Source of the DNA: Rhodospirillaceae bacterium
GTDB taxonomy: Bacteria; Pseudomonadota; Alphaproteobacteria; Rhodospirillales; Rhodospirillaceae
Length of the DNA stretch: 64,000 nt
NCBI GenBank assembly: GCA_947476695.1
Contig: CANJRD010000003.1
Coordinates: 62,001 to 126,000 of the forward strand
Reading direction: 5' to 3'
Part shown: in pieces, positions 1 through 64,000 of the stretch
How positions within the stretch are numbered: the first letter of the stretch is position 1
How the letters are laid out: every line of letters starts with the position of its first letter
Program-made: the position numbers and the translations under genes
Notes under the pieces: model-generated
Database searches by the model: none
Seen by the model: only the letters and a program-made list of their open reading frames with translations
Told to the model about the DNA's origin: nothing

Positions 1-823
1 TCACGGATAACGGCGCGAGCGGCAGTCGCGTATCGGGCTGGCACTTGCCAAGCATATAGGCAGCGAACTTCACCGGCGCCGGATTTGTTTCGATAAACAT
101 GGCGTCGTTCAGCGGCGTCAGGATATCGCGGATGCGGAATACGTCCTCGTAGCTTTCCAGCTGCCAGGCGTCCTGGAGCTGAGAGCACAAGGCTGGCGCA
201 ATGTTCGCGGTGACCGAGATGCAGCCGACGCCGCCCTGCGCCAGGAACGCCACCGCGGTGCCGTCCTCGCCCGAAAGCTGAACGAATTCCTGGCCGATCT
301 CCAGACGGGTGCGCACGGGGCGCAACAAGTCGGCCGTCGCGTCCTTCACGCCGACAATATTGGGATGCTTGGCGAGCTGCGCCATGGTGGCGATGCTCAT
401 GTCGACAACGCTGCGCGCGGGGATGTTGTAGATCACAATCGGGAGATCGACCGCGTCGGCGATCGCCCGGAAGTGCAGCAGCATGCCCTCCTGCGTGGGC
501 TTATTGTAGTACGGCGTCACCACCAAGGCGCCGTCGGCTCCTGCTCGCTTCGCATGCTTCGTGAGTTCGATGGCCTCGGCGGTGGAGTTGGAGCCCGTGC
601 CGGCAATCACCGGCACCCGCCCCTTGGCGACCTCGACGCAGAGCTCGACCACCCGCATGTGTTCATCGTGCGACAACGTCGGGGATTCCCCGGTGGTGCC
701 GCAGGGCACAAGGCCATGAGTGCCTTGCTGGATCTGCCATTCCACGAAGTCCTGGAACGCCTTCTCGTCGACCTTCCCGTTGCGGAAGGGCGTGATGAGG
801 GCGGTAATCGACCCGCGGAACAT
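1..823 (-). CDS. dapA: 4-hydroxy-tetrahydrodipicolinate synthase, C-terminus cut by window edge
   Basis: Condenses pyruvate with aspartate semialdehyde, the first committed step of lysine and diaminopimelate synthesis in the cytoplasm. I translated the minus strand by hand from the ATG at 823. It opens [13 protein letters not shown] and shows the family landmarks: the GTTGE motif with T43/T44, YYNKP near residues 105-109, Y132 in IYNIPARS, R137, and the Schiff-base lysine K160 in VKDAT. 274 codons are visible. The family is usually about 290 residues, so roughly the last 20 lie outside the window. It is divergent from the lytic transglycosylase at 1069, with 245 bases between them in which I see no firm promoter. 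Assignment is very secure. Confidence 0.96.
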
Positions 824-1068
824 AGCTATCTCCTGATGCGCACTTATGGGCGCGCACTCCGCGTACCCGCGCGAGCGCACCCCTGACCTGTGGTTGGCCG
901 GACATTACCACGCCGGAGGACGCTCGCAAGAACCGGGGGCCCGCGAACGCTTGCCGGGGTGTATACATTCGGCTTAAGAGATTGAACGCGCTTACCTTCG
1001 GCCTTCCGAAAGTGACGCGCCGGTAGCAGGATGCTGTCGGAGAGACAGTTCGGGAACCGCACGAGCCC

Positions 1069-3345
1069 ATGCACGATCCCATGCACGAGCCAGGGGGCGC
1101 TGGCACGTTCGCATTCAGGGTCCGCGCGTTCAGTTTTGGGCGCCGGGTCCTGACCTGTGCGCTCGCGGTCGTCCTGCTGGGTATCACGCCGCCGGTCGCG
1201 CGCGCGCAGGATGCAGCACCGGCCAAGGCCGTTCCGGCCAAAAAGGCCCCCGCTAAAAAGGCAGCGCCCGCGAAGGCCGCACCCAAGACAAAAGCGGCCG
1301 CGAAGCCCAAGGCCGCCGCGAAAGCCGCGCCGAAGGGCAAGGCCGTCGCCAAGGCGCCGGCGAAGCGCCCCACCGCAAAGCCGTTGCCCGCGACGGCCAA
1401 AGCGCCGCCCATTCCGCGCCGCGAACCCTTCACCATGAGCCAGAAGGATCGCGACATCTTCACCGAGGCCATGCGCGCCGTCGAAGCGCGGCAGTGGTCA
1501 CGGGCGAAAGACGTCGTATCGCGCAGCCAAACGCCGATCCTGCATAAGATGATCGACTGGGCATACATCCGCGAGCCCGGAAACCATGTCGGTTTCGGCG
1601 AACGCACCGCCTTCATCGCCAACAATCCCGGCTGGCCGGGCCTGCAAACAATCCAACGGCGGGCCGAGGAAGCGCTGGACGAAAACATCACCGTCACCGT
1701 GCCGGTGGTCGTGGTCGATTGGTTCGCCGCCCATCCGCCGCTGACCGCCAGCGGACGTTCGGCCTATGCGCGCGCACTTCAGATCATGGGCCGCGGCGCG
1801 GAGGCGGTGCCAATTGCCCGAGCGGCCTGGCGCACCAGCACCTTTAGTGGCGGCACAGAACGCGCCTTCCTCGAGGCCTTCGGCTCCGTGATCACGCCCG
1901 AAGACGAACGCGAACGCCTGGACCGCTTGTTATACGACGAGGAGGCGGTGTTGGCGGAACGCCAGATCGCGCGGGTCGACGCCACCACCGCCTCTATCGC
2001 CCGCGCGCGCATTGGACTGATGAAGGCCGCCGGCAATATCGACGCGTTGATCGCCGCCGTTCCGCCCGCCTACCAGGAAGACCCGGGCCTGATCTACGAC
2101 CGCGTCAAGTGGCGCCGCAAGCAGGACAAGCTCGACGCGGCGCACGAACTGCTGCCGAACCACCCGGATCGCGGCACCCGTCCCGACCTGATGTGGAAGG
2201 AGCGCCAGATCCTGGCGCGCGATGCGTTGAACAATGGCCTGATCAGTCAGGCTTATACGATCGTGAAAAACCACGGCGAGATCGACGCCGCCAACGGCCT
2301 CGCGGATGCCGAATGGATGGCGGGTTGGATCGCGCTGCGCTTCCTCAAGGACGGCGAAGCCGCCCTCGTCCACTTCGAGAAAGTCTACGATTCCGTTCAG
2401 GTGCCGGCCAACGTCGCACGCGGCGCCTACTGGACTGGACGCGCGGCGGAGTTCCTCGGCCGTGCCGATATCGCCAACGACTGGTACCGGCGGGGCGCGA
2501 CGTACGTCACCACGTACTACGGCCAGCTGGCGCTCAGCCGCCTGAAGGAAGATCCGATTCCGATGCTGTCCGACGAACCGACGCCGACGGTCGCCGATCA
2601 GAATGCCTTCGAGGAACGCGAACTCACGCAGGCGACGCGCGCGCTCGCGGACATTCACAACAAGAACTACCTGCGCACCTTTGTCATGGCGCTGGCGGAT
2701 TCCACAGGCGACTTGGTGCAGCGTCATCTCGCGGGTCAGTTAGCCGACCGCCTCGGACACCCGGACTGGGCCGTATCGGTCGCGCGTGAAGCCGCGCGCG
2801 ACGGCATCCCGCTGCTTACGTATGGCTACCCCGTGCCGCATTATCCTGTGCCGGCCACGCCTGAGCGCGCTTTGGTACTCGGCATCGCGCGCCAGGAAAG
2901 CAACTTCGATCCGAACGCGCAGAGCGTCGTCGGCGCGCTTGGCCTCATGCAGTTGATGCCTGCCACGGCCAAGGGTTTAGCCAAGCGCGAAAAGATCAAC
3001 TATGTGCAGAGCAAGCTGACGTCCGACCCCGCCTACAACCTGCGCCTCGGCTCAGCCTTCCTGGAATCCCTCGTGGAAAGCTTTGACGGCTCATACATCC
3101 TGGCGGCCGCAGCCTATAACGCCGGCCCCGGACGCGCCCGCCAATGGTCGCGCACGTTCGGTGATCCGCGTGACGGCCAGACCGATCCGGTCGATTGGGT
3201 CGAGCAGATCCCCTTCGCCGAAACACGGGCCTACGTGCAGCGTGTGATGGAGAACGTGATGATCTACCGCGCACGCCTGAACCAGACGCGCGTTATCGGC
3301 GCCACGCTCGAAAAAGAACTCGTGCGCGCGAAGCCGGCGGGCTAG
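1069..3345 (+). CDS. Soluble lytic murein transglycosylase with Ala/Lys/Pro-rich linker
   Basis: Cleaves the MurNAc-GlcNAc bond of peptidoglycan with formation of 1,6-anhydro ends, in the periplasm. The 758-residue product has a basic N-terminus, a hydrophobic signal segment at about residues 26-46 ending ARA-QDA, then about 70 residues made almost only of Ala, Lys and Pro (47-118). A helical superhelix-like middle follows, then the C-terminal SLT domain (about 600-720) with catalytic Glu610 in ARQESNFDP, followed by GLMQLMPATA and AYNAGPGR. The start lies inside a short direct repeat (CCCATGCACGA twice), giving two candidate ATGs at 1069 and 1081. No clear ribosome binding site separates them. 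Family membership is secure; the exact start is not. Confidence 0.9.
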   Translation: MHDPMHEPGGAGTFAFRVRAFSFGRRVLTCALAVVLLGITPPVARAQDAAPAKAVPAKKAPAKKAAPAKAAPKTKAAAKPKAAAKAAPKGKAVAKAPAKRPTAKPLPATAKAPPIPRREPFTMSQKDRDIFTEAMRAVEARQWSRAKDVVSRSQTPILHKMIDWAYIREPGNHVGFGERTAFIANNPGWPGLQTIQRRAEEALDENITVTVPVVVVDWFAAHPPLTASGRSAYARALQIMGRGAEAVPIARAAWRTSTFSGGTERAFLEAFGSVITPEDERERLDRLLYDEEAVLAERQIARVDATTASIARARIGLMKAAGNIDALIAAVPPAYQEDPGLIYDRVKWRRKQDKLDAAHELLPNHPDRGTRPDLMWKERQILARDALNNGLISQAYTIVKNHGEIDAANGLADAEWMAGWIALRFLKDGEAALVHFEKVYDSVQVPANVARGAYWTGRAAEFLGRADIANDWYRRGATYVTTYYGQLALSRLKEDPIPMLSDEPTPTVADQNAFEERELTQATRALADIHNKNYLRTFVMALADSTGDLVQRHLAGQLADRLGHPDWAVSVAREAARDGIPLLTYGYPVPHYPVPATPERALVLGIARQESNFDPNAQSVVGALGLMQLMPATAKGLAKREKINYVQSKLTSDPAYNLRLGSAFLESLVESFDGSYILAAAAYNAGPGRARQWSRTFGDPRDGQTDPVDWVEQIPFAETRAYVQRVMENVMIYRARLNQTRVIGATLEKELVRAKPAG

Positions 3346-3422
3346 CGAACAGTCACAGCCCTAAAAGCAAAAGGCCCAGCACAATGTGCCAGGCCAATTT
3401 GGTTGATCTTGTGAGGTAGCCT

Positions 3423-3890
3423 TTAGCCGGCGACCAGCGCCGTCTTGGACAGGCCGTTGCTGAGGCGGCCGCCAATCGGCGGACGGACGGAATCCATCAC
3501 CGGCGTGACGCTAGCCTCGGTGATCCGCTTGCAGTGGCCTTCCATGTAGGCACCCGGCTCGATGGCCAGGCTCTCGTGCTCGACGTCGCCGTTCATGCGC
3601 GCCGTCGACGCCAGAAACACGCTCTTGGCGCGCACTGTGCCCTTGATCGCGCCGTGCAGGCGCACGGTCTGCGCATTCACTTCGCCGGTGATCTGGCCCT
3701 TGATGCCGACGATCAGCACCTTGCAGCGGATGTCGCCTTGCACCGTACCGTCGACCTGGATCTCGCCACCGGAGACAAGATTGCCTTCCATGTTGAGATC
3801 GGCGCTGACGATCGACGGGACCGACTTGTTCAATTCGACTTTTGGGTCGAGAGACGGGCTCGGTGCGCTGCTAGCCTTTGAAAACATCAC
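3423..3890 (-). CDS. Bactofilin
   Basis: Bactofilins polymerise without nucleotide into membrane-associated filaments that localise cell-wall enzymes and shape determinants. The 155-residue protein has the typical layout: a short disordered N-terminus, a beta-helical core at about residues 25-125 built of repeated short strands (for example SADLNMEGNL, GEIQVDGTVQGDI, RLHGAIKGTV), and a disordered tail. Its start overlaps the 3' end of the upstream M23 endopeptidase gene by 20 bases on the same strand, so the two are translationally coupled. A bactofilin encoded beside an M23/LytM protein is a recurrent pairing in other bacteria (CcmA-Csd1 of Helicobacter, BacA-LmdC of Hyphomonas). I infer that this pair works together at a growth zone. 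Confidence 0.9.
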   Translation of the reverse strand: MMFSKASSAPSPSLDPKVELNKSVPSIVSADLNMEGNLVSGGEIQVDGTVQGDIRCKVLIVGIKGQITGEVNAQTVRLHGAIKGTVRAKSVFLASTARMNGDVEHESLAIEPGAYMEGHCKRITEASVTPVMDSVRPPIGGRLSNGLSKTALVAG

Positions 3891-5295
3891 TACCGGCCTT
3901 CAGGAATTTCAACGGGTTCACTGGCTTGCCATTTACGAGCACCTCGAAGTGCACGTGCGGCCCGGAACACCGGCCGCTGCACCCAAGTTGTCCGAGGACG
4001 GTACCGCGCACGACCGGGTCGCCTTCCTTTACGAGAATACGGTTCATATGACCGTACCGCGTCACGAGACCCATGCCGTGGTCGACTTCGACCATGCGAC
4101 CATAGCTGCCGTCCCAGCCGGCGTAAACCACCTTGCCCTCGCCGGAACTGAGGATCGACGACTTGTATTCAGCCGTCAGGTCGAGCCCAAGATGTTGAGC
4201 AAACCCGCCGGTAAAAGGGTCATTTCGAACACCAAAACCGGAACTCATCTCAAAGTTTTTCACCGGGGCGTTGATGGGCAGCCGAACCAGGAGATTCTCC
4301 AGCTGGGTCAGGCGGTCCATACGGGCGTTGAGGCCGTCGAGGGATTCCGCCAGCGGCGCCGCGTTGTCCGGAGTCGGATTGACCGGAATGAACGGACCAC
4401 CCGCGCCGCCACGGCCCTTCGACTGGCGCAGCATCAGATCGACGTCGAGGCCAGTGACACCCAGCGAGGACTCGATGTCGGAGATCTTCGTCTCCGCGAT
4501 TTCCGAGAAGCGATGGTAGAGCAGCAGATCATTGCTCTCCATCTCACGGATTTGGGATTCCAGCGTCGTGACGCGCTGAGTCAGCGCGGTGCGGTCCTTG
4601 ACCGCGAGGTCGCGCTCCAACGCGACCTGACGGAGTTCAAGTCCGTCGGCGGCGATGAACGGCGTGCGCTGATGATGGCCGACGACGTCGACCATGGATT
4701 CCTCGAGCTCATGCAGCTCGGACATCAGGTCCTTGCGACGCTCCTCGGCGTGCGCGCGCTCAAGCTTCGCCTTGCTCATCACAAGGTCGATGTCGCTGTT
4801 TTCCGTCAGCCCCCCGGTCGCCTCTTTGGCTTTGGTCTTCAGCTTAGCGACCAGACCGGTCTTCTTGACGTCCTTACTCTCGGCGCTGGCCTTGGCGCCA
4901 AGCAGTTCGGACTCTTTCTCCAGCATCGCCAGCGAGTGGTTGTAGTTCGTCTCAAGGTCCTTGGTCAGGTCGACGACGCGTTCCTTGTAGATCGACACCT
5001 GGGCGAGCAGCTGCTCGTAGCCCACGCGCGCATCCTTGATTTCGGTGTTCTTGGCACTGATGCGTTCGCTGTGGCTCATCACCAGGCTGGAGCTAAGAAG
5101 CGTCCAGCTGCCGAGGACCACCACGATACCCGCCAACACCGCCTGACGATTGGTCGACAGACGAAGGGTGCGCATACGTTCGCCGGAGCGGACAATCAGC
5201 TGCCGTTCGGGGAAGAAACGCTGCAACGCTTTCTGAGCGCGGCTTAGGCCACGCGCGTGCGGATCGAATTTCGAAATATGCTTTCCGGAAAACAC
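3871..5295 (-). CDS. Membrane-anchored M23/LytM peptidoglycan endopeptidase
   Basis: Predicted bitopic inner-membrane protein cutting peptidoglycan cross-links, or a LytM-type activator. The 474 residues run as a basic cytoplasmic N-terminus of about 50 residues, one membrane segment (about 51-73), a long charged region likely to form coiled coil (about 76-200), and the C-terminal M23 domain. The zinc motifs look complete: H368xxxD372 in HLGLD and H447xH449 in HVHFE, so the enzyme should be catalytically active. The loop before HVHFE reads GCSGRCSGP, with two cysteines four residues apart where relatives usually have Thr or Ser. It is the first gene of a two-gene unit with the bactofilin at 3423-3890. 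Confidence 0.9.
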   Translation of the reverse strand: MFSGKHISKFDPHARGLSRAQKALQRFFPERQLIVRSGERMRTLRLSTNRQAVLAGIVVVLGSWTLLSSSLVMSHSERISAKNTEIKDARVGYEQLLAQVSIYKERVVDLTKDLETNYNHSLAMLEKESELLGAKASAESKDVKKTGLVAKLKTKAKEATGGLTENSDIDLVMSKAKLERAHAEERRKDLMSELHELEESMVDVVGHHQRTPFIAADGLELRQVALERDLAVKDRTALTQRVTTLESQIREMESNDLLLYHRFSEIAETKISDIESSLGVTGLDVDLMLRQSKGRGGAGGPFIPVNPTPDNAAPLAESLDGLNARMDRLTQLENLLVRLPINAPVKNFEMSSGFGVRNDPFTGGFAQHLGLDLTAEYKSSILSSGEGKVVYAGWDGSYGRMVEVDHGMGLVTRYGHMNRILVKEGDPVVRGTVLGQLGCSGRCSGPHVHFEVLVNGKPVNPLKFLKAGSDVFKG

Positions 5296-5470
5296 GCGAT
5301 CCCCTTACCCCGTTTGACAATCTTGTTCTGCGCGGCCGTTGGCGCTTATGGTTATTTGCCGGCCGTAACGAAGCGTCGGTCTGCGTGTGACCGTCGCTGA
5401 TGTCTGTCGGAGCCTCTGTCGGTCCTTGTCGCGGACCTAACACGTGAGGACATCCCGTAACAACGTACAT

Positions 5471-5492
5471 TTTGGCGTTTCTACTCGCCAAA
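5471..5492. repeat. Inverted repeat TTTGGCG-N8-CGCCAAA
   Basis: Perfect 7-base arms (5471-5477 and 5486-5492) around an 8-base spacer, at the border between GC-rich and AT-rich sequence upstream of both the M23 gene and pgpA. It could be a dimeric repressor operator or a hairpin. No gene ends here, so a terminator role is unlikely. Confidence 0.5.
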
Positions 5493-5528
5493 TTCAAAGA
5501 TAAAGTAAACGCGGCATGTTTTATGTTA

Positions 5529-5556
5529 TTTCAATGATTTAGAACTATTTTATAAT
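5529..5556 (+). promoter_or_regulatory. Possible promoter for pgpA
   Basis: A perfect TATAAT at 5551-5556 lies 16 bases after TTTCAA (5529-5534), a weak -35 match. It is inside the AT-rich stretch and 63 bases before the pgpA ATG. Inferred from consensus only. Confidence 0.45.
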
Positions 5557-5619
5557 GCAATACATTAGCTAGCGCGCCGCGCCCGATGTGACCGAAACAA
5601 CACGCTTGAAAACGATTTC

Positions 5620-6198
5620 ATGGTTGATCAGCAGAAGCCCTCGCAAACCGATCCGACATCGCCGGACTTCGATCCCCTCGCCATCCTGCGCGACATGCCT
5701 TGGCATCAGGGACGCGCAGCGACTTTCAAACACATGATCCTCAGCTGGTTCGGCTGCGGCATGTCACCCAAGGCACCGGGCACGGTTGGATCGCTCGGCA
5801 GCTTGCCGCTGGGCGGCATTCTATATTGGAGCTTCGGTCCAATCGGATTGGCGGTCTGCGCGGCTGCGCTGTTCGTCGCCGGATGGATCCTCGCCAACGA
5901 CCATCTGCGTCGTGACGGCGGGTCGATGCAGGACCCGCAGTGGATCGTGGTCGACGAAGTGGTTGGCCAGTGGATCGCGCTCGCCGCGCTCCCGTTCCAT
6001 CCCGCCTCCTTCGTGATCGCCTTCGCGTTCTTCCGCCTGTTCGATATCGCCAAGCCGTGGCCGGTCAGCTGGGCCGACCGTCGCGTGGGCGGCGGGCTCG
6101 GCATTATGCTGGACGACGTTCTGGCCGGCCTGTATGCCGCTATAGGCGGGATCGGGACGATTCACGGTTTGCGCGAGCTCGGAATCAACGTGCAATGA
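5620..6198 (+). CDS. pgpA: Phosphatidylglycerophosphatase A
   Basis: Removes the terminal phosphate from phosphatidylglycerol phosphate to give phosphatidylglycerol, at the inner membrane. The 192-residue protein carries the PgpA signatures: SPKAPGTVGSL (about 49-59), the acidic pair D112-E113 in VVDEVVGQ, FRLFDIAKPWP (138-148), and D165-D166 in MLDDVLAG. Several hydrophobic stretches fit a multispanning membrane enzyme. A hydrophilic N-terminal extension of about 35 residues precedes the conserved region, so a start a little downstream is possible. The stop codon overlaps the start of pncC by four bases (ATGA). Confidence 0.92.
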   Translation: MVDQQKPSQTDPTSPDFDPLAILRDMPWHQGRAATFKHMILSWFGCGMSPKAPGTVGSLGSLPLGGILYWSFGPIGLAVCAAALFVAGWILANDHLRRDGGSMQDPQWIVVDEVVGQWIALAALPFHPASFVIAFAFFRLFDIAKPWPVSWADRRVGGGLGIMLDDVLAGLYAAIGGIGTIHGLRELGINVQ

Positions 6199-6701
6199 CG
6201 GAACTGCCGACCGACCTTCTCGACCTTGCCAAGGATGTGCTGGTCGCCGCGAAAGCGGCCGGCGTACGTCTCGCGCTGGCTGAATCCTGCACTGGCGGCT
6301 TGGTCTCCGGTTGCCTCACCGCCATCCCCGGATCGTCGAGTGTTGTCGACGCAGGCTTCGTCACCTATTCCAACGAAGCGAAAATCCGGCTGCTTGGCGT
6401 GCCGCGCGAGTTGATCATCGAGCATGGCGCGGTCAGCGATATCGTCGCCGCCGCGATGGCCGAAGGCGCCCTCGCCCAGGCCGACGCCCAGGTCGCCTTG
6501 GCGGTCACCGGCATCGCCGGGCCGGACGGCGGCAGCAAGGAAAAGCCGATCGGGCTGGTCTACCTGGCCCTCGCCCAAGACGATCAGGACGCGATGGTGA
6601 AACGCTATGTCTTCGCCGGCACCCGCACGGATATCCGCCGCGCCAGCGTCGCGGCCGCGTTGGAACTGCTGCTGGACCGGTTGAAGAACCAGTCGTCTTA
6701 A
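6195..6701 (+). CDS. pncC: Nicotinamide-nucleotide amidase (CinA C-terminal domain family)
   Basis: Deamidates nicotinamide mononucleotide to nicotinic acid mononucleotide in pyridine nucleotide recycling. The start at 6195 is set by the ATGA overlap with pgpA, giving 168 residues. The CinA C-terminal landmarks are present: LAESCTGG (E30, S31, T33), TYSNEAK (57-63), the GAVS turn (78-81), and VTGIAGPDGGS (104-114) with KPIGLVY. There is no N-terminal molybdopterin-binding domain, so this is the stand-alone amidase form rather than full-length CinA. Its 3' end overlaps the convergent RatA-like gene by four bases. Confidence 0.9.
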   Translation: MTELPTDLLDLAKDVLVAAKAAGVRLALAESCTGGLVSGCLTAIPGSSSVVDAGFVTYSNEAKIRLLGVPRELIIEHGAVSDIVAAAMAEGALAQADAQVALAVTGIAGPDGGSKEKPIGLVYLALAQDDQDAMVKRYVFAGTRTDIRRASVAAALELLLDRLKNQSS

Positions 6702-7144
6702 GAATTCGTCGGCTGGCCGTAGAGCTTCTTGGCCCGGGCCTCGAAGGCCGCCACCATCCGCCGCACCGCTTCCTCGAAGAGCGCCCCGATCAGGGTTTGC
6801 AGCAGCACCGAGCGGAACTCAAATTGAAGTGAGAAATCCACCCGCGTACCGCCCTCGACGGCCGTGAACTGCCATTGGTTTTCGAGATGCTGGAACGGCC
6901 CCCGGAGATAGCTGACCACGATCCGCTCGGTCGGCGTCAGGGTCACCCGGGAAGTGAATTGCTCCCGTACCATCTTGAAGCCGACGGCCAGGTCGGCGAT
7001 GACCTCGTTCGGCGACGGGCGGGACGTAATCCGGCAGGCCATGCACCAGGGCAGGAACTCCGGGTAGCGCTCCACGTCGGCCACCAGAGCGTAAATCTGT
7101 TCCGGCGCGTAAGGAAAAATGCGGCTTTCGGAATGCTGGGGCAT
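6698..7144 (-). CDS. RatA/COQ10-like START-domain protein
   Basis: Member of the polyketide cyclase/START family that includes mitochondrial Coq10 (ubiquinone binding) and E. coli RatA. The 148-residue product starts MPQHSESRIFPYAPEQIYALV and has DVERYPEFLPWC, the central beta strands with RVTLTPTERIVV, and a C-terminal amphipathic helix (EEAVRRMVAAFEARAKKLYG). An in-frame start 26 codons upstream at 7222 exists, but it would overlap the next gene and adds no conserved sequence, so I chose the ATG at 7144. The likely role is ubiquinone handling in the membrane. A RatA-like toxin role cannot be excluded from sequence. Confidence 0.85.
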   Translation of the reverse strand: MPQHSESRIFPYAPEQIYALVADVERYPEFLPWCMACRITSRPSPNEVIADLAVGFKMVREQFTSRVTLTPTERIVVSYLRGPFQHLENQWQFTAVEGGTRVDFSLQFEFRSVLLQTLIGALFEEAVRRMVAAFEARAKKLYGQPTNS

Positions 7145-7220
7145 CACTAACAAAATTGTTCGTTGCGCGCGCAGCAGATAGCCGTATTCCTGCCCCGCTC
7201 GCAAGAGAAGGTCGCGTTCC

Positions 7221-7664
7221 ATGTTGAGTCAGCTGAAGTCCCTGTTCGCCGGTAGCGCCGCCCCCGCGGCCGGCCTCGACCTGCGGACGGCGGTCGCCGC
7301 CTTACTGGTGGAGACGGCCTGGTCGGCGGACGGCTTCGACCCGGCAGAGCAGGAGTGCATCGAAGCTTTGCTGCAAACGCGCTTCGACATTTCCCCCGCC
7401 CAGGCCAAGGACCTGCTCGCCGCGGGCGATCAGGCGGGACGCAACAACGTCCACATGCTGCGCTTCACCAAGCAGATCCTGGAGGGCATGGAACCCGAAC
7501 GGCGCGTCGAGATGATCGAGATGCTGTGGGAAGTCGCCTATGCCGACGGCGTCCTCAGCGTCGATGAGGAACGGCTGATCACCAAGGTCTCCGGCCTGCT
7601 GTTCGTCTCCGCCGGCGAGCGCAACGCGGCGCGCCGACGGGCGATGGCGAAGCTCGGGCTTTAG
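7221..7664 (+). CDS. TerB-family protein
   Basis: 147-residue all-helical protein of the tellurite-resistance TerB fold. It shows the two internally related acidic helical repeats typical of the family (VETAWSADGFDPAEQECIE near 30-48 and LWEVAYADGVLSVDEERLI near 101-119), each with the A-DG-h-xxEE pattern thought to bind metal. No other ter genes are nearby, so tellurite resistance should not be assumed. Stand-alone TerB proteins of this size are common in alphaproteobacteria and mostly uncharacterised. It is divergent from the RatA-like gene and convergent with emrB, which it overlaps by four bases at the 3' end. Confidence 0.8.
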   Translation: MLSQLKSLFAGSAAPAAGLDLRTAVAALLVETAWSADGFDPAEQECIEALLQTRFDISPAQAKDLLAAGDQAGRNNVHMLRFTKQILEGMEPERRVEMIEMLWEVAYADGVLSVDEERLITKVSGLLFVSAGERNAARRRAMAKLGL

Positions 7665-9241
7665 TGCCCGCCGCCGCCGCCCGGCTTCGGGCGTCGCGCG
7701 AACCAAATGACGCCCATCAGCGCCACGAAGATGATCCCCGAGAGCAGGAAGATGTCGTTGGCCGCCAGGACATAGGCCTGGATCGAAAGCTGGCGGTCGA
7801 TCATGGCGTAAGCCGCCTCGCCGCTCACACCAGCCTGCTGCAAGGCCGACAGGCCATCATTCAGCCGATCACCCGACAGCGGCAAGGCTTCGACCATCTG
7901 CGTCCGATGCAAGGCCGCGCGGTGATCCCAGAACGTGACGCCCAGAGAGGCGCCGAAACTGCCCATCATCATGCGGCCGAAGTTCTGAAAGCCGGACGCG
8001 CTGGCCATCCGCTCCGGCGGGATCGCGCCGGTGGAGATGTTCACTAGCGGCGCGAAGAACGTGGCGATGCCCACGCCTTGCAGGAATTGCGGCAGGGTCA
8101 GCATCCACATTGTCGATGTGGTGGTGTAGCCGGTGCGCCAGAAGCTGCAGATCGCGAAGATCAGGAAGCCGCAGCTGGCGAGCAGGCGTGAATCCACCTT
8201 GCCCATCAACCGCCCGACGATCGGCGAGAACAGGACCGCGCCGACGCCCAGAGGTGCGGTGATCCGGCCCGACCAGGTCGCGGTGTAGCCGTACTGGGTC
8301 TGGAAGATCAGCGGCAGGAGGACGACGTTGGTGAAGAACAGACAGTACCCCAGACACAGTGCGATCATGCCGACGCGGAAATTGCGGAAGCGGAACAGCT
8401 GGATATCGACGATGGGATTCTTCTCGGTGATCTCCCAGGTCAGGAAACAGACAAAGCCGATCAGCGCGACCAGGCCGAGGCCGATGATGGTGTTGCTCTC
8501 GAACCAATCGAGCTCGTTGCCCTTGTCGAGCATGACCTGAAGCGACCCGACCCAGAGAACAAGCAACAAGATCCCCGGCAGATCGACCGGCAGTTTCGCC
8601 GCGGGGTTGTCGCGCGGACCCAGCAAGCGCCAGACCGCGATGCTGCAGAGAATGCCGGCCGGGATGTTGATGTAGAAAATCCACGACCAGTGATAGTTGT
8701 CCGTGATCCAGCCACCCAGCAGCGGCCCAACGACCGGCCCGACGGTCACCGTCATGCTCCAGGCGGCAAGCGCCATGTTGCGCTTTGCCGGTGGCGAGTT
8801 GTTCAGCATCAGGGCCTGGGACAGCGGGATCATGAGCCCCGCGAACAGCCCCTGAATCACGCGCCCGGTGATGAGCATGGCGAGGCTGCCGGACATGCCG
8901 CAAACCCAGGACGCGATGGTGAAGCCGATCACCGCGCCCGTGAACACTTTCACCGCGCCGAAACGACGGCCAAGCCAGCCGGCCAAGGGCACGGCGATGG
9001 CATTCGCGACGGCATAGGACGTGATCGCCCAGGTGGTCTCGTTGACCGAGACGCCGAGCGAGCCGGCGATATTGTTCAGCGAGACGTTGGCGATGGAGAT
9101 GTCGAGCACCTCCATGAAGTTCGTCAGCGACAGCGTGATGATCATCAGCACCCAGACCGAGCCCGTGAAGGGCTCGTGCGCCGCGGCGGGAGCCGCCGGC
9201 GGTCCGCCGCCGCCGGTCCGCGGGAGGGTTGCTTCCGCCAT
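7661..9241 (-). CDS. emrB: Drug efflux MFS permease, DHA2/EmrB type
   Basis: 526-residue inner-membrane proton-driven exporter with about 14 hydrophobic segments, as usual for DHA2. The recognisable parts are the N-terminal LTNFMEVLDISIANVSL membrane segment, the motif A region GRRFGAVK, and the motif C-like segment with GPLLGGWITDNYHW. It is last in the operon marR - outer-membrane factor - emrA - emrB, nine bases after emrA. With EmrA and the NodT-type channel it should form a tripartite pump that exports hydrophobic compounds across both membranes. The substrate cannot be read from sequence. Confidence 0.92.
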   Translation of the reverse strand: MAEATLPRTGGGGPPAAPAAAHEPFTGSVWVLMIITLSLTNFMEVLDISIANVSLNNIAGSLGVSVNETTWAITSYAVANAIAVPLAGWLGRRFGAVKVFTGAVIGFTIASWVCGMSGSLAMLITGRVIQGLFAGLMIPLSQALMLNNSPPAKRNMALAAWSMTVTVGPVVGPLLGGWITDNYHWSWIFYINIPAGILCSIAVWRLLGPRDNPAAKLPVDLPGILLLVLWVGSLQVMLDKGNELDWFESNTIIGLGLVALIGFVCFLTWEITEKNPIVDIQLFRFRNFRVGMIALCLGYCLFFTNVVLLPLIFQTQYGYTATWSGRITAPLGVGAVLFSPIVGRLMGKVDSRLLASCGFLIFAICSFWRTGYTTTSTMWMLTLPQFLQGVGIATFFAPLVNISTGAIPPERMASASGFQNFGRMMMGSFGASLGVTFWDHRAALHRTQMVEALPLSGDRLNDGLSALQQAGVSGEAAYAMIDRQLSIQAYVLAANDIFLLSGIIFVALMGVIWFARRPKPGGGGGH

Positions 9242-9250
9242 CGTCGGTTC

Positions 9251-10423
9251 CTAGTGCGCCGGCGCGCCGGTATGGGCGGCGATGATCGCCGCGATGCGCG
9301 CATTGGCCTTGTCGCCGAATTCCTCGAAAACCTTGGTTTCGGTGACGGTGCCGGGCGTCGGCGCGATGCGATTGCCGCCCTGCTCCTTGGTATCGACTTT
9401 CACATGCATCGACAGGCCGACGGCGAGCGGATGATCGGTGAGTTCCTTCGCATCGAGCGCGATACGCACGGGAACGCGCTGCACCACCTTCACCCAGTTA
9501 CCCGTGGCGTTCTGGGCCGGCAGCAACGCAAAGGCGCTGCCCGTTCCCGCGCCGAAGCCGATGACTTTGCCGCGGAAGGCAACCTTGTCGCCGTAGAGGT
9601 CCGCCTCGACTTCCGCAGGCTGACCGATACGCATGTCGGCCAGTTGGCTTTCCTTGAAGTTCGCGTCGACCCACACCTGGTCGAGCGTGACGATCGACAT
9701 CATCGGCGCGCCGGGATTGACGCGGCTTCCGACTTGCACGGAACGGCGCGCGACGGTGCCGGCGACCGGCGCCGGAATGGTGGTGCGGGCAAGCGCGAGA
9801 TAAGCGTCGCGCACCTTGGCGGCGGCGTTCTCGACGTCGGGATGATGGGCGATATCGATGCCCTCGACCATCGCGGCGGCGGCCGCGGTTTGCTGTTCGG
9901 CCGCGGTCGACGCCGCTTCGGCGCTGCGCAGGCTTTCCGTGGCGTGACGGAGTTCCTCCTCCGAGATCGCGCCGCTTTGGGCGAGACGGCGACGGCGCGC
10001 CAGATCGTCGCGGGCTTTGGCGACGTCGGCCCGGCGCGATGCCTCGCTCGCCTTGTACTGCGACACCGTGGCGAGCTGTGTACGGACCTGACGGACGGTG
10101 CGCGCGAGCGCGCTTTCCGCCTGCTCCAGCCCAACTTGAGCATCCGCCGGATCGAGGCGCACGAGCACCTGTCCCGCCGTGACCGTATTGGTGTCGTCGG
10201 CACCGACGGCGATGACCGTGCCGGCCACTTGCGCCGTCACCGCGACCAGATGGCCGCCGACGTAAGCGTCATCCGTGCTTTCCGTGTTCCGGAGGAACAT
10301 GAACCAGTAAACACCCCAGGCCACCGCGCCGACCACGATGATCAAGGCGATGATGCTGAACGCGCGTCCGCGCGCGCTGCTCTCAGGCTGGGACGTGAGG
10401 GGACGGGCTGAAGCTTCGGTCAT
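9251..10423 (-). CDS. emrA: Membrane fusion protein, EmrA/HlyD type
   Basis: 390-residue periplasmic adaptor bridging the EmrB permease and the outer-membrane channel. One membrane anchor lies at about residues 21-43. It is followed by the barrel/lipoyl half motif TESTDDAYVGGHLVAVTAQVAGTV, a long alpha-helical hairpin (about 105-190) rich in Ala, Glu and Arg, and the second lipoyl half with TTIPAPVAGTVARRSVQVG. The start overlaps the upstream channel gene by four bases (ATGA), so the two are translationally coupled. Confidence 0.92.
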   Translation of the reverse strand: MTEASARPLTSQPESSARGRAFSIIALIIVVGAVAWGVYWFMFLRNTESTDDAYVGGHLVAVTAQVAGTVIAVGADDTNTVTAGQVLVRLDPADAQVGLEQAESALARTVRQVRTQLATVSQYKASEASRRADVAKARDDLARRRRLAQSGAISEEELRHATESLRSAEAASTAAEQQTAAAAAMVEGIDIAHHPDVENAAAKVRDAYLALARTTIPAPVAGTVARRSVQVGSRVNPGAPMMSIVTLDQVWVDANFKESQLADMRIGQPAEVEADLYGDKVAFRGKVIGFGAGTGSAFALLPAQNATGNWVKVVQRVPVRIALDAKELTDHPLAVGLSMHVKVDTKEQGGNRIAPTPGTVTETKVFEEFGDKANARIAAIIAAHTGAPAH

Positions 10424-11928
10424 GGCTGGACACCGCGAAAGGAGACACGGGTCGCGGCGGGCGGCATGAGCGCCGCGAGGCGCGTTCCGTCGGAGAGGGT
10501 TTCAAATCCGCCGCCGAGGCTGCGCACCACGGCAACGGCAAGATCGAGATCGCGGGCCCGCAGATCGGCGGCGAGGCTTTTCTGAGCGAGAAGCTGCGTT
10601 TCCGCCGTGAGAACCTGGATGTAAGTGCCCAGACCTTCCTTGTAGCGGAGCACCGTGAGGTCATAGGCCTGCTGCAACACGGTCACAGCGGCGACCTGTT
10701 CCGTGCTTTGCGCGGCGACGGATTTCAGCGAAGCAAGTTCATCGGCGATTTCCTGCAGACCGGTGATCATCGCCTGGCGATAATTCGCGATGGCGGCATC
10801 TGTATCGGCGCTGCGCGCCTTCAAGTCCGCGCGCAGGCGGCCACTGCCGAAGAACGGCAGGGTGAAGGCCGGGCCGATCCCGGCGGTAAAACTGTCGCCA
10901 CCGATGAAATTCGTGAAGCCGAGACTCTGCAGGCCGGCGAACAGGTTGAGATCGATATTCGGATAGAAGGCCGCCTCACCCGCCGCCACGTCGCGTAACG
11001 CTGCCTCGACGCGCAGGCGCTGGGCGATCACGTCCGGCCGGCGGCCGAGCAACTCGGCCGGAATGGCGGACGGGAGAATGCCGCGTGATGAGATCGTCAT
11101 GCTGCGCGGACGCGGGATCGTGGCGCCTGCATCGGGTCCACGCCCGGACAACGCGGCGAGTTGATTGCGCGTGAGCGTCAGCGTCTCCTGCCAGACCGCG
11201 ATCTGCTCGCGCGCCGCCGGGATGGTGGCTTCGACCTGCTTGAGGTCGACCTGGGAGTCGAGACCCGCCGACACGCGATCGCGCGCGAGCTGAAGCACCT
11301 TCTGGCGGGCATCCAAGGTCTGCTGCGCCAGATCGAGCTGATCCGATGCTCGTGCCAGCGCGATATAGCCGCGTGTCAGCGAGGTCGTGAGCGTCAGCTC
11401 GGCTGAAAGCGTGTCAACGGCCGCCGCGCGCGCCTGGCCGACAGCGGCTTCATAGGCCGCGCGATTCTTTCCGCGGAAGTCAGTGTCGAAGGTGCCGGTG
11501 ATCTGGCCCTGGTTCTGCCACCACCAGCTGCCGCCGAAAGGCGGCGGAATGTAGAAATTCTCGGAGAAGCGCTGATAGGTCGAATCGCCTTTCAGAGAGA
11601 ACAATGGCACCAGCGGGATATGCGCGGTGGTCGCCAAGGCTTCTGCCCTGCGCAGCCGCGCCGCGGCAAGGTCCAGCGTCGGATTGTCCTTCAGCGCGTC
11701 GGCGATCAGCGTATCGAGCGCCGGATCGTTGAACTGATGCCACCATTGGCGCGCGGGCCAAGCGCTGGCGTCGACCTGCGCCGCCGACAGTGTTTGTGTC
11801 GCCGCGAGATCGCCCGCGTCGCGCAACTTGCCTTTCGGCATCACAAGCGTCTTGTCGCCAAAGCTGGCGCATCCGGCCAACAAAGCCGTCGCAACGACGG
11901 CTGTCACAAGGTAACGCATCTTCATCAT
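10420..11928 (-). CDS. Outer-membrane efflux lipoprotein, NodT/OprM type
   Basis: 502-residue TolC-family channel. It has a lipoprotein signal peptide whose lipobox LLAGC puts the lipidated cysteine at residue 20 (counted from the ATG at 11928). Two outer-membrane-efflux repeats follow, each with long coiled helices, including WWHQFNDPALDTLIADAL near the start and RPDVIAQRLRVEAAL in the second half. The start at 11928 is fixed by its ATGA overlap with the marR stop. It is the exit duct of the EmrAB pump encoded directly downstream. Confidence 0.9.
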   Translation of the reverse strand: MMKMRYLVTAVVATALLAGCASFGDKTLVMPKGKLRDAGDLAATQTLSAAQVDASAWPARQWWHQFNDPALDTLIADALKDNPTLDLAAARLRRAEALATTAHIPLVPLFSLKGDSTYQRFSENFYIPPPFGGSWWWQNQGQITGTFDTDFRGKNRAAYEAAVGQARAAAVDTLSAELTLTTSLTRGYIALARASDQLDLAQQTLDARQKVLQLARDRVSAGLDSQVDLKQVEATIPAAREQIAVWQETLTLTRNQLAALSGRGPDAGATIPRPRSMTISSRGILPSAIPAELLGRRPDVIAQRLRVEAALRDVAAGEAAFYPNIDLNLFAGLQSLGFTNFIGGDSFTAGIGPAFTLPFFGSGRLRADLKARSADTDAAIANYRQAMITGLQEIADELASLKSVAAQSTEQVAAVTVLQQAYDLTVLRYKEGLGTYIQVLTAETQLLAQKSLAADLRARDLDLAVAVVRSLGGGFETLSDGTRLAALMPPAATRVSFRGVQP

Positions 11929-12455
11929 CCCTCGCCGCGCCCTTGCGCCGCACGCGCGCGCGCGTTCGTCAGAAGACGGCCCAACAGCGCTTCCATCAAC
12001 CGCACTTCCGCGATGGTGAAATCTTCCAGAACGGCGTTGAGTTCGCCGACAATCGCTTTCAGCAACTTGGGGTAAATCGCACGCCCGGTCGGCGTCAGTT
12101 CGAGGCGCACGGAGCGGCGATCTTCCGGCCGCCGCACACGACGGATAAAGCCGCTTTTCTCCAGCCGATCCAACATGCGCGTCATGGCGCCGGTGTCGTA
12201 ACCGATCTCCGCGCAGAGCGTCGCCGGCGTAAGCTCTTCGCCGTGGTACAGCGTCTTGAGCACGATCCATTGCGATAGCGTGATGTTGTGCGCCGCCAGG
12301 GCGCGGTCGCCGCCTTCCCAGATGAACGTCTTGCAGCGCGTGATGAGCGCGCCGATGCCGTCATGCCCGACATACGTTTCGGGCGTATAGGGCTTCGCGC
12401 GCGACGCTTTTTTGGCGGGGGATTTTCGGGCGGATTTTTGAGCGGCGGGGGCCAT
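11925..12455 (-). CDS. MarR-family transcriptional regulator of the efflux operon
   Basis: 176-residue winged-helix repressor. A lysine/alanine-rich N-terminal tail (about 1-22) precedes the MarR fold. The recognition region is LCAEIGYDTGAMTRMLDRLEKSG and the wing is RRPEDRRSVRLELTPTGRAI. It is first in the operon that continues into the channel, EmrA and EmrB genes. A perfect palindrome TGCCTAGGCA between the -35 and -10 elements of its own promoter suggests autorepression relieved by a pump substrate, as known for EmrR/MarR. The predicted transcription start falls at or within a base or two of the ATG, so the message may be leaderless. Confidence 0.9.
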   Translation of the reverse strand: MAPAAQKSARKSPAKKASRAKPYTPETYVGHDGIGALITRCKTFIWEGGDRALAAHNITLSQWIVLKTLYHGEELTPATLCAEIGYDTGAMTRMLDRLEKSGFIRRVRRPEDRRSVRLELTPTGRAIYPKLLKAIVGELNAVLEDFTIAEVRLMEALLGRLLTNARARAAQGRGEG

Positions 12456-12461
12456 GGCCGC

Positions 12462-12490
12462 GTTATGTCTGCCTAGGCAACTATTGTCAA
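12462..12490 (-). promoter_or_regulatory. Promoter of the marR-efflux operon
   Basis: On the minus strand, TTGACA (12490-12485) is followed after exactly 17 bases by CATAAC (12467-12462). The spacer holds the palindrome at 12470-12479. A start about 7 bases after the -10 element would coincide with the marR ATG at 12455. Confidence 0.65.
12470..12479. promoter_or_regulatory. Palindromic operator TGCCTAGGCA, probable MarR site
   Basis: Perfect 10-base palindrome inside the promoter spacer, with flanks that extend the symmetry imperfectly (ATAGT on one side, AGACAT on the other). The position would let a bound MarR dimer exclude RNA polymerase. The link to this MarR is inferred from adjacency. 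Confidence 0.65.
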
Positions 12491-12514
12491 GGCAGCGAAA
12501 GTTATCGCAACAAG

Positions 12515-12549
12515 CCTCGCCGGTATCGGTTTCACGAACACCGGCGAGG
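12515..12549. terminator. Hairpin terminator after the azoreductase stub
   Basis: Perfect 10-base arms CCTCGCCGGT (12515-12524) and ACCGGCGAGG (12540-12549) around a 15-base loop. A five-T run follows on the plus strand (12551-12555). On the minus strand, where the stub gene ends at 12566, no strong U-run follows, so it may act weakly there or block transcription from the other side. Confidence 0.6.
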
Positions 12550-12565
12550 ATTTTTGTCGGAAGAC

Positions 12566-12832
12566 TTAGGCGGCGCGACGGGCCGATGAAAGCTCGGCGA
12601 TCAGGATATCGGCGAAGTCGACACGGGCACGCTGGTCTTCGGTGCGATCAGCAGCCGGGGTCATCAGAGCAGCCAGGGTTGCCGGCTCAAGATGCGGCAT
12701 CGCTTCGGTCTGAAGGTCGCGATGAACGCGCGGCGCGCCTGGGAAGGTCGCGGCGATGAATTCTTCAGCCAGTTCGCGGGACTTGGACGCCGCGCCGCTC
12801 AGGCTTGAAGTAACGAACAGAAGCGAGGTCAT
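12566..12832 (-). pseudogene. N-terminal stub of an FMN-dependent NADH-azoreductase (AzoR family)
   Basis: 88 residues matching only the first part of AzoR-type flavodoxin-fold azoreductases. It has a beta strand plus phosphate-binding turn (LLFVTSSLSGAASKSRELAEEF), the D-L-T-like segment RDLQTEAMPHL, and the helix RVDFADILIAEL. It then ends after SSARRAA. Family members are about 200 residues and continue with the PMYNF flavin loop and the catalytic half, all absent here. The ATG at 12832 has a GGAG six bases upstream. The stub keeps a clean reading frame and a downstream hairpin, so it may still be expressed. The divergent LysR gene is the usual partner of such oxidoreductases. I recognise the family by motif memory, not by a search. 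Confidence 0.65.
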
Positions 12833-12920
12833 GGGGCTCTCCATCGGATTGCGGTGTGTCTATGCACGCAAAAATGGCGCTTCCCCAACCATTCGATAAG
12901 CCGATATCGTCTGCATATAC

Positions 12921-12931
12921 TATTCGGAATA
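12921..12931. promoter_or_regulatory. Possible LysR site TATTCGGAATA
   Basis: An 11-base near-palindrome in the 107-base divergent interval between the azoreductase stub and lysR, 9 bases before the LysR start codon chosen here. The placement fits LysR autoregulation, but the motif is too short to be firm. Confidence 0.35.
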
Positions 12932-12939
12932 ACCGACGA

Positions 12940-13854
12940 ATGCGAAAACTCGGCCTTACAGAGATGAACGCCTTTGTCGCTGTGGCGCAGCACTTGAGCT
13001 TCGCCAAGGCGGCCGGACACTTGGGCATCTCCCGCCCGTCTTTGAGTGAGACGATCCGGGGACTGGAAGACCGCCTCGGCGTGCGCCTGCTCAATCGTAC
13101 GACCCGCAGTGTCTCCCTCACCCAGGCCGGCGACAGACTCCTGCGACGGCTGCAACCGATCCTCGACGACATCTCGGGCGCACTGGACTCAATCAATTCA
13201 TTCCGGGACAAGCCCGCTGGATTGCTGCGCCTGACAGTCGCGCCGCCGGCGGTGAAAATGGTGATCGAGCCGGTGATGGGACCGTTCCTGGCCGCGTACC
13301 CGGACATTCAGCTCGAGATTTCCTCCGATGGGGCGATTGTCGACATCGTGCGGCAGAACTTCAATGCCGGCATCCGCATCGGCACAAAGATCGACCGCGA
13401 CATGATCGCCATTCCGCTCAGCCAGGCGGCCGTGCCGGTCTTGGTCGCCTCGCCCGCGTATCTCAAGCGCCGCGGCACGCCGCAGCGCATAGAAGACCTG
13501 ACGGCGCATAATTGCATTCGCATCCGCCTTCCCAGCGGCGCCTTCATTCCGTGGCATTTCCTGCGTGACGGAAAGGCCGTTGAGGTCGCCGTTGAAGGGG
13601 CCTTCGTGGGCAATACGTCGGAGCTTCAGCTGACGGCTGCGCTTGAAGGTATCGGACTTGCGCAAGTCCTTGAGGATGAAGCCACCGAGTTGATCGCGCG
13701 GAAGAAGCTGGTCCGGGTGATGCAGCCCCTGGAACGGGCCGGCGCGGAGTTCTCGCTCTATTATCCCAGCCGGCGACAGGTGCCGCTGGTGTTGCAGTCC
13801 TTCATCGACTTCCTGCGGAAAGAACGCCTGCTGGTCGGCGCGCGACGCGCCTAA
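12940..13854 (+). CDS. LysR-family transcriptional regulator
   Basis: 304-residue regulator with the N-terminal helix-turn-helix (about residues 8-66: FAKAAGHLGISRPSLSETI, then EDRLGVRLLNRTTRSVSLT) and a periplasmic-binding-like effector domain (about 92-300). I took the ATG at 12940 because the LysR fold begins MRKLGLTEMNAFV. An upstream in-frame ATG at 12856 would add 28 unconserved residues and cover the divergent promoter. It probably regulated the divergent azoreductase, of which only a stub remains, so its present targets are unclear. It ends four bases into the convergent phosphotransferase pseudogene. Confidence 0.9.
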   Translation: MRKLGLTEMNAFVAVAQHLSFAKAAGHLGISRPSLSETIRGLEDRLGVRLLNRTTRSVSLTQAGDRLLRRLQPILDDISGALDSINSFRDKPAGLLRLTVAPPAVKMVIEPVMGPFLAAYPDIQLEISSDGAIVDIVRQNFNAGIRIGTKIDRDMIAIPLSQAAVPVLVASPAYLKRRGTPQRIEDLTAHNCIRIRLPSGAFIPWHFLRDGKAVEVAVEGAFVGNTSELQLTAALEGIGLAQVLEDEATELIARKKLVRVMQPLERAGAEFSLYYPSRRQVPLVLQSFIDFLRKERLLVGARRA

Positions 13855-14746
13855 GCGCGTGCGAAGGCCGCTTCCGCGACCGCGCGGGCGGCTTTAGCGG
13901 TGGGCGAGACAACGGCGGCGTATTGATGCGCATCCGACGACACCGCGATCCCCTTGCGGGCGCGGTCGGCGATTCCGGCATACACGGAGGCGTAGCGGAA
14001 AAGATCGAAGGCCGTCATGTAGGCGTGATGGGGGAAGTTCGGTTGGCCGCGGGCTGCGCAATATGCCGCGTTCAATTCCTCAACGCTGGGAATTCCCGCT
14101 GCTTTTGTATCGAATCCCCGGAATGTGCCTTGCGGGTTCCCGACCGGCAACACGTAGGGCAGCGTGATCAGCGCGGCATCGGCGAAGACATCGCTTCAAC
14201 CAGCCAAGCCATGTCGGCATCGCCATCCGGGCAGTAGGCCTGGAAATTGCGCGCGTGGAGCTTGATCTGACGGGCGATGAACTGATCGGGCTTGCCGAAG
14301 TCCAACAGGCCGATCGCGGCCGGGTCAACCGCGTGCAATTCGGCGAACGCCTCTGCCATGCTCAGGTACGCCGCGCGGCGTGCGTCGGGCGTAAAGCCCG
14401 GTAGTCGGCAATCGTCGACGATACGGCCGTCGATGAATTCCATCAGATAGAACTCAGCGCCGACGATCCCGTGATCGCTGCAGTAGGCATGGACGCGCGG
14501 GACGCGGACTTTCGTGCTTTGCAGCGCGGTCAGCACCCGGTGCTCGCGTTTGATGTCGTGCGCCCAGGCCTCAGCCTGTAAAGGCCGCATGCGCAGGACG
14601 AGCGGGCCATTCGCGGTATCGAGACGGAATGTCGGATTGGATTGGCCGCCCTTGAGGATCGATGCCTCATGGAGATCGGCGAAAGCCGGGGCGACAGCCT
14701 GAAGCCATTCGCGCAGACGTCCGAGTTGGGCTGCGTCGAAGGCCAT
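13851..14746 (-). pseudogene. Aminoglycoside-phosphotransferase-family gene with internal deletion
   Basis: Two pieces of one APH-family (ACAD10/fructosamine-kinase-like) kinase in different frames. The first (14168-14746, 192 codons) has ILKGGQSNPTFRLDT, the ATP-lobe lysine region, and YLMEFIDGRIVDD, and ends shortly after DADMAWLVEAM. The second resumes near 14190 in another frame as DVFADAALITLPYVLP and runs to the stop at 13851 (PSVEELNAAYCAARG, AFDLFRYASVYAGIADRARKG). The part expected between them, with the catalytic HGD-x-x-x-x-N loop and the metal-binding LDWE, is missing. An internal, frame-changing deletion of roughly 50 codons explains this. The gene cannot make an active kinase. 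Extents and family were judged by eye. Confidence 0.75.
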
Positions 14747-14761
14747 GGTGCGGATATCCGC

Positions 14762-15676
14762 TTAGGCGTTCTGCGCTTCGCGTGCGGCCTTGAGCCGAGC
14801 GAAGTCGGCATCGGCATGATACGACGAGCGCGTCAGCGGCGTCGCCGACACCATCAGGAAGCCCTTCGCCCGCGCGATCCGCTCATACTCCGCGAATTCT
14901 TCGGGTGTAACGAAGCGTTCGACCTTCGCATGGCGCGGCGTCGGCTGGAGATACTGGCCGATGGTGATGAAGTCGACATTGGCGGCGCGCATGTCGTCCA
15001 TGACCTGCAGCACCTCTTCCCGGTCCTCGCCCAAGCCGACCATCAGCCCGGATTTGGTGAACAGGTTCGGTTCAACTTCCTTCACACGCTCGAGCAAGCG
15101 CAGCGACGTGTAGTAACGCGCGCTGGCGCGGATCTTGCGGTACAGGCGCGGCACCGTCTCAAGATTGTGGTTGTAGACATCCGGCCGCGCGGCGGCGACC
15201 AAATCGACCATGCCGATCTTCTTGCGGAAGTCCGGCGTCAGCACTTCGATGGTGGTGCTTGGCGTCGCCGCCCGCACGGCCTGGATCACCTGCACCCAAT
15301 GCGCCGCACCGCCGTCTTCCATGTCGTCACGGTCGACCGACGTCAGCACGACATGCTTCAAGCCCAGCGAGCGCACGGCTTCCGCGACGTGGCCCGGTTC
15401 TTCCGCATCGATGGGGTTCGGCTTCCCGGTCTTCACATTGCAGAAGGCGCAAGCACGCGTGCAGATGTCGCCGAGGATCATCATGGTCGCATGCTTCTGC
15501 GACCAGCATTCGCCGATGTTCGGGCAGGCCGCTTCTTCGCAAACCGTGTGCAACTTCAGATCGCGCATCAGCTTGCGCGTCTGCTGATACTCCATCGACG
15601 TCGGCGCTTTCACCCGAAGCCAAGCCGGCTTGGGCGCCCGCGGCGCGTTCTCGACGATCGGTTTGACGTTGCTCAT
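14762..15676 (-). CDS. lipA: Lipoyl synthase
   Basis: Radical-SAM enzyme that inserts two sulfurs into protein-bound octanoyl groups, completing lipoate on E2 and other lipoyl domains. 304 residues, the normal length. The auxiliary cluster ligands are C46, C51 and C57 ([12 protein letters not shown]), and the radical-SAM cluster is C72-x3-C76-x2-C79 (CTRACAFC). The conserved C-terminal RSSYHAD serine motif is present. It lies just downstream of the pyruvate dehydrogenase genes, whose lipoyl domains it modifies, and is probably co-transcribed with lpdA (63 bases apart). Confidence 0.97.
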
Positions 15677-15739
15677 GGCCCTAGATGGCCCTCGCCCTCA
15701 GATGTTTGCAAGCAGCAGCCTTGCAGGTCAGACCCGCAT

Positions 15740-17131
15740 TTAGATGTTGATCGCCCGGCCGTACGCATCCAGCACCGACTCGTGCATCATTTCCGACAGT
15801 GTCGGATGCGGGAAGATCGTTTCCATCAGCTCGGCTTCGGTCGTTTCCATGCCCTTGGCGATCACGTAGCCCTGGATCATTTCGGTGACTTCCGCGCCGA
15901 CCATGTGCGCGCCCAGAAGTTCGCCGGTCTTGGCGTCGAAGACGGTCTTCACCAGGCCGTTGGTGTCGCCCAGCGCAATCGCCTTACCGTTGCCGACGAA
16001 GGGATAGCGACCGACCTTCACCTGGTGGCCCTTGTCCTTCGCCGCCTGTTCGGTGAGCCCGACGCTGGCGACTTGCGGATGGCTGTAAGTGCAACCCGGG
16101 ATGCGCGAGACGTCGAGCGGATGCGGATGCAGGCCGGCGATCTTCTCGACACAGGTTACAGATTCGTGCCCGGCCTTGTGCGCCAACCACGGCGGACCAC
16201 AAAGGTCGCCGATGGCATAAACGCCCGGTTCGCCAGTCTCGCCGTAGGGACCGATGACGACGTGCGTACGGTCGACTTTGATTTTCGTGTTTTCGAGGCC
16301 GAGGTTCTCGACATTGCCGACGATGCCGACGGCCGAGATCACGCGATCGACGGTGATGGTTTCGGTCTTGCCGTTTGACTCAAGCGTGGCCGTGACATTG
16401 CCCGCGCCCTTCTTGAGCGACTTCACCATGGTTTTCACACGGATATCCATGCCCTGCTTCTGGAACGCCTTTTGGGCAATACCGGAGATTTCGGCGTCTT
16501 CCACCGGCAGCACGCGGTCGAGCACTTCGACCACGGTGACTTTGCTGCCGAGCGTCTGGAAGAAGCTCGCGAACTCGATGCCGATGGCGCCCGAGCCGAT
16601 GACCAGCAGCGATTTCGGGAACACCTTGGGCACCATCGCGTGACGGTACGTCCAGATCAGCTCGCCATCGGCTTCCATGCCGGGCAGCTCACGCGCCCGC
16701 GCGCCGGTGGCGAGGATGATGTTCTTTGCCTGAATCTCGGTCGTCTTGCCGTCCTTGGTCACGGCGATCTTGCCCTTGCCGGCGAGTTTCCCCTCGCCCG
16801 TCACAACGGTGACCTTGTTCTTCTTCATCAAGAACTCGACACCCTTGTTGAGCTGACTGGAAACGCCACGGCTGCGCTTCACCACCGCCTCGAGATCGAA
16901 GCTGATGCCGTCCGCCTTGAGACCGAAGTCCTTGGCGTGATTCATCAGGTGATAGACCTCGGCGGTGCGCAGCAGCGCCTTGGTCGGAATGCAGCCCCAG
17001 TTCAAGCAGATGCCACCGAGCAATTCGCGCTCGACGATTGCGGTTTTCATGCCGAGCTGCGAGGCGCGGATGGCGGCGGTGTAGCCGCCGGGGCCGCTGC
17101 CGATGACGACGAGATCGTATTGATCAGCCAT
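15740..17131 (-). CDS. lpdA: Dihydrolipoyl dehydrogenase (E3)
   Basis: FAD-dependent disulfide oxidoreductase that reoxidises dihydrolipoamide and passes electrons to NAD+. 463 residues. FAD-binding GSGPGGYTAA at 11-20, redox-active disulfide C42/C47 in GGICLNWGCIPTKALL, NAD-binding GSGAIGIEFASFF, and the C-terminal dimer-interface active site HPTLSEMMHE. It follows pdhC with a nine-base gap in the order pdhA-pdhB-pdhC-lpdA-lipA, so this is the dedicated E3 of the pyruvate dehydrogenase complex. Confidence 0.97.
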   Translation of the reverse strand: MADQYDLVVIGSGPGGYTAAIRASQLGMKTAIVERELLGGICLNWGCIPTKALLRTAEVYHLMNHAKDFGLKADGISFDLEAVVKRSRGVSSQLNKGVEFLMKKNKVTVVTGEGKLAGKGKIAVTKDGKTTEIQAKNIILATGARARELPGMEADGELIWTYRHAMVPKVFPKSLLVIGSGAIGIEFASFFQTLGSKVTVVEVLDRVLPVEDAEISGIAQKAFQKQGMDIRVKTMVKSLKKGAGNVTATLESNGKTETITVDRVISAVGIVGNVENLGLENTKIKVDRTHVVIGPYGETGEPGVYAIGDLCGPPWLAHKAGHESVTCVEKIAGLHPHPLDVSRIPGCTYSHPQVASVGLTEQAAKDKGHQVKVGRYPFVGNGKAIALGDTNGLVKTVFDAKTGELLGAHMVGAEVTEMIQGYVIAKGMETTEAELMETIFPHPTLSEMMHESVLDAYGRAINI

Positions 17132-17140
17132 GATGTGCCC

Positions 17141-18427
17141 TTAGAGCAGGATCTTAAGCGGATCTTCGATCAGCGCTTGGAAGGCCTGCAAGAATTCCGC
17201 ACCGACCGCGCCGTCGACAACGCGATGGTCGCCGCTGAGCGTGCAGGACATCACGGTGGCGATGGCCAGTGCGCCCTTCTTCACGACCGGACGCTGTTCC
17301 GCCTTGCCGACCGCGAGGATCGCGACCTGCGGCGGATTGATGATCGCGGCAAATTCGCGAATGCCATACATGCCGAGGTTCGAGATCGAGAAGCCGCCGC
17401 CCTGGAACTCTTCCGGCTTCAGCTTCTTATCACGCGCCTTCGCGGCCAGTTCCTTCATCTCGCTGGAGATCGTGGACAGCCCCTTCTGATCGGCCTTTCG
17501 GATGATCGGGGTGATCAAGCCTTCCGGCGTGGCGACGGCAACGGAGATGTCGACGTTGTCGTACAGGCGCACGGCTTCTTCGGTCCACGTCGCGTTGACG
17601 ATCGGAACCGTGCGCAGCGCGAGCGCGCTCGCCTTGATGACGAAGTCGTTCACCGACAGCTTGTAGTCCGCGCCTTCGCGGCCATTCAGTTCGGCGCGCA
17701 TCTTCATCAGCTCGTCGATCTGGCAATCGATGGTCATGTAGAAGTGCGGCACGGTCGTCTTGGCTTCGAGCAGACGGCGCGCGATGGTCTTACGCATGCC
17801 GGAATTGGGCTGCTCGTGATAGGCCTGACCGAAATCCGGCACCGGACCTTGCGGCGCAGCCGGAACGCGTGCGGCCGGCGCGCCTGGACGCGCGGTGCCG
17901 CTGCCGATCGCTTTGTCGACGTCGGCTTTCACGATGCGACCGTTCGGACCACTGCCCTGCACGCTCTTCAGATCCATACCGGCATTCGCGGCGATCCGGC
18001 GCGCGAGCGGGCTGGCGAACAGACGGTCGCCTTCCGTGGTCGCGCGCTGTTGCGGCTGTGGGGCCGGCGCTGGTGCGGCGGCTTTCGGCGCCGGAGCCGC
18101 AGCCTGCGGCGCGGGCGCCGGAGCGGCGGCTTTCGGCGCGGACGCAGCAGCGGCAGCCGGAGCCGCGGAGGCGCCTGGCTTTTCGCCTTCGCTCAACAAC
18201 GTCGCGATGGGCTTGTTCACCGGCACGTTCTCAGTGCCTTCCGGCACCAGCACTTCGCCGATAACGCCGTCGTCGACGGCTTCCATTTCCATGGTCGCCT
18301 TGTCGGTCTCGATCTCGGCGATCACATCGCCGCTCTTCACGCTGTCGCCTTGCTTCTTCAGCCACTTCGCGAGCTTACCTTCCGTCATCGTCGGTGACAG
18401 AGCGGGCATCAGGATTTGTGTAGCCAT
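17141..18427 (-). CDS. pdhC: Pyruvate dehydrogenase E2, dihydrolipoyl acetyltransferase
   Basis: Transfers the acetyl group from lipoamide to coenzyme A and forms the core of the complex. The start at 18427 is chosen because the lipoyl domain begins [14 protein letters not shown] directly there, giving 428 residues. Lipoyl domain about 1-78 with lipoylated K43 in ETDKATME, an Ala/Pro-rich hinge (about 85-130), the peripheral subunit-binding domain [14 protein letters not shown], a second linker, and the catalytic domain ending with [16 protein letters not shown], which supplies the active-site His and Asp. One lipoyl domain only; the second in this system sits on PdhB. Confidence 0.96.
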
Positions 18428-18455
18428 GTCGTTCGTGTCCTTCGCGCGAAAGCGT

Positions 18456-19805
18456 TTAGCGATAGCAGACGTCTTTGGCGGCCTGGACGATGTCGTCCAC
18501 CTGCGGCAAAGCCATCGCTTCAAGATTGGCGGCATAAGGCATCGGCACGTCTTTACCGGCGACGCGCAGGATCGGCGCATCGAGATAGTCGAACGCCTTT
18601 TCCATGATCTGCGACGAGATTTCGCTGCCGATCCCGGAGTAGGCCCAACCCTCTTCCACCGTCACCAGACGGCCGGTCTTCTGAACCGACTGGATGATGG
18701 TGTCGATGTCCAGCGGACGGATGGTGCGCAGGTTAATGACCTCCGCATCGATACCTTCCTCGGCCAGCTTCTCAGCGGCCTGCAGCGCTTTGCCGACCAT
18801 GATCGAGAACGCGACCAGGGTGACATGCGCGCCGGGGCGTTCGATCTTCGCCTTGCCGATCGGCACCGTGAAGTCCGGCGCATCCGGCACCGGGAAGCTT
18901 TGACCGTAGAGGATTTCGTTCTCGAGGAAGATGACCGGGTTGCGGTCACGGATCGCGCTTTTCAGCAGGCCCTTCGCATCCGACGCCGACCACGGCGCCA
19001 CAACCTTCAAGCCCGGCACGTGCGCATACCAGCTGGCGTAGCACTGCGAGTGCTGCGCGCCGACGCGCGCGGCCGCCCCGTTCGGACCACGGAACACAAT
19101 CTGGCAGCCCATCTGGCCGCCGGACATGTACAGCGTCTTCGCGGCGGAATTCACGATCTGGTCGATCGCCTGCATGGCGAAGTTGAAGGTCATGAACTCG
19201 ACAATCGGCTTCAAGCCGCCGAAGGCCGCGCCGACCGCGAGGCCGGCAAAGCCATGCTCGGTGATCGGCGTGTCGATGACGCGGTTGCCGCCGAACTCTT
19301 CGAGAAGACCCTGGCTGATCTTGTAGGCGCCCTGATACTCCGCGACTTCCTCGCCCATCAGATAGACGGCCTCATCGCGGCGCATTTCCTCGGACATCGC
19401 ATCGCGCAGCGCTTCGCGCACGGTCTGCGTTTTCCAAGTTTCGTACTGCGGCTCTTGCGCGCCTTGCGGCTGGCTCGGCGCAGCAGGCGCCTTCGCCTGT
19501 GGTGCGGCAGCAGCGGCCGGCGCCGCAGCCTTCGCGGGCGCGGCGGTGGCCGACACGGTTTCGTCCTCGCCGAGGAGCACGGCGATGGGACGGTTCACGG
19601 CCACGTTCTCCGTGCCTTCCGGCACAAGGATCTTGCCGATCTTTCCGTCGTCCACCGCTTCCAACTCCATCGTCGCTTTATCGGTTTCGATTTCCGCCAG
19701 CACTTTGCCGGTGGAGACGGTATCGCCTTCCTTCACCAGCCAGCGTGCGAGCTTGCCTTCGGTCATGGTCGGCGACAGCGCCGGCATCAGAATTTCAGTT
19801 GCCAT
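18456..19805 (-). CDS. pdhB: Pyruvate dehydrogenase E1 beta subunit with N-terminal lipoyl domain
   Basis: Beta half of the thiamine-diphosphate-dependent decarboxylase. 449 residues, about 120 longer than a plain E1 beta, because it begins with a complete lipoyl domain (1-78, K43 in ETDKATME) and an Ala/Pro-rich linker (about 85-125). The E1 beta body starts near [21 protein letters not shown] and includes [14 protein letters not shown] and the transketolase C-terminal domain. This fusion is known in alphaproteobacteria such as Zymomonas and Sinorhizobium. Its lipoyl domain is nearly identical in sequence to that of PdhC at the N-terminus, suggesting duplication or gene conversion. Confidence 0.96.
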
Positions 19806-19819
19806 GGATGCGGTGCCCC

Positions 19820-20827
19820 TTAAGCGACCAGAATGTCGGTCCAGAGCTCGGACGGATCCGGCTCAGGGCTCGTCTGCGAGAACTCGGCGGCTTCGAGGAC
19901 AATGTCCTTGATCTCCTTGTCCATCGCCTTGAAGCCGTCTTCGTCGATGGCCTTCATGTCGAGCAGTACGGCGCGCAGACGATCGATCGGATCGTGTTCG
20001 GTGCGCATCTTCTGCAGCTCTTCCTTGGTGCGGTACTTCGCGGGATCGGACATCGAGTGCCCGCGATAGCGGTACGTATGCACTTCCATCAGCACCGGGC
20101 CGTTGCCCGCGCGGATGTATTCCGCGGCTTCAAGTCCGGCGGCGCGCACGGCCTGCACGTCCATGCCGTCCACCGACATGCACTTCATGTTGTAGGGCTC
20201 GCCGCGATGCACGAAGTCCGTCGAGGCCGAGCCGCGTGCAACGGAGGTACCCATCGCGTACTTGTTGTTCTCGATCACGTAGAGCACCGGCAGATGCCAG
20301 AGGCTCGCCATGTTGAAGCTCTCGTACACCTGACCTTGGTTGGCGGCGCCGTCACCGAAGTAGGTGAAGCTCATGCCGCCGTCTTTCTTGTACTTGTGCG
20401 CGAACGCGAGACCGGTGCCGATCGGCACCTGCGCGGCGACGATGCCGTGACCGCCGTAGAAACCCTTCTCGCGGCTGAACATGTGCATCGAGCCGCCCTT
20501 GCCTTTGGAGTAGCCGGTGGCGCGGCCCGTGAGTTCGGCCATCACGCCTTTCGGGTCCATGTCGCAGGCGAGCATGTGACCGTGGTCGCGATAGCTCGTG
20601 ACGATGGAATCACCCGGTTTGGCAACCGACTGAAGACCGACCACCACGGCTTCCTGGCCGATATAGAGGTGGCAGAAGCCACCGATCAGACCCATGCCAT
20701 AGAGCTGGCCGGCGCGTTCCTCGAAACGGCGGATCAACAGCATGTCCCGGTAGAACTTCACCAGTTCCTCCGGCTTGGCCACATTGCCGCCCGAGCTCGG
20801 CTTTTTGATCGGTTTTTCCTTGGCCAT
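19820..20827 (-). CDS. pdhA: Pyruvate dehydrogenase E1 alpha subunit
   Basis: Alpha half of E1, binding thiamine diphosphate and decarboxylating pyruvate. The ATG at 20827 is preferred because a strong GGAGGT lies six bases upstream. The ATG at 20833 would directly abut that site. This gives 335 residues. The thiamine diphosphate motif [17 protein letters not shown] and the phosphorylation-loop-like [15 protein letters not shown] are present, and [19 protein letters not shown] is typical of the family. First gene of pdhA-pdhB-pdhC-lpdA-lipA. Confidence 0.95.
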
Positions 20828-20953
20828 ATTCATACCTCCGCCGCCGATTGCGCGATTTTGAAATAATATTGCAAGGCACCCTCGGGCCAGCAAGCGAATG
20901 ATCGGTTAAGTCCCTGTTTTGCGATGCACAATATGCTTCAGGCGGGGATGCTG

Positions 20954-20973
20954 GGAAAACCGCGGAAAACCGC
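20954..20973. repeat. Tandem 10-base repeat GGAAAACCGC x2 upstream of pdhA
   Basis: Two perfect adjacent copies, so the same face of the helix is presented twice one turn apart, about 127 bases upstream of the pdhA start. It could be a regulator binding site; nothing else in the sequence explains it. Confidence 0.6.
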
Positions 20974-21118
20974 CAAAATCACCCCTCACGCCGCAATTTC
21001 GGCTCGCAGTTTTCGGTGGGCACAGCGCGTCATTACCCGACCGCCCATATGCACGCACGTTTCGAACCCGCACTTTATTAATAGCAGGCTATTATACTTC
21101 TTCGTGATGAGGCTCTTT

Positions 21119-21136
21119 GAGCCCGAATCGAGGCTC
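21119..21136 (-). terminator. Hairpin directly after the MFS transporter stop
   Basis: Arms GAGCC (21119-21123) and GGCTC (21132-21136) next to the stop codon at 21137-21139. A second hairpin (TAATAG-CAGG-CTATTA, 21079-21094) follows downstream. No long U-run follows either, so the terminator call is tentative. Confidence 0.4.
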
Positions 21137-22399
21137 TTAGGCGCGCGCGAAGTCCTCGATGAGTCGCCGCCCGGCCAACCAGAAGTGTACGGCGGACCAC
21201 ACGCAACACACGGAGGCCACGATCAGGATCGACCGTCCAAGCGCGGCCTCACCCAACGACGGCGTGAGCGCGTCGCTCAACAGGCCGATGAATTGCGGCC
21301 CGAGACCGCCAATCAAGCTGACGATGAGCAGATAGACCGCGGACGCCGTCGCACGCGTCGCCGGAGGCGCCACGCCTTGCGTGGTGGCGTGCTGCGGACC
21401 GCTTTGCATCACGCTCAACAAGATCGGGAGCACGAGGGCGAAAAACGCAAGCGCGGTCGATGAGGTCTGGAACGCGAGGAAGAAGAACGGCACCGCGCTG
21501 ATCGTGACAAGACTGCACAGCCACATCAGCCAGCGCATGTCCCCACGCGCCAGCCGGTCGCCCACCACGCCGCCCAAGATCGTGCCGACGATCTGCGACG
21601 CGCCGAATACGCCCGACAGCCAGGCCCCGATGGTCGCGATGCCGAGATGATGGCTGCGGCTGAAGAACGACGGCAGCCAACTCAGAAAGCCGAAGTACAT
21701 CGCCGCGTAGAGACCGGCCCCGATTGAGTTGTGCACAAACGTCGATCTGGACAACAGAAGTCGCACGGTGGGCCAGAACGGCGGTTGCGGCACCGGCGCA
21801 CGGCCGTCCGCGAAACCGCGCGGCGGATCGGGCAAAGCGCGCGCGATAAGGATCGCGACGAGAATGCCCGGCGCGCCGATCACGATCACCGCCGTTCGCC
21901 AGCCAAGTGTCTCGGTGATCCAGCCCGCCGCGAATAGCCCGACCAGCAAAGCAACGCCCGATCCGAGGGCATAGACGGCAAGCGCGGTGGCGCGGCGGCT
22001 TTTCTCGAACAGATCGGCGATCAGCGAATGCGACGACGGCGTGGCGCCGGCCTCGCCCACGCCGACCATGATGCGCGCCAACGATAGTTGCCAGAAGTTC
22101 GCGGCAAGTCCGCAAGCCGCGGTCATGGCGCTCCACACCGCCATGGCGACCGCGATCACGTTGCGTCGCGGCACGCGGTCGGCCAATCGCGCGATGGGTA
22201 CGCCCATCACCGCATAGAACAGCGAGTAGGCAATGCCAGTGATGAAACCGATCTCCGTATCGCTCAACGCCAGTTCGCGTTTGATCGCGGGCATCAGGAT
22301 GCCGATGACGTTGCGGTCGAGATAATTCAGGAAGGCGACGACGAACAGCAGCGCAAGCACGCGCCGTCGTAGGCCTTCCGTCACGGTGAATGCGTTCAT
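21137..22399 (-). CDS. MFS transporter, Spinster-like
   Basis: 420-residue inner-membrane transporter with about 12 hydrophobic segments. The N-terminal half has FLNYLDRNVIGILMPAIKREL, the family-typical NYxDR entry, then the motif A-like RLADRVPRRNVIA and the motif GVGEAGATPSSHSLIADLF seen in Spns/hexuronate-like carriers. The substrate cannot be read. It sits between ftsB and pdhA, which are adjacent in many alphaproteobacteria (from memory of the conserved eno-ftsB-pdh order), so it is probably an insertion into that block. It is likely transcribed on its own or by read-through from ftsB. Confidence 0.85.
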   Translation of the reverse strand: MNAFTVTEGLRRRVLALLFVVAFLNYLDRNVIGILMPAIKRELALSDTEIGFITGIAYSLFYAVMGVPIARLADRVPRRNVIAVAMAVWSAMTAACGLAANFWQLSLARIMVGVGEAGATPSSHSLIADLFEKSRRATALAVYALGSGVALLVGLFAAGWITETLGWRTAVIVIGAPGILVAILIARALPDPPRGFADGRAPVPQPPFWPTVRLLLSRSTFVHNSIGAGLYAAMYFGFLSWLPSFFSRSHHLGIATIGAWLSGVFGASQIVGTILGGVVGDRLARGDMRWLMWLCSLVTISAVPFFFLAFQTSSTALAFFALVLPILLSVMQSGPQHATTQGVAPPATRATASAVYLLIVSLIGGLGPQFIGLLSDALTPSLGEAALGRSILIVASVCCVWSAVHFWLAGRRLIEDFARA

Positions 22400-22468
22400 C
22401 GACCCGCCCCCGTGCCAGTAGGCGCGGCAGGCAGGACCAGCGTCAAGGGAGGCTGATGAAGGCGACCG

Positions 22469-22825
22469 CTACTCGCGCGGGGCCGGTTTGGCCTTCGCGG
22501 GCGCGGGCACTTCGGTCAGCGGGACGATACGGTCGTCCGGGTTCACGAATCCCAGCATCATGCGGGCGCGTTCCTCGAGCATATCGGGATCGAGGCTTTC
22601 GGGCCGCAGCAGGGAAACGCGGTGTTCGAGGGCGTCGCGCTGGGCGCTGACGTCCGAAAGCTCGGACTCGGCCTTCTCAAGTTCGTAGCGGAGTTTCCAC
22701 CACGCAACGAGGCCACGGTCGCCCTGGACGGCGTGATAACCGAAGTACGCAAAGGCCGCAGCGCCGAAGAACGGCACCATCACCTGGCGAAGGCGTCGCT
22801 TAAGGTCGTTATTGCTGGAGCGCAC
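22469..22825 (-). CDS. ftsB: Cell-division protein FtsB/DivIC family
   Basis: 118-residue bitopic protein of the divisome FtsQLB subcomplex that helps activate septal peptidoglycan synthesis. A short basic N-terminus (NNDLKRRLRQ) precedes one membrane segment (about 14-33, FFGAAAFAYFGYHAV). A periplasmic coiled coil of about 30 residues follows (LRYELEKAESELSDVSAQRDALEHRVSLL), then the FtsB-typical PESLDPDMLEERARMMLGFV and a Pro/Lys/Ala tail. It lies downstream of eno on the same strand. Its upstream region contains six GANTC sites in under 90 bases, suggesting cell-cycle control. Confidence 0.88.
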   Translation of the reverse strand: MRSSNNDLKRRLRQVMVPFFGAAAFAYFGYHAVQGDRGLVAWWKLRYELEKAESELSDVSAQRDALEHRVSLLRPESLDPDMLEERARMMLGFVNPDDRIVPLTEVPAPAKAKPAPRE

Positions 22826-22832
22826 GGTCCGT

Positions 22833-22919
22833 GATTCCCCTCTTCACGTTGAGTATGGAATCACGCCCGAGTCGCGCCGTCAATACGCCGAGTCGCTGCG
22901 AGTCGACTTTTTTTGAGTC
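22833..22919. promoter_or_regulatory. Cluster of six GANTC (CcrM-type) methylation sites upstream of ftsB
   Basis: GATTC at 22833, GAATC at 22858 and GAGTC at 22869, 22890, 22900 and 22915. A GANTC is expected roughly once per few hundred bases in DNA of this composition, so six in 87 bases is a marked enrichment. In alphaproteobacteria with CcrM, GANTC sites in promoters make transcription depend on replication-controlled methylation state. The last two sites flank a T-run and form CGACT-N6/7-AGTCG, which may also be part of an enolase terminator. Confidence 0.7.
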
Positions 22920-22936
22920 GGGTGGATCGAAGCGCG

Positions 22937-24283
<1,347 letters not shown>

Positions 24284-24366
24284 TCAAGAGAGCCGCGCAA
24301 AGCGCACCGTTTCACGCGCCGGCGCCGTTACTTGGGAAGGAACCGGACCTCTTCAGGAGACGGAAA

Positions 24367-24960
24367 ATGAAGCCCCTTCACTTATCCCTCGCCTTGCTGG
24401 GCGCCCTGGGCCTCGCAGCCTGCGCGAGCGATTATAGAAGTTCCGACTCCACCGCGTCGGGAGGCGGCTACACCGGCCCGGCCGCCGTGCCCGCCGACTA
24501 CTACGACATGGCGTACGACGAACGGCATCGGGCGTGGTGGCTCGACAACGAGCGCGACCAAGACTTCGACCGGCGCGTGGCCCTGACCCAACACCGCGCC
24601 TACTGCGACCGCAATGCTAGCGACCTGAGTTGCGAAGGATGGTATCACCCCCCGCTAGGCCGCACGAACGGGGATGGGGTTGCGATGATGGACTTTCGTT
24701 GGGCGCTGCTTGCTGGCGCGATCACTTTAGTAATTGGGGTTCAAGTCCACGCCGCCGCGCAAGCGCCCGCCCCCGCGACAAAGCCGGCCAACGGGCCGAG
24801 CGAGCGCGACATCGAATTCGCCAACGATCCGCATTTGCGGTGGTGGGAAGCCTATCATCCCGGCGAGAAGTATCAGGCCGCCACGGCGCTGGCTGCGCAT
24901 CGTCTGTTCTGTCAGGACCACAAATCCGACAGCAGCTGCGCCGGCTGGGACTGGCACTAA
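24367..24960 (+). CDS. Lipoprotein with two repeated Cys modules and an internal signal-peptide-like segment
   Basis: 197-residue protein of unknown function. A lipoprotein signal (LGLAAC, C19) leads into a first module: WW at 57-58, HRAYC with C80, LSCEGW with C89. A second module repeats the pattern with identical spacing: WW at 159-160, HRLFC with C182, SSCAGW with C191. In both, WW-to-Cys is 22 residues and Cys-to-Cys is 9. Between them, residues 107-129 (two Met, then FRWALLAGAITLVIGVQVHA) look like a second, complete signal peptide. The simplest reading is an in-frame fusion of two tandem secreted paralogues. Internal initiation at 24685 or 24688 could still make the second protein separately. 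A GGAG (24355-24358) precedes the chosen start. Confidence 0.7.
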   Translation: MKPLHLSLALLGALGLAACASDYRSSDSTASGGGYTGPAAVPADYYDMAYDERHRAWWLDNERDQDFDRRVALTQHRAYCDRNASDLSCEGWYHPPLGRTNGDGVAMMDFRWALLAGAITLVIGVQVHAAAQAPAPATKPANGPSERDIEFANDPHLRWWEAYHPGEKYQAATALAAHRLFCQDHKSDSSCAGWDWH

Positions 24961-24963
24961 GCC

Positions 24964-25785
24964 TTAGCCGACGGCGCGGGCACGGCTTTCGCGACGCGCC
25001 CGCATCACGACGAGCGTAATCGGCCAGATCACCGAGGCGACGAGCGCGATGCTCAAGCCCGCGGCAGATCCCCATTGCGGGGCGGCGAAGGTCAGCACAA
25101 GGAAGCCCAACGCCATACCCGGCATCGCCTTGGCGGCATCCGCCATGATCGCGCTGACGGCAGGGCCGCCCAAACGTGGCTGAAGCATCAGCCCCACGCT
25201 GGTCGTCGCGACCGGAAACACCGCGCCTATGCCGGTCATTACGGGACCGAGCAATCCACTCAAAGTCACCAGTGCCGCGACCAGCACGGCGACACCGGCG
25301 GCCCGCAGCGGCAGGTCGTACCACCGCCGCAGCGCCTGGGTCGCCACGCGGGCCGGATGCTTGATGTTGCGGGTGAAGTAGACGCACAGCGTGAAGGCGA
25401 CGGCGTTGATCACCAGGGCGCTTACGGGCGTCCATGTGACCTCGCGCGCCAGAAGCGCCGCAATGAACCATCCGAGCAACGAGCCGGCGACACAGAGTAG
25501 CGTCGAGAACCGCTGCGCCATGTGCGCGTAGATCAGGAGATAGACGGCGGTCGCGGCCAGCGTCACCAGGCTCATCAGCGCGCTGGCGCCGACGAAGTCG
25601 GCATTCTGCGCCAGCGCGAGCAGCACATAGGCCGGCCCCGCGGAGACCGGCAGTGCGACAATGATCGCGCCCCAGAACGGACCCGCCTTCTCCGACACGA
25701 TCGACGTCAGCACGACGACGGTCGCGGCCGCGATCATGCGCACCAGGATGGGCAGCAGCGCGGGATCGAGCTCGGCGAGAGTCAT
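24964..25785 (-). CDS. Integral membrane protein of unknown function
   Basis: 273 residues with about eight hydrophobic segments and few charges, including MIAAATVVVLTSIVSEKAGPF near the start and GVAVLVAALVTLSGLLGPVMTG in the second half. I do not recognise a functional motif. The even spread of hydrophobic helices suggests a small transporter or permease-like protein. It ends four bases after the convergent lipoprotein gene and starts 19 bases downstream of kdsA on the same strand, so it is probably the second gene of a kdsA transcript. Confidence 0.75.
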   Translation of the reverse strand: MTLAELDPALLPILVRMIAAATVVVLTSIVSEKAGPFWGAIIVALPVSAGPAYVLLALAQNADFVGASALMSLVTLAATAVYLLIYAHMAQRFSTLLCVAGSLLGWFIAALLAREVTWTPVSALVINAVAFTLCVYFTRNIKHPARVATQALRRWYDLPLRAAGVAVLVAALVTLSGLLGPVMTGIGAVFPVATTSVGLMLQPRLGGPAVSAIMADAAKAMPGMALGFLVLTFAAPQWGSAAGLSIALVASVIWPITLVVMRARRESRARAVG

Positions 25786-25804
25786 TCGAACGCGTACGCC
25801 CGCG

Positions 25805-26656
25805 TTAAATGCTGATGGGGTTTTGCTTGGCGAGCTGGTCGAACGCCTGCAGCGTCTTCAGTAGCGCCGGCATGTCCTTCAGGCGGATCATGTTCGGGCC
25901 GTCGGACGGCGCGTTGTCCGGATCGGGATGCGTCTCGATGAACACCGCCGCGATGCCCAGCGACACCGCCGCGCGCGCGATCACCGGCGCGAACTCGCGC
26001 TGGCCGCCGCTGCTGGAGCCCTGCCCGCCCGGCTGCTGCACGGCATGGGTGGCGTCCATCACCACCGGATAGCCCTGCTTCGCCATGATCGGCAGGCTGC
26101 GCATGTCCGTCACCAGCGTGTTGTAGCCGAACGACACACCGCGCTCCGTGACCAGGATGCGCTTGTTGCCGGTGCTCTCGACCTTGGCGACCACATTGGC
26201 CATATCCCACGGCGCGAGGAACTGGCCCTTCTTCACATTGATGGCCGCCTTGGTCTTGCCGGCGGCGACCAGCAGATCGGTCTGGCGGCACAGGAATGCC
26301 GGGATCTGCATGACATCGACAACTTGGGACACGGGCTCGCAATGTTCGATTTCGTGGATGTCGGTCAACGTGGCGAGACCCAGCTTCTCGCGGATCTCGA
26401 CAAACACCGGCAGCGACTCTTTCAAGCCCAAGCCGCGCTTGCCGCCGACGGAGGTGCGGTTCGCCTTGTCGAACGACGACTTGTAGACGAGCCCCATGCC
26501 GAGAGCGTGGGTCATCTCCTTCAGCGCGGAGGCGGTCTCAAGCGCGTGCTCGCGGCTTTCCATCTGACAGGGGCCGGCGATCAGCGTGAGCGGCAGGTCG
26601 TTGCCGACCGTCAGGCTGCCGATTTGGACGTGGTGCTGAATCTGAGCTTTGTTCAT
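25805..26656 (-). CDS. kdsA: 3-deoxy-8-phosphooctulonate synthase (KDO8P synthase)
   Basis: Condenses arabinose 5-phosphate with phosphoenolpyruvate to KDO 8-phosphate for the inner core of lipopolysaccharide. I chose the ATG at 26656 (MNKAQIQHHVQIG), giving 283 residues, the usual length. An in-frame ATG 14 codons upstream adds nothing conserved. Family motifs are IAGPCQMES, YKSSFDKANRTS, TDIHEIEHCEPV and DATHAVQQPGGQGSSSGGQREF. Eight of the lpx and envelope genes later in this window act on the same outer-membrane lipid. Confidence 0.96.
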   Translation of the reverse strand: MNKAQIQHHVQIGSLTVGNDLPLTLIAGPCQMESREHALETASALKEMTHALGMGLVYKSSFDKANRTSVGGKRGLGLKESLPVFVEIREKLGLATLTDIHEIEHCEPVSQVVDVMQIPAFLCRQTDLLVAAGKTKAAINVKKGQFLAPWDMANVVAKVESTGNKRILVTERGVSFGYNTLVTDMRSLPIMAKQGYPVVMDATHAVQQPGGQGSSSGGQREFAPVIARAAVSLGIAAVFIETHPDPDNAPSDGPNMIRLKDMPALLKTLQAFDQLAKQNPISI

Positions 26657-26816
26657 GGCGGCACTATAAGTCCGTCGCCGCCACCCCGCCACGGCCAAAG
26701 GCGAGCGAAATCGCCAGGCTTTCTAGCGTGGAGATTTATTAATCGGCCCCCGCCGCGCTGGCGGTTTCGCCTTCGATCCGGCAGATTTTACGGGCCGCTG
26801 TTGCTGGGAGTGACCG

Positions 26817-27854
26817 ATGCCGACCAATCGACGCAGTCTGATGAAAGCCGGCGGCCTGGCGCTTGCCGCCACCCTCGCCGCGCCCTCCGTCCAAGCGGGT
26901 GAGCCCGCGCGACACGCACGCGGCCTGGCGACCGGGCTCACCTTGCTGCAAGTCCAGCGCGACGGACGCGCCTGGCTCGCGGTGAAACTCGAAAAAGGCA
27001 TCGTGGTCGTCGCCGACGCCGCACGCCTCCTCGGCATGCAGGCGCCCGAGACGATGGACCAGCTGCTACAGGACGAAGACGGCCCGCGCCTGAATGCCGT
27101 GGTGAAAGCGGTATTGGCGTCATCGCGCGCATCGGCGCTTTATCTGAAAGCCGCGCCTGACTATGCGCCAGCGGTCTCGCGCCCCGGGAAGATCGTCTGT
27201 GTTGGCTTCAACTATCTTGAGCACCTCAATGAGACGGGCGCGACGCTGCCGAAAGTCCCGGTGCTGTTCTGCAAGTACAACAACACCATCAATCGCCACG
27301 GCGGCACGATCAAACTGCCGACCAAGGTCGCGACGAAGTTCGACTATGAGGTCGAGCTGGTGATCGCGATGGGCAAACGCGCGACAGATGTGAGCGAAGC
27401 GGATGCGTTGTCCTACGTCGCCGGTTACGCCACCGGCAACGACTTCACCGCGCGCGACCTCCAGTTCGAAACGGGCGGGCAGTTCACGACCGGCAAATCG
27501 CTCGACCAATTCGCGCCGCTCGGCCCCTATCTGGTGACGGCGGATCAGGTCGACCCGACCAACCTGACCATCGAATGCCGCGTCAACGGCGAGACGCGCC
27601 AGTCATCCAACACCAACAAGATGCTGTTCAATTGCCGCCAACTGATCAGCTACATCTCGCGCCACATCACGCTGGAGCCCGGCGACATCATCTTCACCGG
27701 CACACCGGAAGGCGTGATCTACGGCATGCCGAAAGAGAAACAGAAGTGGCTGGTGGCGGGAGACAAGTGTACGCCGTCTTGGCGGCCTGGCCTGTCCTGG
27801 GGGCTTCACCGCGTCAGTGCCCTAGGGATTTTTCCCATATATATTGTCCGATGA
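26817..27854 (+). CDS. Tat-exported fumarylacetoacetate hydrolase-family protein with aberrant C-terminus
   Basis: 345 residues of the FAH fold, which hydrolyses or decarboxylates beta-diketo acids with a divalent metal. It starts with a twin-arginine signal (RRSLMK then AGGLALAATLAAP, cleavage expected near APSVQA), which is unusual for this mostly cytosolic family. The metal ligands look intact (E178 and E180 in YEVEL, D209 in ATGNDF), as are SLDQFAPLGPYLV and TGTPEGVIYGM. After K317 (27767) the sequence departs from the family: the expected final beta strands of about 20 residues are replaced by an unrelated Trp/Arg/Gly-rich tail of 28 residues. This looks like a breakpoint or frameshift near 27768. 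Activity is uncertain. Confidence 0.75.
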   Translation: MPTNRRSLMKAGGLALAATLAAPSVQAGEPARHARGLATGLTLLQVQRDGRAWLAVKLEKGIVVVADAARLLGMQAPETMDQLLQDEDGPRLNAVVKAVLASSRASALYLKAAPDYAPAVSRPGKIVCVGFNYLEHLNETGATLPKVPVLFCKYNNTINRHGGTIKLPTKVATKFDYEVELVIAMGKRATDVSEADALSYVAGYATGNDFTARDLQFETGGQFTTGKSLDQFAPLGPYLVTADQVDPTNLTIECRVNGETRQSSNTNKMLFNCRQLISYISRHITLEPGDIIFTGTPEGVIYGMPKEKQKWLVAGDKCTPSWRPGLSWGLHRVSALGIFPIYIVR

Positions 27855-27874
27855 ACTTGCAAAGGGAGGGATCG

Positions 27875-28519
27875 GTGAGCCTTGTCCTCTATTACGGCCC
27901 GCAAAACTGTTCGCTGGTGCCGTTCGTGGCGTTGACGGAAGCCGGGGCCGATTTCGAGGTGCGCCTGGTGAACCTTGAAAAAAAGCAGCAGATGACGCCC
28001 GAATTTCTGCGACTCAACCCCAAGCACCGCGTGCCGGTGCTTCTCGTCGACGAAGAGGTGGTAACGGAAAACGTGGCCATTCAGCTGTGGATAGCCGAAC
28101 AGTTCCCATCCGCGAGACTGCTGCCGGAGAGGACGTTTGACAAAATGCGGGCTGTCGCAATCCTCGCATGGTGCGCCTCAGGTATTCATCCCTTGCTTCG
28201 CCGCACGCGCATACCGCACACCATTTGTGACGTCCCGGGCACTGAGGACTCGACCCGTCGACTGGCGCAGAATGAACTTTTCGAGGTGTTCGGCATCGCG
28301 AATGAGATGCTTGCCGGGCGAGAGTACTTTTTCGATCACTTCACGACGTCGGATACGCACTTTTTCTGGTGTTTCCGCCGCGCTGCCTCCTTCGAGATCG
28401 ACGTCAGTCGTTTCGGACATTGCATGGCGCACTTTGAGCGAATGCAGCAGCGCGCGAGCGTGCAAAAAGTGCTCGCCTTCGAAAAGGAGGCGGATGCTCA
28501 ACTGGCGAGACCGGCGTAG
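27875..28519 (+). CDS. Glutathione S-transferase family protein
   Basis: 214-residue GST with thioredoxin-like N-terminal domain (about 1-78: LVLYYGPQNCSLVPFVALTEAG, NPKHRVPVLLVDEEVVTENVAI) and a helical C-terminal domain. NCSLVPF holds the Cys-Ser pair where beta- and related classes have their catalytic or glutathione-contacting residue, and VPVLLVD carries the cis-proline. I place the start at the GTG at 27875 because an AGGGAGGG ends four bases before it. An ATG at 27851 would include that site. The coding sequence is visibly less GC-rich than its neighbours and begins 20 bases after the disrupted FAH gene end, so both may stem from one rearrangement. Confidence 0.8.
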   Translation: MSLVLYYGPQNCSLVPFVALTEAGADFEVRLVNLEKKQQMTPEFLRLNPKHRVPVLLVDEEVVTENVAIQLWIAEQFPSARLLPERTFDKMRAVAILAWCASGIHPLLRRTRIPHTICDVPGTEDSTRRLAQNELFEVFGIANEMLAGREYFFDHFTTSDTHFFWCFRRAASFEIDVSRFGHCMAHFERMQQRASVQKVLAFEKEADAQLARPA

Positions 28520-28722
28520 CGTACGATTGCGGCTAGCGACGTTTCGCATTGTTCGGCTCTTGCCGAACTCTGAGAATCCAATGGCGCCCAATTCCTCACC
28601 TAAGACACGCCACATCCAATACTATCGAATTTCCAGGTTTTTGATTGCTCACCCCCTGTGATAGTGAACTCCAGGAATGGACGGGGCGGCCGGCGTCGCA
28701 CCGTATGAACTGAGGTAAAACC

Positions 28723-29259
28723 TTGCGTATCGATCTGATCCCGGTCGGAAACGACCCTCCCAATAGCATCAACGTCATTATTGAAGTGCCGGTCGGCGGT
28801 GAGCCGGTGAAATACGAATTCGACAAGGCCTCGGGCGCTTTGTTCGTGGACCGTATTCTGCACACACCGATGCGCTATCCGGCCAATTACGGCTTCGTGC
28901 CGCATACACTGTCGCCGGACGGCGATCCGTTGGACGCCCTCGTCATCGCGCGCTCGCCGTTCGTGCCCGGTTGCGTCGTCCGCGCCCGTCCCATCGGGGT
29001 CCTGAAGCTCGAGGACGAAGCCGGCGGCGACGAGAAGCTGATATGCGTGCCTATGGACACCACCTTCCCCTACTACACGGATGTTCTGCAACGTCAGGAC
29101 CTGCCTTCAATCGTCCTCCAGCAGATCGAGCACTTCTTCAAACACTATAAGGATCTCGAATCCGAGAAGTGGGTGCGGATCGGCCAATGGGGCGATGCGG
29201 AGGAAGCGCGGCGGATCGTGATGGAAGCGATCGAAGCGGCGAAGAAGGCGAAAGCCTAG
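28723..29259 (+). CDS. ppa: Inorganic pyrophosphatase
   Basis: Hydrolyses pyrophosphate to drive biosynthetic reactions. 178 residues, family I. It begins MRIDLIPVGNDPPNSINVIIE and has the substrate and metal-binding GALFVDRILHTPMRYPANYGFVP and the signature DGDPLDALV. The start codon is TTG at 28723, supported by GAGG about seven bases upstream (28712-28715) and by the absence of any conserved residue further upstream. The 203 bases before it hold no gene I can support. Confidence 0.96.
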   Translation: MRIDLIPVGNDPPNSINVIIEVPVGGEPVKYEFDKASGALFVDRILHTPMRYPANYGFVPHTLSPDGDPLDALVIARSPFVPGCVVRARPIGVLKLEDEAGGDEKLICVPMDTTFPYYTDVLQRQDLPSIVLQQIEHFFKHYKDLESEKWVRIGQWGDAEEARRIVMEAIEAAKKAKA

Positions 29260-29320
29260 CGGCAACGCAGCCTATATCGCTGTGGCACGCCGATCCCGGC
29301 GTGACGAGGCCTGATGTGGA

Positions 29321-29620
29321 ATGAACATGAACGGCGACAACGACGACTACGTCTATGACGAGGCCACCGGAGAGTGGCGTCCCGCTTCGGAAATCGCGAC
29401 TGAGAAAATCGAAGTCCGCGATGCCTCCGGAAACGTGCTCGCGGACGGAGACTCCGTCGTTCTGATCAAGGACTTGAAGGTGAAGGGCGCCGGCCAGACG
29501 CTCAAACAGGGAACGGTCATCAAGTCGATCCGTCTTACGGATGATCCCGAAGAGATCGACTGCCGCCACGATGCGATTAAAGGCTTAGTCCTGCGCACGG
29601 AGTTCGTCCGCAAGCGCTGA
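29321..29620 (+). CDS. PhnA/YjdM-like protein lacking the zinc ribbon
   Basis: 99 residues matching the SH3-like C-terminal domain of PhnA/YjdM: VRDASGNVLADGDSVVLIKDLKVKG, LKQGTVIKSIRL and the ending H-x-I-K-G-hydrophobic-x-L-R-T-E-F-V-R-K. The full-length family starts with a four-cysteine zinc ribbon. Here the first 30 residues are acidic and hold no cysteine, only the YDEATGEW remnant of the usual Y-ED...HEW. Despite its historical name the family has no proven role in phosphonate use. It follows ppa by about 60 bases on the same strand and converges with pyrG. Confidence 0.8.
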   Translation: MNMNGDNDDYVYDEATGEWRPASEIATEKIEVRDASGNVLADGDSVVLIKDLKVKGAGQTLKQGTVIKSIRLTDDPEEIDCRHDAIKGLVLRTEFVRKR

Positions 29621-29632
29621 TCACACGCGCGC

Positions 29633-31321
<1,689 letters not shown>

Positions 31322-31388
31322 TCATCCACAGCACACGCACGCGGTGCCCTGCGCGGCTTCGCGCAAATCACGTCGCGCTTGTGGATAA
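31322..31388. promoter_or_regulatory. Pair of DnaA-box-like sequences between secG and pyrG
   Basis: A perfect DnaA box (TTATCCACA read on the minus strand, 31380-31388) and a one-mismatch copy TCATCCACA on the plus strand (31322-31330) face each other across about 50 bases. In between is a small hairpin GCGCG-GCTT-CGCGC (31351-31364). These could make pyrG responsive to DnaA, but binding is inferred only from consensus. Confidence 0.4.
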
Positions 31389-31392
31389 GTGG

Positions 31393-31791
31393 CTAGTTCT
31401 TCGGAACTTCAGGTACCGACGGGGTCGCACTCGGTGTCGCAGTCGGCGCCGTGGGCGCGGCCGGCACACTCGGTGTTGCCGGCTCGTTGACCTGAGGGAC
31501 CTGTGGCCCGCCACTCGGCGCGGGCTCCGCCATGATCGAGGTCGCCTGCTGGCCGGCGTTCGGCTTGGACAGAAGCGCCAGCGCCAGGCTGGTCACGAAG
31601 AAGCAAAGGCCGAGAATAGCCGTCGCCCGGCCAACCGGGTTCGGACGCGCACGCGGGCGCATCATGCTTTCCACAGACGCCGAAGCGTTGAAGCCCGCAC
31701 CGGCGGCGCCGCCTTCGGTCTTCTGCAAAAGGATGAACACGATCATCACGATCGCGATCAGGAGATGAAGGCCGACGACGATGCCCAGCAT
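31393..31791 (-). CDS. secG: Preprotein translocase subunit SecG
   Basis: Small accessory subunit of the SecYEG channel in the inner membrane. 132 residues with two membrane segments (about 3-20 and 55-74) joined by the signature loop LLQKTEGGAAGAGF. A long Pro/Ala/Thr-rich tail of about 50 residues follows, as often seen in alphaproteobacterial SecG. tpiA lies upstream on the same strand; tpiA-secG-pyrG is a familiar alphaproteobacterial order. Confidence 0.93.
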   Translation of the reverse strand: MLGIVVGLHLLIAIVMIVFILLQKTEGGAAGAGFNASASVESMMRPRARPNPVGRATAILGLCFFVTSLALALLSKPNAGQQATSIMAEPAPSGGPQVPQVNEPATPSVPAAPTAPTATPSATPSVPEVPKN

Positions 31792-31899
31792 GGCTAAAAT
31801 CCGGAATCAGAAAATGCGCCCCGGGGCGCAATGTGGGGCGACTTTTAGTCGGTCGCCAGAGGGGTTACCAGCGTCTTTTCAGGAACCTGGGGCCCGACT

Positions 31900-31917
31900 T
31901 TCCCCCCTCCGGGGGAA
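31900..31917. terminator. GC-rich hairpin after tpiA
   Basis: Perfect 7-base stem TTCCCCC/GGGGGAA with a CTCC loop, 45 bases downstream of the tpiA stop. No U-run follows on either strand, so it may only attenuate or protect the message. Confidence 0.35.
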
Positions 31918-31961
31918 TTCGCCTGGCTTCGCCAACCCTTCGGTCCTGGGTTTCGAGGACC

Positions 31962-32744
31962 TCAAGGGGCTCCGCCGGGGCTCATTGGGCAGGCTTCGAT
32001 AATCCGCCAGAAATCGACCGGATCGAGGCTCGCGCCGCCCACCAGGGCGCCGTTCACGCCCTTCGCCGCCAGAACCTCGGCGGCATTACTGCCCTTCACG
32101 GAGCCGCCGTAGAGAATGCGTAAGCCGTCCGCCGCCCCATGGCGCTGGGCGAACAGGGCACGGATCTGGGTATGCACCGCGGCGATCTCGGGCACGGTCG
32201 GGGTCCGTCCGGTGCCGATGGCCCAAACCGGCTCATAAGCGATCACCGTATTGGCCGCGGTCGCGGCGGCCGGCAGCGAGCCCGCCACCTGGCGCGCGAT
32301 CACAGCCTCGGTCTCGCCCCGGTCCCGCTCGGCTTCGGTTTCCCCGACGCAAACGATCGGGATCAGGCCGGCGGCATGGGCCGCCGCGGCCTTGGATTGC
32401 ACAGTCGCATCGGTTTCCCCGTGATCGGCGCGCCGTTCGGAATGCCCAACGATCACATAACGGCAGCCCATGTCCTTGAGCAGCCAGGCGCTGGTGTCGC
32501 CGGTATGGGCGCCCTTCTCCTTCGGGTGGCAGTCCTGGGCGCCCAGGGCGACCGTCTGGCCGCCCTTCGCCTGTTGCTCGATCACCTGGCCAACGGCATG
32601 AACGAGAGCCGCCGGGGGGCACAGGGCCACCTCCGGGATGGCGCGCGTAGCGCCCGCGACCTTCGCCGCGATCGTCTCCGCGAGGGTCCGCGCGGAGGCC
32701 AGGAGGCCATTCATCTTCCAGTTACCGGCAATCAAAGGGGTCAT
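31962..32744 (-). CDS. tpiA: Triosephosphate isomerase
   Basis: Interconverts dihydroxyacetone phosphate and glyceraldehyde 3-phosphate. 260 residues. It begins MTPLIAGNWKMNG with the catalytic Lys in NWKMN, electrophilic His in IVGHSERR, catalytic Glu in AYEPVWAIGTG, and the phosphate-binding YGGSVKGSNA and GALVGGASLD. The last eight residues after the family end are extra. It is divergent from ppiD at 32933. Confidence 0.97.
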   Translation of the reverse strand: MTPLIAGNWKMNGLLASARTLAETIAAKVAGATRAIPEVALCPPAALVHAVGQVIEQQAKGGQTVALGAQDCHPKEKGAHTGDTSAWLLKDMGCRYVIVGHSERRADHGETDATVQSKAAAAHAAGLIPIVCVGETEAERDRGETEAVIARQVAGSLPAAATAANTVIAYEPVWAIGTGRTPTVPEIAAVHTQIRALFAQRHGAADGLRILYGGSVKGSNAAEVLAAKGVNGALVGGASLDPVDFWRIIEACPMSPGGAP

Positions 32745-32932
32745 GTCAGCTCGTCAGTGAGGTCAAAACGGGGGAAACGGCGCGCAGATTACTCACTTTG
32801 AGCGCGAAAGGTGTCCTAAAAAGCCACGTCACATTCGGCCCTGCCCCGCTTGCCGGGGGGTAGGGCCACCCCTATGATGCGCCGCCCTTTTTTCCGCGCG
32901 CCGACACGGCCGCGCAACCGAACGGTCTACCG

Positions 32933-34840
32933 ATGATCCAATGGCTCCAAGACAACCTGAAAAATAGCATCCTGATCAAAGGCTTCCTCGGCCTGCTGAT
33001 GATCAGCTTCGGTATTTGGGGCGTGGGCGACTTTCTGACCTCGACGATCGACCCGAAGCTGGTCGCCACGGTCGGCAAAACCGACATCGGTCTGGACGAA
33101 GTGAACGCGCGCTACACCAGCGAGCTGGCCCGGTATCGGCAGACCTTCGGCAACAACCTGGATTCAGAGGACATCAAGCGTTCGATCCTGAATTCGATGG
33201 TTCAGGACATGACGCGCAGCGCCACCATTGATAATGCCGCCGAGGACATGGGCCTGGTGATCCGGCGCGAACGTCTGCGCGCCGAAATCGCGCAAGACCC
33301 CGCCTTCAAGGATGAGACCGGCCAGTTCGACCAGATGCTCTATGCCCGGGTCCTGAACGAAAACCGTCTGACCGAAAACGGCTTCCTGCGCATCTATCGC
33401 CAGATGCTGCATCAGCGCGCCGTGCTCTATCCGCTCGCCAACAACGCGGCCGCGCCGCAGAGCCTGGTCGATCCCCTGCTCGCCTATCGCGGCGAGACCC
33501 GCATCGTCGATACGCTGCTCGTCAGCACCAGCGCGGTGCCCGCGCCGCCCGCGCCGAGCGAAGACGAACTCAAGAAGACCTTCCAGGCCAACATCTCCGA
33601 GTTCACCCTGCCGGAATACCGCAAGATCTCGGCGGTCGTCCTGCGCAGCGACGAACTGGTCGCCCCGGACAGCCTGAGCGACGAACAGCTGAAAGCTTAC
33701 TACGACGAGAACATCGAGCGTTATCGCACCCACGAAACGCGCCACGTCGCCCAGATCGTGTTCGACACCAAGGATCAGGCCGCCGCCGCGCGCGCCATGG
33801 CCGTCGCCGGCGATCATCTCGAGGACGTCGCGAAGAAAGCCAAGAGCTCCGGGGTCGTCGACATGGGCGAACTGCCCAAGACCTCGCCGCTGCTCAAGAC
33901 CGTTGGCGCGGCTTACGACCTGCCGGTCGGCGAGATCAGTCAGCCGATCGAGAGCGATCTCGGCTGGCACCTGTTCGAGATCAAGGACGTGAAGCCCGAA
34001 GTCGTGCGCGACTTCGCCGCCGTCCGCGAAGAGATCCGCAAGACGATGGCCGAAGACAAAGGCACCGACGCGCTCTACGACGCTTCGCAGAAGCTCGAGG
34101 ACGAGATCACCAGCGGCGCGCCGATGAACGAAGCCGCCGAGCGCACGGGCGGCAAGCTGATCACGATCGACGCCGTCGACCACGAAGGCAAGGACCCCCG
34201 CGGGCTAGAGGCCAAAGGACTCTTCGACAACGAGAAGTTCCTGAAGGCCGCGTTCTCCCTGCCCGCCGGCAGCGAAGGCAAGCTCACGGAAATCCCCAAG
34301 GGCTATTACATCCTGCGCGTCGAAGCGATCACGCCGCCGACGCCCAAGAAGCTCGAAGATGTGCGCAAGGACGTGGTTGCGATCTACGACAAGGAAAAGC
34401 GCCTGAGCACCGCGCGCGAACAAGCCGACAAGATCGTCGCCGAAGCCAAGGGCGCGACCACGCTCGCGCCCCTCGCGACGAAGTACAATGCCTCGCTGGA
34501 GCAGGTGGGCCCGGTGAACCGCTTCGGCGAAGCGCCGTCGAAGGACATCATCGTCAACACCAAGCGCACCGGCCCTGAGCTGCGGGAAAAGATCTTCGCC
34601 GCCAAAGTTGGCGACGTCGTCAGCGCGCCGGTGAACGACGGTGTGGTGGTGGCCCGCCTGCGCGAGATCGTGCCGCCGTCAGCGACCGACCTCGCCAAGC
34701 AGGGTCCCGAACTGATCAGCAACGTTCGGCAGGGCATCGCCAACAGTCTCGCCGCCGCGGTCACGCAGGCTTACACCGAACGGTATCCGGTGAAGCTGAA
34801 CCAGACCGCGCTCGACTCACTCATCACCACCGCGCAGTAA
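32933..34840 (+). CDS. ppiD: SurA/PpiD-type peptidyl-prolyl isomerase chaperone
   Basis: Membrane-anchored periplasmic folding factor that meets proteins leaving the Sec channel. 635 residues: a short cytoplasmic start, one membrane segment (about 15-35, IKGFLGLLMISFGIWGVGDFL), the SurA-N-like helical chaperone domain (about 40-200), a parvulin PPIase-like domain (about 260-355, HVAQIVFDTKDQAAA, GVVDMGELP, SDLGWHLFEIKDV), and a long C-terminal part closing the chaperone lobe. It lies 32 bases upstream of trpE, an arrangement common in alphaproteobacteria, so the two may share a transcript. Confidence 0.9.
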   Translation: MIQWLQDNLKNSILIKGFLGLLMISFGIWGVGDFLTSTIDPKLVATVGKTDIGLDEVNARYTSELARYRQTFGNNLDSEDIKRSILNSMVQDMTRSATIDNAAEDMGLVIRRERLRAEIAQDPAFKDETGQFDQMLYARVLNENRLTENGFLRIYRQMLHQRAVLYPLANNAAAPQSLVDPLLAYRGETRIVDTLLVSTSAVPAPPAPSEDELKKTFQANISEFTLPEYRKISAVVLRSDELVAPDSLSDEQLKAYYDENIERYRTHETRHVAQIVFDTKDQAAAARAMAVAGDHLEDVAKKAKSSGVVDMGELPKTSPLLKTVGAAYDLPVGEISQPIESDLGWHLFEIKDVKPEVVRDFAAVREEIRKTMAEDKGTDALYDASQKLEDEITSGAPMNEAAERTGGKLITIDAVDHEGKDPRGLEAKGLFDNEKFLKAAFSLPAGSEGKLTEIPKGYYILRVEAITPPTPKKLEDVRKDVVAIYDKEKRLSTAREQADKIVAEAKGATTLAPLATKYNASLEQVGPVNRFGEAPSKDIIVNTKRTGPELREKIFAAKVGDVVSAPVNDGVVVARLREIVPPSATDLAKQGPELISNVRQGIANSLAAAVTQAYTERYPVKLNQTALDSLITTAQ

Positions 34841-34872
34841 CGCGACAGAGCGTCTCAGGGGTTTTTTCTCGG

Positions 34873-36405
34873 ATGAAAGTCTCGCCCCTGGACGCTGCGC
34901 TTAATCTGCTGCCGAAGCGCGCCGACTTCGAACAGGCCTATGACGCGGGCCGCGCGCAAGTCGTTTGGGCCGAGTTCCCGGCAGATACCGACACCCCGGT
35001 CTCGGTCATGCTGAAGCTCGGCCAGGAAAGGCGTTTCTGCACGTTGTTGGAATCCGTCGAAGGCGGCGCCGTCCGCGGACGCTATTCGTTCATCGCGCTC
35101 GCACCCGATCTCGTGTGGCGCTGCCATGGCAAGAGCGCCGAGATCTGCCGCGATGTCGGCGACGGCCCGCTTGCCTACGTACCCGAGACGACCGACACGA
35201 TGACGTCGCTGCGCGCGCTGGTCGCCGCATCGCGCATCCCCATGCCTGATCAGCTGCCGCCGATGGCCGCCGGCCTGATCGGCTACATGGGCTACGACAC
35301 GATCCGCCTGGTCGAGAACATCCCGGACACGAACCCCGATCCGCTCGGGATTCCCGACGGCATGTTCATGCGCCCGACGCTGACGGTCGTCTTCGACAAC
35401 GTCGCCGACATGATGACGGTCGTCACGCCGGTGTATCCGAAAGCCGGCCAGGATGCCGCCGGCGCATACTTCGAGGCGGAACGACGGATCGCGTCCATTC
35501 TCACCGCGCTAGAGCGGCCCCTGCCGCATCACGTGCCCGCCACCGCCGCACGCTTCGAGGAAGCTGTTTCGAACGTCGGGCGCGAGGGCTATCATGCGAT
35601 GGTCGCCAAGGCGAAGGAGTACATCCTCGCCGGCGACATCTTCCAGGTCGTGCCATCGCACCGCATGCGCGTGCCGTTCACGCTGCCGTCCTTCGCGCTG
35701 TATCGCGCGCTGCGCCGGCTGAACCCCTCGCCGTTCCTGTTCCACCTGAACCTCGACGGCTTCGCCATCGTCGGCTCGAGCCCCGAGATCCTGGTGCGTC
35801 TGCGCGAGGGCAAGGTGACGATCCGGCCCATCGCCGGGACGCGGCCGCGCGGCAAGACCAAGGCGCAGGACCAGGCGCTGGCCGCCGAGCTGCTGGCCGA
35901 CCCGAAGGAACTCTCCGAACACCTCATGCTGCTCGATCTCGGCCGCAATGACGTCGGACGCGTCTGCAAGCCCGGCACGGTCAAGGTCACCGAGCAGATG
36001 GTGATCGAGCGCTACAGCCACGTGATGCACATCGTCTCGAACGTCGAGGGCGAGATCGCCCCGCAATACGACGCGATGGATGCGCTGATGGCCGGATTCC
36101 CCGCCGGCACCGTCTCCGGCGCACCGAAAGTGCGTGCGATGGAGATCATCGACGAGTTGGAGAAAGAGCGCCGCAGCTTCTATGGCGGCGCCATCGGCTA
36201 TCTTTCCGCCAATGGCGACATGGACACCTGTATCGCGCTGCGCACCGGCGTCGTGAAGGACGGCCAGCTGATCGTGCAGGCCGGCGGCGGCGTGGTCGTC
36301 GATAGCGATCCCGAATCCGAGTGGCAGGAAACGCTCAACAAGGCCCGTGCCCTGGTGCGCGCCGCCGAGGAAGCCCTGAAGTTTTTCGCCGGCGGTAACC
36401 GCTAA
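34873..36405 (+). CDS. trpE: Anthranilate synthase component I
   Basis: Makes anthranilate from chorismate with ammonia supplied by TrpG, the first step of tryptophan synthesis. 510 residues. The N-terminal domain has LLES (58-61), the serine motif of tryptophan feedback inhibition. The chorismate-binding domain has FLFHLNLDGFAIVGSSPE, PIAGTRPRGKT, DLGRNDVGRV and AGGGVVVDSDPESEWQET. Only 32 bases separate it from ppiD, which leaves no room for a trp leader-peptide attenuator. Its partner trpG lies 3.2 kb downstream beyond an unrelated cassette. Confidence 0.97.
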   Translation: MKVSPLDAALNLLPKRADFEQAYDAGRAQVVWAEFPADTDTPVSVMLKLGQERRFCTLLESVEGGAVRGRYSFIALAPDLVWRCHGKSAEICRDVGDGPLAYVPETTDTMTSLRALVAASRIPMPDQLPPMAAGLIGYMGYDTIRLVENIPDTNPDPLGIPDGMFMRPTLTVVFDNVADMMTVVTPVYPKAGQDAAGAYFEAERRIASILTALERPLPHHVPATAARFEEAVSNVGREGYHAMVAKAKEYILAGDIFQVVPSHRMRVPFTLPSFALYRALRRLNPSPFLFHLNLDGFAIVGSSPEILVRLREGKVTIRPIAGTRPRGKTKAQDQALAAELLADPKELSEHLMLLDLGRNDVGRVCKPGTVKVTEQMVIERYSHVMHIVSNVEGEIAPQYDAMDALMAGFPAGTVSGAPKVRAMEIIDELEKERRSFYGGAIGYLSANGDMDTCIALRTGVVKDGQLIVQAGGGVVVDSDPESEWQETLNKARALVRAAEEALKFFAGGNR

Positions 36406-36445
36406 ATCCGCTTTGCCGATTTGTGCGATTTGGACGCACCTATCG

Positions 36446-36473
36446 AATAACCCTCGGCCAGCCTTAGGTTATT
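36446..36473 (+). terminator. Weak hairpin after trpE
   Basis: Arms AATAACC (36446-36452) and GGTTATT (36467-36473) around 14 bases, 41 bases after the trpE stop, preceded by a smaller GTGCG/CGCAC hairpin (36423-36439). The following sequence is TCGCG, not a U-run, so termination would be partial at best. Confidence 0.4.
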
Positions 36474-36499
36474 TCGCGTCGCACATTTGCGTATGATAA

Positions 36500-36540
36500 A
36501 GGCATGTGAAAGCCTACCAGTTACCCAGAGCCCCTGCTCT
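36500..36540 (+). promoter_or_regulatory. Two small stem-loops in the leader of the DUF3034 cassette
   Basis: AGGC-N8-GCCT (36500-36515) and AGAGC-CCCT-GCTCT (36527-36540) lie about 100-140 bases before the DUF3034 start, in the 236-base gap after trpE. The gap is less GC-rich than the coding regions. They do not match a riboswitch class I know. Their reality as RNA structures is untested. Confidence 0.3.
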
Positions 36541-36641
36541 ATCACAAGTGTATATCCATCCGCCGAAAACGAGAGAAAATCTCCTGTTGTGCCTGTAAAC
36601 AGCCAGATGAAATTCTACTCAAAGTGTCGCTGGCCGGATCG

Positions 36642-37535
36642 ATGTCGCAGTTCATATTCACAATCCTCCTGCTCCTGACGCAACCCGTCTGGGCGCAAGA
36701 TGATGAAGGCGCAAAACCACCGCCGCAGCAGCTTTTCGATCGCGGTCGATTGCTGGCCACCGGTGGTGTGTCGCAAGTGGAAGGTGCCGGCGGCGGCGGC
36801 CTGTCGACCTGGGCGCTGATCACGGGTTACGGCTCACGCGATGCCATCGGCGCCAATGCGCACTACACGTTCGTGGGGACGTCGGACTTCCACCTCAACA
36901 CCGGGGGCGTTGCGGTCGGGCTGTTCGACCGGGTGGAACTCTCCTACGCCCGCGTCGCTTTCAACACGCGTGACGCCGGCGCCAAGCTCGGCCTCGGCCG
37001 TGGGTTCACGTTCCATGAGAACGTCTATGGCGCGAAGCTGAAACTGTTCGGCGATGCGATCTTCGATCAGGATCGCTGGTGGCCGCAGGTCTCCATTGGC
37101 GTACAGCACAAGACCAACGACCGCGGCGCCATCATTCGCGCGATTGGCGGGAAGTCGGACAAGGGCACGGATTACTACATCTCGGCGTCGAAGATGTTTT
37201 TGTCGCCGGGCCTTTTAGTGAACGCGACGCTGCGTCAGACCAAGGCCAACCAATTCGGCATCCTTGGTTTCGGCGGCGACAAGAGCAATGCCTATCACAC
37301 GGAGTTCGAGGGCGCGGTCGCGCTGCTGCTCAGCAAGCGCTTTGCGATTGGCGCGGACTATCGGACCAAGCCCAGCAACCTGAGTTTCGCGCGCGAGCAA
37401 AACGCCTTCGACGTCTTCGCGGCGTTTTTCCTGAACAAGCATTTATCGGCGACGGTGGCCTATGTCGGACTGGGCGACATCGCGTTGCAGGGCCGTCAAA
37501 ACGGCGTCTACATCTCATTGCAGGCCGGTCTATGA
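36642..37535 (+). CDS. DUF3034-family exported beta-barrel-like protein
   Basis: 297 residues from the ATG at 36642, which begins a clean signal peptide (FIFTILLLLTQPVWAQ). A GTG at 36624 is less likely. The mature part alternates short polar and hydrophobic strands with Gly and aromatic residues (ITGYGSRDAIGANAHYTFV, YYISASKMFLSPGLLVNATLRQ, NKHLSATVAYVGLGDIAL) and closes with a strand ending in hydrophobic residues, consistent with an outer-membrane barrel. This fits DUF3034 as I remember it; function is unknown. Its stop overlaps the haemoglobin start (ATGA), so the two products are made together. First gene of the three-gene cassette. Confidence 0.75.
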   Translation: MSQFIFTILLLLTQPVWAQDDEGAKPPPQQLFDRGRLLATGGVSQVEGAGGGGLSTWALITGYGSRDAIGANAHYTFVGTSDFHLNTGGVAVGLFDRVELSYARVAFNTRDAGAKLGLGRGFTFHENVYGAKLKLFGDAIFDQDRWWPQVSIGVQHKTNDRGAIIRAIGGKSDKGTDYYISASKMFLSPGLLVNATLRQTKANQFGILGFGGDKSNAYHTEFEGAVALLLSKRFAIGADYRTKPSNLSFAREQNAFDVFAAFFLNKHLSATVAYVGLGDIALQGRQNGVYISLQAGL

Positions 37536-37954
37536 CCATGAAGCAAAACATCCTGGCGATCGCCGCACTCCTGTTCGCCACCCAAACGAACGCTGCGGAC
37601 GACAAACTGTATCGCGATCTCGGCGGCACCGAGAACATCGCCCGCTTCGTCCACACCGCCACCGAAGACTGGGTCAAGGATCCGGTCATCGGCTACACGT
37701 TCGACAACCTCAATCTCGAACGTTTCGAGAAGCGCCTCGTGGATCAGATCTGTGAGCTTGCCGGCGGTCCTTGCAAGTACACCGGCCGCAACATGTACCT
37801 CTCGCACAAGGGCCTGCACCTCAGCGAGACGGAGTTCTACCGGCTCTGCGAAGGCCTGCAGACGGCGATGGAGAATGCGCACGTCAGCTTCGGCGCTCAG
37901 AACCGCTTGCTGGTGATGCTGGCCCCCATGAAACGGGACGTAGTCGGTCGATGA
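37532..37954 (+). CDS. Group 1 truncated haemoglobin with signal peptide
   Basis: 140 residues: a signal peptide (about 1-21, cleavage after TNA), then a 2/2 globin (YRDLGGTENIARFV, FEKRLVDQICELAGGPCKYTGRNMYLSHKGLHLSETEF). The proximal haem ligand should be H92 in the SHKGL segment. By hand alignment to mycobacterial TrHbN the usual distal tyrosine at B10 is not present (Thr at that position), which would change oxygen and NO chemistry. Three cysteines (C74, C81, C106) occur in the mature part. Export to the periplasm sets it apart from the usual cytosolic NO-dioxygenase role. It overlaps both neighbours by four bases. Confidence 0.85.
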   Translation: MTMKQNILAIAALLFATQTNAADDKLYRDLGGTENIARFVHTATEDWVKDPVIGYTFDNLNLERFEKRLVDQICELAGGPCKYTGRNMYLSHKGLHLSETEFYRLCEGLQTAMENAHVSFGAQNRLLVMLAPMKRDVVGR

Positions 37955-38271
37955 AAGCCCTCATTCTCATTCCTGCAATCCTGATCGCATGGGCCGCGCA
38001 GTCGCCGGCCAAGGCCGAGGATCAACGCGTCTCACAGAAAGGACGCAAGTTCAACGTCAAGCAGATCACGGTGAAAAGCGGCGACACGATCCATTTCTCA
38101 AACGACGACGAGTTCATCCATCAGATCTATGTCGAGTCACAAAATTTCAAATTCGACTCAGCGGAATCCGAACCCGGCCATGTCATCGACCTGAAGATGA
38201 CACAGCCCGGCGACTACGAAGTTCGCTGTCATATCCACCCGAAGATGCTGCTGAACGTTCACGTGGATTGA
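37951..38271 (+). CDS. Small periplasmic cupredoxin (plastocyanin/pseudoazurin-like)
   Basis: 106 residues with a signal peptide (about 1-22, ending SPAKA). The mature domain of about 84 residues has type 1 copper ligands readable as H57 (FIHQIYV), then C93, H96 and M99 in CHIHPKM. It is the shortest end of the cupredoxin range and resembles proteins annotated as methylamine-utilisation plastocyanins, but no methylamine genes are present. It is last in the DUF3034-globin-cupredoxin unit with a four-base overlap, and is a plausible one-electron partner of the periplasmic globin. That partnership is inferred only from context. Confidence 0.85.
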   Translation: MKALILIPAILIAWAAQSPAKAEDQRVSQKGRKFNVKQITVKSGDTIHFSNDDEFIHQIYVESQNFKFDSAESEPGHVIDLKMTQPGDYEVRCHIHPKMLLNVHVD

Positions 38272-38321
38272 CGCGCCCTGCTGCGGTGCAAGACCGCGAT
38301 GCAATGCCGCTCTGTGCAGAG

Positions 38322-39380
38322 TTACTGCGCCTGCGCGGCCTGCGCCGATTTCAGCTGGCGCCGCTTGAGCACTTCCGTCACCGGCACCAACGCGATGCCG
38401 CGCGCTGCCAACGTGGACAACATCTCTTTCAGCGCCACAACCGTAGCCTCATGCGGATGGCCGATGGCAATCGCACTGCCCTTCGCCTTGGCGGTGGAAA
38501 TCGCACGTTCCATCTCGCTGCGGATCGCCGCCACGGTTTGCGTATTGTCGAGGAAGAAGTCGCGCTCGACTTCCGGCACGCCGGCGGCACGCGCCGCTGC
38601 GGTGCCGACACTGTCGGTGGTGGTTTTTGAATCCAGCCACAGCAGGCCGCGCGCTTTAAGCTCGCTCATCACGATGTCCATCCGCATGCGGTCGGACGTG
38701 AAGCGGCTGCCCATGTGGTTGTTGATGCCGACGTAGCCCGTCCAGCCATCGAGGCCGGAGGCGAGAGCCTTGCGGATCGCGTCCGCATCCATCGCGATGG
38801 TCAAGGCCTGCGGACCCGGATTTTCCTTCCGGTCGCGCGGTTCCATCGGCACGTGGGCCATCAACTCATGCCCGGCGGCGCTCGCCTGCTTCGCCAGGCC
38901 GGCGATATCGGGTGCGTAGGTCATCAGCGAAACCGTCAACGGACCCTGCAGCGCGATCATCTGAAGAGAGTGAGCCCGGTCCAGGCCCATGTCGTCGATG
39001 ACGATTGCCAGTGCTGGACGCGCGGACGGCACATCTGACGGCACCGCGTTTTCCAGCATCAGCGCGGGGGTCTTGGGCGTCGTCTCTTTCGTGACGGGCT
39101 CCACGGCCGGTTCAGCCGCGCGCGGTGCGGTGGGCGCCGGTTGGGGTGCCTGGTAGAACAAGGAAGGCGCGGAGGGCTCCTCCGCCGGCAAATGGATCAC
39201 CGGTCGCGGCGCGGCCCGATTGACCGTCGCCGGTCCCCGCGGGGGCGCCGGCGGGTCCGGCTGCATCATCAGGTCGATGCCAATGCCGCCGGCGATGCCC
39301 AACAGCACCAAAACCGCACAACCGGCTATGAGCGATGGGGCCGACAGGCCGAAAGCGACTTTCTTCTTCCTCGAATTCAT
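38322..39380 (-). CDS. Divergent polysaccharide deacetylase family protein (YibQ-like)
   Basis: 352 residues with an N-terminal membrane anchor (about 13-38), a long Pro/Ala-rich periplasmic linker (about 40-115), and a divergent NodB-type deacetylase fold: [45 protein letters not shown] and [12 protein letters not shown]. The Asp-Asp and His positions of the YibQ group are visible. The family is often encoded beside envC and a ctpA-like protease and is linked to cell-wall turnover; those genes are not here. It converges with the cupredoxin gene and is divergent from trpG. Confidence 0.85.
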
Positions 39381-39564
39381 ACGGTGTCCAAAGGCGCCGG
39401 TAGCGGCTGGCGCGGGGAAGGCCTATCTAGGCGTCGGGAGCCATATTCCGCAACAGATACAAACGTCTGATGAAGATGAAGGCTGCATCCGGGGCGGTTT
39501 CCTTGACGATCCGCCGGGTGGCGGGCATGTTGGCCCACGCTTGGCCTCACCAGCGAGACGAACC

Positions 39565-40188
39565 ATGTCCCGGCCGTACCTGCTGATCGATAACTACGAC
39601 AGTTTCACCTACAACTTGTGGCACTTCCTCAGCGAACTGGGCGCCGAGGTCGAGGTGCATCGCAACGACAAGATCACTGTCGACGATGTGCTGGCGCGCA
39701 AGCCGGCCGGCATCATTCTGTCGCCGGGACCCTGCGATCCCGACAAGGCGGGCATCTGCCTGCCCCTGATCGGTGCCGCCGCCGGCAAAGTGCCGTTGAT
39801 CGGCGTCTGCCTCGGCCACCAGGCCATCGGTCAGGCGTTCGGCGGCAAGGTCATCCGTGCGCCACAATGCATGCACGGCAAGATCAGTAAGATCAGCCAT
39901 ACCGGCCACGCCATGTTTGCCAACATCCCGACGGCGTTCAACGCCACGCGTTACCACTCGCTGATCGTCGAGCGTTCGTCCCTGCCCGCCGATCTTGAAA
40001 TCACCGCGACCACGGACGATGGCCTGATCATGGGTCTCGCCCACAAGAAACACGCGATCACCGGCGTGCAGTTCCACCCGGAAAGCATCGCCTCGCAGTT
40101 CGGTCACCGCATCCTGCGTAACTTCCTGGTCAGCACCGGGCTCGATGCGAAGCCGGAGCCGGTGTTTCATAAAGCCGCCGCGGAATGA
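39565..40188 (+). CDS. trpG: Anthranilate synthase component II (glutamine amidotransferase)
   Basis: Supplies ammonia from glutamine to TrpE. 207 residues from the ATG at 39565 ([18 protein letters not shown]). Class I amidotransferase triad: C82 in [12 protein letters not shown]171 and E173 in [21 protein letters not shown] is the oxyanion-side motif. Its stop overlaps trpD by four bases. The 184 bases upstream to the deacetylase gene must hold the trpGDC promoter, which I could not pin down. Confidence 0.97.
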
Positions 40189-41240
40189 ATGAGCTAACCG
40201 CCGTTGCCGATCTCAAGCCGTTCCTTGCGAAAGTCGCTGGCGGCGAGAGCCTGACGGAGCGTGAGGCGCAGGACGCCTTCACCGTGATCATGAGCGGCGC
40301 GGCGACGCCCGCCCAGGCGGCTGCATTCCTGATGGCCTTGCGCGTGCGCGGCGAGACCATTGCCGAAATCACCGGCGCTGCGCACATCATGCGGGCGAAA
40401 GCCTTGCACGTGCACGCCCCGGAAGGTGCGATCGACACCTGCGGCACGGGCGGCGATGGCGCCAACACGCTGAACATCTCAACGGCCGTTGCGCTGGTCG
40501 TCGCAGCCTGCGGCATTCCGGTCGCGAAGCATGGCAATCGCGCGGCCTCAAGCAAATCAGGTACGGCCGATGTGTTGGCCGCGCTCGGCGTGAACATCGA
40601 GGCGGAGCCCGATGTGGTCGAGAAATGCCTGACGGAAACCAACATTGGATTCCTGTTCGCGCGACGCCATCACAGCGCCACCCGTCATGTCGGGTCGGTG
40701 CGCGAGGAACTGGGCGTGCGCACGATCTTCAACCTGCTCGGCCCCTTGTCGAATCCCGCCGGCGCGAAACGTCAATTGATGGGCGTGTACGCGGCGCAAT
40801 GGGTCGAACCGCTGGCGAACGTCCTGGGGCATCTGGGTTCCGAACGCGCCTGGGTCGTGCATGGCAGCGATGGTCTGGATGAGATCACCGTCACCGGCCC
40901 GACCAAGGTTGCATCGCTGGAACGCAACGGCAGCGGCTTCAAGGTTTCCACCTTCGAGGTCACGCCGGAAGACGCGGGCCTGAAACGCTCCAAGTCCGAA
41001 GACCTCAAAGGCGGCGAACCGGCGCACAATGCCGGGGCGATGAAGACGCTGTTGCACGGGCGCGGCGGCGCGTATCGGGACATCGTCGTGCTGAATGCCG
41101 CGGCTGCGCTGCTGGTTGCCGGTAAAGTCACCAACCTGAAAGACGGCGCGGAGATCGCCCTCGATGCGATCATGTCCGGCAAAGCCGCCAAGACGCTCGC
41201 GGCACTCGTGGCCGTCAGCAACGGAAAGCCCGCGCCATGA
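40185..41240 (+). CDS. trpD: Anthranilate phosphoribosyltransferase
   Basis: Joins anthranilate and phosphoribosyl pyrophosphate, the second step of tryptophan synthesis. 351 residues. The PRPP-binding [17 protein letters not shown], the [21 protein letters not shown] segment and the later [10 protein letters not shown] are all intact. It overlaps trpG and trpC by four bases each, so all three are translationally coupled. Confidence 0.97.
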
Positions 41241-42040
41241 GCAACGTGCTCACGAAAATCGCCGAGCAAAAACGCGAGCGCGTGCGCGTGCGCAAGGAAG
41301 CGCAGTCGCTGAACGACGTCATGCGCGCGGCGAAGGAAGCGCCACCGGCGCGTGGCTTCGCCGCCGCACTCACCGCGAAAGCAGCGAACGGCTATGCCTT
41401 GATCGCGGAGATCAAGAAGGCATCTCCCTCGGCTGGCCTGATCCGCGCGGATTTCGATCCCGCCGCCCTCGCGCAAGCCTATGAGCGCGCGGGCGCGGCC
41501 TGTTTGTCCGTGTTGACGGAAGAGGACTCCTTCCAAGGCAGCGACGACCACTTGCGCGCCGCGCGCGCAGCAACGGCCCTGCCCGCCATTCGCAAGGACT
41601 TCATGCTCGAGCCCTATCAGGTCTTCGAAGCCCGCGCGATCGGCGCAGACTGCATCCTGCTCATCCTCGCCATGCTGGGGGATAGCCAGGCCGCGGACCT
41701 TGAGATGAGTGCGCGCGATGCCGGCCTGGATGTGCTGATCGAAGTCCACGACGAAGACGAACTTGAGCGCGCATTGAATCTGCAATCGCCGCTGATCGGC
41801 GTGAACAACCGCAATCTCAAGACGCTGGTGGTCGACTTGGCCGTCACCGAGCGCCTGGCGAAGCTGGTGCCCAGCGACCGTGTGCTCGTCTGCGAAAGCG
41901 GCCTGAAGACGTCGGCCGACCTGGCGCGCATGGCGCGCATCGGCGCCAAGCGATTCCTGATCGGCGAGTCATTGATGCGTCAATCGGATGTGGAAGCCGC
42001 CACCCGCAAGATTCTGACGCCGGAGCGCGCTCATGCCTAA
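41237..42040 (+). CDS. trpC: Indole-3-glycerol phosphate synthase
   Basis: Cyclises carboxyphenylaminodeoxyribulose phosphate to indole-3-glycerol phosphate. 267 residues, single-function TrpC with no fused TrpF. Motifs: [15 protein letters not shown] with the catalytic Lys, [36 protein letters not shown] and [11 protein letters not shown]. It overlaps moaC by eight bases. trpF, trpB and trpA are not in this window. Confidence 0.97.
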
Positions 42041-42533
42041 GAAGGCCGCGAAGACCGGAAAGAAACTTACGCACTTCGACGCCGCCGGCAATGCGGTCAT
42101 GGTCGATGTCAGCGGTAAGGCCAGCACGGCGCGCGAAGCGATAGCCAAGGGCGCCGTCTTCATGGCGCCCGCGACCTTGAAGATGATCAAGCAGGGCGGC
42201 GTCAAAAAAGGCGACGTGCTCGCCGTCGCGCAGCTCGCCGGCATCATGGCCGCCAAACGCACGCCCGACATGGTCCCGCTGTGCCATCCGCTGGCGCTGT
42301 CGTCGGTGAAAGTCGAACTCAGCTGCGATGCCAAAACGAACGCCGTCAACATCACGGCGATCTGCAAAGTCACCGGCGCGACCGGCGTCGAGATGGAAGC
42401 ACTGACCGCGGTGAGCGCCGCGGCGCTGACCGTGTATGACATGTGCAAGGCCGTGGATCGCGGCATGCGCATCTCCGACATCCGGCTGGTGAAGAAGTCC
42501 GGCGGCAAGTCCGGCACCTTCGTCCAGGACTGA
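42033..42533 (+). CDS. moaC: Cyclic pyranopterin monophosphate synthase
   Basis: Completes cyclic pyranopterin monophosphate, the first stable intermediate of molybdenum cofactor. 166 residues: [38 protein letters not shown], the active-site region [10 protein letters not shown], and [23 protein letters not shown] with KAVDRGM. Physically fused into the trp operon by its overlap with trpC, and followed by moeA two bases after its stop. Confidence 0.96.
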
Positions 42534-42535
42534 CG

Positions 42536-43765
42536 ATGACTGAGAAGAAAGCGCCGCTGCTGCCCGTGACCGAAGCGCGACGCCTGATCGTCGCGCGCAT
42601 GCAGCCGCTGGATGTCGAGAACGTCGCCGTCGAAAGCGCCCTAGGTCGCGTGCTGGCGAGCCCCCTCGCCGCCAAAGTTTCGCATCCGCCCGCCGACGTT
42701 TCGGCAATGGACGGCTACGCCCTGCGCAGCGAAGACGCCGCGACGGTCCCGGTCACGCTGCGCCTTGTGGGAGAGGCCGCCGCCGGTCACCCCTGGGATG
42801 GCAAGGTAAACGCAGGCGAAGCCGTGCGCATTTTCACTGGCGCCTACATGCCCGCCGGGTCCGATGCGGTTGTCATTCAGGAAGACGCGTCCAGCGGCGT
42901 CGGCGAAGTCACGCTGAATGAGCCCGCACGCGCCGGCCGGCACGTGCGCCTTGCGGGCCTCGATTTCCGCGCCGGGACGACCGTGTTGCGCCCACCGCAT
43001 CGCCTGACCGTGCGTGACGTCGGCCTTGCCGCGGCGATGAACCATGCGACCGTGCCGGTCTATCGGCGGCCGCGCGTCGGCATCATCTCCACGGGCGATG
43101 AGATCGTCGCGCCGGGCAGCGACGTGACGCCGGGCCAACTGGTGTCCGCCAACGGCCCCAGCCTCGGCGCGTTCGTCACCGCGCATGGCGGGGAACCCAT
43201 CCACCTCGGGATTGCGCGCGACGACAGCGGCGCGTTGCGTGCGCTGATGGAGCGTGCCGGTGAGGTCGATCTGCTCGTCACTACCGGCGGCGTGTCCGTC
43301 GGCGACCATGATCTGGTGAAGCGTGTGCTCGGCGACATGGGCCTCGATCTCGCGTTTCACCGCATCGCCCTGCAGCCTGGCAAGCCGCTGCTGTTCGGGG
43401 CCGTGAAAAGCGGCGCCAAGGTCACGCCGATCATGGGTCTTCCGGGCAATCCCGTATCGACGATGATCTGCGCGGTGCTGTTCCTCGGCCCCGCCCTAGA
43501 AGCGCTGCAGGGCCTGCCTGGCGACCCGCCGCAACTGACGCCCGCGCGCCTGGGCACAACGCTCGATGCCACCGGACCCCGCGAGCATTACCTGCGCAGC
43601 CGGATCGCCCGCGCGCCCGACGGCACCCTGACCGTCTTCCCGTTTGAGGTGCAGGACAGCGCGATGATCGCTGCCTTGGCCGCCGCTGACGCCCTTCTCC
43701 TGCGTCCGCCGTTCGCGCCACCCGCCCAAGCCGGCGAGCAGGTTCACGTCGTTCTGCTCGACTGA
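42536..43765 (+). CDS. moeA: Molybdopterin molybdenumtransferase
   Basis: Inserts molybdate into adenylylated molybdopterin. 409 residues from the ATG at 42536. It shows the N-terminal PADVSAMDGYALR, IFTGAYMPAGSDAVV, the MoCF domain with IISTGDEIV and LLVTTGGVSVGDHDLVK, and IMGLPGNPVSTM, followed by the C-terminal barrel. Last gene before lexA and translated almost directly after moaC. Confidence 0.96.
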   Translation: MTEKKAPLLPVTEARRLIVARMQPLDVENVAVESALGRVLASPLAAKVSHPPADVSAMDGYALRSEDAATVPVTLRLVGEAAAGHPWDGKVNAGEAVRIFTGAYMPAGSDAVVIQEDASSGVGEVTLNEPARAGRHVRLAGLDFRAGTTVLRPPHRLTVRDVGLAAAMNHATVPVYRRPRVGIISTGDEIVAPGSDVTPGQLVSANGPSLGAFVTAHGGEPIHLGIARDDSGALRALMERAGEVDLLVTTGGVSVGDHDLVKRVLGDMGLDLAFHRIALQPGKPLLFGAVKSGAKVTPIMGLPGNPVSTMICAVLFLGPALEALQGLPGDPPQLTPARLGTTLDATGPREHYLRSRIARAPDGTLTVFPFEVQDSAMIAALAAADALLLRPPFAPPAQAGEQVHVVLLD

Positions 43766-43777
43766 AGCGCCGGCGCC

Positions 43778-43806
43778 TTGACGCCCCTAAAGAACTAAAG
43801 TAGAAC
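43778..43806 (+). promoter_or_regulatory. lexA promoter
   Basis: TTGACG (43778-43783) and TAGAAC (43801-43806) are separated by exactly 17 bases. The -10 hexamer lies inside the first SOS box, so bound LexA would block this promoter. Confidence 0.6.
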
Positions 43807-43821
43807 GTTCCTGCTTAGTTC
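43792..43821. promoter_or_regulatory. Two back-to-back SOS boxes at lexA
   Basis: GAAC-N7-GAAC (43792-43806, that is GTTC-N7-GTTC on the minus strand) is followed without a gap by GTTC-N7-GTTC (43807-43821). Both match the alphaproteobacterial LexA box exactly. They cover the -10 element and the expected transcription start, 23 bases before the lexA ATG. Strong autorepression is implied. Confidence 0.85.
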
Positions 43822-43844
43822 TATATCCCGGCGCGAGGTCTGCA

Positions 43845-44576
43845 ATGCTAACCAAGAAGCAGCACCAACTCCTGATCTTCATCCGCGAGCGCATGAACGC
43901 CGATGGCGTCGCGCCCTCGTTCGACGAGATGAAGGAGGCGCTGAAGCTGAAATCCAAGTCGGGCATCCACCGCCTGATCACCGCCCTGGAAGAGCGCGGG
44001 TTCCTGCGCCGCCTGCCCCACCGGGCCCGGGCCCTGGAGGTGGTGAAGCTGCCCGATAACTCTTCCGAGCGCCTGCCCGACCGCAATGTGGAGCGCCCCC
44101 CGCGCGAGCGTCCCGAACGGGCTGGGTTCAACGTCATCAACGGCAATTTCACCAGCGCGCTCCCGGGGGCGACCGTGTCCGCCGGGATCGCCGAGACGCT
44201 CGAACTGCCGATGTACGGCAAGATCGCCGCCGGTACCCCGATCGAGGCGCTGCGCAATCCCGGTGAGCATATCGGTGTGCCCGCCGGCATGCTGAGCAAT
44301 GGCGATCACTACGCCCTCACCATCGAGGGCGATTCCATGATCGACGCCGGCATCCACGATGGCGACACCGTCATCATCCGCCGCTGCGAAAACGCCGACA
44401 ACGGTTCCATCGTGGTCGCGCTGGTCGACAACGAAGAGGCCACGCTGAAGCGCTTGCGCCGCAAGGGCGACACCGTCGCGCTTGAGCCCGCGAACAAAAG
44501 CTATGAAACGCGCATCTTCGGGCCCGACCGCGTTCGCGTGCAGGGCCGCCTCGTCGGCCTCATGCGGCGCTACTAG
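43845..44576 (+). CDS. lexA: LexA repressor
   Basis: SOS master repressor that cleaves itself when RecA is activated. 243 residues: N-terminal winged helix (1-68, [25 protein letters not shown]), an Arg/Pro/Glu-rich linker (about 72-95), and the serine-lysine autoprotease domain. The cleavage site is A129-G130 in GKIAAGTP, nucleophile S164 in GDSMIDAG, base K202 in ATLKRL. Two exact SOS boxes precede it. It converges with the GNAT gene and overlaps it by four bases. Confidence 0.97.
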
Positions 44577-45097
44577 CCGCGCGCCAGCCGCATCACCTGA
44601 CGATCTGACGTTTCGTCCGCCAATCGCTTGCGCGCAATTGGTTTGAATCCGGCTTTCTCGAAGGCCCGGAGCGAGGCGGTGTTCTCGACTTCGGGTTCGA
44701 CGGTCACGCCGCCGATCGTCCAGTCGGCGAACAACAGTTGGCCGATGAACGCGCGCAGGATTTCTGATCCTAGCCCCCGGCCAACGAGGTCGGCTTCACC
44801 AACGAAGAAATCCAGACCCGCATCATTGACGTCGATACCCAACGCTTCAGCCTGTGCAGGGCTTGATACCCAACGATACGACTGGATCAAGCCAATGTCG
44901 CGTGCGTCCAATCCGATGATGTAGACCCGTGTCGGGTCGGTGCGGTCGATGCACGGTCCATAGTGCGCCTCGATGCTGTCGAGGTCCGACGGATCGCGCC
45001 ACCAACGGCCCACATGCTGCGTGCGCAACCAACGTTGGATGTTTGGGAAATCCTCGCGGGCGAGCGACCGGAATGAGACCGCAACATCAGTTGGCAT
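44573..45097 (-). CDS. GNAT-family N-acetyltransferase, AAC(6')/IucB-like
   Basis: 174 residues from the ATG at 45097 ([17 protein letters not shown]), which overlaps the comEC stop by 11 bases. The N-terminal W-L-x-x-x-H-V-x-x-W-W pattern ([11 protein letters not shown]) is shared by aminoglycoside 6'-acetyltransferases and hydroxamate siderophore acetylases. [25 protein letters not shown] holds the acetyl-CoA-binding Q/R-x-x-G-x-G/A loop (VGRGLGS). The substrate cannot be read, and an antibiotic-resistance role should not be assumed. Confidence 0.82.
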
Positions 45098-47294
45098 CGA
45101 CACTCTCGGTTTGCTCTTCGGCTTCCTCAACGGGTTCGACGGCGCGGGGTTTCGGCTGAGGAGCCCACCGGCGCTCACCGGCCCGGTCGAGCGCATAGCG
45201 GATATCGACGCCATCCCCGTTTACGCGCAAAGCAACCGCGCCGCGGCGACGGACGTCGAATAGATCGGCGAGCGGCGTACGCCCGCAAAATGCACGGCCT
45301 GGAATGAAGCTGATCGCCGCATCGGCCTGCGCGCAATCCTCCGCAAGCGCCGCAGCGCTGAAGGCCAGCAACACCTTGCGCCCGTCGCGCGTCAGGATGC
45401 AGCCTTCGCGGTCACAGCTCAGACCTTCGTCGGCGACGCCGTTCGCGGCCCAAGTCTGAGCGCTCGGACCATAGCGATCTTGCCAAATCTCGCGGGTGAA
45501 CTTCTCGCCGCGACCGGGGCGCAACATCATCGCGCCATGGCGATCGCTGACGGCGATCACCTTGGCATTCTCGTCCATCAGCACGTCAGGCACGTCCGCG
45601 AGCCAGGGCTGAGCAAAAGCCAGGCCCATGATCGCAAAGCCGGCGTAGCGTAAACGCCCGCGCCATAGGCAAATCACCAACAGGCCGAATGTGCCAATCG
45701 CCAATGCGACCGGGCTCATTGGCGGCACGTGCACCTGCGCGCCTTGCCATCCGGCGACCGTGCGCGCGATATCGTTCACCAGCCCCACGCCCTCGCCCAT
45801 CAGCTTGAGCGGCATTTGATCGAGACCGAAGGGCATCGCCAACATCGCGATCAGGCCCCAGGGCATCACCCATAGACCTGTGATCGGGCCCGCGAAGAAG
45901 TTCGATACCATCGAGTACGTGGGAAAGCGGTTGAAATGATAAATCGCGTAGAGCGCCGTCGAGCCGCTGGCCGCGATGTCGGTCACGACCAATCCCGCGA
46001 AGATAATCGCCACCGCGCGGAAAGGCTGGAACTCGCCCTCGGGCCCACGCCAGCGCACGCGCAGCCGCACGTATTCGGCAATCGCGATCAGGCTGAGGAC
46101 AGCCATGAACGACATCTGAAAACTCGCGCCGATCACCGCTTCGGGATAGATCGCCATCAGCACCAGCGCCGCCCAAGCAATTGTGCGTAATGACGATGCG
46201 GTGCGGTCGAGCAGGATCGCGACCAGCACCACACCGATCATCAAGAACGAGCGTTCCGCCGGCACGCTGAGGCCGGAGATCAGGACGTAGAGTGTCGTCG
46301 CGCCGAGCGCGACCCAGGCCGCGATCTTCTTGGTGTCGAGACGTAAGGCGATGGCCGGAATCAACGCGAGTCCGCGGCGGACGACAAAAAACACCGCCGC
46401 CGCAAGCAAGCTCATGTGCACGCCGGATATGGAGAGCAGATGCGCGAGACCCGATTTGCGGTAAGCGTCCTGCAGATCGTTCGGGATCGCGGTCTGCTCG
46501 CCCATGATCAAAGCGGCTGTCGCCGCCGCGTCGCCTGGATCGCCAACGGCCAGACGCACACGCTCCGCCACGTGTCTGCGAACGCCTTGAAGCCATGCCG
46601 TGAAACGATCCGCGGGACCATCGGGCGCGGCCTGCTCCACCGTCCAGGCGCCGAACGTAAAGCCGGTGGCGCCGATCTGCTGAAAGTAGAGCCCGCGTTG
46701 GAAGTCGAACCCATCCGGCATCGCCGGCCGCAACGGGCGCCGCAACACCGCGCGCACGGCGATGCGGTCGCCGACCTTGGGCAACCCGTTCTTTGCGGGA
46801 ATCGTGACCCGCACGCGCACCGGGGTTTCGGCCGCATCGAGGCCCGGCACGGTCAGGCGATCCAGCACGACGCGGTGCGACGTGGGACGGAATTCAGCGG
46901 CGACAACGCGACCGTGGATCTCCTGGGCGGTCAGACTGCGCATCAAGACCGGCGTGGCAATCAAACGGCTGCGGATATCTGCCGCCGTATGTCCCGCCGC
47001 CACGGCCAACGCGCAGAAGGCAAGCGCCCGCAGGCCACGCCCACGGGCGATCACGGCGAGCGCGATCGCGAGGACCATTACCAACGGGGCGGCCCAGATC
47101 GGTGGATCGTGCAACCAGGCAAAGAACAGCGCGACACCGCCGCCGAAAGCCGCGACCATCCAGACGAAGGCACGGGGTGCTTGGCGCTCTAGTTCCGCGG
47201 CGATGGCCGGTAGCAGCCCAAATCGCGCCCAGGCCGTGACCACGCCAGGCCACAGCCCTCCGCTCGTCGCCGGCGCTGCCGTCCGGTCACTCAT
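45087..47294 (-). CDS. comEC: ComEC/Rec2-family membrane channel protein
   Basis: 735-residue polytopic protein related to the DNA-uptake channel ComEC. An N-terminal pair of membrane helices and an OB-like periplasmic DUF4131 part (about 40-230) precede the competence core with [25 protein letters not shown] and [13 protein letters not shown]-like segments, and about eight further membrane helices. The metallo-beta-lactamase-like nuclease domain of full-length ComEC is absent. Instead the C-terminus is a soluble stretch of about 170 residues ([26 protein letters not shown]). No other competence genes are in the window. A role in DNA uptake is possible but unproven. Confidence 0.87.
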
Positions 47295-47374
47295 CCCCCG
47301 CCCGATGCCTTCCCCGGAAGCGGCAAGAGTATGCTAAAGAACCGGCCCTTTTCCATACTGCCCGGCCACATTCC

Positions 47375-48778
47375 ATGACCGTCATCACCCGCTTCGCCCC
47401 TTCGCCGACCGGCTATCTCCACATCGGAGGCGCGCGCACGGCGTTGTTCAATTGGCTCTATGCCAAGCACACCGGTGGCAAATTCCTGCTGCGCATTGAG
47501 GACACGGATCGGGCCCGTTCCACCCAGGAGGCGATAGACGCGATCTTCGCGGGCTTGGCCTGGCTGGGGCTCAAGAACGACGAGGAGCCGGTGTTCCAGT
47601 TCGCGCGCGCCGACCGGCACCGGGCCCTGGCAGAGCAATTGCTGGCCGAGGGCCGCGCCTATCACTGCTATGCCACGCCGGAAGAACTCACCGCCATGCG
47701 TGAGGAACAAAAGGCAAAGGGCCAGTCGATCCGTTACGACGGCCGTTGGCGTAATCGCGATCCGAAGGACGCGCCCCCCGGCATGAAGCCCGTGGTGCGT
47801 CTGAAGGCGCCGCAGGCAGGCGAAACCATCATCAGCGACCTGGTGCAGGGCGACGTGCGCGTCGCCAACGCGCAATTGGACGACATGGTGCTGCTGCGCT
47901 CGGACGGCACGCCGACCTACATGCTGTCGGTCGTCTGCGACGACATCGATATGAAGATCACACATGTGATCCGGGGCGATGACCACCTCACCAATGCGTT
48001 CCGGCAATATCAGCTGTTCCAGGCCTTGGGTGTCACGCCGCCGGCTTTCGGGCACATTCCGCTGATCCACGGTCCGGACGGGGCCAAACTGTCCAAGCGT
48101 CACGGCGCCCTGGGCGTGGAGGCCTATCGCGACATGGGCTTCCTGCCGGAGGCCATGCGGAACTATCTGCTGCGCCTCGGCTGGAGCCATGGCGACGACG
48201 AGATCATTTCAGATGAACAGGCCATCGGCTGGTTCGACATCAAGGACGTCAACCGGGGCGCCTCCCGCCTCGACCTGGCCAAGCTGACCAACCTGAATGG
48301 CCACTACATCCGCGCCGCCGGCGATGCGCGGCTCATCTCCCTGATCGCGCCGCGCCTTCAGGAGGCCGCGGGCGGGCCGGTTTCCGAGGCCGCGTCGGGC
48401 TGGCTTCAGCGCGGCATGCCGGGTCTGAAGTCCCGGGCCAAGACGCTGATCGAACTCGCCGACAGCGCCCTGTTCTATGTTCGGCCCCGGCCGATCCCGG
48501 TCGATGAGAAGGCCCGGAAGGCGGTTGACGACGGCCGCGCCATCCTGGCGCAAGCCGCCGCTCTATTCGCCGGTCTCGGCGCATGGACAGCGCACGACCT
48601 TGAGGCCTGCGCCCGAACCCTGGCTGAAACGTCCGGCCAGAAACTAGGTCTAGTCGCCCAACCCCTACGGGCAGCGGTTGTCGGCAGCACCGTGTCGCCG
48701 CCGCTGTTCGAGGTCATGGAAATCCTCGGGCGGGACGAAACGCTGGCGCGCATCCAGGACGCCAGCGCGGAGGCTTAA
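47375..48778 (+). CDS. gltX: Glutamyl-tRNA synthetase
   Basis: Charges tRNA-Glu with glutamate (class Ib). 467 residues, normal length. HIGH-type motif in [37 protein letters not shown] and KMSKS-type KLSKRHG. The first of the two gltX copies common in alphaproteobacteria cannot be distinguished from a possible tRNA-Gln-charging paralogue by sequence alone. It lies between divergent comEC and gltA. Confidence 0.96.
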
Positions 48779-48836
48779 ACCCAAAAATCTTCAATTTCAT
48801 CAATCGGACATGTGAATTATCCGAGATTGCAGTGCG

Positions 48837-48866
48837 TTGCAGCATCGGGGGTCGCCGGGCTATAAG
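48837..48866 (+). promoter_or_regulatory. Probable gltA promoter
   Basis: TTGCAG (48837-48842) and TATAAG (48861-48866) with an 18-base spacer, 74 bases before the gltA ATG in the 161-base gap after gltX. Consensus-based. Confidence 0.5.
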
Positions 48867-48939
48867 CTACCGAACCGTCGCGACCTTTCGGGGGTGCGGC
48901 TAAGGGCTAAAATGCCCCTGTTAGGAAAGGCGCAGAGCC

Positions 48940-50235
48940 ATGGCGAAAACCGTCACCGTCAAGGAAAACGAGAGCGGCAAGAGCTGGACCTACCCTGTGT
49001 TGAGCGGCTCCGCCGGGCCGGACGTTGTCGACATCCGCAAGTTCTATGCCGATACCGACATGTTCACCTATGACCCGGGGTTCACCTCCACAGGATCGTG
49101 TGAATCCAAGATCACCTTCATCGACGGTGACAATGGCATTCTGTTGCACCGCGGCTACCCGATCGAAGAACTCGCCGAGAACTGCAACTTCGAGGAAGTC
49201 GCCTTCCTGATGCTCAATGGCGAACTGCCGAATGCCGAGCAGAAGTCAAAGTTCGAGCACGACATCACCTATCACACGATGCTGCATGAGCAGGTGCGCA
49301 GCTTCTATTCCGGTTTCCGTCGCGATGCGCATCCGATGGCGGTGATGTGCGGCGTGGCCGGCGCGCTGGCGGCGTTCTATCACGATAGCCTCGACATCAC
49401 GAACCCGGCGCACAGGAAGATCTCTTCTTACCGCCTGATCGCAAAGATGCCGACGATCGCCGCATGGGCCTACAAGTATTCGCTCGGCCAGCCGTTCGTC
49501 TATCCGCGCAACGACCTCGGCTATGCCGAGAACTTCCTCTACATGATGTTCGCGACGCCCTGCGAAGAATACAAAGTGAATCCGATCCTGGCGAAAGCCA
49601 TGGACCGCATCCTCATCCTGCACGCCGATCACGAACAGAACGCCTCGACTTCGACCGTGCGCCTCGCCGGTTCGTCGGGCGCGAACCCGTTCGCCTGCAT
49701 CGCCGCCGGCATCGCCTCGCTGTGGGGCCCTGCCCACGGTGGCGCGAACGAGGCCGTGCTCACCATGCTGAAAGAGATCGGCGACAAGAGCCGCATTCCC
49801 GAATTCATCAAGCGCGCGAAGGACAAGAACGACAGCTTCCGCCTGATGGGCTTCGGTCACCGCGTCTACAAGAACTATGATCCGCGCGCGCGCATCATGT
49901 CGCGCACTTGCAGCGAAGTGTTGAAAGAGCTCAACATCAAGGACAATCCGCTGCTGGACATCGCGATGGAACTCGAGCGCATCGCGCTTGAGGACGAATA
50001 CTTCATCGAGAAGAAGCTTTACCCGAACGTCGACTTCTATTCGGGCATCATCTTCCAGGCGATGGGCATTCCCGTGACGATGTTCACGGCGTTGTTCGCC
50101 CTGGCGCGCACCACTGGCTGGGTGACGCAATGGAACGAGATGATCGAGGACCCGCAGCAGAAGATCGGCCGTCCCCGTCAGCTCTACACGGGTGCGCCGA
50201 AGCGTGAGTTCGTCCCGCTCAAGAAGCGGAAGTAG
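48940..50235 (+). CDS. gltA: Citrate synthase (type II)
   Basis: Condenses acetyl-CoA and oxaloacetate at the entry of the citric acid cycle, directly using the acetyl-CoA made by the pdh complex encoded earlier in the window. 431 residues, the length of the hexameric NADH-sensitive type. Catalytic His in [15 protein letters not shown] and [15 protein letters not shown], catalytic Asp in YPNVDFYSG. The N-terminal [26 protein letters not shown] is typical. GGAAAGG lies about 13-19 bases before the start. Confidence 0.97.
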
Positions 50236-50253
50236 TCCGGCAAGGAGACGGCG

Positions 50254-50547
50254 ATGAACGTTTCGTCCATCGCCGCCTCCGCGCTGATCTCCGCCGGAAC
50301 GGCCACCGCCGTCCGCGCGAACAACATCGTCAATGCACAGACTGAGGGCTTCAAAGCCCAGGCGCCGGTCTACGGCCACATGCCGACCGGCGGCGTCGCC
50401 GTGTTCACGCAAGACACCGGCAGCGCCACCAATCTCCTGAGCGAAACCATCGGCCTGCTCAAGGGCGCCCAGCAATACCGGGCGGCGGCGAAGCTGCTGG
50501 CGACAGATGATCAGATGCACAAGAGCATGTTAAAGGCCTTTGCCTAG
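50254..50547 (+). CDS. Miniature flagellar rod-like protein
   Basis: 97 residues resembling the two ends of a flagellar rod/hook protein joined with almost nothing between. The N-terminus SSIAASALISAGTATAVRANNIVNAQTEGFKAQ matches the A-x-N-I-x-N-x-x-T-x-G-F rod signature. The C-terminus (LKGAQQYRAAAKLLATDDQMHKSML) matches the closing helix that packs against it. FlgB and FlgC are about 130 residues, so this is shorter. A GGAG lies nine bases upstream of the ATG. No other flagellar gene is near. It follows gltA by 18 bases and may be co-transcribed with it. Function unknown. Confidence 0.7.
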   Translation: MNVSSIAASALISAGTATAVRANNIVNAQTEGFKAQAPVYGHMPTGGVAVFTQDTGSATNLLSETIGLLKGAQQYRAAAKLLATDDQMHKSMLKAFA

Positions 50548-50549
50548 CG

Positions 50550-50732
50550 ACGCCTTGGCACATCGATATATTCGGTCTGGCGGAACTTGATCCGGACTAC
50601 GGCAAAGCCGACGCCATTCTTGCCTACGAGCGCGACGGCAAGCCGATCGACGGCGGCATGCGCCTTGTGTTCCCGCATGACAAACATGGCGGCCGCGCGG
50701 TCATCGATGTCGCAAATATCCAAGTAAACTAA
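50550..50732 (+). pseudogene. Orphan C-terminal tail of a molybdopterin-dependent oxidoreductase
   Basis: A 60-codon open stretch without a start codon, read as TPWHIDIFGLAELDPDYGKA, then DAILAYERDGKPIDGGMRLV, then FPHDKHGGRAVIDVANIQVN and a stop. The LAYERDGKPI and RLVFPHDKHGGR pattern is that of the molybdopterin-binding C-terminus of sulfite-oxidase-like proteins. The rest of the gene is absent: directly upstream is the flagellar-like gene in another frame. Its last four bases overlap the convergent lpxB stop. I read it as a deletion remnant. Recognition is by motif memory. Confidence 0.55.
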
Positions 50733-51889
50733 ACGCGAATCAGCTTCAGGACCGTACGGGCCGCAAGACGGCTTGGACTGCCGTCCGGGGGCACGAGCTT
50801 CGCAAGGGCTTCCTTGAAATCGGCGCGCTGAGTCTCGGCGACGGTTCCGGGTAACAGAATCTGCGAGATCGCCGCCGCGAGACTCTTCGGATTGCAATCT
50901 TCCTGCAGCAGTTCCGGCACGGCCAGGCGATCGAGCAGAACGTTGACGAGGTTGGCGAACCTTGTCTTGCGCAGCCGTCGGAACACAAAAGCAGACAGCG
51001 CGCTGACCCGGTACGCGATGACGTGCGGCACGCTCGCCATCGCAAGCTCGAGCGACACGGTGCCTGACGCCGCCAATGCCGCACGGCTGGCGGCGAAGGC
51101 ATCGTAGACCTCGGTCTCGTTGACGATGACCAAGGGGCAAGGCCAGTCCGACGTCCCGTCCCGTACGAGCTCCGCGACAGTGCCGACGGTCGGGATGACG
51201 GTCGTCAAACCGCTATGCTGCTTGGCGAGTAGTTCAACTGTGCGCCTGAAGACCGGCAGCAGGCGCTTCACTTCACCTGGACGACTGCCCGGCAGCACGC
51301 TCAGGATTGTCGCTTCCGGCGCGATCTGATGACGCATACGGAATGCGCCAGCGTCGCCGCGACCCGATGCGCTTTCGACAACAGGATGCCCAACCCAGGT
51401 CGTCGCGAGTCCATGCGGCGTGAAGTATGGCGGCTCGAACGGGAACAGCGTCAGCAGATGGTTGATCCAACGCGACAACTGCTTGGCCCGGCCTGGACGC
51501 CAGGCCCAAACCTGCGGCGCGACATAGCGCACGCGCGGGATCAGGTTCCCGGCTTTCGCGAGGCGCTCGTGGATGCGGCCCGTGAAGCCCCAAGAGTCGA
51601 TGGTCACCAGCAGGTCGGGATTACGCGCGGTGATGTCGTCAATCGCCTCGCGCACGCGCGCAAGCACACGCCTGTACGCCGGCACGACTTCAAAAATTCC
51701 AAGGAGCACGAGTTCGCGCGGATCGAACAGACTTTGCAGCCCCGCCGCGGTCATGCGGGCCCCGCCAATGCCCATGAAACGCGCCCGCCCCTCGGTCTCG
51801 ACGCGCAGGGCTTCCATCAGCTGCGCGCCCAGCGCATCAGCCGATGGCTCGCAGGCCACGAGATAGATCAGCGGCGCGCGGCGCGTCAT
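50729..51889 (-). CDS. lpxB: Lipid A disaccharide synthase
   Basis: Joins UDP-diacylglucosamine and lipid X into the lipid A disaccharide at the inner membrane. 386 residues. It begins with YLVACEPSADALGAQLMEAL (the GE-S-GD type motif with Cys-Glu-Pro-Ser), then RFMGIGGARMTAAGL, PRVRYVAPQVWAWRPGRAKQL, and ILSVLPGSRPGEVKRLLPVF typical of the glycosyltransferase-B fold. Last gene of the envelope cluster, coupled to lpxI by a four-base overlap. Confidence 0.96.
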   Translation of the reverse strand: MTRRAPLIYLVACEPSADALGAQLMEALRVETEGRARFMGIGGARMTAAGLQSLFDPRELVLLGIFEVVPAYRRVLARVREAIDDITARNPDLLVTIDSWGFTGRIHERLAKAGNLIPRVRYVAPQVWAWRPGRAKQLSRWINHLLTLFPFEPPYFTPHGLATTWVGHPVVESASGRGDAGAFRMRHQIAPEATILSVLPGSRPGEVKRLLPVFRRTVELLAKQHSGLTTVIPTVGTVAELVRDGTSDWPCPLVIVNETEVYDAFAASRAALAASGTVSLELAMASVPHVIAYRVSALSAFVFRRLRKTRFANLVNVLLDRLAVPELLQEDCNPKSLAAAISQILLPGTVAETQRADFKEALAKLVPPDGSPSRLAARTVLKLIRV

Positions 51890-52695
51890 GGCGTGACTCC
51901 CACCACGAACACGCCCGCGGTATCGGCGGCTTTCCGGACCGCCGGCAAGTCCAGCACCAGCGTGCCGCCTGCCTCGACGGCGATCCCCGACAATTTCGCG
52001 GCCGCGGCCTGCGCGATTGTATCCGGGCCGATGGCGGGCAGATCGGCGCGGCGATCCTGCTGGGGCTTTTTCATTTTCACGAGCACGCCGCCAGCTCCGC
52101 TGCGCGCGATCAGCGCCGCCGTTCCGGCCGCATCTTCGCGACCGACGACGGCGCCGTTGCGCACGACGACGGCTTGGCCGATGTCAGCCTGTCCGAGTTC
52201 CAACGCGGCCACGATACCGATTTTGATATCGCGCTGCGCCTCAGCATCCGGCGTGCGCATGCCTATGGGGCCTGAGGGCGCAAGCAACGATGTCAGGATT
52301 TCGTGCGGGCCCACGACACTGAAACCTTCCCGTTCGATCTCGGCGATCACGGCGCGCAACAGACCGTCATCACCGAGGGAGCGACCAATGATGCGCGCAA
52401 AAAACAACGCCGTCTTGATGTCCGGCCTGAGAATGGCGAGCGTCGGCCGGCGGACGCCGCCGGCCATCACGATTTCGGTGACGCCAGCCTGTCGCATCAG
52501 CGCGAAGCCCTGCCCGGCCTCACCCATGCGAATACGCGCATCCGGTGCCTGACCGAGCGCGGTGTCGTCCGCAAAGCCGTTCAGGCCGAGGATGAAATAC
52601 GGCCGGCCTTCGGCTCGACACGCTGCGGCGAGAAGTCCTGGCAGCGCACCTGCGCCTGCGACGATGCCGAGCTTTGCGGGCTTCGGCGCAGACAT
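51886..52695 (-). CDS. lpxI: UDP-2,3-diacylglucosamine pyrophosphatase LpxI
   Basis: Hydrolyses UDP-2,3-diacylglucosamine to lipid X, the step done by LpxH in gammaproteobacteria. 269 residues with the two LpxI domains: LGIVAGAGALPGLLAAACRAEG, EIVMAGGVRRPTLAILRPD, and the C-terminal metal-binding GVLVKMKKPQQDRRADLPAIGPDTI. It sits between lpxA and lpxB as is usual for alphaproteobacteria. Confidence 0.93.
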   Translation of the reverse strand: MSAPKPAKLGIVAGAGALPGLLAAACRAEGRPYFILGLNGFADDTALGQAPDARIRMGEAGQGFALMRQAGVTEIVMAGGVRRPTLAILRPDIKTALFFARIIGRSLGDDGLLRAVIAEIEREGFSVVGPHEILTSLLAPSGPIGMRTPDAEAQRDIKIGIVAALELGQADIGQAVVVRNGAVVGREDAAGTAALIARSGAGGVLVKMKKPQQDRRADLPAIGPDTIAQAAAAKLSGIAVEAGGTLVLDLPAVRKAADTAGVFVVGVTP

Positions 52696-52702
52696 GATGC
52701 GA

Positions 52703-53524
52703 TCAGACGCCGTTGCCGTTAGACGCCGGCGTGCATAGCGCGCGCGAGGATTCGGCGCGGATGAAGTTGACGATGTCCATCACGCCCATGTGCTGCTTGA
52801 ACAGGTCGGCGACTTCATTCAGACGTTCAGCCATGGTGCCGCCTTGCGAGAACAGCAGGCCATAGGCCGTGCGCAGGGCTTGAATGTCTTCGCGCGAGAA
52901 ACCACGACGCTTCAGACCGACGAGATTGAGGCCGGTCAACTTCGCGCGATTTCCCTTGGCGGAGCCGTAGGGGATCACGTCGCTTTCGACGCCGGTGACA
53001 CCACCGATCATCGCGTGTTTGCCGATGCGTACGTATTGGTGCACGCCGGACAGGCCGCCGACGATCGCGTGCTCGCCCACATGCACATGCCCACCGAGGG
53101 CGACGGCATTCGTGAGGATCACGTTATCCTCGACAACGCAGTCGTGCGCAACGTGGCTGCCGACCATGAAGAAGCAATTGGAGCCGACCTTTGTCTCCAT
53201 CGCACCTTGAGACGTTCCTCTGTGCATGGTGACGTGTTCGCGAATGACGTTGTTCTCGCCGATCACGAGCCGCGACGGCTCACCGCGATAACGGATGTGC
53301 TGCGGCTGCAGACCGATCGACGCAAACGGATGCACCGTCGTCCCGGTGCCCACGGAGGTATGCCCGTCAACGACTACATGCGAGATGAGTTCCACACCGT
53401 CGGCCAACCGAACGTTCGGCCCGACGGTGCAATAAGGACCGATGCGCACGCCATCGCCGATTTCGGCACTGGCGTCGACAAGCGCTGTCGGATGGAATTG
53501 AGGAATGGCGCGCGCGGTGTCCAA
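52703..53524 (-). CDS. lpxA: UDP-N-acetylglucosamine acyltransferase
   Basis: First step of lipid A synthesis, adding a 3-hydroxyacyl chain from acyl carrier protein. 273 residues of left-handed beta-helix hexapeptide repeats (IGPYCTVGPNVRLADGVEL and following) with the catalytic His in MVGSHVAHDC, and the C-terminal helical domain (GFSREDIQALRTAYGLLF). It lies between fabZ and lpxI. Confidence 0.97.
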   Translation of the reverse strand: MDTARAIPQFHPTALVDASAEIGDGVRIGPYCTVGPNVRLADGVELISHVVVDGHTSVGTGTTVHPFASIGLQPQHIRYRGEPSRLVIGENNVIREHVTMHRGTSQGAMETKVGSNCFFMVGSHVAHDCVVEDNVILTNAVALGGHVHVGEHAIVGGLSGVHQYVRIGKHAMIGGVTGVESDVIPYGSAKGNRAKLTGLNLVGLKRRGFSREDIQALRTAYGLLFSQGGTMAERLNEVADLFKQHMGVMDIVNFIRAESSRALCTPASNGNGV

Positions 53525-53571
53525 GGGTGTTGAATTCCGAATGATGTGCGGGATGGTCGCTGGGGGGCCGA

Positions 53572-54039
53572 CTAGGATTCCATGATCATGGCGGTGTAGG
53601 TCGCTTCCGCGACCACAACGTCATCGACCTTGGCTTCGGCGCTGAATTTCCAGACGTTGCGCCGGTGCTGTTCCTTCCGGCAGTGCAGCTTGAGCTGATC
53701 GCCGGGCTCCACGGGCCGACGGAAGCGCGCGCTGTCGATCGACATGAAGTACACGAGCTTGCCTTCCGCCTTTTCGCCCAAGGCCGCGACAACGATTACA
53801 GCCGCGGTCTGCGCCATCGCCTCGATGATCAGCACGCCGGGCATAACCGGTCGGTCAGGAAAATGTCCCTGAAAAAACGGCTCGTTGGCTGTGACATTCT
53901 TGATCCCCGTAGCGCGTTCGCCTGGGACCATATCGATCAGTTTGTCCACCAACAGGAACGGATACCTGTGGGGAATCATCTGCGTGATGCGGTGGATGTC
54001 GACCGTCTTGCCGGTCGTCGCAGCCGGTTGTCCGTCCAT
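53572..54039 (-). CDS. fabZ: 3-hydroxyacyl-ACP dehydratase
   Basis: Dehydrates 3-hydroxyacyl-ACP in fatty acid elongation and so competes with LpxA and LpxD for the same substrate. 155 residues, hot-dog fold with H59 in FFQGHFPDRPVMPGVL and E73 in IIEAMAQ. MIPHRYPFLLVDKLID marks the N-terminus. Its place between lpxD and lpxA is conserved in most Gram-negative bacteria. Confidence 0.97.
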   Translation of the reverse strand: MDGQPAATTGKTVDIHRITQMIPHRYPFLLVDKLIDMVPGERATGIKNVTANEPFFQGHFPDRPVMPGVLIIEAMAQTAAVIVVAALGEKAEGKLVYFMSIDSARFRRPVEPGDQLKLHCRKEQHRRNVWKFSAEAKVDDVVVAEATYTAMIMES

Positions 54040-54139
54040 GCCGGAATTTCCCTAATTCGTTGACCCCAGGGTCGCCATCCGCGTCGCGATTAAGAGGCGA
54101 CGTTGTGCCGGAAGGCCTTGGCCACCCAAGGTTTTACGG

Positions 54140-55129
54140 TCACTTGTCGCGCTTGGTCAACCGCGACAGCATGGCAATCCCCTGCCAAAACTGACGGATT
54201 GGCTGCGCGGGATAGCCCATGACCGCTTCGCCAGGGGCGATATCGCGCATGACCCCGCTCTTACCGGCGATTTGGGCGCGATTTCCCACGTTTACATGAT
54301 CGGATATGGCTACCTGCCCCCCCATCATGACGCCGTCGCCCACGGTCGCACTTCCGGCGATGCCAGCCTGGGCAACAATCACACAATGGCGGCCGACCCG
54401 CACGTTGTGGCCGATCTGGACCATGTTATCCATCTTGGTGCCGTCGCCGATCTCGGTGTCACCGAGCGCCCCCCGATCCACGCAACTGTTCGCCCCGATC
54501 TCGACATCGCTGCCGATGATCACGCGGCCAAGCTGCGGCATCTTGGCGAGACCCGTCGGGCCGGGCACGAAGCCGAAGCCGTCCTGTCCGATGCGCACAC
54601 CTGGATGGAGAATGCAGCGCGCGCCGATGAGGCAATGGCTCAGCGACACATTGGCGGCGACGAACGTGTCGTCGCCGATCTGGACACCAGGACCAACGGT
54701 GCTGTTGGGACCGACGTACACGCGTTCGGCGATCACCGCACCGCCGCCGATCACGGCCGAGGGCGCGATCTCGGCACTGGCTGCGATCGTCGGCGGCGTT
54801 TGGACGACAGGCGTGCGTGCGGGATAGAACATCCGCGCGACGAGGGCGAACGCCGCGCGAGGATCGGCGACTTCCAATGCGACGGTTTTGTCCGGCACCG
54901 CGGTTCCCGCCTTTACAAGGCAGGCGCCGCAACGCGCGGTCGCCAACGTCGGAATAAGTGCGGGATCGCTGATGAAGCTGATGTCGTTCGGCCCGGCTGA
55001 CGCCAGGCTCGCGACATCGCTGATCTTCGAATGCGCGACCGCGCCGGTCGCCAATTTGGCGCCGACGCGGTCAGCAATCTCAGAGAGGCTGAACGGGCCG
55101 GACCGCGTGTGGAAACGAAGGTCCGGCAT
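54140..55129 (-). CDS. lpxD: UDP-3-O-acylglucosamine N-acyltransferase
   Basis: Third acylation step of lipid A synthesis. 329 residues: an N-terminal uridine-binding domain (about 1-98, [15 protein letters not shown]), then a left-handed beta helix with many hexapeptides and the catalytic His in [13 protein letters not shown], and a short C-terminal helix. About 100 bases separate it from fabZ, the largest gap inside the lpx group. Confidence 0.97.
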
Positions 55130-55162
55130 GAAACGGCGTCCAGCCGCGAACGATCTTAGTTC

Positions 55163-55834
55163 TTACTTCTTCGCGGGGGCCGCGGCCTTCGGCGCGGCAG
55201 CCGGCTTAATCGCACCCGGAGCGCCCGGAGCGGCACCGGCAGCGGCCTGATCGGAGCGCTGCAGCGTATCCGGGTTCTGGAAGGCGACGGTCGCGAGACG
55301 CACGTTCAGCTTGTCGAGCACCGCCTTGGTGATGTCCATCGAGGGATCGAACACGAGCAGCATCTGGCGCGCCATCACGGCGTTCAGGCCGCGTTCCTTG
55401 GCGACTTCCTGAGCAACGACCAGCATGGTGTTGGCGATCTCGTTGGCCGCCTGGTTCGAGGCGAACTCAAGACGTTCCTGCTTGTCGCGGACTTGGTTCT
55501 GGAAGTCCTGGATCTTGGTCTGGAAGGCGGTGGCGCGCTGCTGGAAGACGTCCGGCGCGAGCACACCACGCTGCTGCGACAGTTCCTGATCTTCGCTGCG
55601 CAGCTTGGCTTCGGTGTCCTTCACCTGGTTGCTGTACTGGGTCGCGTACTTTTCGCGCTCCAACTTCACGGCCTTACCGGCCAGCGACTGTTCGAGCACC
55701 TGATCGGTGTCCACGACGCCGATGGTCAGCGGTTTTGCGGCAGCAGCGGTCTGCGCCATTGCGGGCGTGGCCGCGAACAGTCCCGCAGTCAATAGCGCCG
55801 GGACGGCGAAACGAGCGAGGCGAGCGATCTTCAT
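55163..55834 (-). CDS. skp: OmpH/Skp-family periplasmic chaperone
   Basis: Holds unfolded outer-membrane proteins in transit to BamA. 223 residues from the ATG at 55834, with a signal peptide (about 1-27, ending PAMAQ), two long alpha-helical tentacle arms rich in Gln, Glu and Lys (about 55-135), and an Ala/Pro-rich tail (about 185-223). Located directly after bamA, as in most proteobacteria. Confidence 0.92.
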   Translation of the reverse strand: MKIARLARFAVPALLTAGLFAATPAMAQTAAAAKPLTIGVVDTDQVLEQSLAGKAVKLEREKYATQYSNQVKDTEAKLRSEDQELSQQRGVLAPDVFQQRATAFQTKIQDFQNQVRDKQERLEFASNQAANEIANTMLVVAQEVAKERGLNAVMARQMLLVFDPSMDITKAVLDKLNVRLATVAFQNPDTLQRSDQAAAGAAPGAPGAIKPAAAPKAAAPAKK

Positions 55835-55892
55835 TTGAGTGTCCTTCAAGCGTTGCATTGTGTAACCGCAAGCACGGCCTGTGCCGATGCTC

Positions 55893-58262
55893 TTAAAATC
55901 TCTGGCCGAAATTCACGCGGAAACGAGTGACACGGTCATACGGCTGCCGTCCGAAAATGAACGGTGAGAAGTCGATCCGGATCGGACCGACAGGCGACTG
56001 CCATTTGATACCGATACCCGCAGATCCGCGAACCTTCTGCGCGTAGTTAATCGCCAGACCCGTATCAGCCTGACGCGCGATCAGGCTCTTCGGAGGACCG
56101 ATGATAGCCCAATCGGTGAACAGCTTCGGCGTGATCCCGACTTCCTTGGGCAAGCCAAGTGGGATTTCCAATTCCGTGCTGCTGGTCGCGACCCAATCGC
56201 CGCCCAAGGCATCGAGCGTGTTGGCATCGCGGGCGCTGGCACCGTAGTTGTCCCAGCCGCGCAAGTTATCACCACCCAGCTGGTAGCGCTGGAAGATTCT
56301 CAAGTCCTTGCCCAGGCCGACAATATAACCGCCAGACGCGTTAACGCCGATGATCCAGCCGGTGACCGGCTGCATATAGAAGCCCGCCGCGACCCCGCCC
56401 TGGACGTTACGCTCGGTGCCGCCGAAACCGGAGAGATTGGTCGACAAGCTGACGTAGTAACCGCCGGTCGGGTCGATCAGATTGTTACGGTGGTCGAGCG
56501 CGACGGTCTGGCTGATCGCCGAGGTCACGAAGGTGCCGATCTGCTCCTTCACGTACTCGGACGCCGTGCTGATGATGCCGGTGAGCCGCGTGGTGGACAG
56601 CGAGTAGCTGACCCGCTGATAGAGGTATTCGTTGTAGTTCCAACCGAAGCGCAACGTGCCGCCGACGTTTTGCGATTCATAGCCGGCGAAATCGCGATAG
56701 TCGGTGCGGGTCGCGAACAGATCGACGCCCGCCATCAAACGGCGGTCGCGGAAATACGGCTCGGTGAAGCTCAAGTTGATCGAGCTCTGACGTTGGGCCA
56801 GGCTGAAGTTCAGCTGCAGGTCCTGACCTTTGCCGAGCAGGTTGCGTTCACGAATACCGACGTCGAACAACGCACCCGAGTAGGACGAATATCCGACGCC
56901 GAACTGAAGTTCGCCGGTCGACTGCTCTTCGACCTTCGCCGTGATGATGGTGCGGTCCGGATAGACTTCGGACGGCGTGTTGTCGATCTTGACTGTGTCT
57001 TCCTTGAAGAAGCCCAGGCTTTCGAGGCGTTCCTTCGAGCGACGGATCTTCGAGGTGTTGAAGGCATCGCCTTCGTTCAAAAGAATTTCGCGGCGCACGA
57101 CCTTGTCCAACGTGCGCACGTTGCCGACAACGTCGACGCGTTCGACGAACACGCGCGGACCTTCCTGCACGTCGAACAGGATGTCGATCGTGTGGGTATC
57201 CTGATTGCGCGTGATACGCGGACGGACGTCGACGAACGCATAGCCCACGCCGCCGGCCACATCGGTGATCGCGGTGATGGTGTCGTCGATCTGCTTGGCG
57301 CTGTACCAGCCGCCGGTCTTCGGCATGATCGCGCGCTGAACGCGGTCCTTCGAGAGGTTCTTAACGTTCACATTCAGATCGACCTTGCCGATCTTGTAGC
57401 GCGGACCTTCCTTGATGGTGAACGTCATGTAGAAGTTCTCGCGATTGGGCGCGAGTTCCGCCACCGCCGAGGTCGTCTCGAAATCGGCGTAGCCGTTCTG
57501 AAGGTAATGGCGCCGCAACAGTTCGCGGTCGTAGTTCATGCGTTCCGGATCGTAAGTATCGTTCGACGTCAGGAACCGCCACCAACGTTCTTCACGGGTC
57601 GCCACGACGCCACGCAGGTCGCCGTCGTCGAATTCCGTGTTGCCGACGAAGGTGATCTTGCGGACGTAAGTCGGCGAGCCTTCCGAGATTTCGTAGACGA
57701 GGTCGACGCGGTTCTGCGGCAGCTCGATCACCTTCGGCTCGACGCGCGCGGCGAAACGGCCCTTGCGACGATAGAGCTCGAGGATCTTCTCGACGTCCTG
57801 CTGAACCTTGGTGCGCGTATAGACGACACGCGGACGCAGCTGTATCTCAGGCGTCAGCTTATCGTCCTCGATCTTCTTGTTACCCTCGAACGAGATGCGG
57901 TTGATGATCGGATTTTCGACAATCCGGATCACCAGGGTGTCGTCCTGGCGGGAGATGTTGACGTCGGCGAACAGGCCGGTGGCGAACAGGTTCTTCAGCG
58001 AGCGGTCGATACGCGCCGGGTCGAACGGGTCGCCTTCGCGCACCGTCAGGTAGGTGCGGATGGTCGCCGCTTCGATACGCTGGTTACCGGCCACCGCGAT
58101 GGCGCCGATGCTGCCGCCGTCTTGGGCCTGTGCCACGGCCGGGCTCGCCCCGGCCAGCAGCGCGCAGACTGCCACTGACCGGAACAGCTTGGCCAGGCGG
58201 GCCGGCTCAAGCCGACCAGCCCCGCGCGCCTCCGGCGGTGTTGCAGAACGGGCAAACCCCAT
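55893..58262 (-). CDS. bamA: Outer-membrane protein assembly factor BamA
   Basis: Central Omp85 protein that folds and inserts outer-membrane barrels. 789 residues: signal peptide (about 25-46, VAVCALLAGASPAVAQAQ), five POTRA domains (about 50-440, starting IGAIAVAGNQRIEAATIRTYLTV), and the 16-stranded barrel with loop 6 region LGGDNLRGWD and the C-terminal strand ending in VNFGQRF with the terminal Phe. The first 20 residues before the signal core are long and basic, so the start may lie slightly downstream. Confidence 0.96.
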   Translation of the reverse strand: MGFARSATPPEARGAGRLEPARLAKLFRSVAVCALLAGASPAVAQAQDGGSIGAIAVAGNQRIEAATIRTYLTVREGDPFDPARIDRSLKNLFATGLFADVNISRQDDTLVIRIVENPIINRISFEGNKKIEDDKLTPEIQLRPRVVYTRTKVQQDVEKILELYRRKGRFAARVEPKVIELPQNRVDLVYEISEGSPTYVRKITFVGNTEFDDGDLRGVVATREERWWRFLTSNDTYDPERMNYDRELLRRHYLQNGYADFETTSAVAELAPNRENFYMTFTIKEGPRYKIGKVDLNVNVKNLSKDRVQRAIMPKTGGWYSAKQIDDTITAITDVAGGVGYAFVDVRPRITRNQDTHTIDILFDVQEGPRVFVERVDVVGNVRTLDKVVRREILLNEGDAFNTSKIRRSKERLESLGFFKEDTVKIDNTPSEVYPDRTIITAKVEEQSTGELQFGVGYSSYSGALFDVGIRERNLLGKGQDLQLNFSLAQRQSSINLSFTEPYFRDRRLMAGVDLFATRTDYRDFAGYESQNVGGTLRFGWNYNEYLYQRVSYSLSTTRLTGIISTASEYVKEQIGTFVTSAISQTVALDHRNNLIDPTGGYYVSLSTNLSGFGGTERNVQGGVAAGFYMQPVTGWIIGVNASGGYIVGLGKDLRIFQRYQLGGDNLRGWDNYGASARDANTLDALGGDWVATSSTELEIPLGLPKEVGITPKLFTDWAIIGPPKSLIARQADTGLAINYAQKVRGSAGIGIKWQSPVGPIRIDFSPFIFGRQPYDRVTRFRVNFGQRF

Positions 58263-58324
58263 AGTCAGAACCTTTCAGACGAGGCGATTTGCCCGATGAT
58301 GCGTGCGTGAAAAACAGATTGAAA

Positions 58325-59449
58325 TCAGAGCTGTACGATGTCGTTCCATGTGACGAACACCATCAGCGCGCCAACCAGCGCCAGTCCAATCCGCATTCCC
58401 CACTCCTGAGCCCGATCCGACAAGGGTCGACCCCGAATAGCCTCGATGGCGTAAAACAACAGGTGGCCGCCGTCAAGCAGAGGCACCGGTACCAGATTGA
58501 TAAGTCCCAGATTAATCGAAAGGATTGCCACAAAAAGGACGAACCCGGCGGGGCCAGATTTGGCCGCCTGGCCCGAATACTTGGCGATCCGGATCGGCCC
58601 ACCCAGGTCCTCGGTCCCCCGGCGCCCCTGGATCATCTGGCCGACGGCAACGCCCGTGGCCTCCACGACTTCGTAAGTCTGCTTCACGGCCATGCCGAGC
58701 GCCCCCACGGGACCGAGGCGTTCCACCATCGCGGTCTCGCCGGACGATGACAGCCCCAGCATCGGGGTCTTCTGCATGTTGCCGAAGGCATCCTTCACTT
58801 CGACGACTTTCGGCGTGATGCTCAGTTCGAGCGGCGCGCCATCGCGCGTGACGTCGAGGTGCAGCGGTTTGTCATAGCTCAGCTGAACCAGCCGCCGGAT
58901 TTCGTCGAACTGCTTGATCGGTTCGCCGTCGATGGCGTTGATGCGGTCGCCCGGCTTGAGACCGGCCGCGGCCGCCGCGCTGTCCTCGACAACACCGCCG
59001 ACGATGGGCTGAACCACAGGCCTACCGAAGATCATGAAGATCACGGTGAGGACGACGATGGCGAAAATGAAGTTCACCGCCGGCCCGCCGAAAACGATCG
59101 CGGCGCGCTGACCAACGGGCTTGTACTTGAGCGAGACCGCCTTCTCTTCCGGCGTCATCGGCTTGTGGTCCGGCTCGGTCACGCCGCCTTCGACGGCCTG
59201 CATGGATTCAGACTCACCGTACATCTTTACGTAACCGCCCAGCGGGATCAGGCTGAACTTCCAGCGCGTTCCCTTCTTGTCGGTATAGCCGAACAGTTCC
59301 GGCCCGAAGCCGATGGAGAAGCTCTCACAGCGCACGCCGCAGCGCCGCGCGATGGCGAAATGCCCGAACTCGTGCACGAACACCACCACCGAAAGCGCGA
59401 CGATGAAGCTCAGCAGCGTAAAGGGCACGCCGAACAGGTTCTCAAGCAT
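58325..59449 (-). CDS. rseP: Site-2 protease RseP-type (RIP metalloprotease)
   Basis: Intramembrane zinc protease that clears signal peptides and activates envelope stress responses. 374 residues: zinc motif H26-E27-F-G-H30 in the first membrane helix (VVVFVHEFGHFAIARRCGV), one PDZ domain (about 115-210, GGVVEDSAAAAAGLKPGDRINAIDG), and the third zinc ligand in VPVPLLDGGHLLFY. Only one PDZ domain is visible where E. coli RseP has two. Between dxr and bamA. Confidence 0.94.
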   Translation of the reverse strand: MLENLFGVPFTLLSFIVALSVVVFVHEFGHFAIARRCGVRCESFSIGFGPELFGYTDKKGTRWKFSLIPLGGYVKMYGESESMQAVEGGVTEPDHKPMTPEEKAVSLKYKPVGQRAAIVFGGPAVNFIFAIVVLTVIFMIFGRPVVQPIVGGVVEDSAAAAAGLKPGDRINAIDGEPIKQFDEIRRLVQLSYDKPLHLDVTRDGAPLELSITPKVVEVKDAFGNMQKTPMLGLSSSGETAMVERLGPVGALGMAVKQTYEVVEATGVAVGQMIQGRRGTEDLGGPIRIAKYSGQAAKSGPAGFVLFVAILSINLGLINLVPVPLLDGGHLLFYAIEAIRGRPLSDRAQEWGMRIGLALVGALMVFVTWNDIVQL

Positions 59450-59467
59450 CCAAGGCCTCGTTCATGC

Positions 59468-60673
59468 TTATTCTGCCGCCGCGACGTTGCGTCGCTGCGC
59501 CCGCTGCCCCGCACCTTGTGTCGCCACGCGCCGCGCTTCCGCATCGACGGCGATAACGTCGTCGATGGTCGCGATCTGCGGGCTTGCCATCTTTTCCAGC
59601 GTGTCCTCGACCGTACCGGCGATATCGAGGAAACCGATCTCGCCGCCGAGGAAACGCGCGACTGCGATCTCGTTCGCAGCATTCAAAATCGTCGGTGCGG
59701 CGCCGCCCACCTGCAAGGCCGTGCGCGCAAGGCGCAGGCAGGGGAAGCGCACATCGTCCGGCGCCTCGAAGCTCAGCATGCCGAGCTTGGCGAGGTCGAG
59801 CTTCGCCACTGGCGCGTCCAGGCGCGCAGGCCAGCCGAGGCAGAACGCGATGGGCGTGCGCATGTCGGGCGAACCCAACTGCGCCAGCGTGGAGCCGTCG
59901 GCGTATTCGACAAGGCTATGCACGACCGACTGCGGATGCACCAGAACGTCGATCTTGTTCTCCGGCATGCCGAACAGATGATGCGCCTCGATCACCTCGA
60001 GGCCCTTGTTCATCATGCTCGCGCTATCGACGGAGATCTTCGCACCCATCGACCAGTTGGGATGCGCCACGGCTTGCGCCGGCGTCACCAGCCCCATCTC
60101 GTTGTGACCGAGCGTGCGGAACGGTCCGCCGGACGCCGTCAGGATGATGCGGCTGACTTTGTCGCGCTGGTCGAAATCGAAGACCTGGAAGATGGCGTTG
60201 TGCTCGGAGTCCGTCGGCAACAAGGTCGCGCCGTGCTCGGTCACCGCATTCATGAACAGGCTGCCGGCGCAGACCAGGCATTCCTTGTTGGCGAGCGCGA
60301 TCTGCGCCCCGCGGCGCACCGCGGTCAGGGTCGGCTGCAGTCCAGCCGCGCCGACAATCGCCGCCATCACCCAATCGGCGTCGAGGCCGGCCGCCTCGCA
60401 GATACTCTCAGCTCCGGCGGCCACGCGGATCCCGGTGCCGGCGAGCGCGTCCTTGAGTTCGCGATACGCGCCCTCGTCCGCCAACGCGACCATCTCCGGC
60501 TTCAGCGCACGCGCATGGCTCGCCAGCTTGGCGGCATTGCTGTGCGCCGTCAGCGCGACCACCCGATAGGAGTCCGGATTGCGCTGGATCAGGTCGATCG
60601 TGCTGTCGCCGATCGACCCGGTAGCGCCGAGGATCGTGACGGATTTTTGCAAGGGTCCGCGCGCCTCTACCAC
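59468..60673 (-). CDS. dxr: 1-deoxy-D-xylulose 5-phosphate reductoisomerase
   Basis: Commits deoxyxylulose phosphate to the MEP isoprenoid pathway, which feeds undecaprenyl phosphate made by the neighbouring uppS product. 401 residues: NADPH-binding LGATGSIGDSTIDLI, ALANKECLVCAG, metal-binding LPTDSEHNAIFQ, TASGGPFRTL and PNWSMGAKISVDSASMMNKGLE. It overlaps cdsA by seven bases. Confidence 0.97.
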   Translation of the reverse strand: MVEARGPLQKSVTILGATGSIGDSTIDLIQRNPDSYRVVALTAHSNAAKLASHARALKPEMVALADEGAYRELKDALAGTGIRVAAGAESICEAAGLDADWVMAAIVGAAGLQPTLTAVRRGAQIALANKECLVCAGSLFMNAVTEHGATLLPTDSEHNAIFQVFDFDQRDKVSRIILTASGGPFRTLGHNEMGLVTPAQAVAHPNWSMGAKISVDSASMMNKGLEVIEAHHLFGMPENKIDVLVHPQSVVHSLVEYADGSTLAQLGSPDMRTPIAFCLGWPARLDAPVAKLDLAKLGMLSFEAPDDVRFPCLRLARTALQVGGAAPTILNAANEIAVARFLGGEIGFLDIAGTVEDTLEKMASPQIATIDDVIAVDAEARRVATQGAGQRAQRRNVAAAE

Positions 60674-61467
60674 TGGTCTACACCGCCACCGAAGAGGACA
60701 CAGAAAAACGCCGCGACCGGCGCGGCCAGCCAGAGCCCGTCGAAGCGGTCCATGAGGCCCCCATGGCCAGGGATGAGCGTGCCGGAATCCTTGACCTGGT
60801 ACCAGCGTTTCAAGCCGGATTCCAACAAGTCCCCCGCCTCTGTCGCAATCGCTGCAACCAGGGCGGCACCCAGGGCGGCGGGGCCTATCTTGAGGTCATA
60901 GAAGGCCAGGATGCCCGCCGAGGCGCCGACGCCGACGATCAGACCGCCGATGGCTCCGGACCACGTCTTTTTCGGGCTGATAGCGGGCGCAAGCTTCGGT
61001 CCCCCGATGATGCGGCCGAAGGCATAAGCCCCCGTGTCGGTCCCCCAGACCACGGCGAGGAGCCAGAACAGCGAGACCATTCCGGGCAGGTCACCACCGG
61101 CTTCCCGGACATAAACAAGCGCCAAAGCCGGCAACGCTACATAGGGCACGGCGGCATGCACCAAGGCCAGCCCGCGCTGGCCCGCGACACGATCGGCGAC
61201 GATGACCGCGATGGTGCCGACGACAACCACCGCCAGACCGGCGAGCGTACCGCCGGGCATCGAGATCGCGAGCACCGCCAGCAAGCAGGCGGCGGCGATC
61301 AGGAACCGCCGCTTGGGGCCGCGCTTGCCGTCCATGCGGGCGAACTCGAACGCCATGATCGTCGCCATCGCGGCGACCATCGCGTTGAACCACGGGAAAC
61401 CGGCGTAGACGAGCGCCAGGAACAGCGGCGCCAGAAGAACACCCGAGAGAATGCGATGAAGAAGCAA
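60667..61467 (-). CDS. cdsA: Phosphatidate cytidylyltransferase
   Basis: Makes CDP-diacylglycerol, precursor of all phospholipids including phosphatidylglycerol finished by PgpA. 266 residues, about seven membrane helices, with SPKKTWSGAIGG and the CDS signature S-G-L-K-R-W-Y-x-V-K-D followed by IPGHGGLMDRFDGL near the C-terminus. Directly after uppS with a six-base gap. Confidence 0.95.
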   Translation of the reverse strand: MLLHRILSGVLLAPLFLALVYAGFPWFNAMVAAMATIMAFEFARMDGKRGPKRRFLIAAACLLAVLAISMPGGTLAGLAVVVVGTIAVIVADRVAGQRGLALVHAAVPYVALPALALVYVREAGGDLPGMVSLFWLLAVVWGTDTGAYAFGRIIGGPKLAPAISPKKTWSGAIGGLIVGVGASAGILAFYDLKIGPAALGAALVAAIATEAGDLLESGLKRWYQVKDSGTLIPGHGGLMDRFDGLWLAAPVAAFFCVLFGGGVDQW

Positions 61468-61473
61468 TCGCCC

Positions 61474-62223
61474 TCAGCTTGTCACGCCGCCGTAGCGGCG
61501 GTCGCGACTGCGGTAGGTGGCGATGGCGGCTTCGAGCTCCGCATGGCCGAAGTCCGGCCAGAGCGTGTCGGTGAAAACGAGCTCGGTGTAGGCAAGCTGC
61601 CACAAGAGGAAATTGCTGATGCGCTGTTCGCCGGATGTGCGGATCAGGAGATCCGGATCGGGAATGGCATCGGTGAACAGACGACGCGCGAAAGCGTCTT
61701 CGTCGATGTCTTCGGGCTTCATGCGCCCGGCGGCGACTTCGACCGCGAGCTTGCGCGCCGCCGCGACGATCTCCTGGCGGCTGCCGTAGCTCAACGCGAG
61801 CGTCAGATTGAGGCGCGTGTTGTGCGCGGTCGATCTTTCGGCGTTTTCGATCAACTTGACCGTATCGGCCGGCAAGCGTTCGCGGTCCCCGATCACGCGG
61901 AAGCGCACCCCTTCCCGGCTAAGCTCGGCGACCTCGCGCTCGAGATAGAAGCGCAGCAACCCCATCAGGTCGCGCACTTCGGTCTCGGGCCGGGTCCAGT
62001 TCTCCGACGAGAAGCCGAATAGCGTCAGATAGGAAATGCCCAGTTCCGCCGAACTTTTCACAATCCGCCGCACAGAGTCCGCGCCGCGCTTATGACCGGC
62101 CGTGCGCGGCAAACCGCGCGCCTTCGCCCAGCGACCGTTGCCATCCATGATGACGGCAACGTGCAGCGGTCCAGGCGCCGGATCCGCGGGTACGACGGGC
62201 GATGGGAGCGGTTGCGCGGCCAT
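61474..62223 (-). CDS. uppS: Undecaprenyl pyrophosphate synthase (cis-prenyltransferase)
   Basis: Extends farnesyl pyrophosphate to the C55 lipid carrier for peptidoglycan and O-antigen. 249 residues: catalytic Asp27 in VAVIMDGNGRWAK, GHKRGADSVRRIV, TLFGFSSENWTRP, and the C-terminal ISNFLLWQLAYTELVFTDTLWPDF. The first 20 residues are a Pro/Ala-rich extension. Its start base is shared with the last base of the frr stop. Confidence 0.97.
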   Translation of the reverse strand: MAAQPLPSPVVPADPAPGPLHVAVIMDGNGRWAKARGLPRTAGHKRGADSVRRIVKSSAELGISYLTLFGFSSENWTRPETEVRDLMGLLRFYLEREVAELSREGVRFRVIGDRERLPADTVKLIENAERSTAHNTRLNLTLALSYGSRQEIVAAARKLAVEVAAGRMKPEDIDEDAFARRLFTDAIPDPDLLIRTSGEQRISNFLLWQLAYTELVFTDTLWPDFGHAELEAAIATYRSRDRRYGGVTS

Positions 62224-62789
62224 CAGACCTGGGTGATTTCCTGTTCCTTAGTCTTAAGCGCTTTATCGACTTCGGCGATAACGCTGTCGGTCATCTTCTG
62301 GACCTCATCCGTGTACTTGCGGTGATCGTCCTGAGAGATGATGCCGTCCTTCTCCATTTTCTTCAGCGCTTCGTTGCCGTCGCGGCGGACGTTGCGGATC
62401 GAGACGCGCGCGTGCTCGGCGTACTTGTGCGCGATCTTTGTCAACTCGACGCGGCGCTCCGACGTGAGCGGCGGGATCGGCACGCGGATCAGGGTGCCGT
62501 CGGCCATCGGATTGACGCCCAGGTTGGCGTCGCGGATCGCCTTCTCCGTCGCCTTCGCCAGCCCCTTGTCCCACACGGACACGGACAGCAGACGCGGCTC
62601 CGGCACAGAGATCGACGCGACCTGGCTCAGCGGCGTCATGGCGCCGTAGGCCTCGACCATCACCGACTCAAGCAGCGCCGTCGAGGCGCGGCCAGTTCGC
62701 AGTCCGCCGAATTCCTTTTTCACGTGATCGACGCTGACCTGCATCTTGTGCTGTAGGTCCGCCTTGAGCGCCTGATAAGTCTGAGCCAT
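62223..62789 (-). CDS. frr: Ribosome recycling factor
   Basis: Splits the post-termination ribosome together with EF-G. 188 residues, the usual length, a mainly helical L-shaped protein with GGLRTGRASTALLESVMVEAYG near the start and RVPIPPLTSERRVELTKIAHKYAEHARVSIRNVRRD in the middle. Between pyrH (27 bases upstream) and uppS. Confidence 0.97.
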   Translation of the reverse strand: MAQTYQALKADLQHKMQVSVDHVKKEFGGLRTGRASTALLESVMVEAYGAMTPLSQVASISVPEPRLLSVSVWDKGLAKATEKAIRDANLGVNPMADGTLIRVPIPPLTSERRVELTKIAHKYAEHARVSIRNVRRDGNEALKKMEKDGIISQDDHRKYTDEVQKMTDSVIAEVDKALKTKEQEITQV

Positions 62790-62816
62790 TCCCGAGCCTC
62801 CCTCTTGTCTCGCGCC

Positions 62817-63533
62817 TCAACCGATGACGGTGAAGCGACCCTTGCCGGCCAACACGTTGGCCAGGGCATCGTTCTCATGCATGTTGAACACCACGATCGG
62901 CAGCTTGTTATCGCGGGCGAGCGCGATGGCCGAGGTGTCCATAACCTGAAGATTATCGCCGATCACTTTGTCGAACGTGAGGCGGTCATAACGCTCGGCG
63001 TCCGGATTCCGCTTGGGGTCGGAGTCATAGACCCCGTCCACCTGGGTCGCCTTCAGCAGCGCGTGGCAGTTCATCTCGACCGCCCGCAGCGCCGCCGCGG
63101 TATCGGTGGTGAAGAACGGGTTGCCGGTGCCGGCAGCGAAGATCACCACCCGGCCCTTCTCCATGTGCCGGACCGCCCGACGGCGGATATAGCTTTCGCA
63201 GACCTGGGCCATGGCAATGGCCGACTGGACACGGGTCGGCACACCGGCTTGCTCCAGCGCGTTCTGGACGGCGAGCGCGTTGATCACGGTCGCCAGCATG
63301 CCCATGTAGTCGGCCTGGGTACGGTCCATGCCCTTCGCGGACGCCGCCAGCCCCCGGAAGATGTTACCGCCGCCAATCACCAGGCAAACCTGGGTCCCGG
63401 TGGCCGTGACGGTCTTTACGTCCCTGGCGAGCTTCGTGACGGTTTCGCTATCCAAGCCATGACCGGCGGCGCCCATGAGGCCCTCGCCGGAAATCTTCAA
63501 CATGATGCGTTTGTAGGGCAGTGGATCGGCCAT
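62817..63533 (-). CDS. pyrH: UMP kinase
   Basis: Phosphorylates UMP to UDP, feeding UTP, and through PyrG in this window CTP. 238 residues of the amino-acid-kinase fold: [70 protein letters not shown]. In many bacteria rpsB and tsf precede it. Here they are not adjacent; a metallo-beta-lactamase-fold gene and two hairpins stand upstream, so pyrH probably opens this long operon. Confidence 0.97.
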
Positions 63534-63580
63534 CGACTAACTTCCCATATCGCCTCAGGAACGGCGACCAAGCTTATGAA

Positions 63581-63605
63581 AAAGGGACGGTTTTGCCGTC
63601 CCTTT
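63581..63605 (-). terminator. Rho-independent terminator upstream of pyrH
   Basis: Perfect 10-base arms AAAGGGACGG (63581-63590) and CCGTCCCTTT (63596-63605) with a 5-base loop. On the minus strand the stem is followed by a T-run, so it ends transcription coming from the metallo-beta-lactamase-fold gene. Confidence 0.85.
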
Positions 63606-63653
63606 GGGAACTCTGAGGGCCGGAATCGGCCTCGCGGGGGAAGTTATAGCAAA

Positions 63654-63690
63654 CCCCCGGGTTGCACCGCCAGTGGGTGCCTCCCGGGGG
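63654..63690 (-). terminator. Long GC-rich hairpin directly after the MBL-fold gene
   Basis: Outer arms CCCCCGGG (63654-63661) and CCCGGGGG (63683-63690), inner arms GCACC and GGTGC, closed by a small loop, eight bases after the stop codon and followed on the minus strand by TTT. It works in tandem with the hairpin at 63581-63605. Confidence 0.7.
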
Positions 63691-63698
63691 CGTGAGCT

Positions 63699-64000
63699 TT
63701 AAAGGCCGGCCATCAGGCGCAGCTCGGCGAGCGGCACCACGCGGGGGCCGTGGATGGGGGTCACGGTGGCGACATCCAGCTTCAGGCGCTCGATGTTCTG
63801 GACGAGGTTGACCAGGAACGGGTTCGGGCTCGCCGGGGCGGCCGTGGGCACCGTCGGGGTCGAGGTATAGGCGTCGGCCTCCATCAGGATCTTCTCCTTC
63901 GGGAGGTAGATCATGCTGAAACCAGCGCTATGACCGTTGCCCGCGATCAGGTGCACCTCGACCGGATGGGCCGGGTCTTCCAGGACCAGCTTATCGGTGA
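63699..64000 (-). CDS. Metallo-beta-lactamase-fold hydrolase, N-terminus outside the window
   Basis: The last 100 codons of a gene entering from the right edge. The frame is open to base 64000; the first visible residues are TDKLVLEDPAHPVEVHLIAG. GNGHSAGFSMIYLPKEKILMEADAY contains the His and Asp metal-ligand region (GHSAG and the M-E-A-D segment), and VTPIHGPRVVPLAEL the final His. This is the C-terminal third of an MBL-fold hydrolase. The exact subgroup and the substrate cannot be told without the N-terminal HxHxDH motif. Confidence 0.8.
   Translation of the reverse strand, partial: TDKLVLEDPAHPVEVHLIAGNGHSAGFSMIYLPKEKILMEADAYTSTPTVPTAAPASPNPFLVNLVQNIERLKLDVATVTPIHGPRVVPLAELRLMAGL

Follow-up and report, generated by a model that had tools for sequence, protein, structure and literature searches.

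A DUF3034 barrel, truncated globin and cupredoxin cassette as the possible core of a conserved module for haem/copper sensing at the cell envelope

The locus analyzed here raises the question of what cellular role might join a putative outer-membrane protein of DUF3034, a Pfam family of unknown function, to a truncated globin and a small copper protein, all apparently exported. The window, a stretch of 64,000 nucleotides from a Rhodospirillaceae bacterium (contig CANJRD010000003.1), encodes on its forward strand a DUF3034 protein (36642..37535; 297 aa, a leader followed by a predicted 12-strand beta-barrel; PF11231), a putatively exported group-I truncated globin (37532..37954; 140 aa; PF01152) and a mini-cupredoxin (37951..38271; 106 aa, with a leader and type-1 copper ligands; PF13473 and PF00127). 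The respective Pfam E-values are 1.5e-96, 3.1e-9, 2.1e-8 and 3.4e-6, and all four matches pass the family cut-offs. Together with ATGA overlaps at 37532-37535 between the DUF3034 and globin genes and at 37951-37954 between the globin and cupredoxin genes, these matches bear out the original prediction of a coupled three-gene cassette; the successive overlaps that it named are present, three genes giving two of them. Its span of 36406-38271 holds for the genes from 36642 onward, the DUF3034 start ATG (an in-frame GTG at 36624 is an alternative start), and the remainder (36406..36641, G+C 0.49) is non-coding.

The window cassette sits between trpE and trpG, a location to which attention had been drawn, and a role tied to tryptophan synthesis could be read from it. 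In six relatives, chosen for having trpE and trpG within 6 kb of each other, the gap between trpE and yibQ holds other cargo or nothing, which contradicts such a link, and in the three same-family relatives with DUF3034 this gene and trpE are on different contigs. On the six relatives we reject a trp link as exceedingly improbable, and the location looks incidental; many of the 41 genomes searched have trpE and trpG far from each other or on separate contigs. The YibQ-like divergent polysaccharide deacetylase gene (38322..39380, reverse strand; PF04748, 1.4e-75), previously counted with the cassette, is convergent to it; since it lies between trpE and trpG in 6/6 relatives and DUF3034 does so in none, it is a neighbor outside the cassette.

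Across genomes, a globin gene is immediately downstream of DUF3034 on the same strand in 117 of 121 loci (116 of 120 once L040 and L089, a single contig that enters the 121 twice, are merged). This adjacency is not chance, and the two are near-obligate partners. DUF3034 is found in 39 of 398 sampled Pseudomonadota genomes, about a tenth, and the search for co-occurrence that had been proposed finds the special globin beside it in all 39 (two, G348 and G138, are known from the short loci L014 and L022, which show the pair), with a cupredoxin within 4 kb in 86/121 loci. DUF3034 loci number at least 586 in all. Reciprocally, a profile of the cassette globin recovers 42 globins scoring at least 132 bits in the 398 genomes, below which scores fall to 91 bits. 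Forty of these adjoin DUF3034 (39 intact neighbors and one broken copy, L072, the second copy in G078), and the remaining two, in G328 and G154, stand alone; they are lipoprotein-like and have the same pair of cysteines. Mirror-tree comparison of DUF3034 and the globin gives r 0.775 (115 loci; a raw value without a null model), and tree distances of DUF3034 and the cupredoxin are weakly correlated (r 0.19; 85 loci). In Caballeronia, RefSeq annotates a run of DUF3034, group 1 truncated hemoglobin, methylamine utilization protein and EAL protein. Besides the globin, cupredoxin and the receptors described below, the largest cluster of neighbors (clusters being named by eye) reaches 7 of the 121 loci.

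The window DUF3034 protein scores 323.3 bits with PF11231 (cut-off 25), over positions 1-255 of the 255 of the profile, and is thus a member of the family. The 12 strands of its AF2 model (mean pLDDT 80.7, pTM 0.79) all fall within residues 69-296, and most of residues 1-54 are below 50; the proposed outer-membrane barrel is thereby upheld as a structural prediction. The model matches the 12-strand barrels FapF (an amyloid exporter; Z 18.8), KdgM (Z 18.5) and NanC (Z 18.1), which are alike in barrel topology at Z 18-19 but share just 11-12% sequence identity with it. Many unrelated barrels rank close behind these, so the likeness in fold implies no function, and families missing from the list of matches are not thereby excluded. 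Searches of literature listings and the starts of abstracts found no printed function for DUF3034. The earlier analysis had considered a haem/copper delivery route. In one form of it, haem or copper would be delivered or taken up across the outer membrane, the globin carrying the haem and the cupredoxin serving as chaperone for copper. The sharing of an operon by a barrel, a haem-type and a copper-type protein would suit this idea, as would the similarity of the model to the copper-transport barrel PcoB (Z 12.8), although the latter ranks only 37th among generic barrels. It is nevertheless an improbable account: no delivery partner is among the recurrent neighbors, an ABC ATPase and a TonB-receptor-like gene being seen by eye at 6 and 4 of the 121 loci in varying positions, and the cupredoxin ligand set is of the electron-transfer type.

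The window globin (AF2 pLDDT 88.6) superposes on the M. tuberculosis HbN structure 1s56 with Z 20.3 over 123 residues at an rmsd of 2.8. The predicted proximal His92 is invariant in a 55-row alignment, and the equivalent His F8 is found in 117/117 cassette globins. The likeness to HbN (1idr/1s56) takes in the 2/2 globin fold of group I and the proximal ligand and, in the window protein, the GGP-x-x-Y motif. HbN employs TyrB10 and GlnE11 for O2 and NO dioxygenation. In contrast, most cassette globins have apolar residues at these sites, with Tyr in 7/117 and Gln in 0/117, and the window copy has Thr B10 and Leu E11, along with Phe E7. Apolar B10 extends beyond the clade, three of five lower-scoring relatives (L192, L193 and L195) lacking the Tyr when read by eye. 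The cassette globins further differ from HbN in the operon bond to DUF3034, a leader and a conserved cysteine pair (Cys74/Cys81 in the window; Cys63/Cys70 in HbN numbering). Both cysteines are present in 108 of 117, neither in 7 and a single one in 1, with one split globin (L085) unaligned; their joint loss fits a disulfide, by which the cassette globin is probably closed. The predicted leader is echoed by a hydrophobic leader-like stretch in 116/117 globins at a Kyte-Doolittle value of at least 1.6 (a threshold set without a cytosolic control) and in 112/117 at 2.0, with a lipobox-like match in 23. As a group these globins constitute a separate clade, with cysteines inherited as a pair and a distal pocket that is apolar.

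The cupredoxin ligands H57, C93, H96 and M99 (C-x2-H-x2-M), likewise anticipated from the sequence, belong to a set in which C..H..M is conserved in 85/86 cupredoxins and the upstream His is aligned in 86/86, as expected of type-1 copper sites. The proposed mature length of 84 residues is consistent with a cut after residue 22, placed by eye. With a tail of 7 residues after the ligand loop, the window protein is of the mini type. It resembles amicyanin, plastocyanin and pseudoazurin in the His and C-x2-H-x2-M ligands and in matching the Cupredoxin_1 and Copper-bind profiles, but scores far too low against the NCBIfam equivalogs (plastocyanin 23.2 of 87.85 bits, amicyanin 22.1 of 110.2, pseudoazurin 17.7 of 109.85). 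A long-type relative is the protein labeled in RefSeq as a methylamine utilization protein.

The original prediction had missed a further component: in 71/121 loci a classified transmembrane receptor lies beside the DUF3034-globin pair. The receptor type follows the copper protein, a long cupredoxin occurring with a dCache_3 receptor in 57 loci and a mini-cupredoxin with a four-helix-type sensor in 13 (of 17 mini-cupredoxin loci), whereas the crossed pairs, long with four-helix and mini with dCache, are both at 0 (Fisher 2e-14, a value that ignores kinship). All five dCache_3 receptors scanned have a GGDEF-EAL output. The 12 four-helix-type sensors scanned are joined to HisKA-HATPase (6), Hpt-HATPase (1), GGDEF-EAL (3) or MCP (1), the twelfth, at L083, consisting of the sensor and HAMP only. 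A receptor sensor is found in 37/39 DUF3034-positive against 16/359 negative genomes (by profiles built from rows of the same loci, to which L081, L085 and L086 gave no four-helix row), a figure that overstates the coupling to DUF3034, as 7 positive genomes have a dCache-type receptor apart from DUF3034, adjoined in 6, the window genome among them, by its own long cupredoxin. That the receptor type tracks the copper protein while outputs vary on one sensor family makes the family look like a sensing module, and this is strengthened by the chemotaxis output on one receptor.

The barrel and globin keep company across many bacteria, frequently next to a receptor in the membrane, which hints at a so far undescribed sensing system of the envelope. 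We narrowly favor the reading in which the cassette forms the core of such a system, a conserved module for haem/copper sensing. Here conservation, gene order, partner pairing, ligand residues and receptor architecture are what the sequences provide; we infer from them the disulfide, the loading with haem and copper, the location of the proteins, the direction of signaling and the signal itself. DUF3034 would form the barrel in the outer membrane; the globin, exported and in some lineages resembling a lipoprotein, would present a haem in an apolar pocket to the periplasm; and the type-1 cupredoxin would relay either redox state or ligand. The endpoint in many relatives would be a transmembrane receptor with a sensor domain matched to the cupredoxin type, from which the signal would pass to a phosphorelay through a histidine kinase, to c-di-GMP turnover through GGDEF-EAL or, in one case, to chemotaxis through an MCP. 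Most likely, the signal would be NO or another diatomic gas, or else the redox state of the periplasm. A more specific form of this proposal, possible but doubtful, is a cross-envelope system in which a disulfide-stapled, NO-/CO-selective globin at the barrel acts via the cupredoxin, as a metalloprotein ligand, on the inner-membrane receptor, the copper protein and sensor having co-diversified into two matched types and the c-di-GMP, phosphorelay and chemotaxis outputs having been swapped freely.

The window copy itself combines DUF3034, globin and mini-cupredoxin with no four-helix-type receptor nearby, nor does a dCache_3-GGDEF-EAL receptor lie beside it. Neither single-sequence nor profile searches found a four-helix-type receptor in the window genome; the profile, which matched in each of three controls (two of these genomes had supplied rows to it), otherwise gave only weak matches in relatives (2.7e-5 in G399, 0.0014 in G404). 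The one dCache_3 match of the window genome sits elsewhere, in an operon with a long cupredoxin and a porin-like gene, and this possession of its own cupredoxin weakens the case for it as partner of the cassette. The window copy may therefore act on its own, as a unit for redox or gas binding, or work through another partner. More generally, 50/121 DUF3034 loci, the window included, lack a classified receptor, and at 34/121 a cupredoxin is missing from the vicinity as well; the DUF3034-globin pair can thus do without both.

The 50 loci without a classified receptor favor a different account, a periplasmic redox or detoxification unit. In it, NO, peroxide or sulfide would be turned over by the globin with the cupredoxin as electron carrier, a small molecule would enter or leave through the barrel, and the receptor, if present, would only report on this. 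The near-universal type-1 ligands fit electron transfer, and there is a partial precedent in cable bacteria, where fusions of truncated globin domains with a pentahaem cytochrome are proposed to act in the periplasm as a terminal oxidase (PMC11976967); the cassette globin is instead free and accompanied by a barrel and cupredoxin. Set against this are the rarity of TyrB10 and lack of GlnE11 noted above and the want of a recurrent redox enzyme among the neighbors of the cassette, and we regard this account as unlikely, though with appreciable weight.

The apolar pocket bears also on a denitrification-tied module that would guard against or sense endogenous NO. Some H-NOX proteins are NO-selective, and by analogy the pocket would favor NO or CO over O2; moreover, NO acts on c-di-GMP in other systems. 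However, NO-forming nitrite reductases are present in 8/39 DUF3034-positive against 13/41 negative genomes (NirK 3/39 against 10/41, cytochrome d1 5/39 against 3/41), the negatives being hand-picked, 19 of them from families also holding positives and two (G154 and G328) carrying the solo cassette-type globin. We thus reject a link by gene co-occurrence, these enzymes not being enriched; further, the window genome lacks both NirK and cytochrome d1, and an FNR/NNR box is found in none of 121 DUF3034 upstream stretches, leaving this module improbable. In the same stretches, delimited by longest-frame starts that can be wrong, consensus patterns for Fur-like and NsrR-like sites had 0 matches and a CueR-like one had 1. 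A 7-bp inverted repeat upstream of the window cassette (AATAACC-14 bp-GGTTATT, 36446-36452 / 36467-36473) is a possible operator or stem, its pattern occurring in 1/121, the window's own. With each of the five patterns at 0-1 matches, an operator common to DUF3034 loci was rejected.

Searches of literature listings and the starts of abstracts found no description of a DUF3034-globin-cupredoxin module. DUF3034 is mentioned in excerpts of PMC12548924 and PMC4255298 in contexts unlike this cassette, and those of PMC3770913, PMC6450195, PMC11102522, PMC4320434 and PMC11976967 do not describe the module. Joining four separate annotations (DUF3034, the exported globin clade, the cupredoxin and the matched receptors) makes of them one testable system. 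If the sensing reading is true, haem/copper sensing outside the cytoplasm would feed c-di-GMP, histidine-kinase or chemotaxis signaling. It would be akin to H-NOX, NosP and globin-coupled sensors in coupling a haem protein to c-di-GMP enzymes; those sensors work in the cytosol and belong to other domain families, and no H-NOX domain is detected in the three cassette proteins (Pfam, E up to 0.1). NspS-MbaA is a pair of a periplasmic co-receptor and a GGDEF-EAL receptor, and such pairs are alike in setting an exported partner beside a transmembrane sensor with c-di-GMP output. In the cassette, by contrast, proteins of copper and haem type together with a barrel take the place of the exported partner, and the receptor outputs are swapped among c-di-GMP, phosphorelay and chemotaxis.

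In the window, the DUF3034 (36642-37535), globin (37532-37954) and cupredoxin (37951-38271) genes lie on the plus strand, are linked by ATGA overlaps and each score above the respective Pfam cut-off, in agreement with the original prediction of a coupled cassette. The proposed proximal His92 of the globin and the H57/C93/H96/M99 ligand set of the cupredoxin were likewise read in the window proteins; the globin additionally has a hydrophobic leader at its start and the cysteines Cys74 and Cys81, and its AF2 model (pLDDT 88.6) displays a group-I truncated globin fold (Z 20.3 to HbN, the Mycobacterium tuberculosis reference). The G+C content of the stretch upstream of the cassette (0.49) and of the cupredoxin gene (0.526) is low against that of trpE (0.662) and the whole window (0.636), which fits, but does not prove, a late acquisition of the cassette.

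The position in the trp region, remarked on earlier, looks incidental after a comparison of the trpE-trpG interval in six relatives (L223-L228). All six have a YibQ-like gene in antisense orientation within that interval, but the content of the gap between trpE and yibQ differs: single genes of 492, 328 and 119 residues in one relative each, several genes in another, fragments in a fifth and nothing in the sixth. Since this slot (window 36406-38321) is so variable, resembling an insertion slot, trp was rejected as a clue to function. Three mini-type relatives possess a tRNA-Met gene just upstream of DUF3034 (L076:8526-8602; L078:1556-1632; L083:8665-8741), hinting at a tRNA-linked site; none was found there in L077 and L088.

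A profile search of an even draw across the phylum recovered DUF3034 (PF11231) in 39 of 398 genomes and 28 of 213 genera; among 61 relatives it was present in four, namely the window genome and three more of the same family, and it was absent from two other searched genomes of the window's genus. Scanning one genome per species confirmed at least 586 DUF3034 relatives, the best 80 of which were retained for locus reading; with 40 wide loci and the window these make up 121 loci, two being one contig (120 distinct). For DUF3034 and the globin, the expected co-occurrence is borne out by a same-strand globin immediately downstream of DUF3034 in 117 of the 121 loci (116/120 distinct). The four loci lacking this arrangement are L072, L079, L102 and L152, of which L072 (G078:C3:72197-73313) is a broken, decayed second copy of the DUF3034-globin pair, interrupted by stop codons that include one within the globin; the same genome has an intact copy elsewhere. 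Conversely, a profile built from 55 cassette globins retrieved 42 globins at 132 bits or above from the 398 genomes, and the next scores fall to 91 bits. DUF3034 is the neighbour of 40 of the 42; the two without it (in genomes G328 and G154) contain both cysteines and start with leaders of the lipoprotein type. The tree distances of DUF3034 correlate with those of the globin at r 0.775 (115 loci; computed without a null model).

Among 117 cassette globins, 109 have a cysteine at position 63 (HbN numbering) and 108 have one at position 70; both are present in 108, neither in seven and a single one in one, with one unaligned. Because the two are lost jointly, we expect a disulfide between them, this being the pattern that such a bond predicts. 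By eye, the pair is missing from five lower-scoring globins (L192-L195 and the window genome's L001), three of which also have a B10 residue other than Tyr. The L001 globin (contig C1, 1462-1860, plus strand) is a further truncated globin of the window genome. Read by eye, it has Tyr at B10, shows no leader and lies near a regulator of the Rrf2 type and a frame resembling a c-type cytochrome; it is likely cytosolic and offers a contrast to the cassette globin. Separately, many genomes of one Pseudomonadota family (f38) carry tandem truncated globins of another clade about 500 bp apart (e.g., G056:C44:10911-11723 and G100:C14:147389-148558). The distal side of the cassette globins is apolar as judged from their residues: 103/117 have Val, Met, Leu or Ile at B10 (Tyr in 7), 107 have Leu and 9 Phe at E11 (Gln in 0), and 116 have one of Leu, Phe, Ile and Val at E7. 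If the NO-selective H-NOX proteins are a guide, such a pocket should not favour O2. That the cassette handles NO in connection with denitrification is highly improbable, as nitrite reductases occur in 8/39 DUF3034-positive versus 13/41 hand-picked negative genomes, with no enrichment.

The AF2 model of DUF3034 is a 12-strand barrel (pLDDT 80.7, pTM 0.79), in which residues 1-54 are mostly of low confidence, yet part of this segment is strongly conserved. Its closest folds are many unrelated barrels, and therefore no transport function follows for it; we regard metal or haem delivery by the cassette as highly improbable.

The predicted three-gene unit stands insofar as 86/121 loci have a cupredoxin within 4 kb; what it missed is the receptor partner, a classified receptor being nearby in 71/121. 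Two subtypes are seen: a long cupredoxin whose tail resembles CarboxypepD (Pfam matches weak and under cut-off) accompanies a dCache_3-type receptor in 57 loci, and a mini-cupredoxin accompanies a receptor with a different sensor akin to 4HB_MCP_1 (above cut-off in L083 and L147, slightly under in L076) in 13; mixed pairing was found in 0/121 loci. This pairing, in counts that ignore kinship, suggests that cupredoxin and receptor sensor touch. Twelve long-cupredoxin and four mini loci, including the window, have no classified receptor nearby, one locus has a dCache receptor without cupredoxin, and 34/121 have neither. In eight Lysobacterales-type loci (L091, L093, L094, L107, L108, L112, L120, L135), the long cupredoxin is accompanied by a receptor-like protein that belongs to neither class; no output domain was found in the two scanned (L091, L108). 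Every scanned dCache-type receptor (L039, L045, L054, L068, L104) bears GGDEF-EAL. Among the 12 of 13 mini-type receptors scanned (leaving out L086, which runs off its contig), the output is HisKA-HATPase in six (L076, L077, L078, L088, L103, L139), Hpt-HATPase in L147 (Hpt under cut-off), GGDEF-EAL in L085, L092 and L123, and a chemotaxis (MCP) domain in L081, with L083 having sensor and HAMP only. Ten of their sensors align with invariant residues in common, and the L081, L085 and L086 receptors were detected by a profile built without them. As the output varies against a constant set of sensor, cupredoxin, globin and barrel, the conserved role of the module seems to sit upstream of receptor output. 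We lean, by a little, towards the family being an envelope haem/copper sensing module, a reading that stood evenly balanced until the chemotaxis output was found, at the expense of its rivals; a periplasmic redox or detoxification unit strikes us as rather unlikely.

In the nearest relatives of the window copy (L088, L077, L076, L081, L083, L078, L103), a mini-cupredoxin is always accompanied by a receptor. The window cassette, by comparison, is followed by the convergent YibQ-like gene, and no mini-type receptor was found in its genome by a profile that matched in three control genomes; hence, the signalling reading for this copy is extended from its relatives, and it may be an orphan core. 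The sole dCache_3 match of the genome is on a different contig, where it is accompanied by a separate long cupredoxin and by a porin-like gene with an interrupted frame (L157:6907-11466). Similarly, six of 12 receptor regions fetched from DUF3034-negative genomes (L208, L214-L218) encode a long cupredoxin, a dCache-type GGDEF-EAL receptor and a 411-417-residue protein matching outer-membrane/porin families under cut-off (5/6 scanned). Neither DUF3034 nor the globin was found in these seven operons, so a different barrel-like protein can be served by the pair of cupredoxin and receptor. The receptor sensor occurs in 37/39 DUF3034-positive versus 16/359 negative genomes, a figure that partly counts such separate parallel operons.

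A description of the module as a whole was not found in searches covering open-access literature, and RefSeq annotates the DUF3034, globin, cupredoxin and receptor genes singly. As far as literature searches tell, this is a previously undescribed system assembled from known parts.
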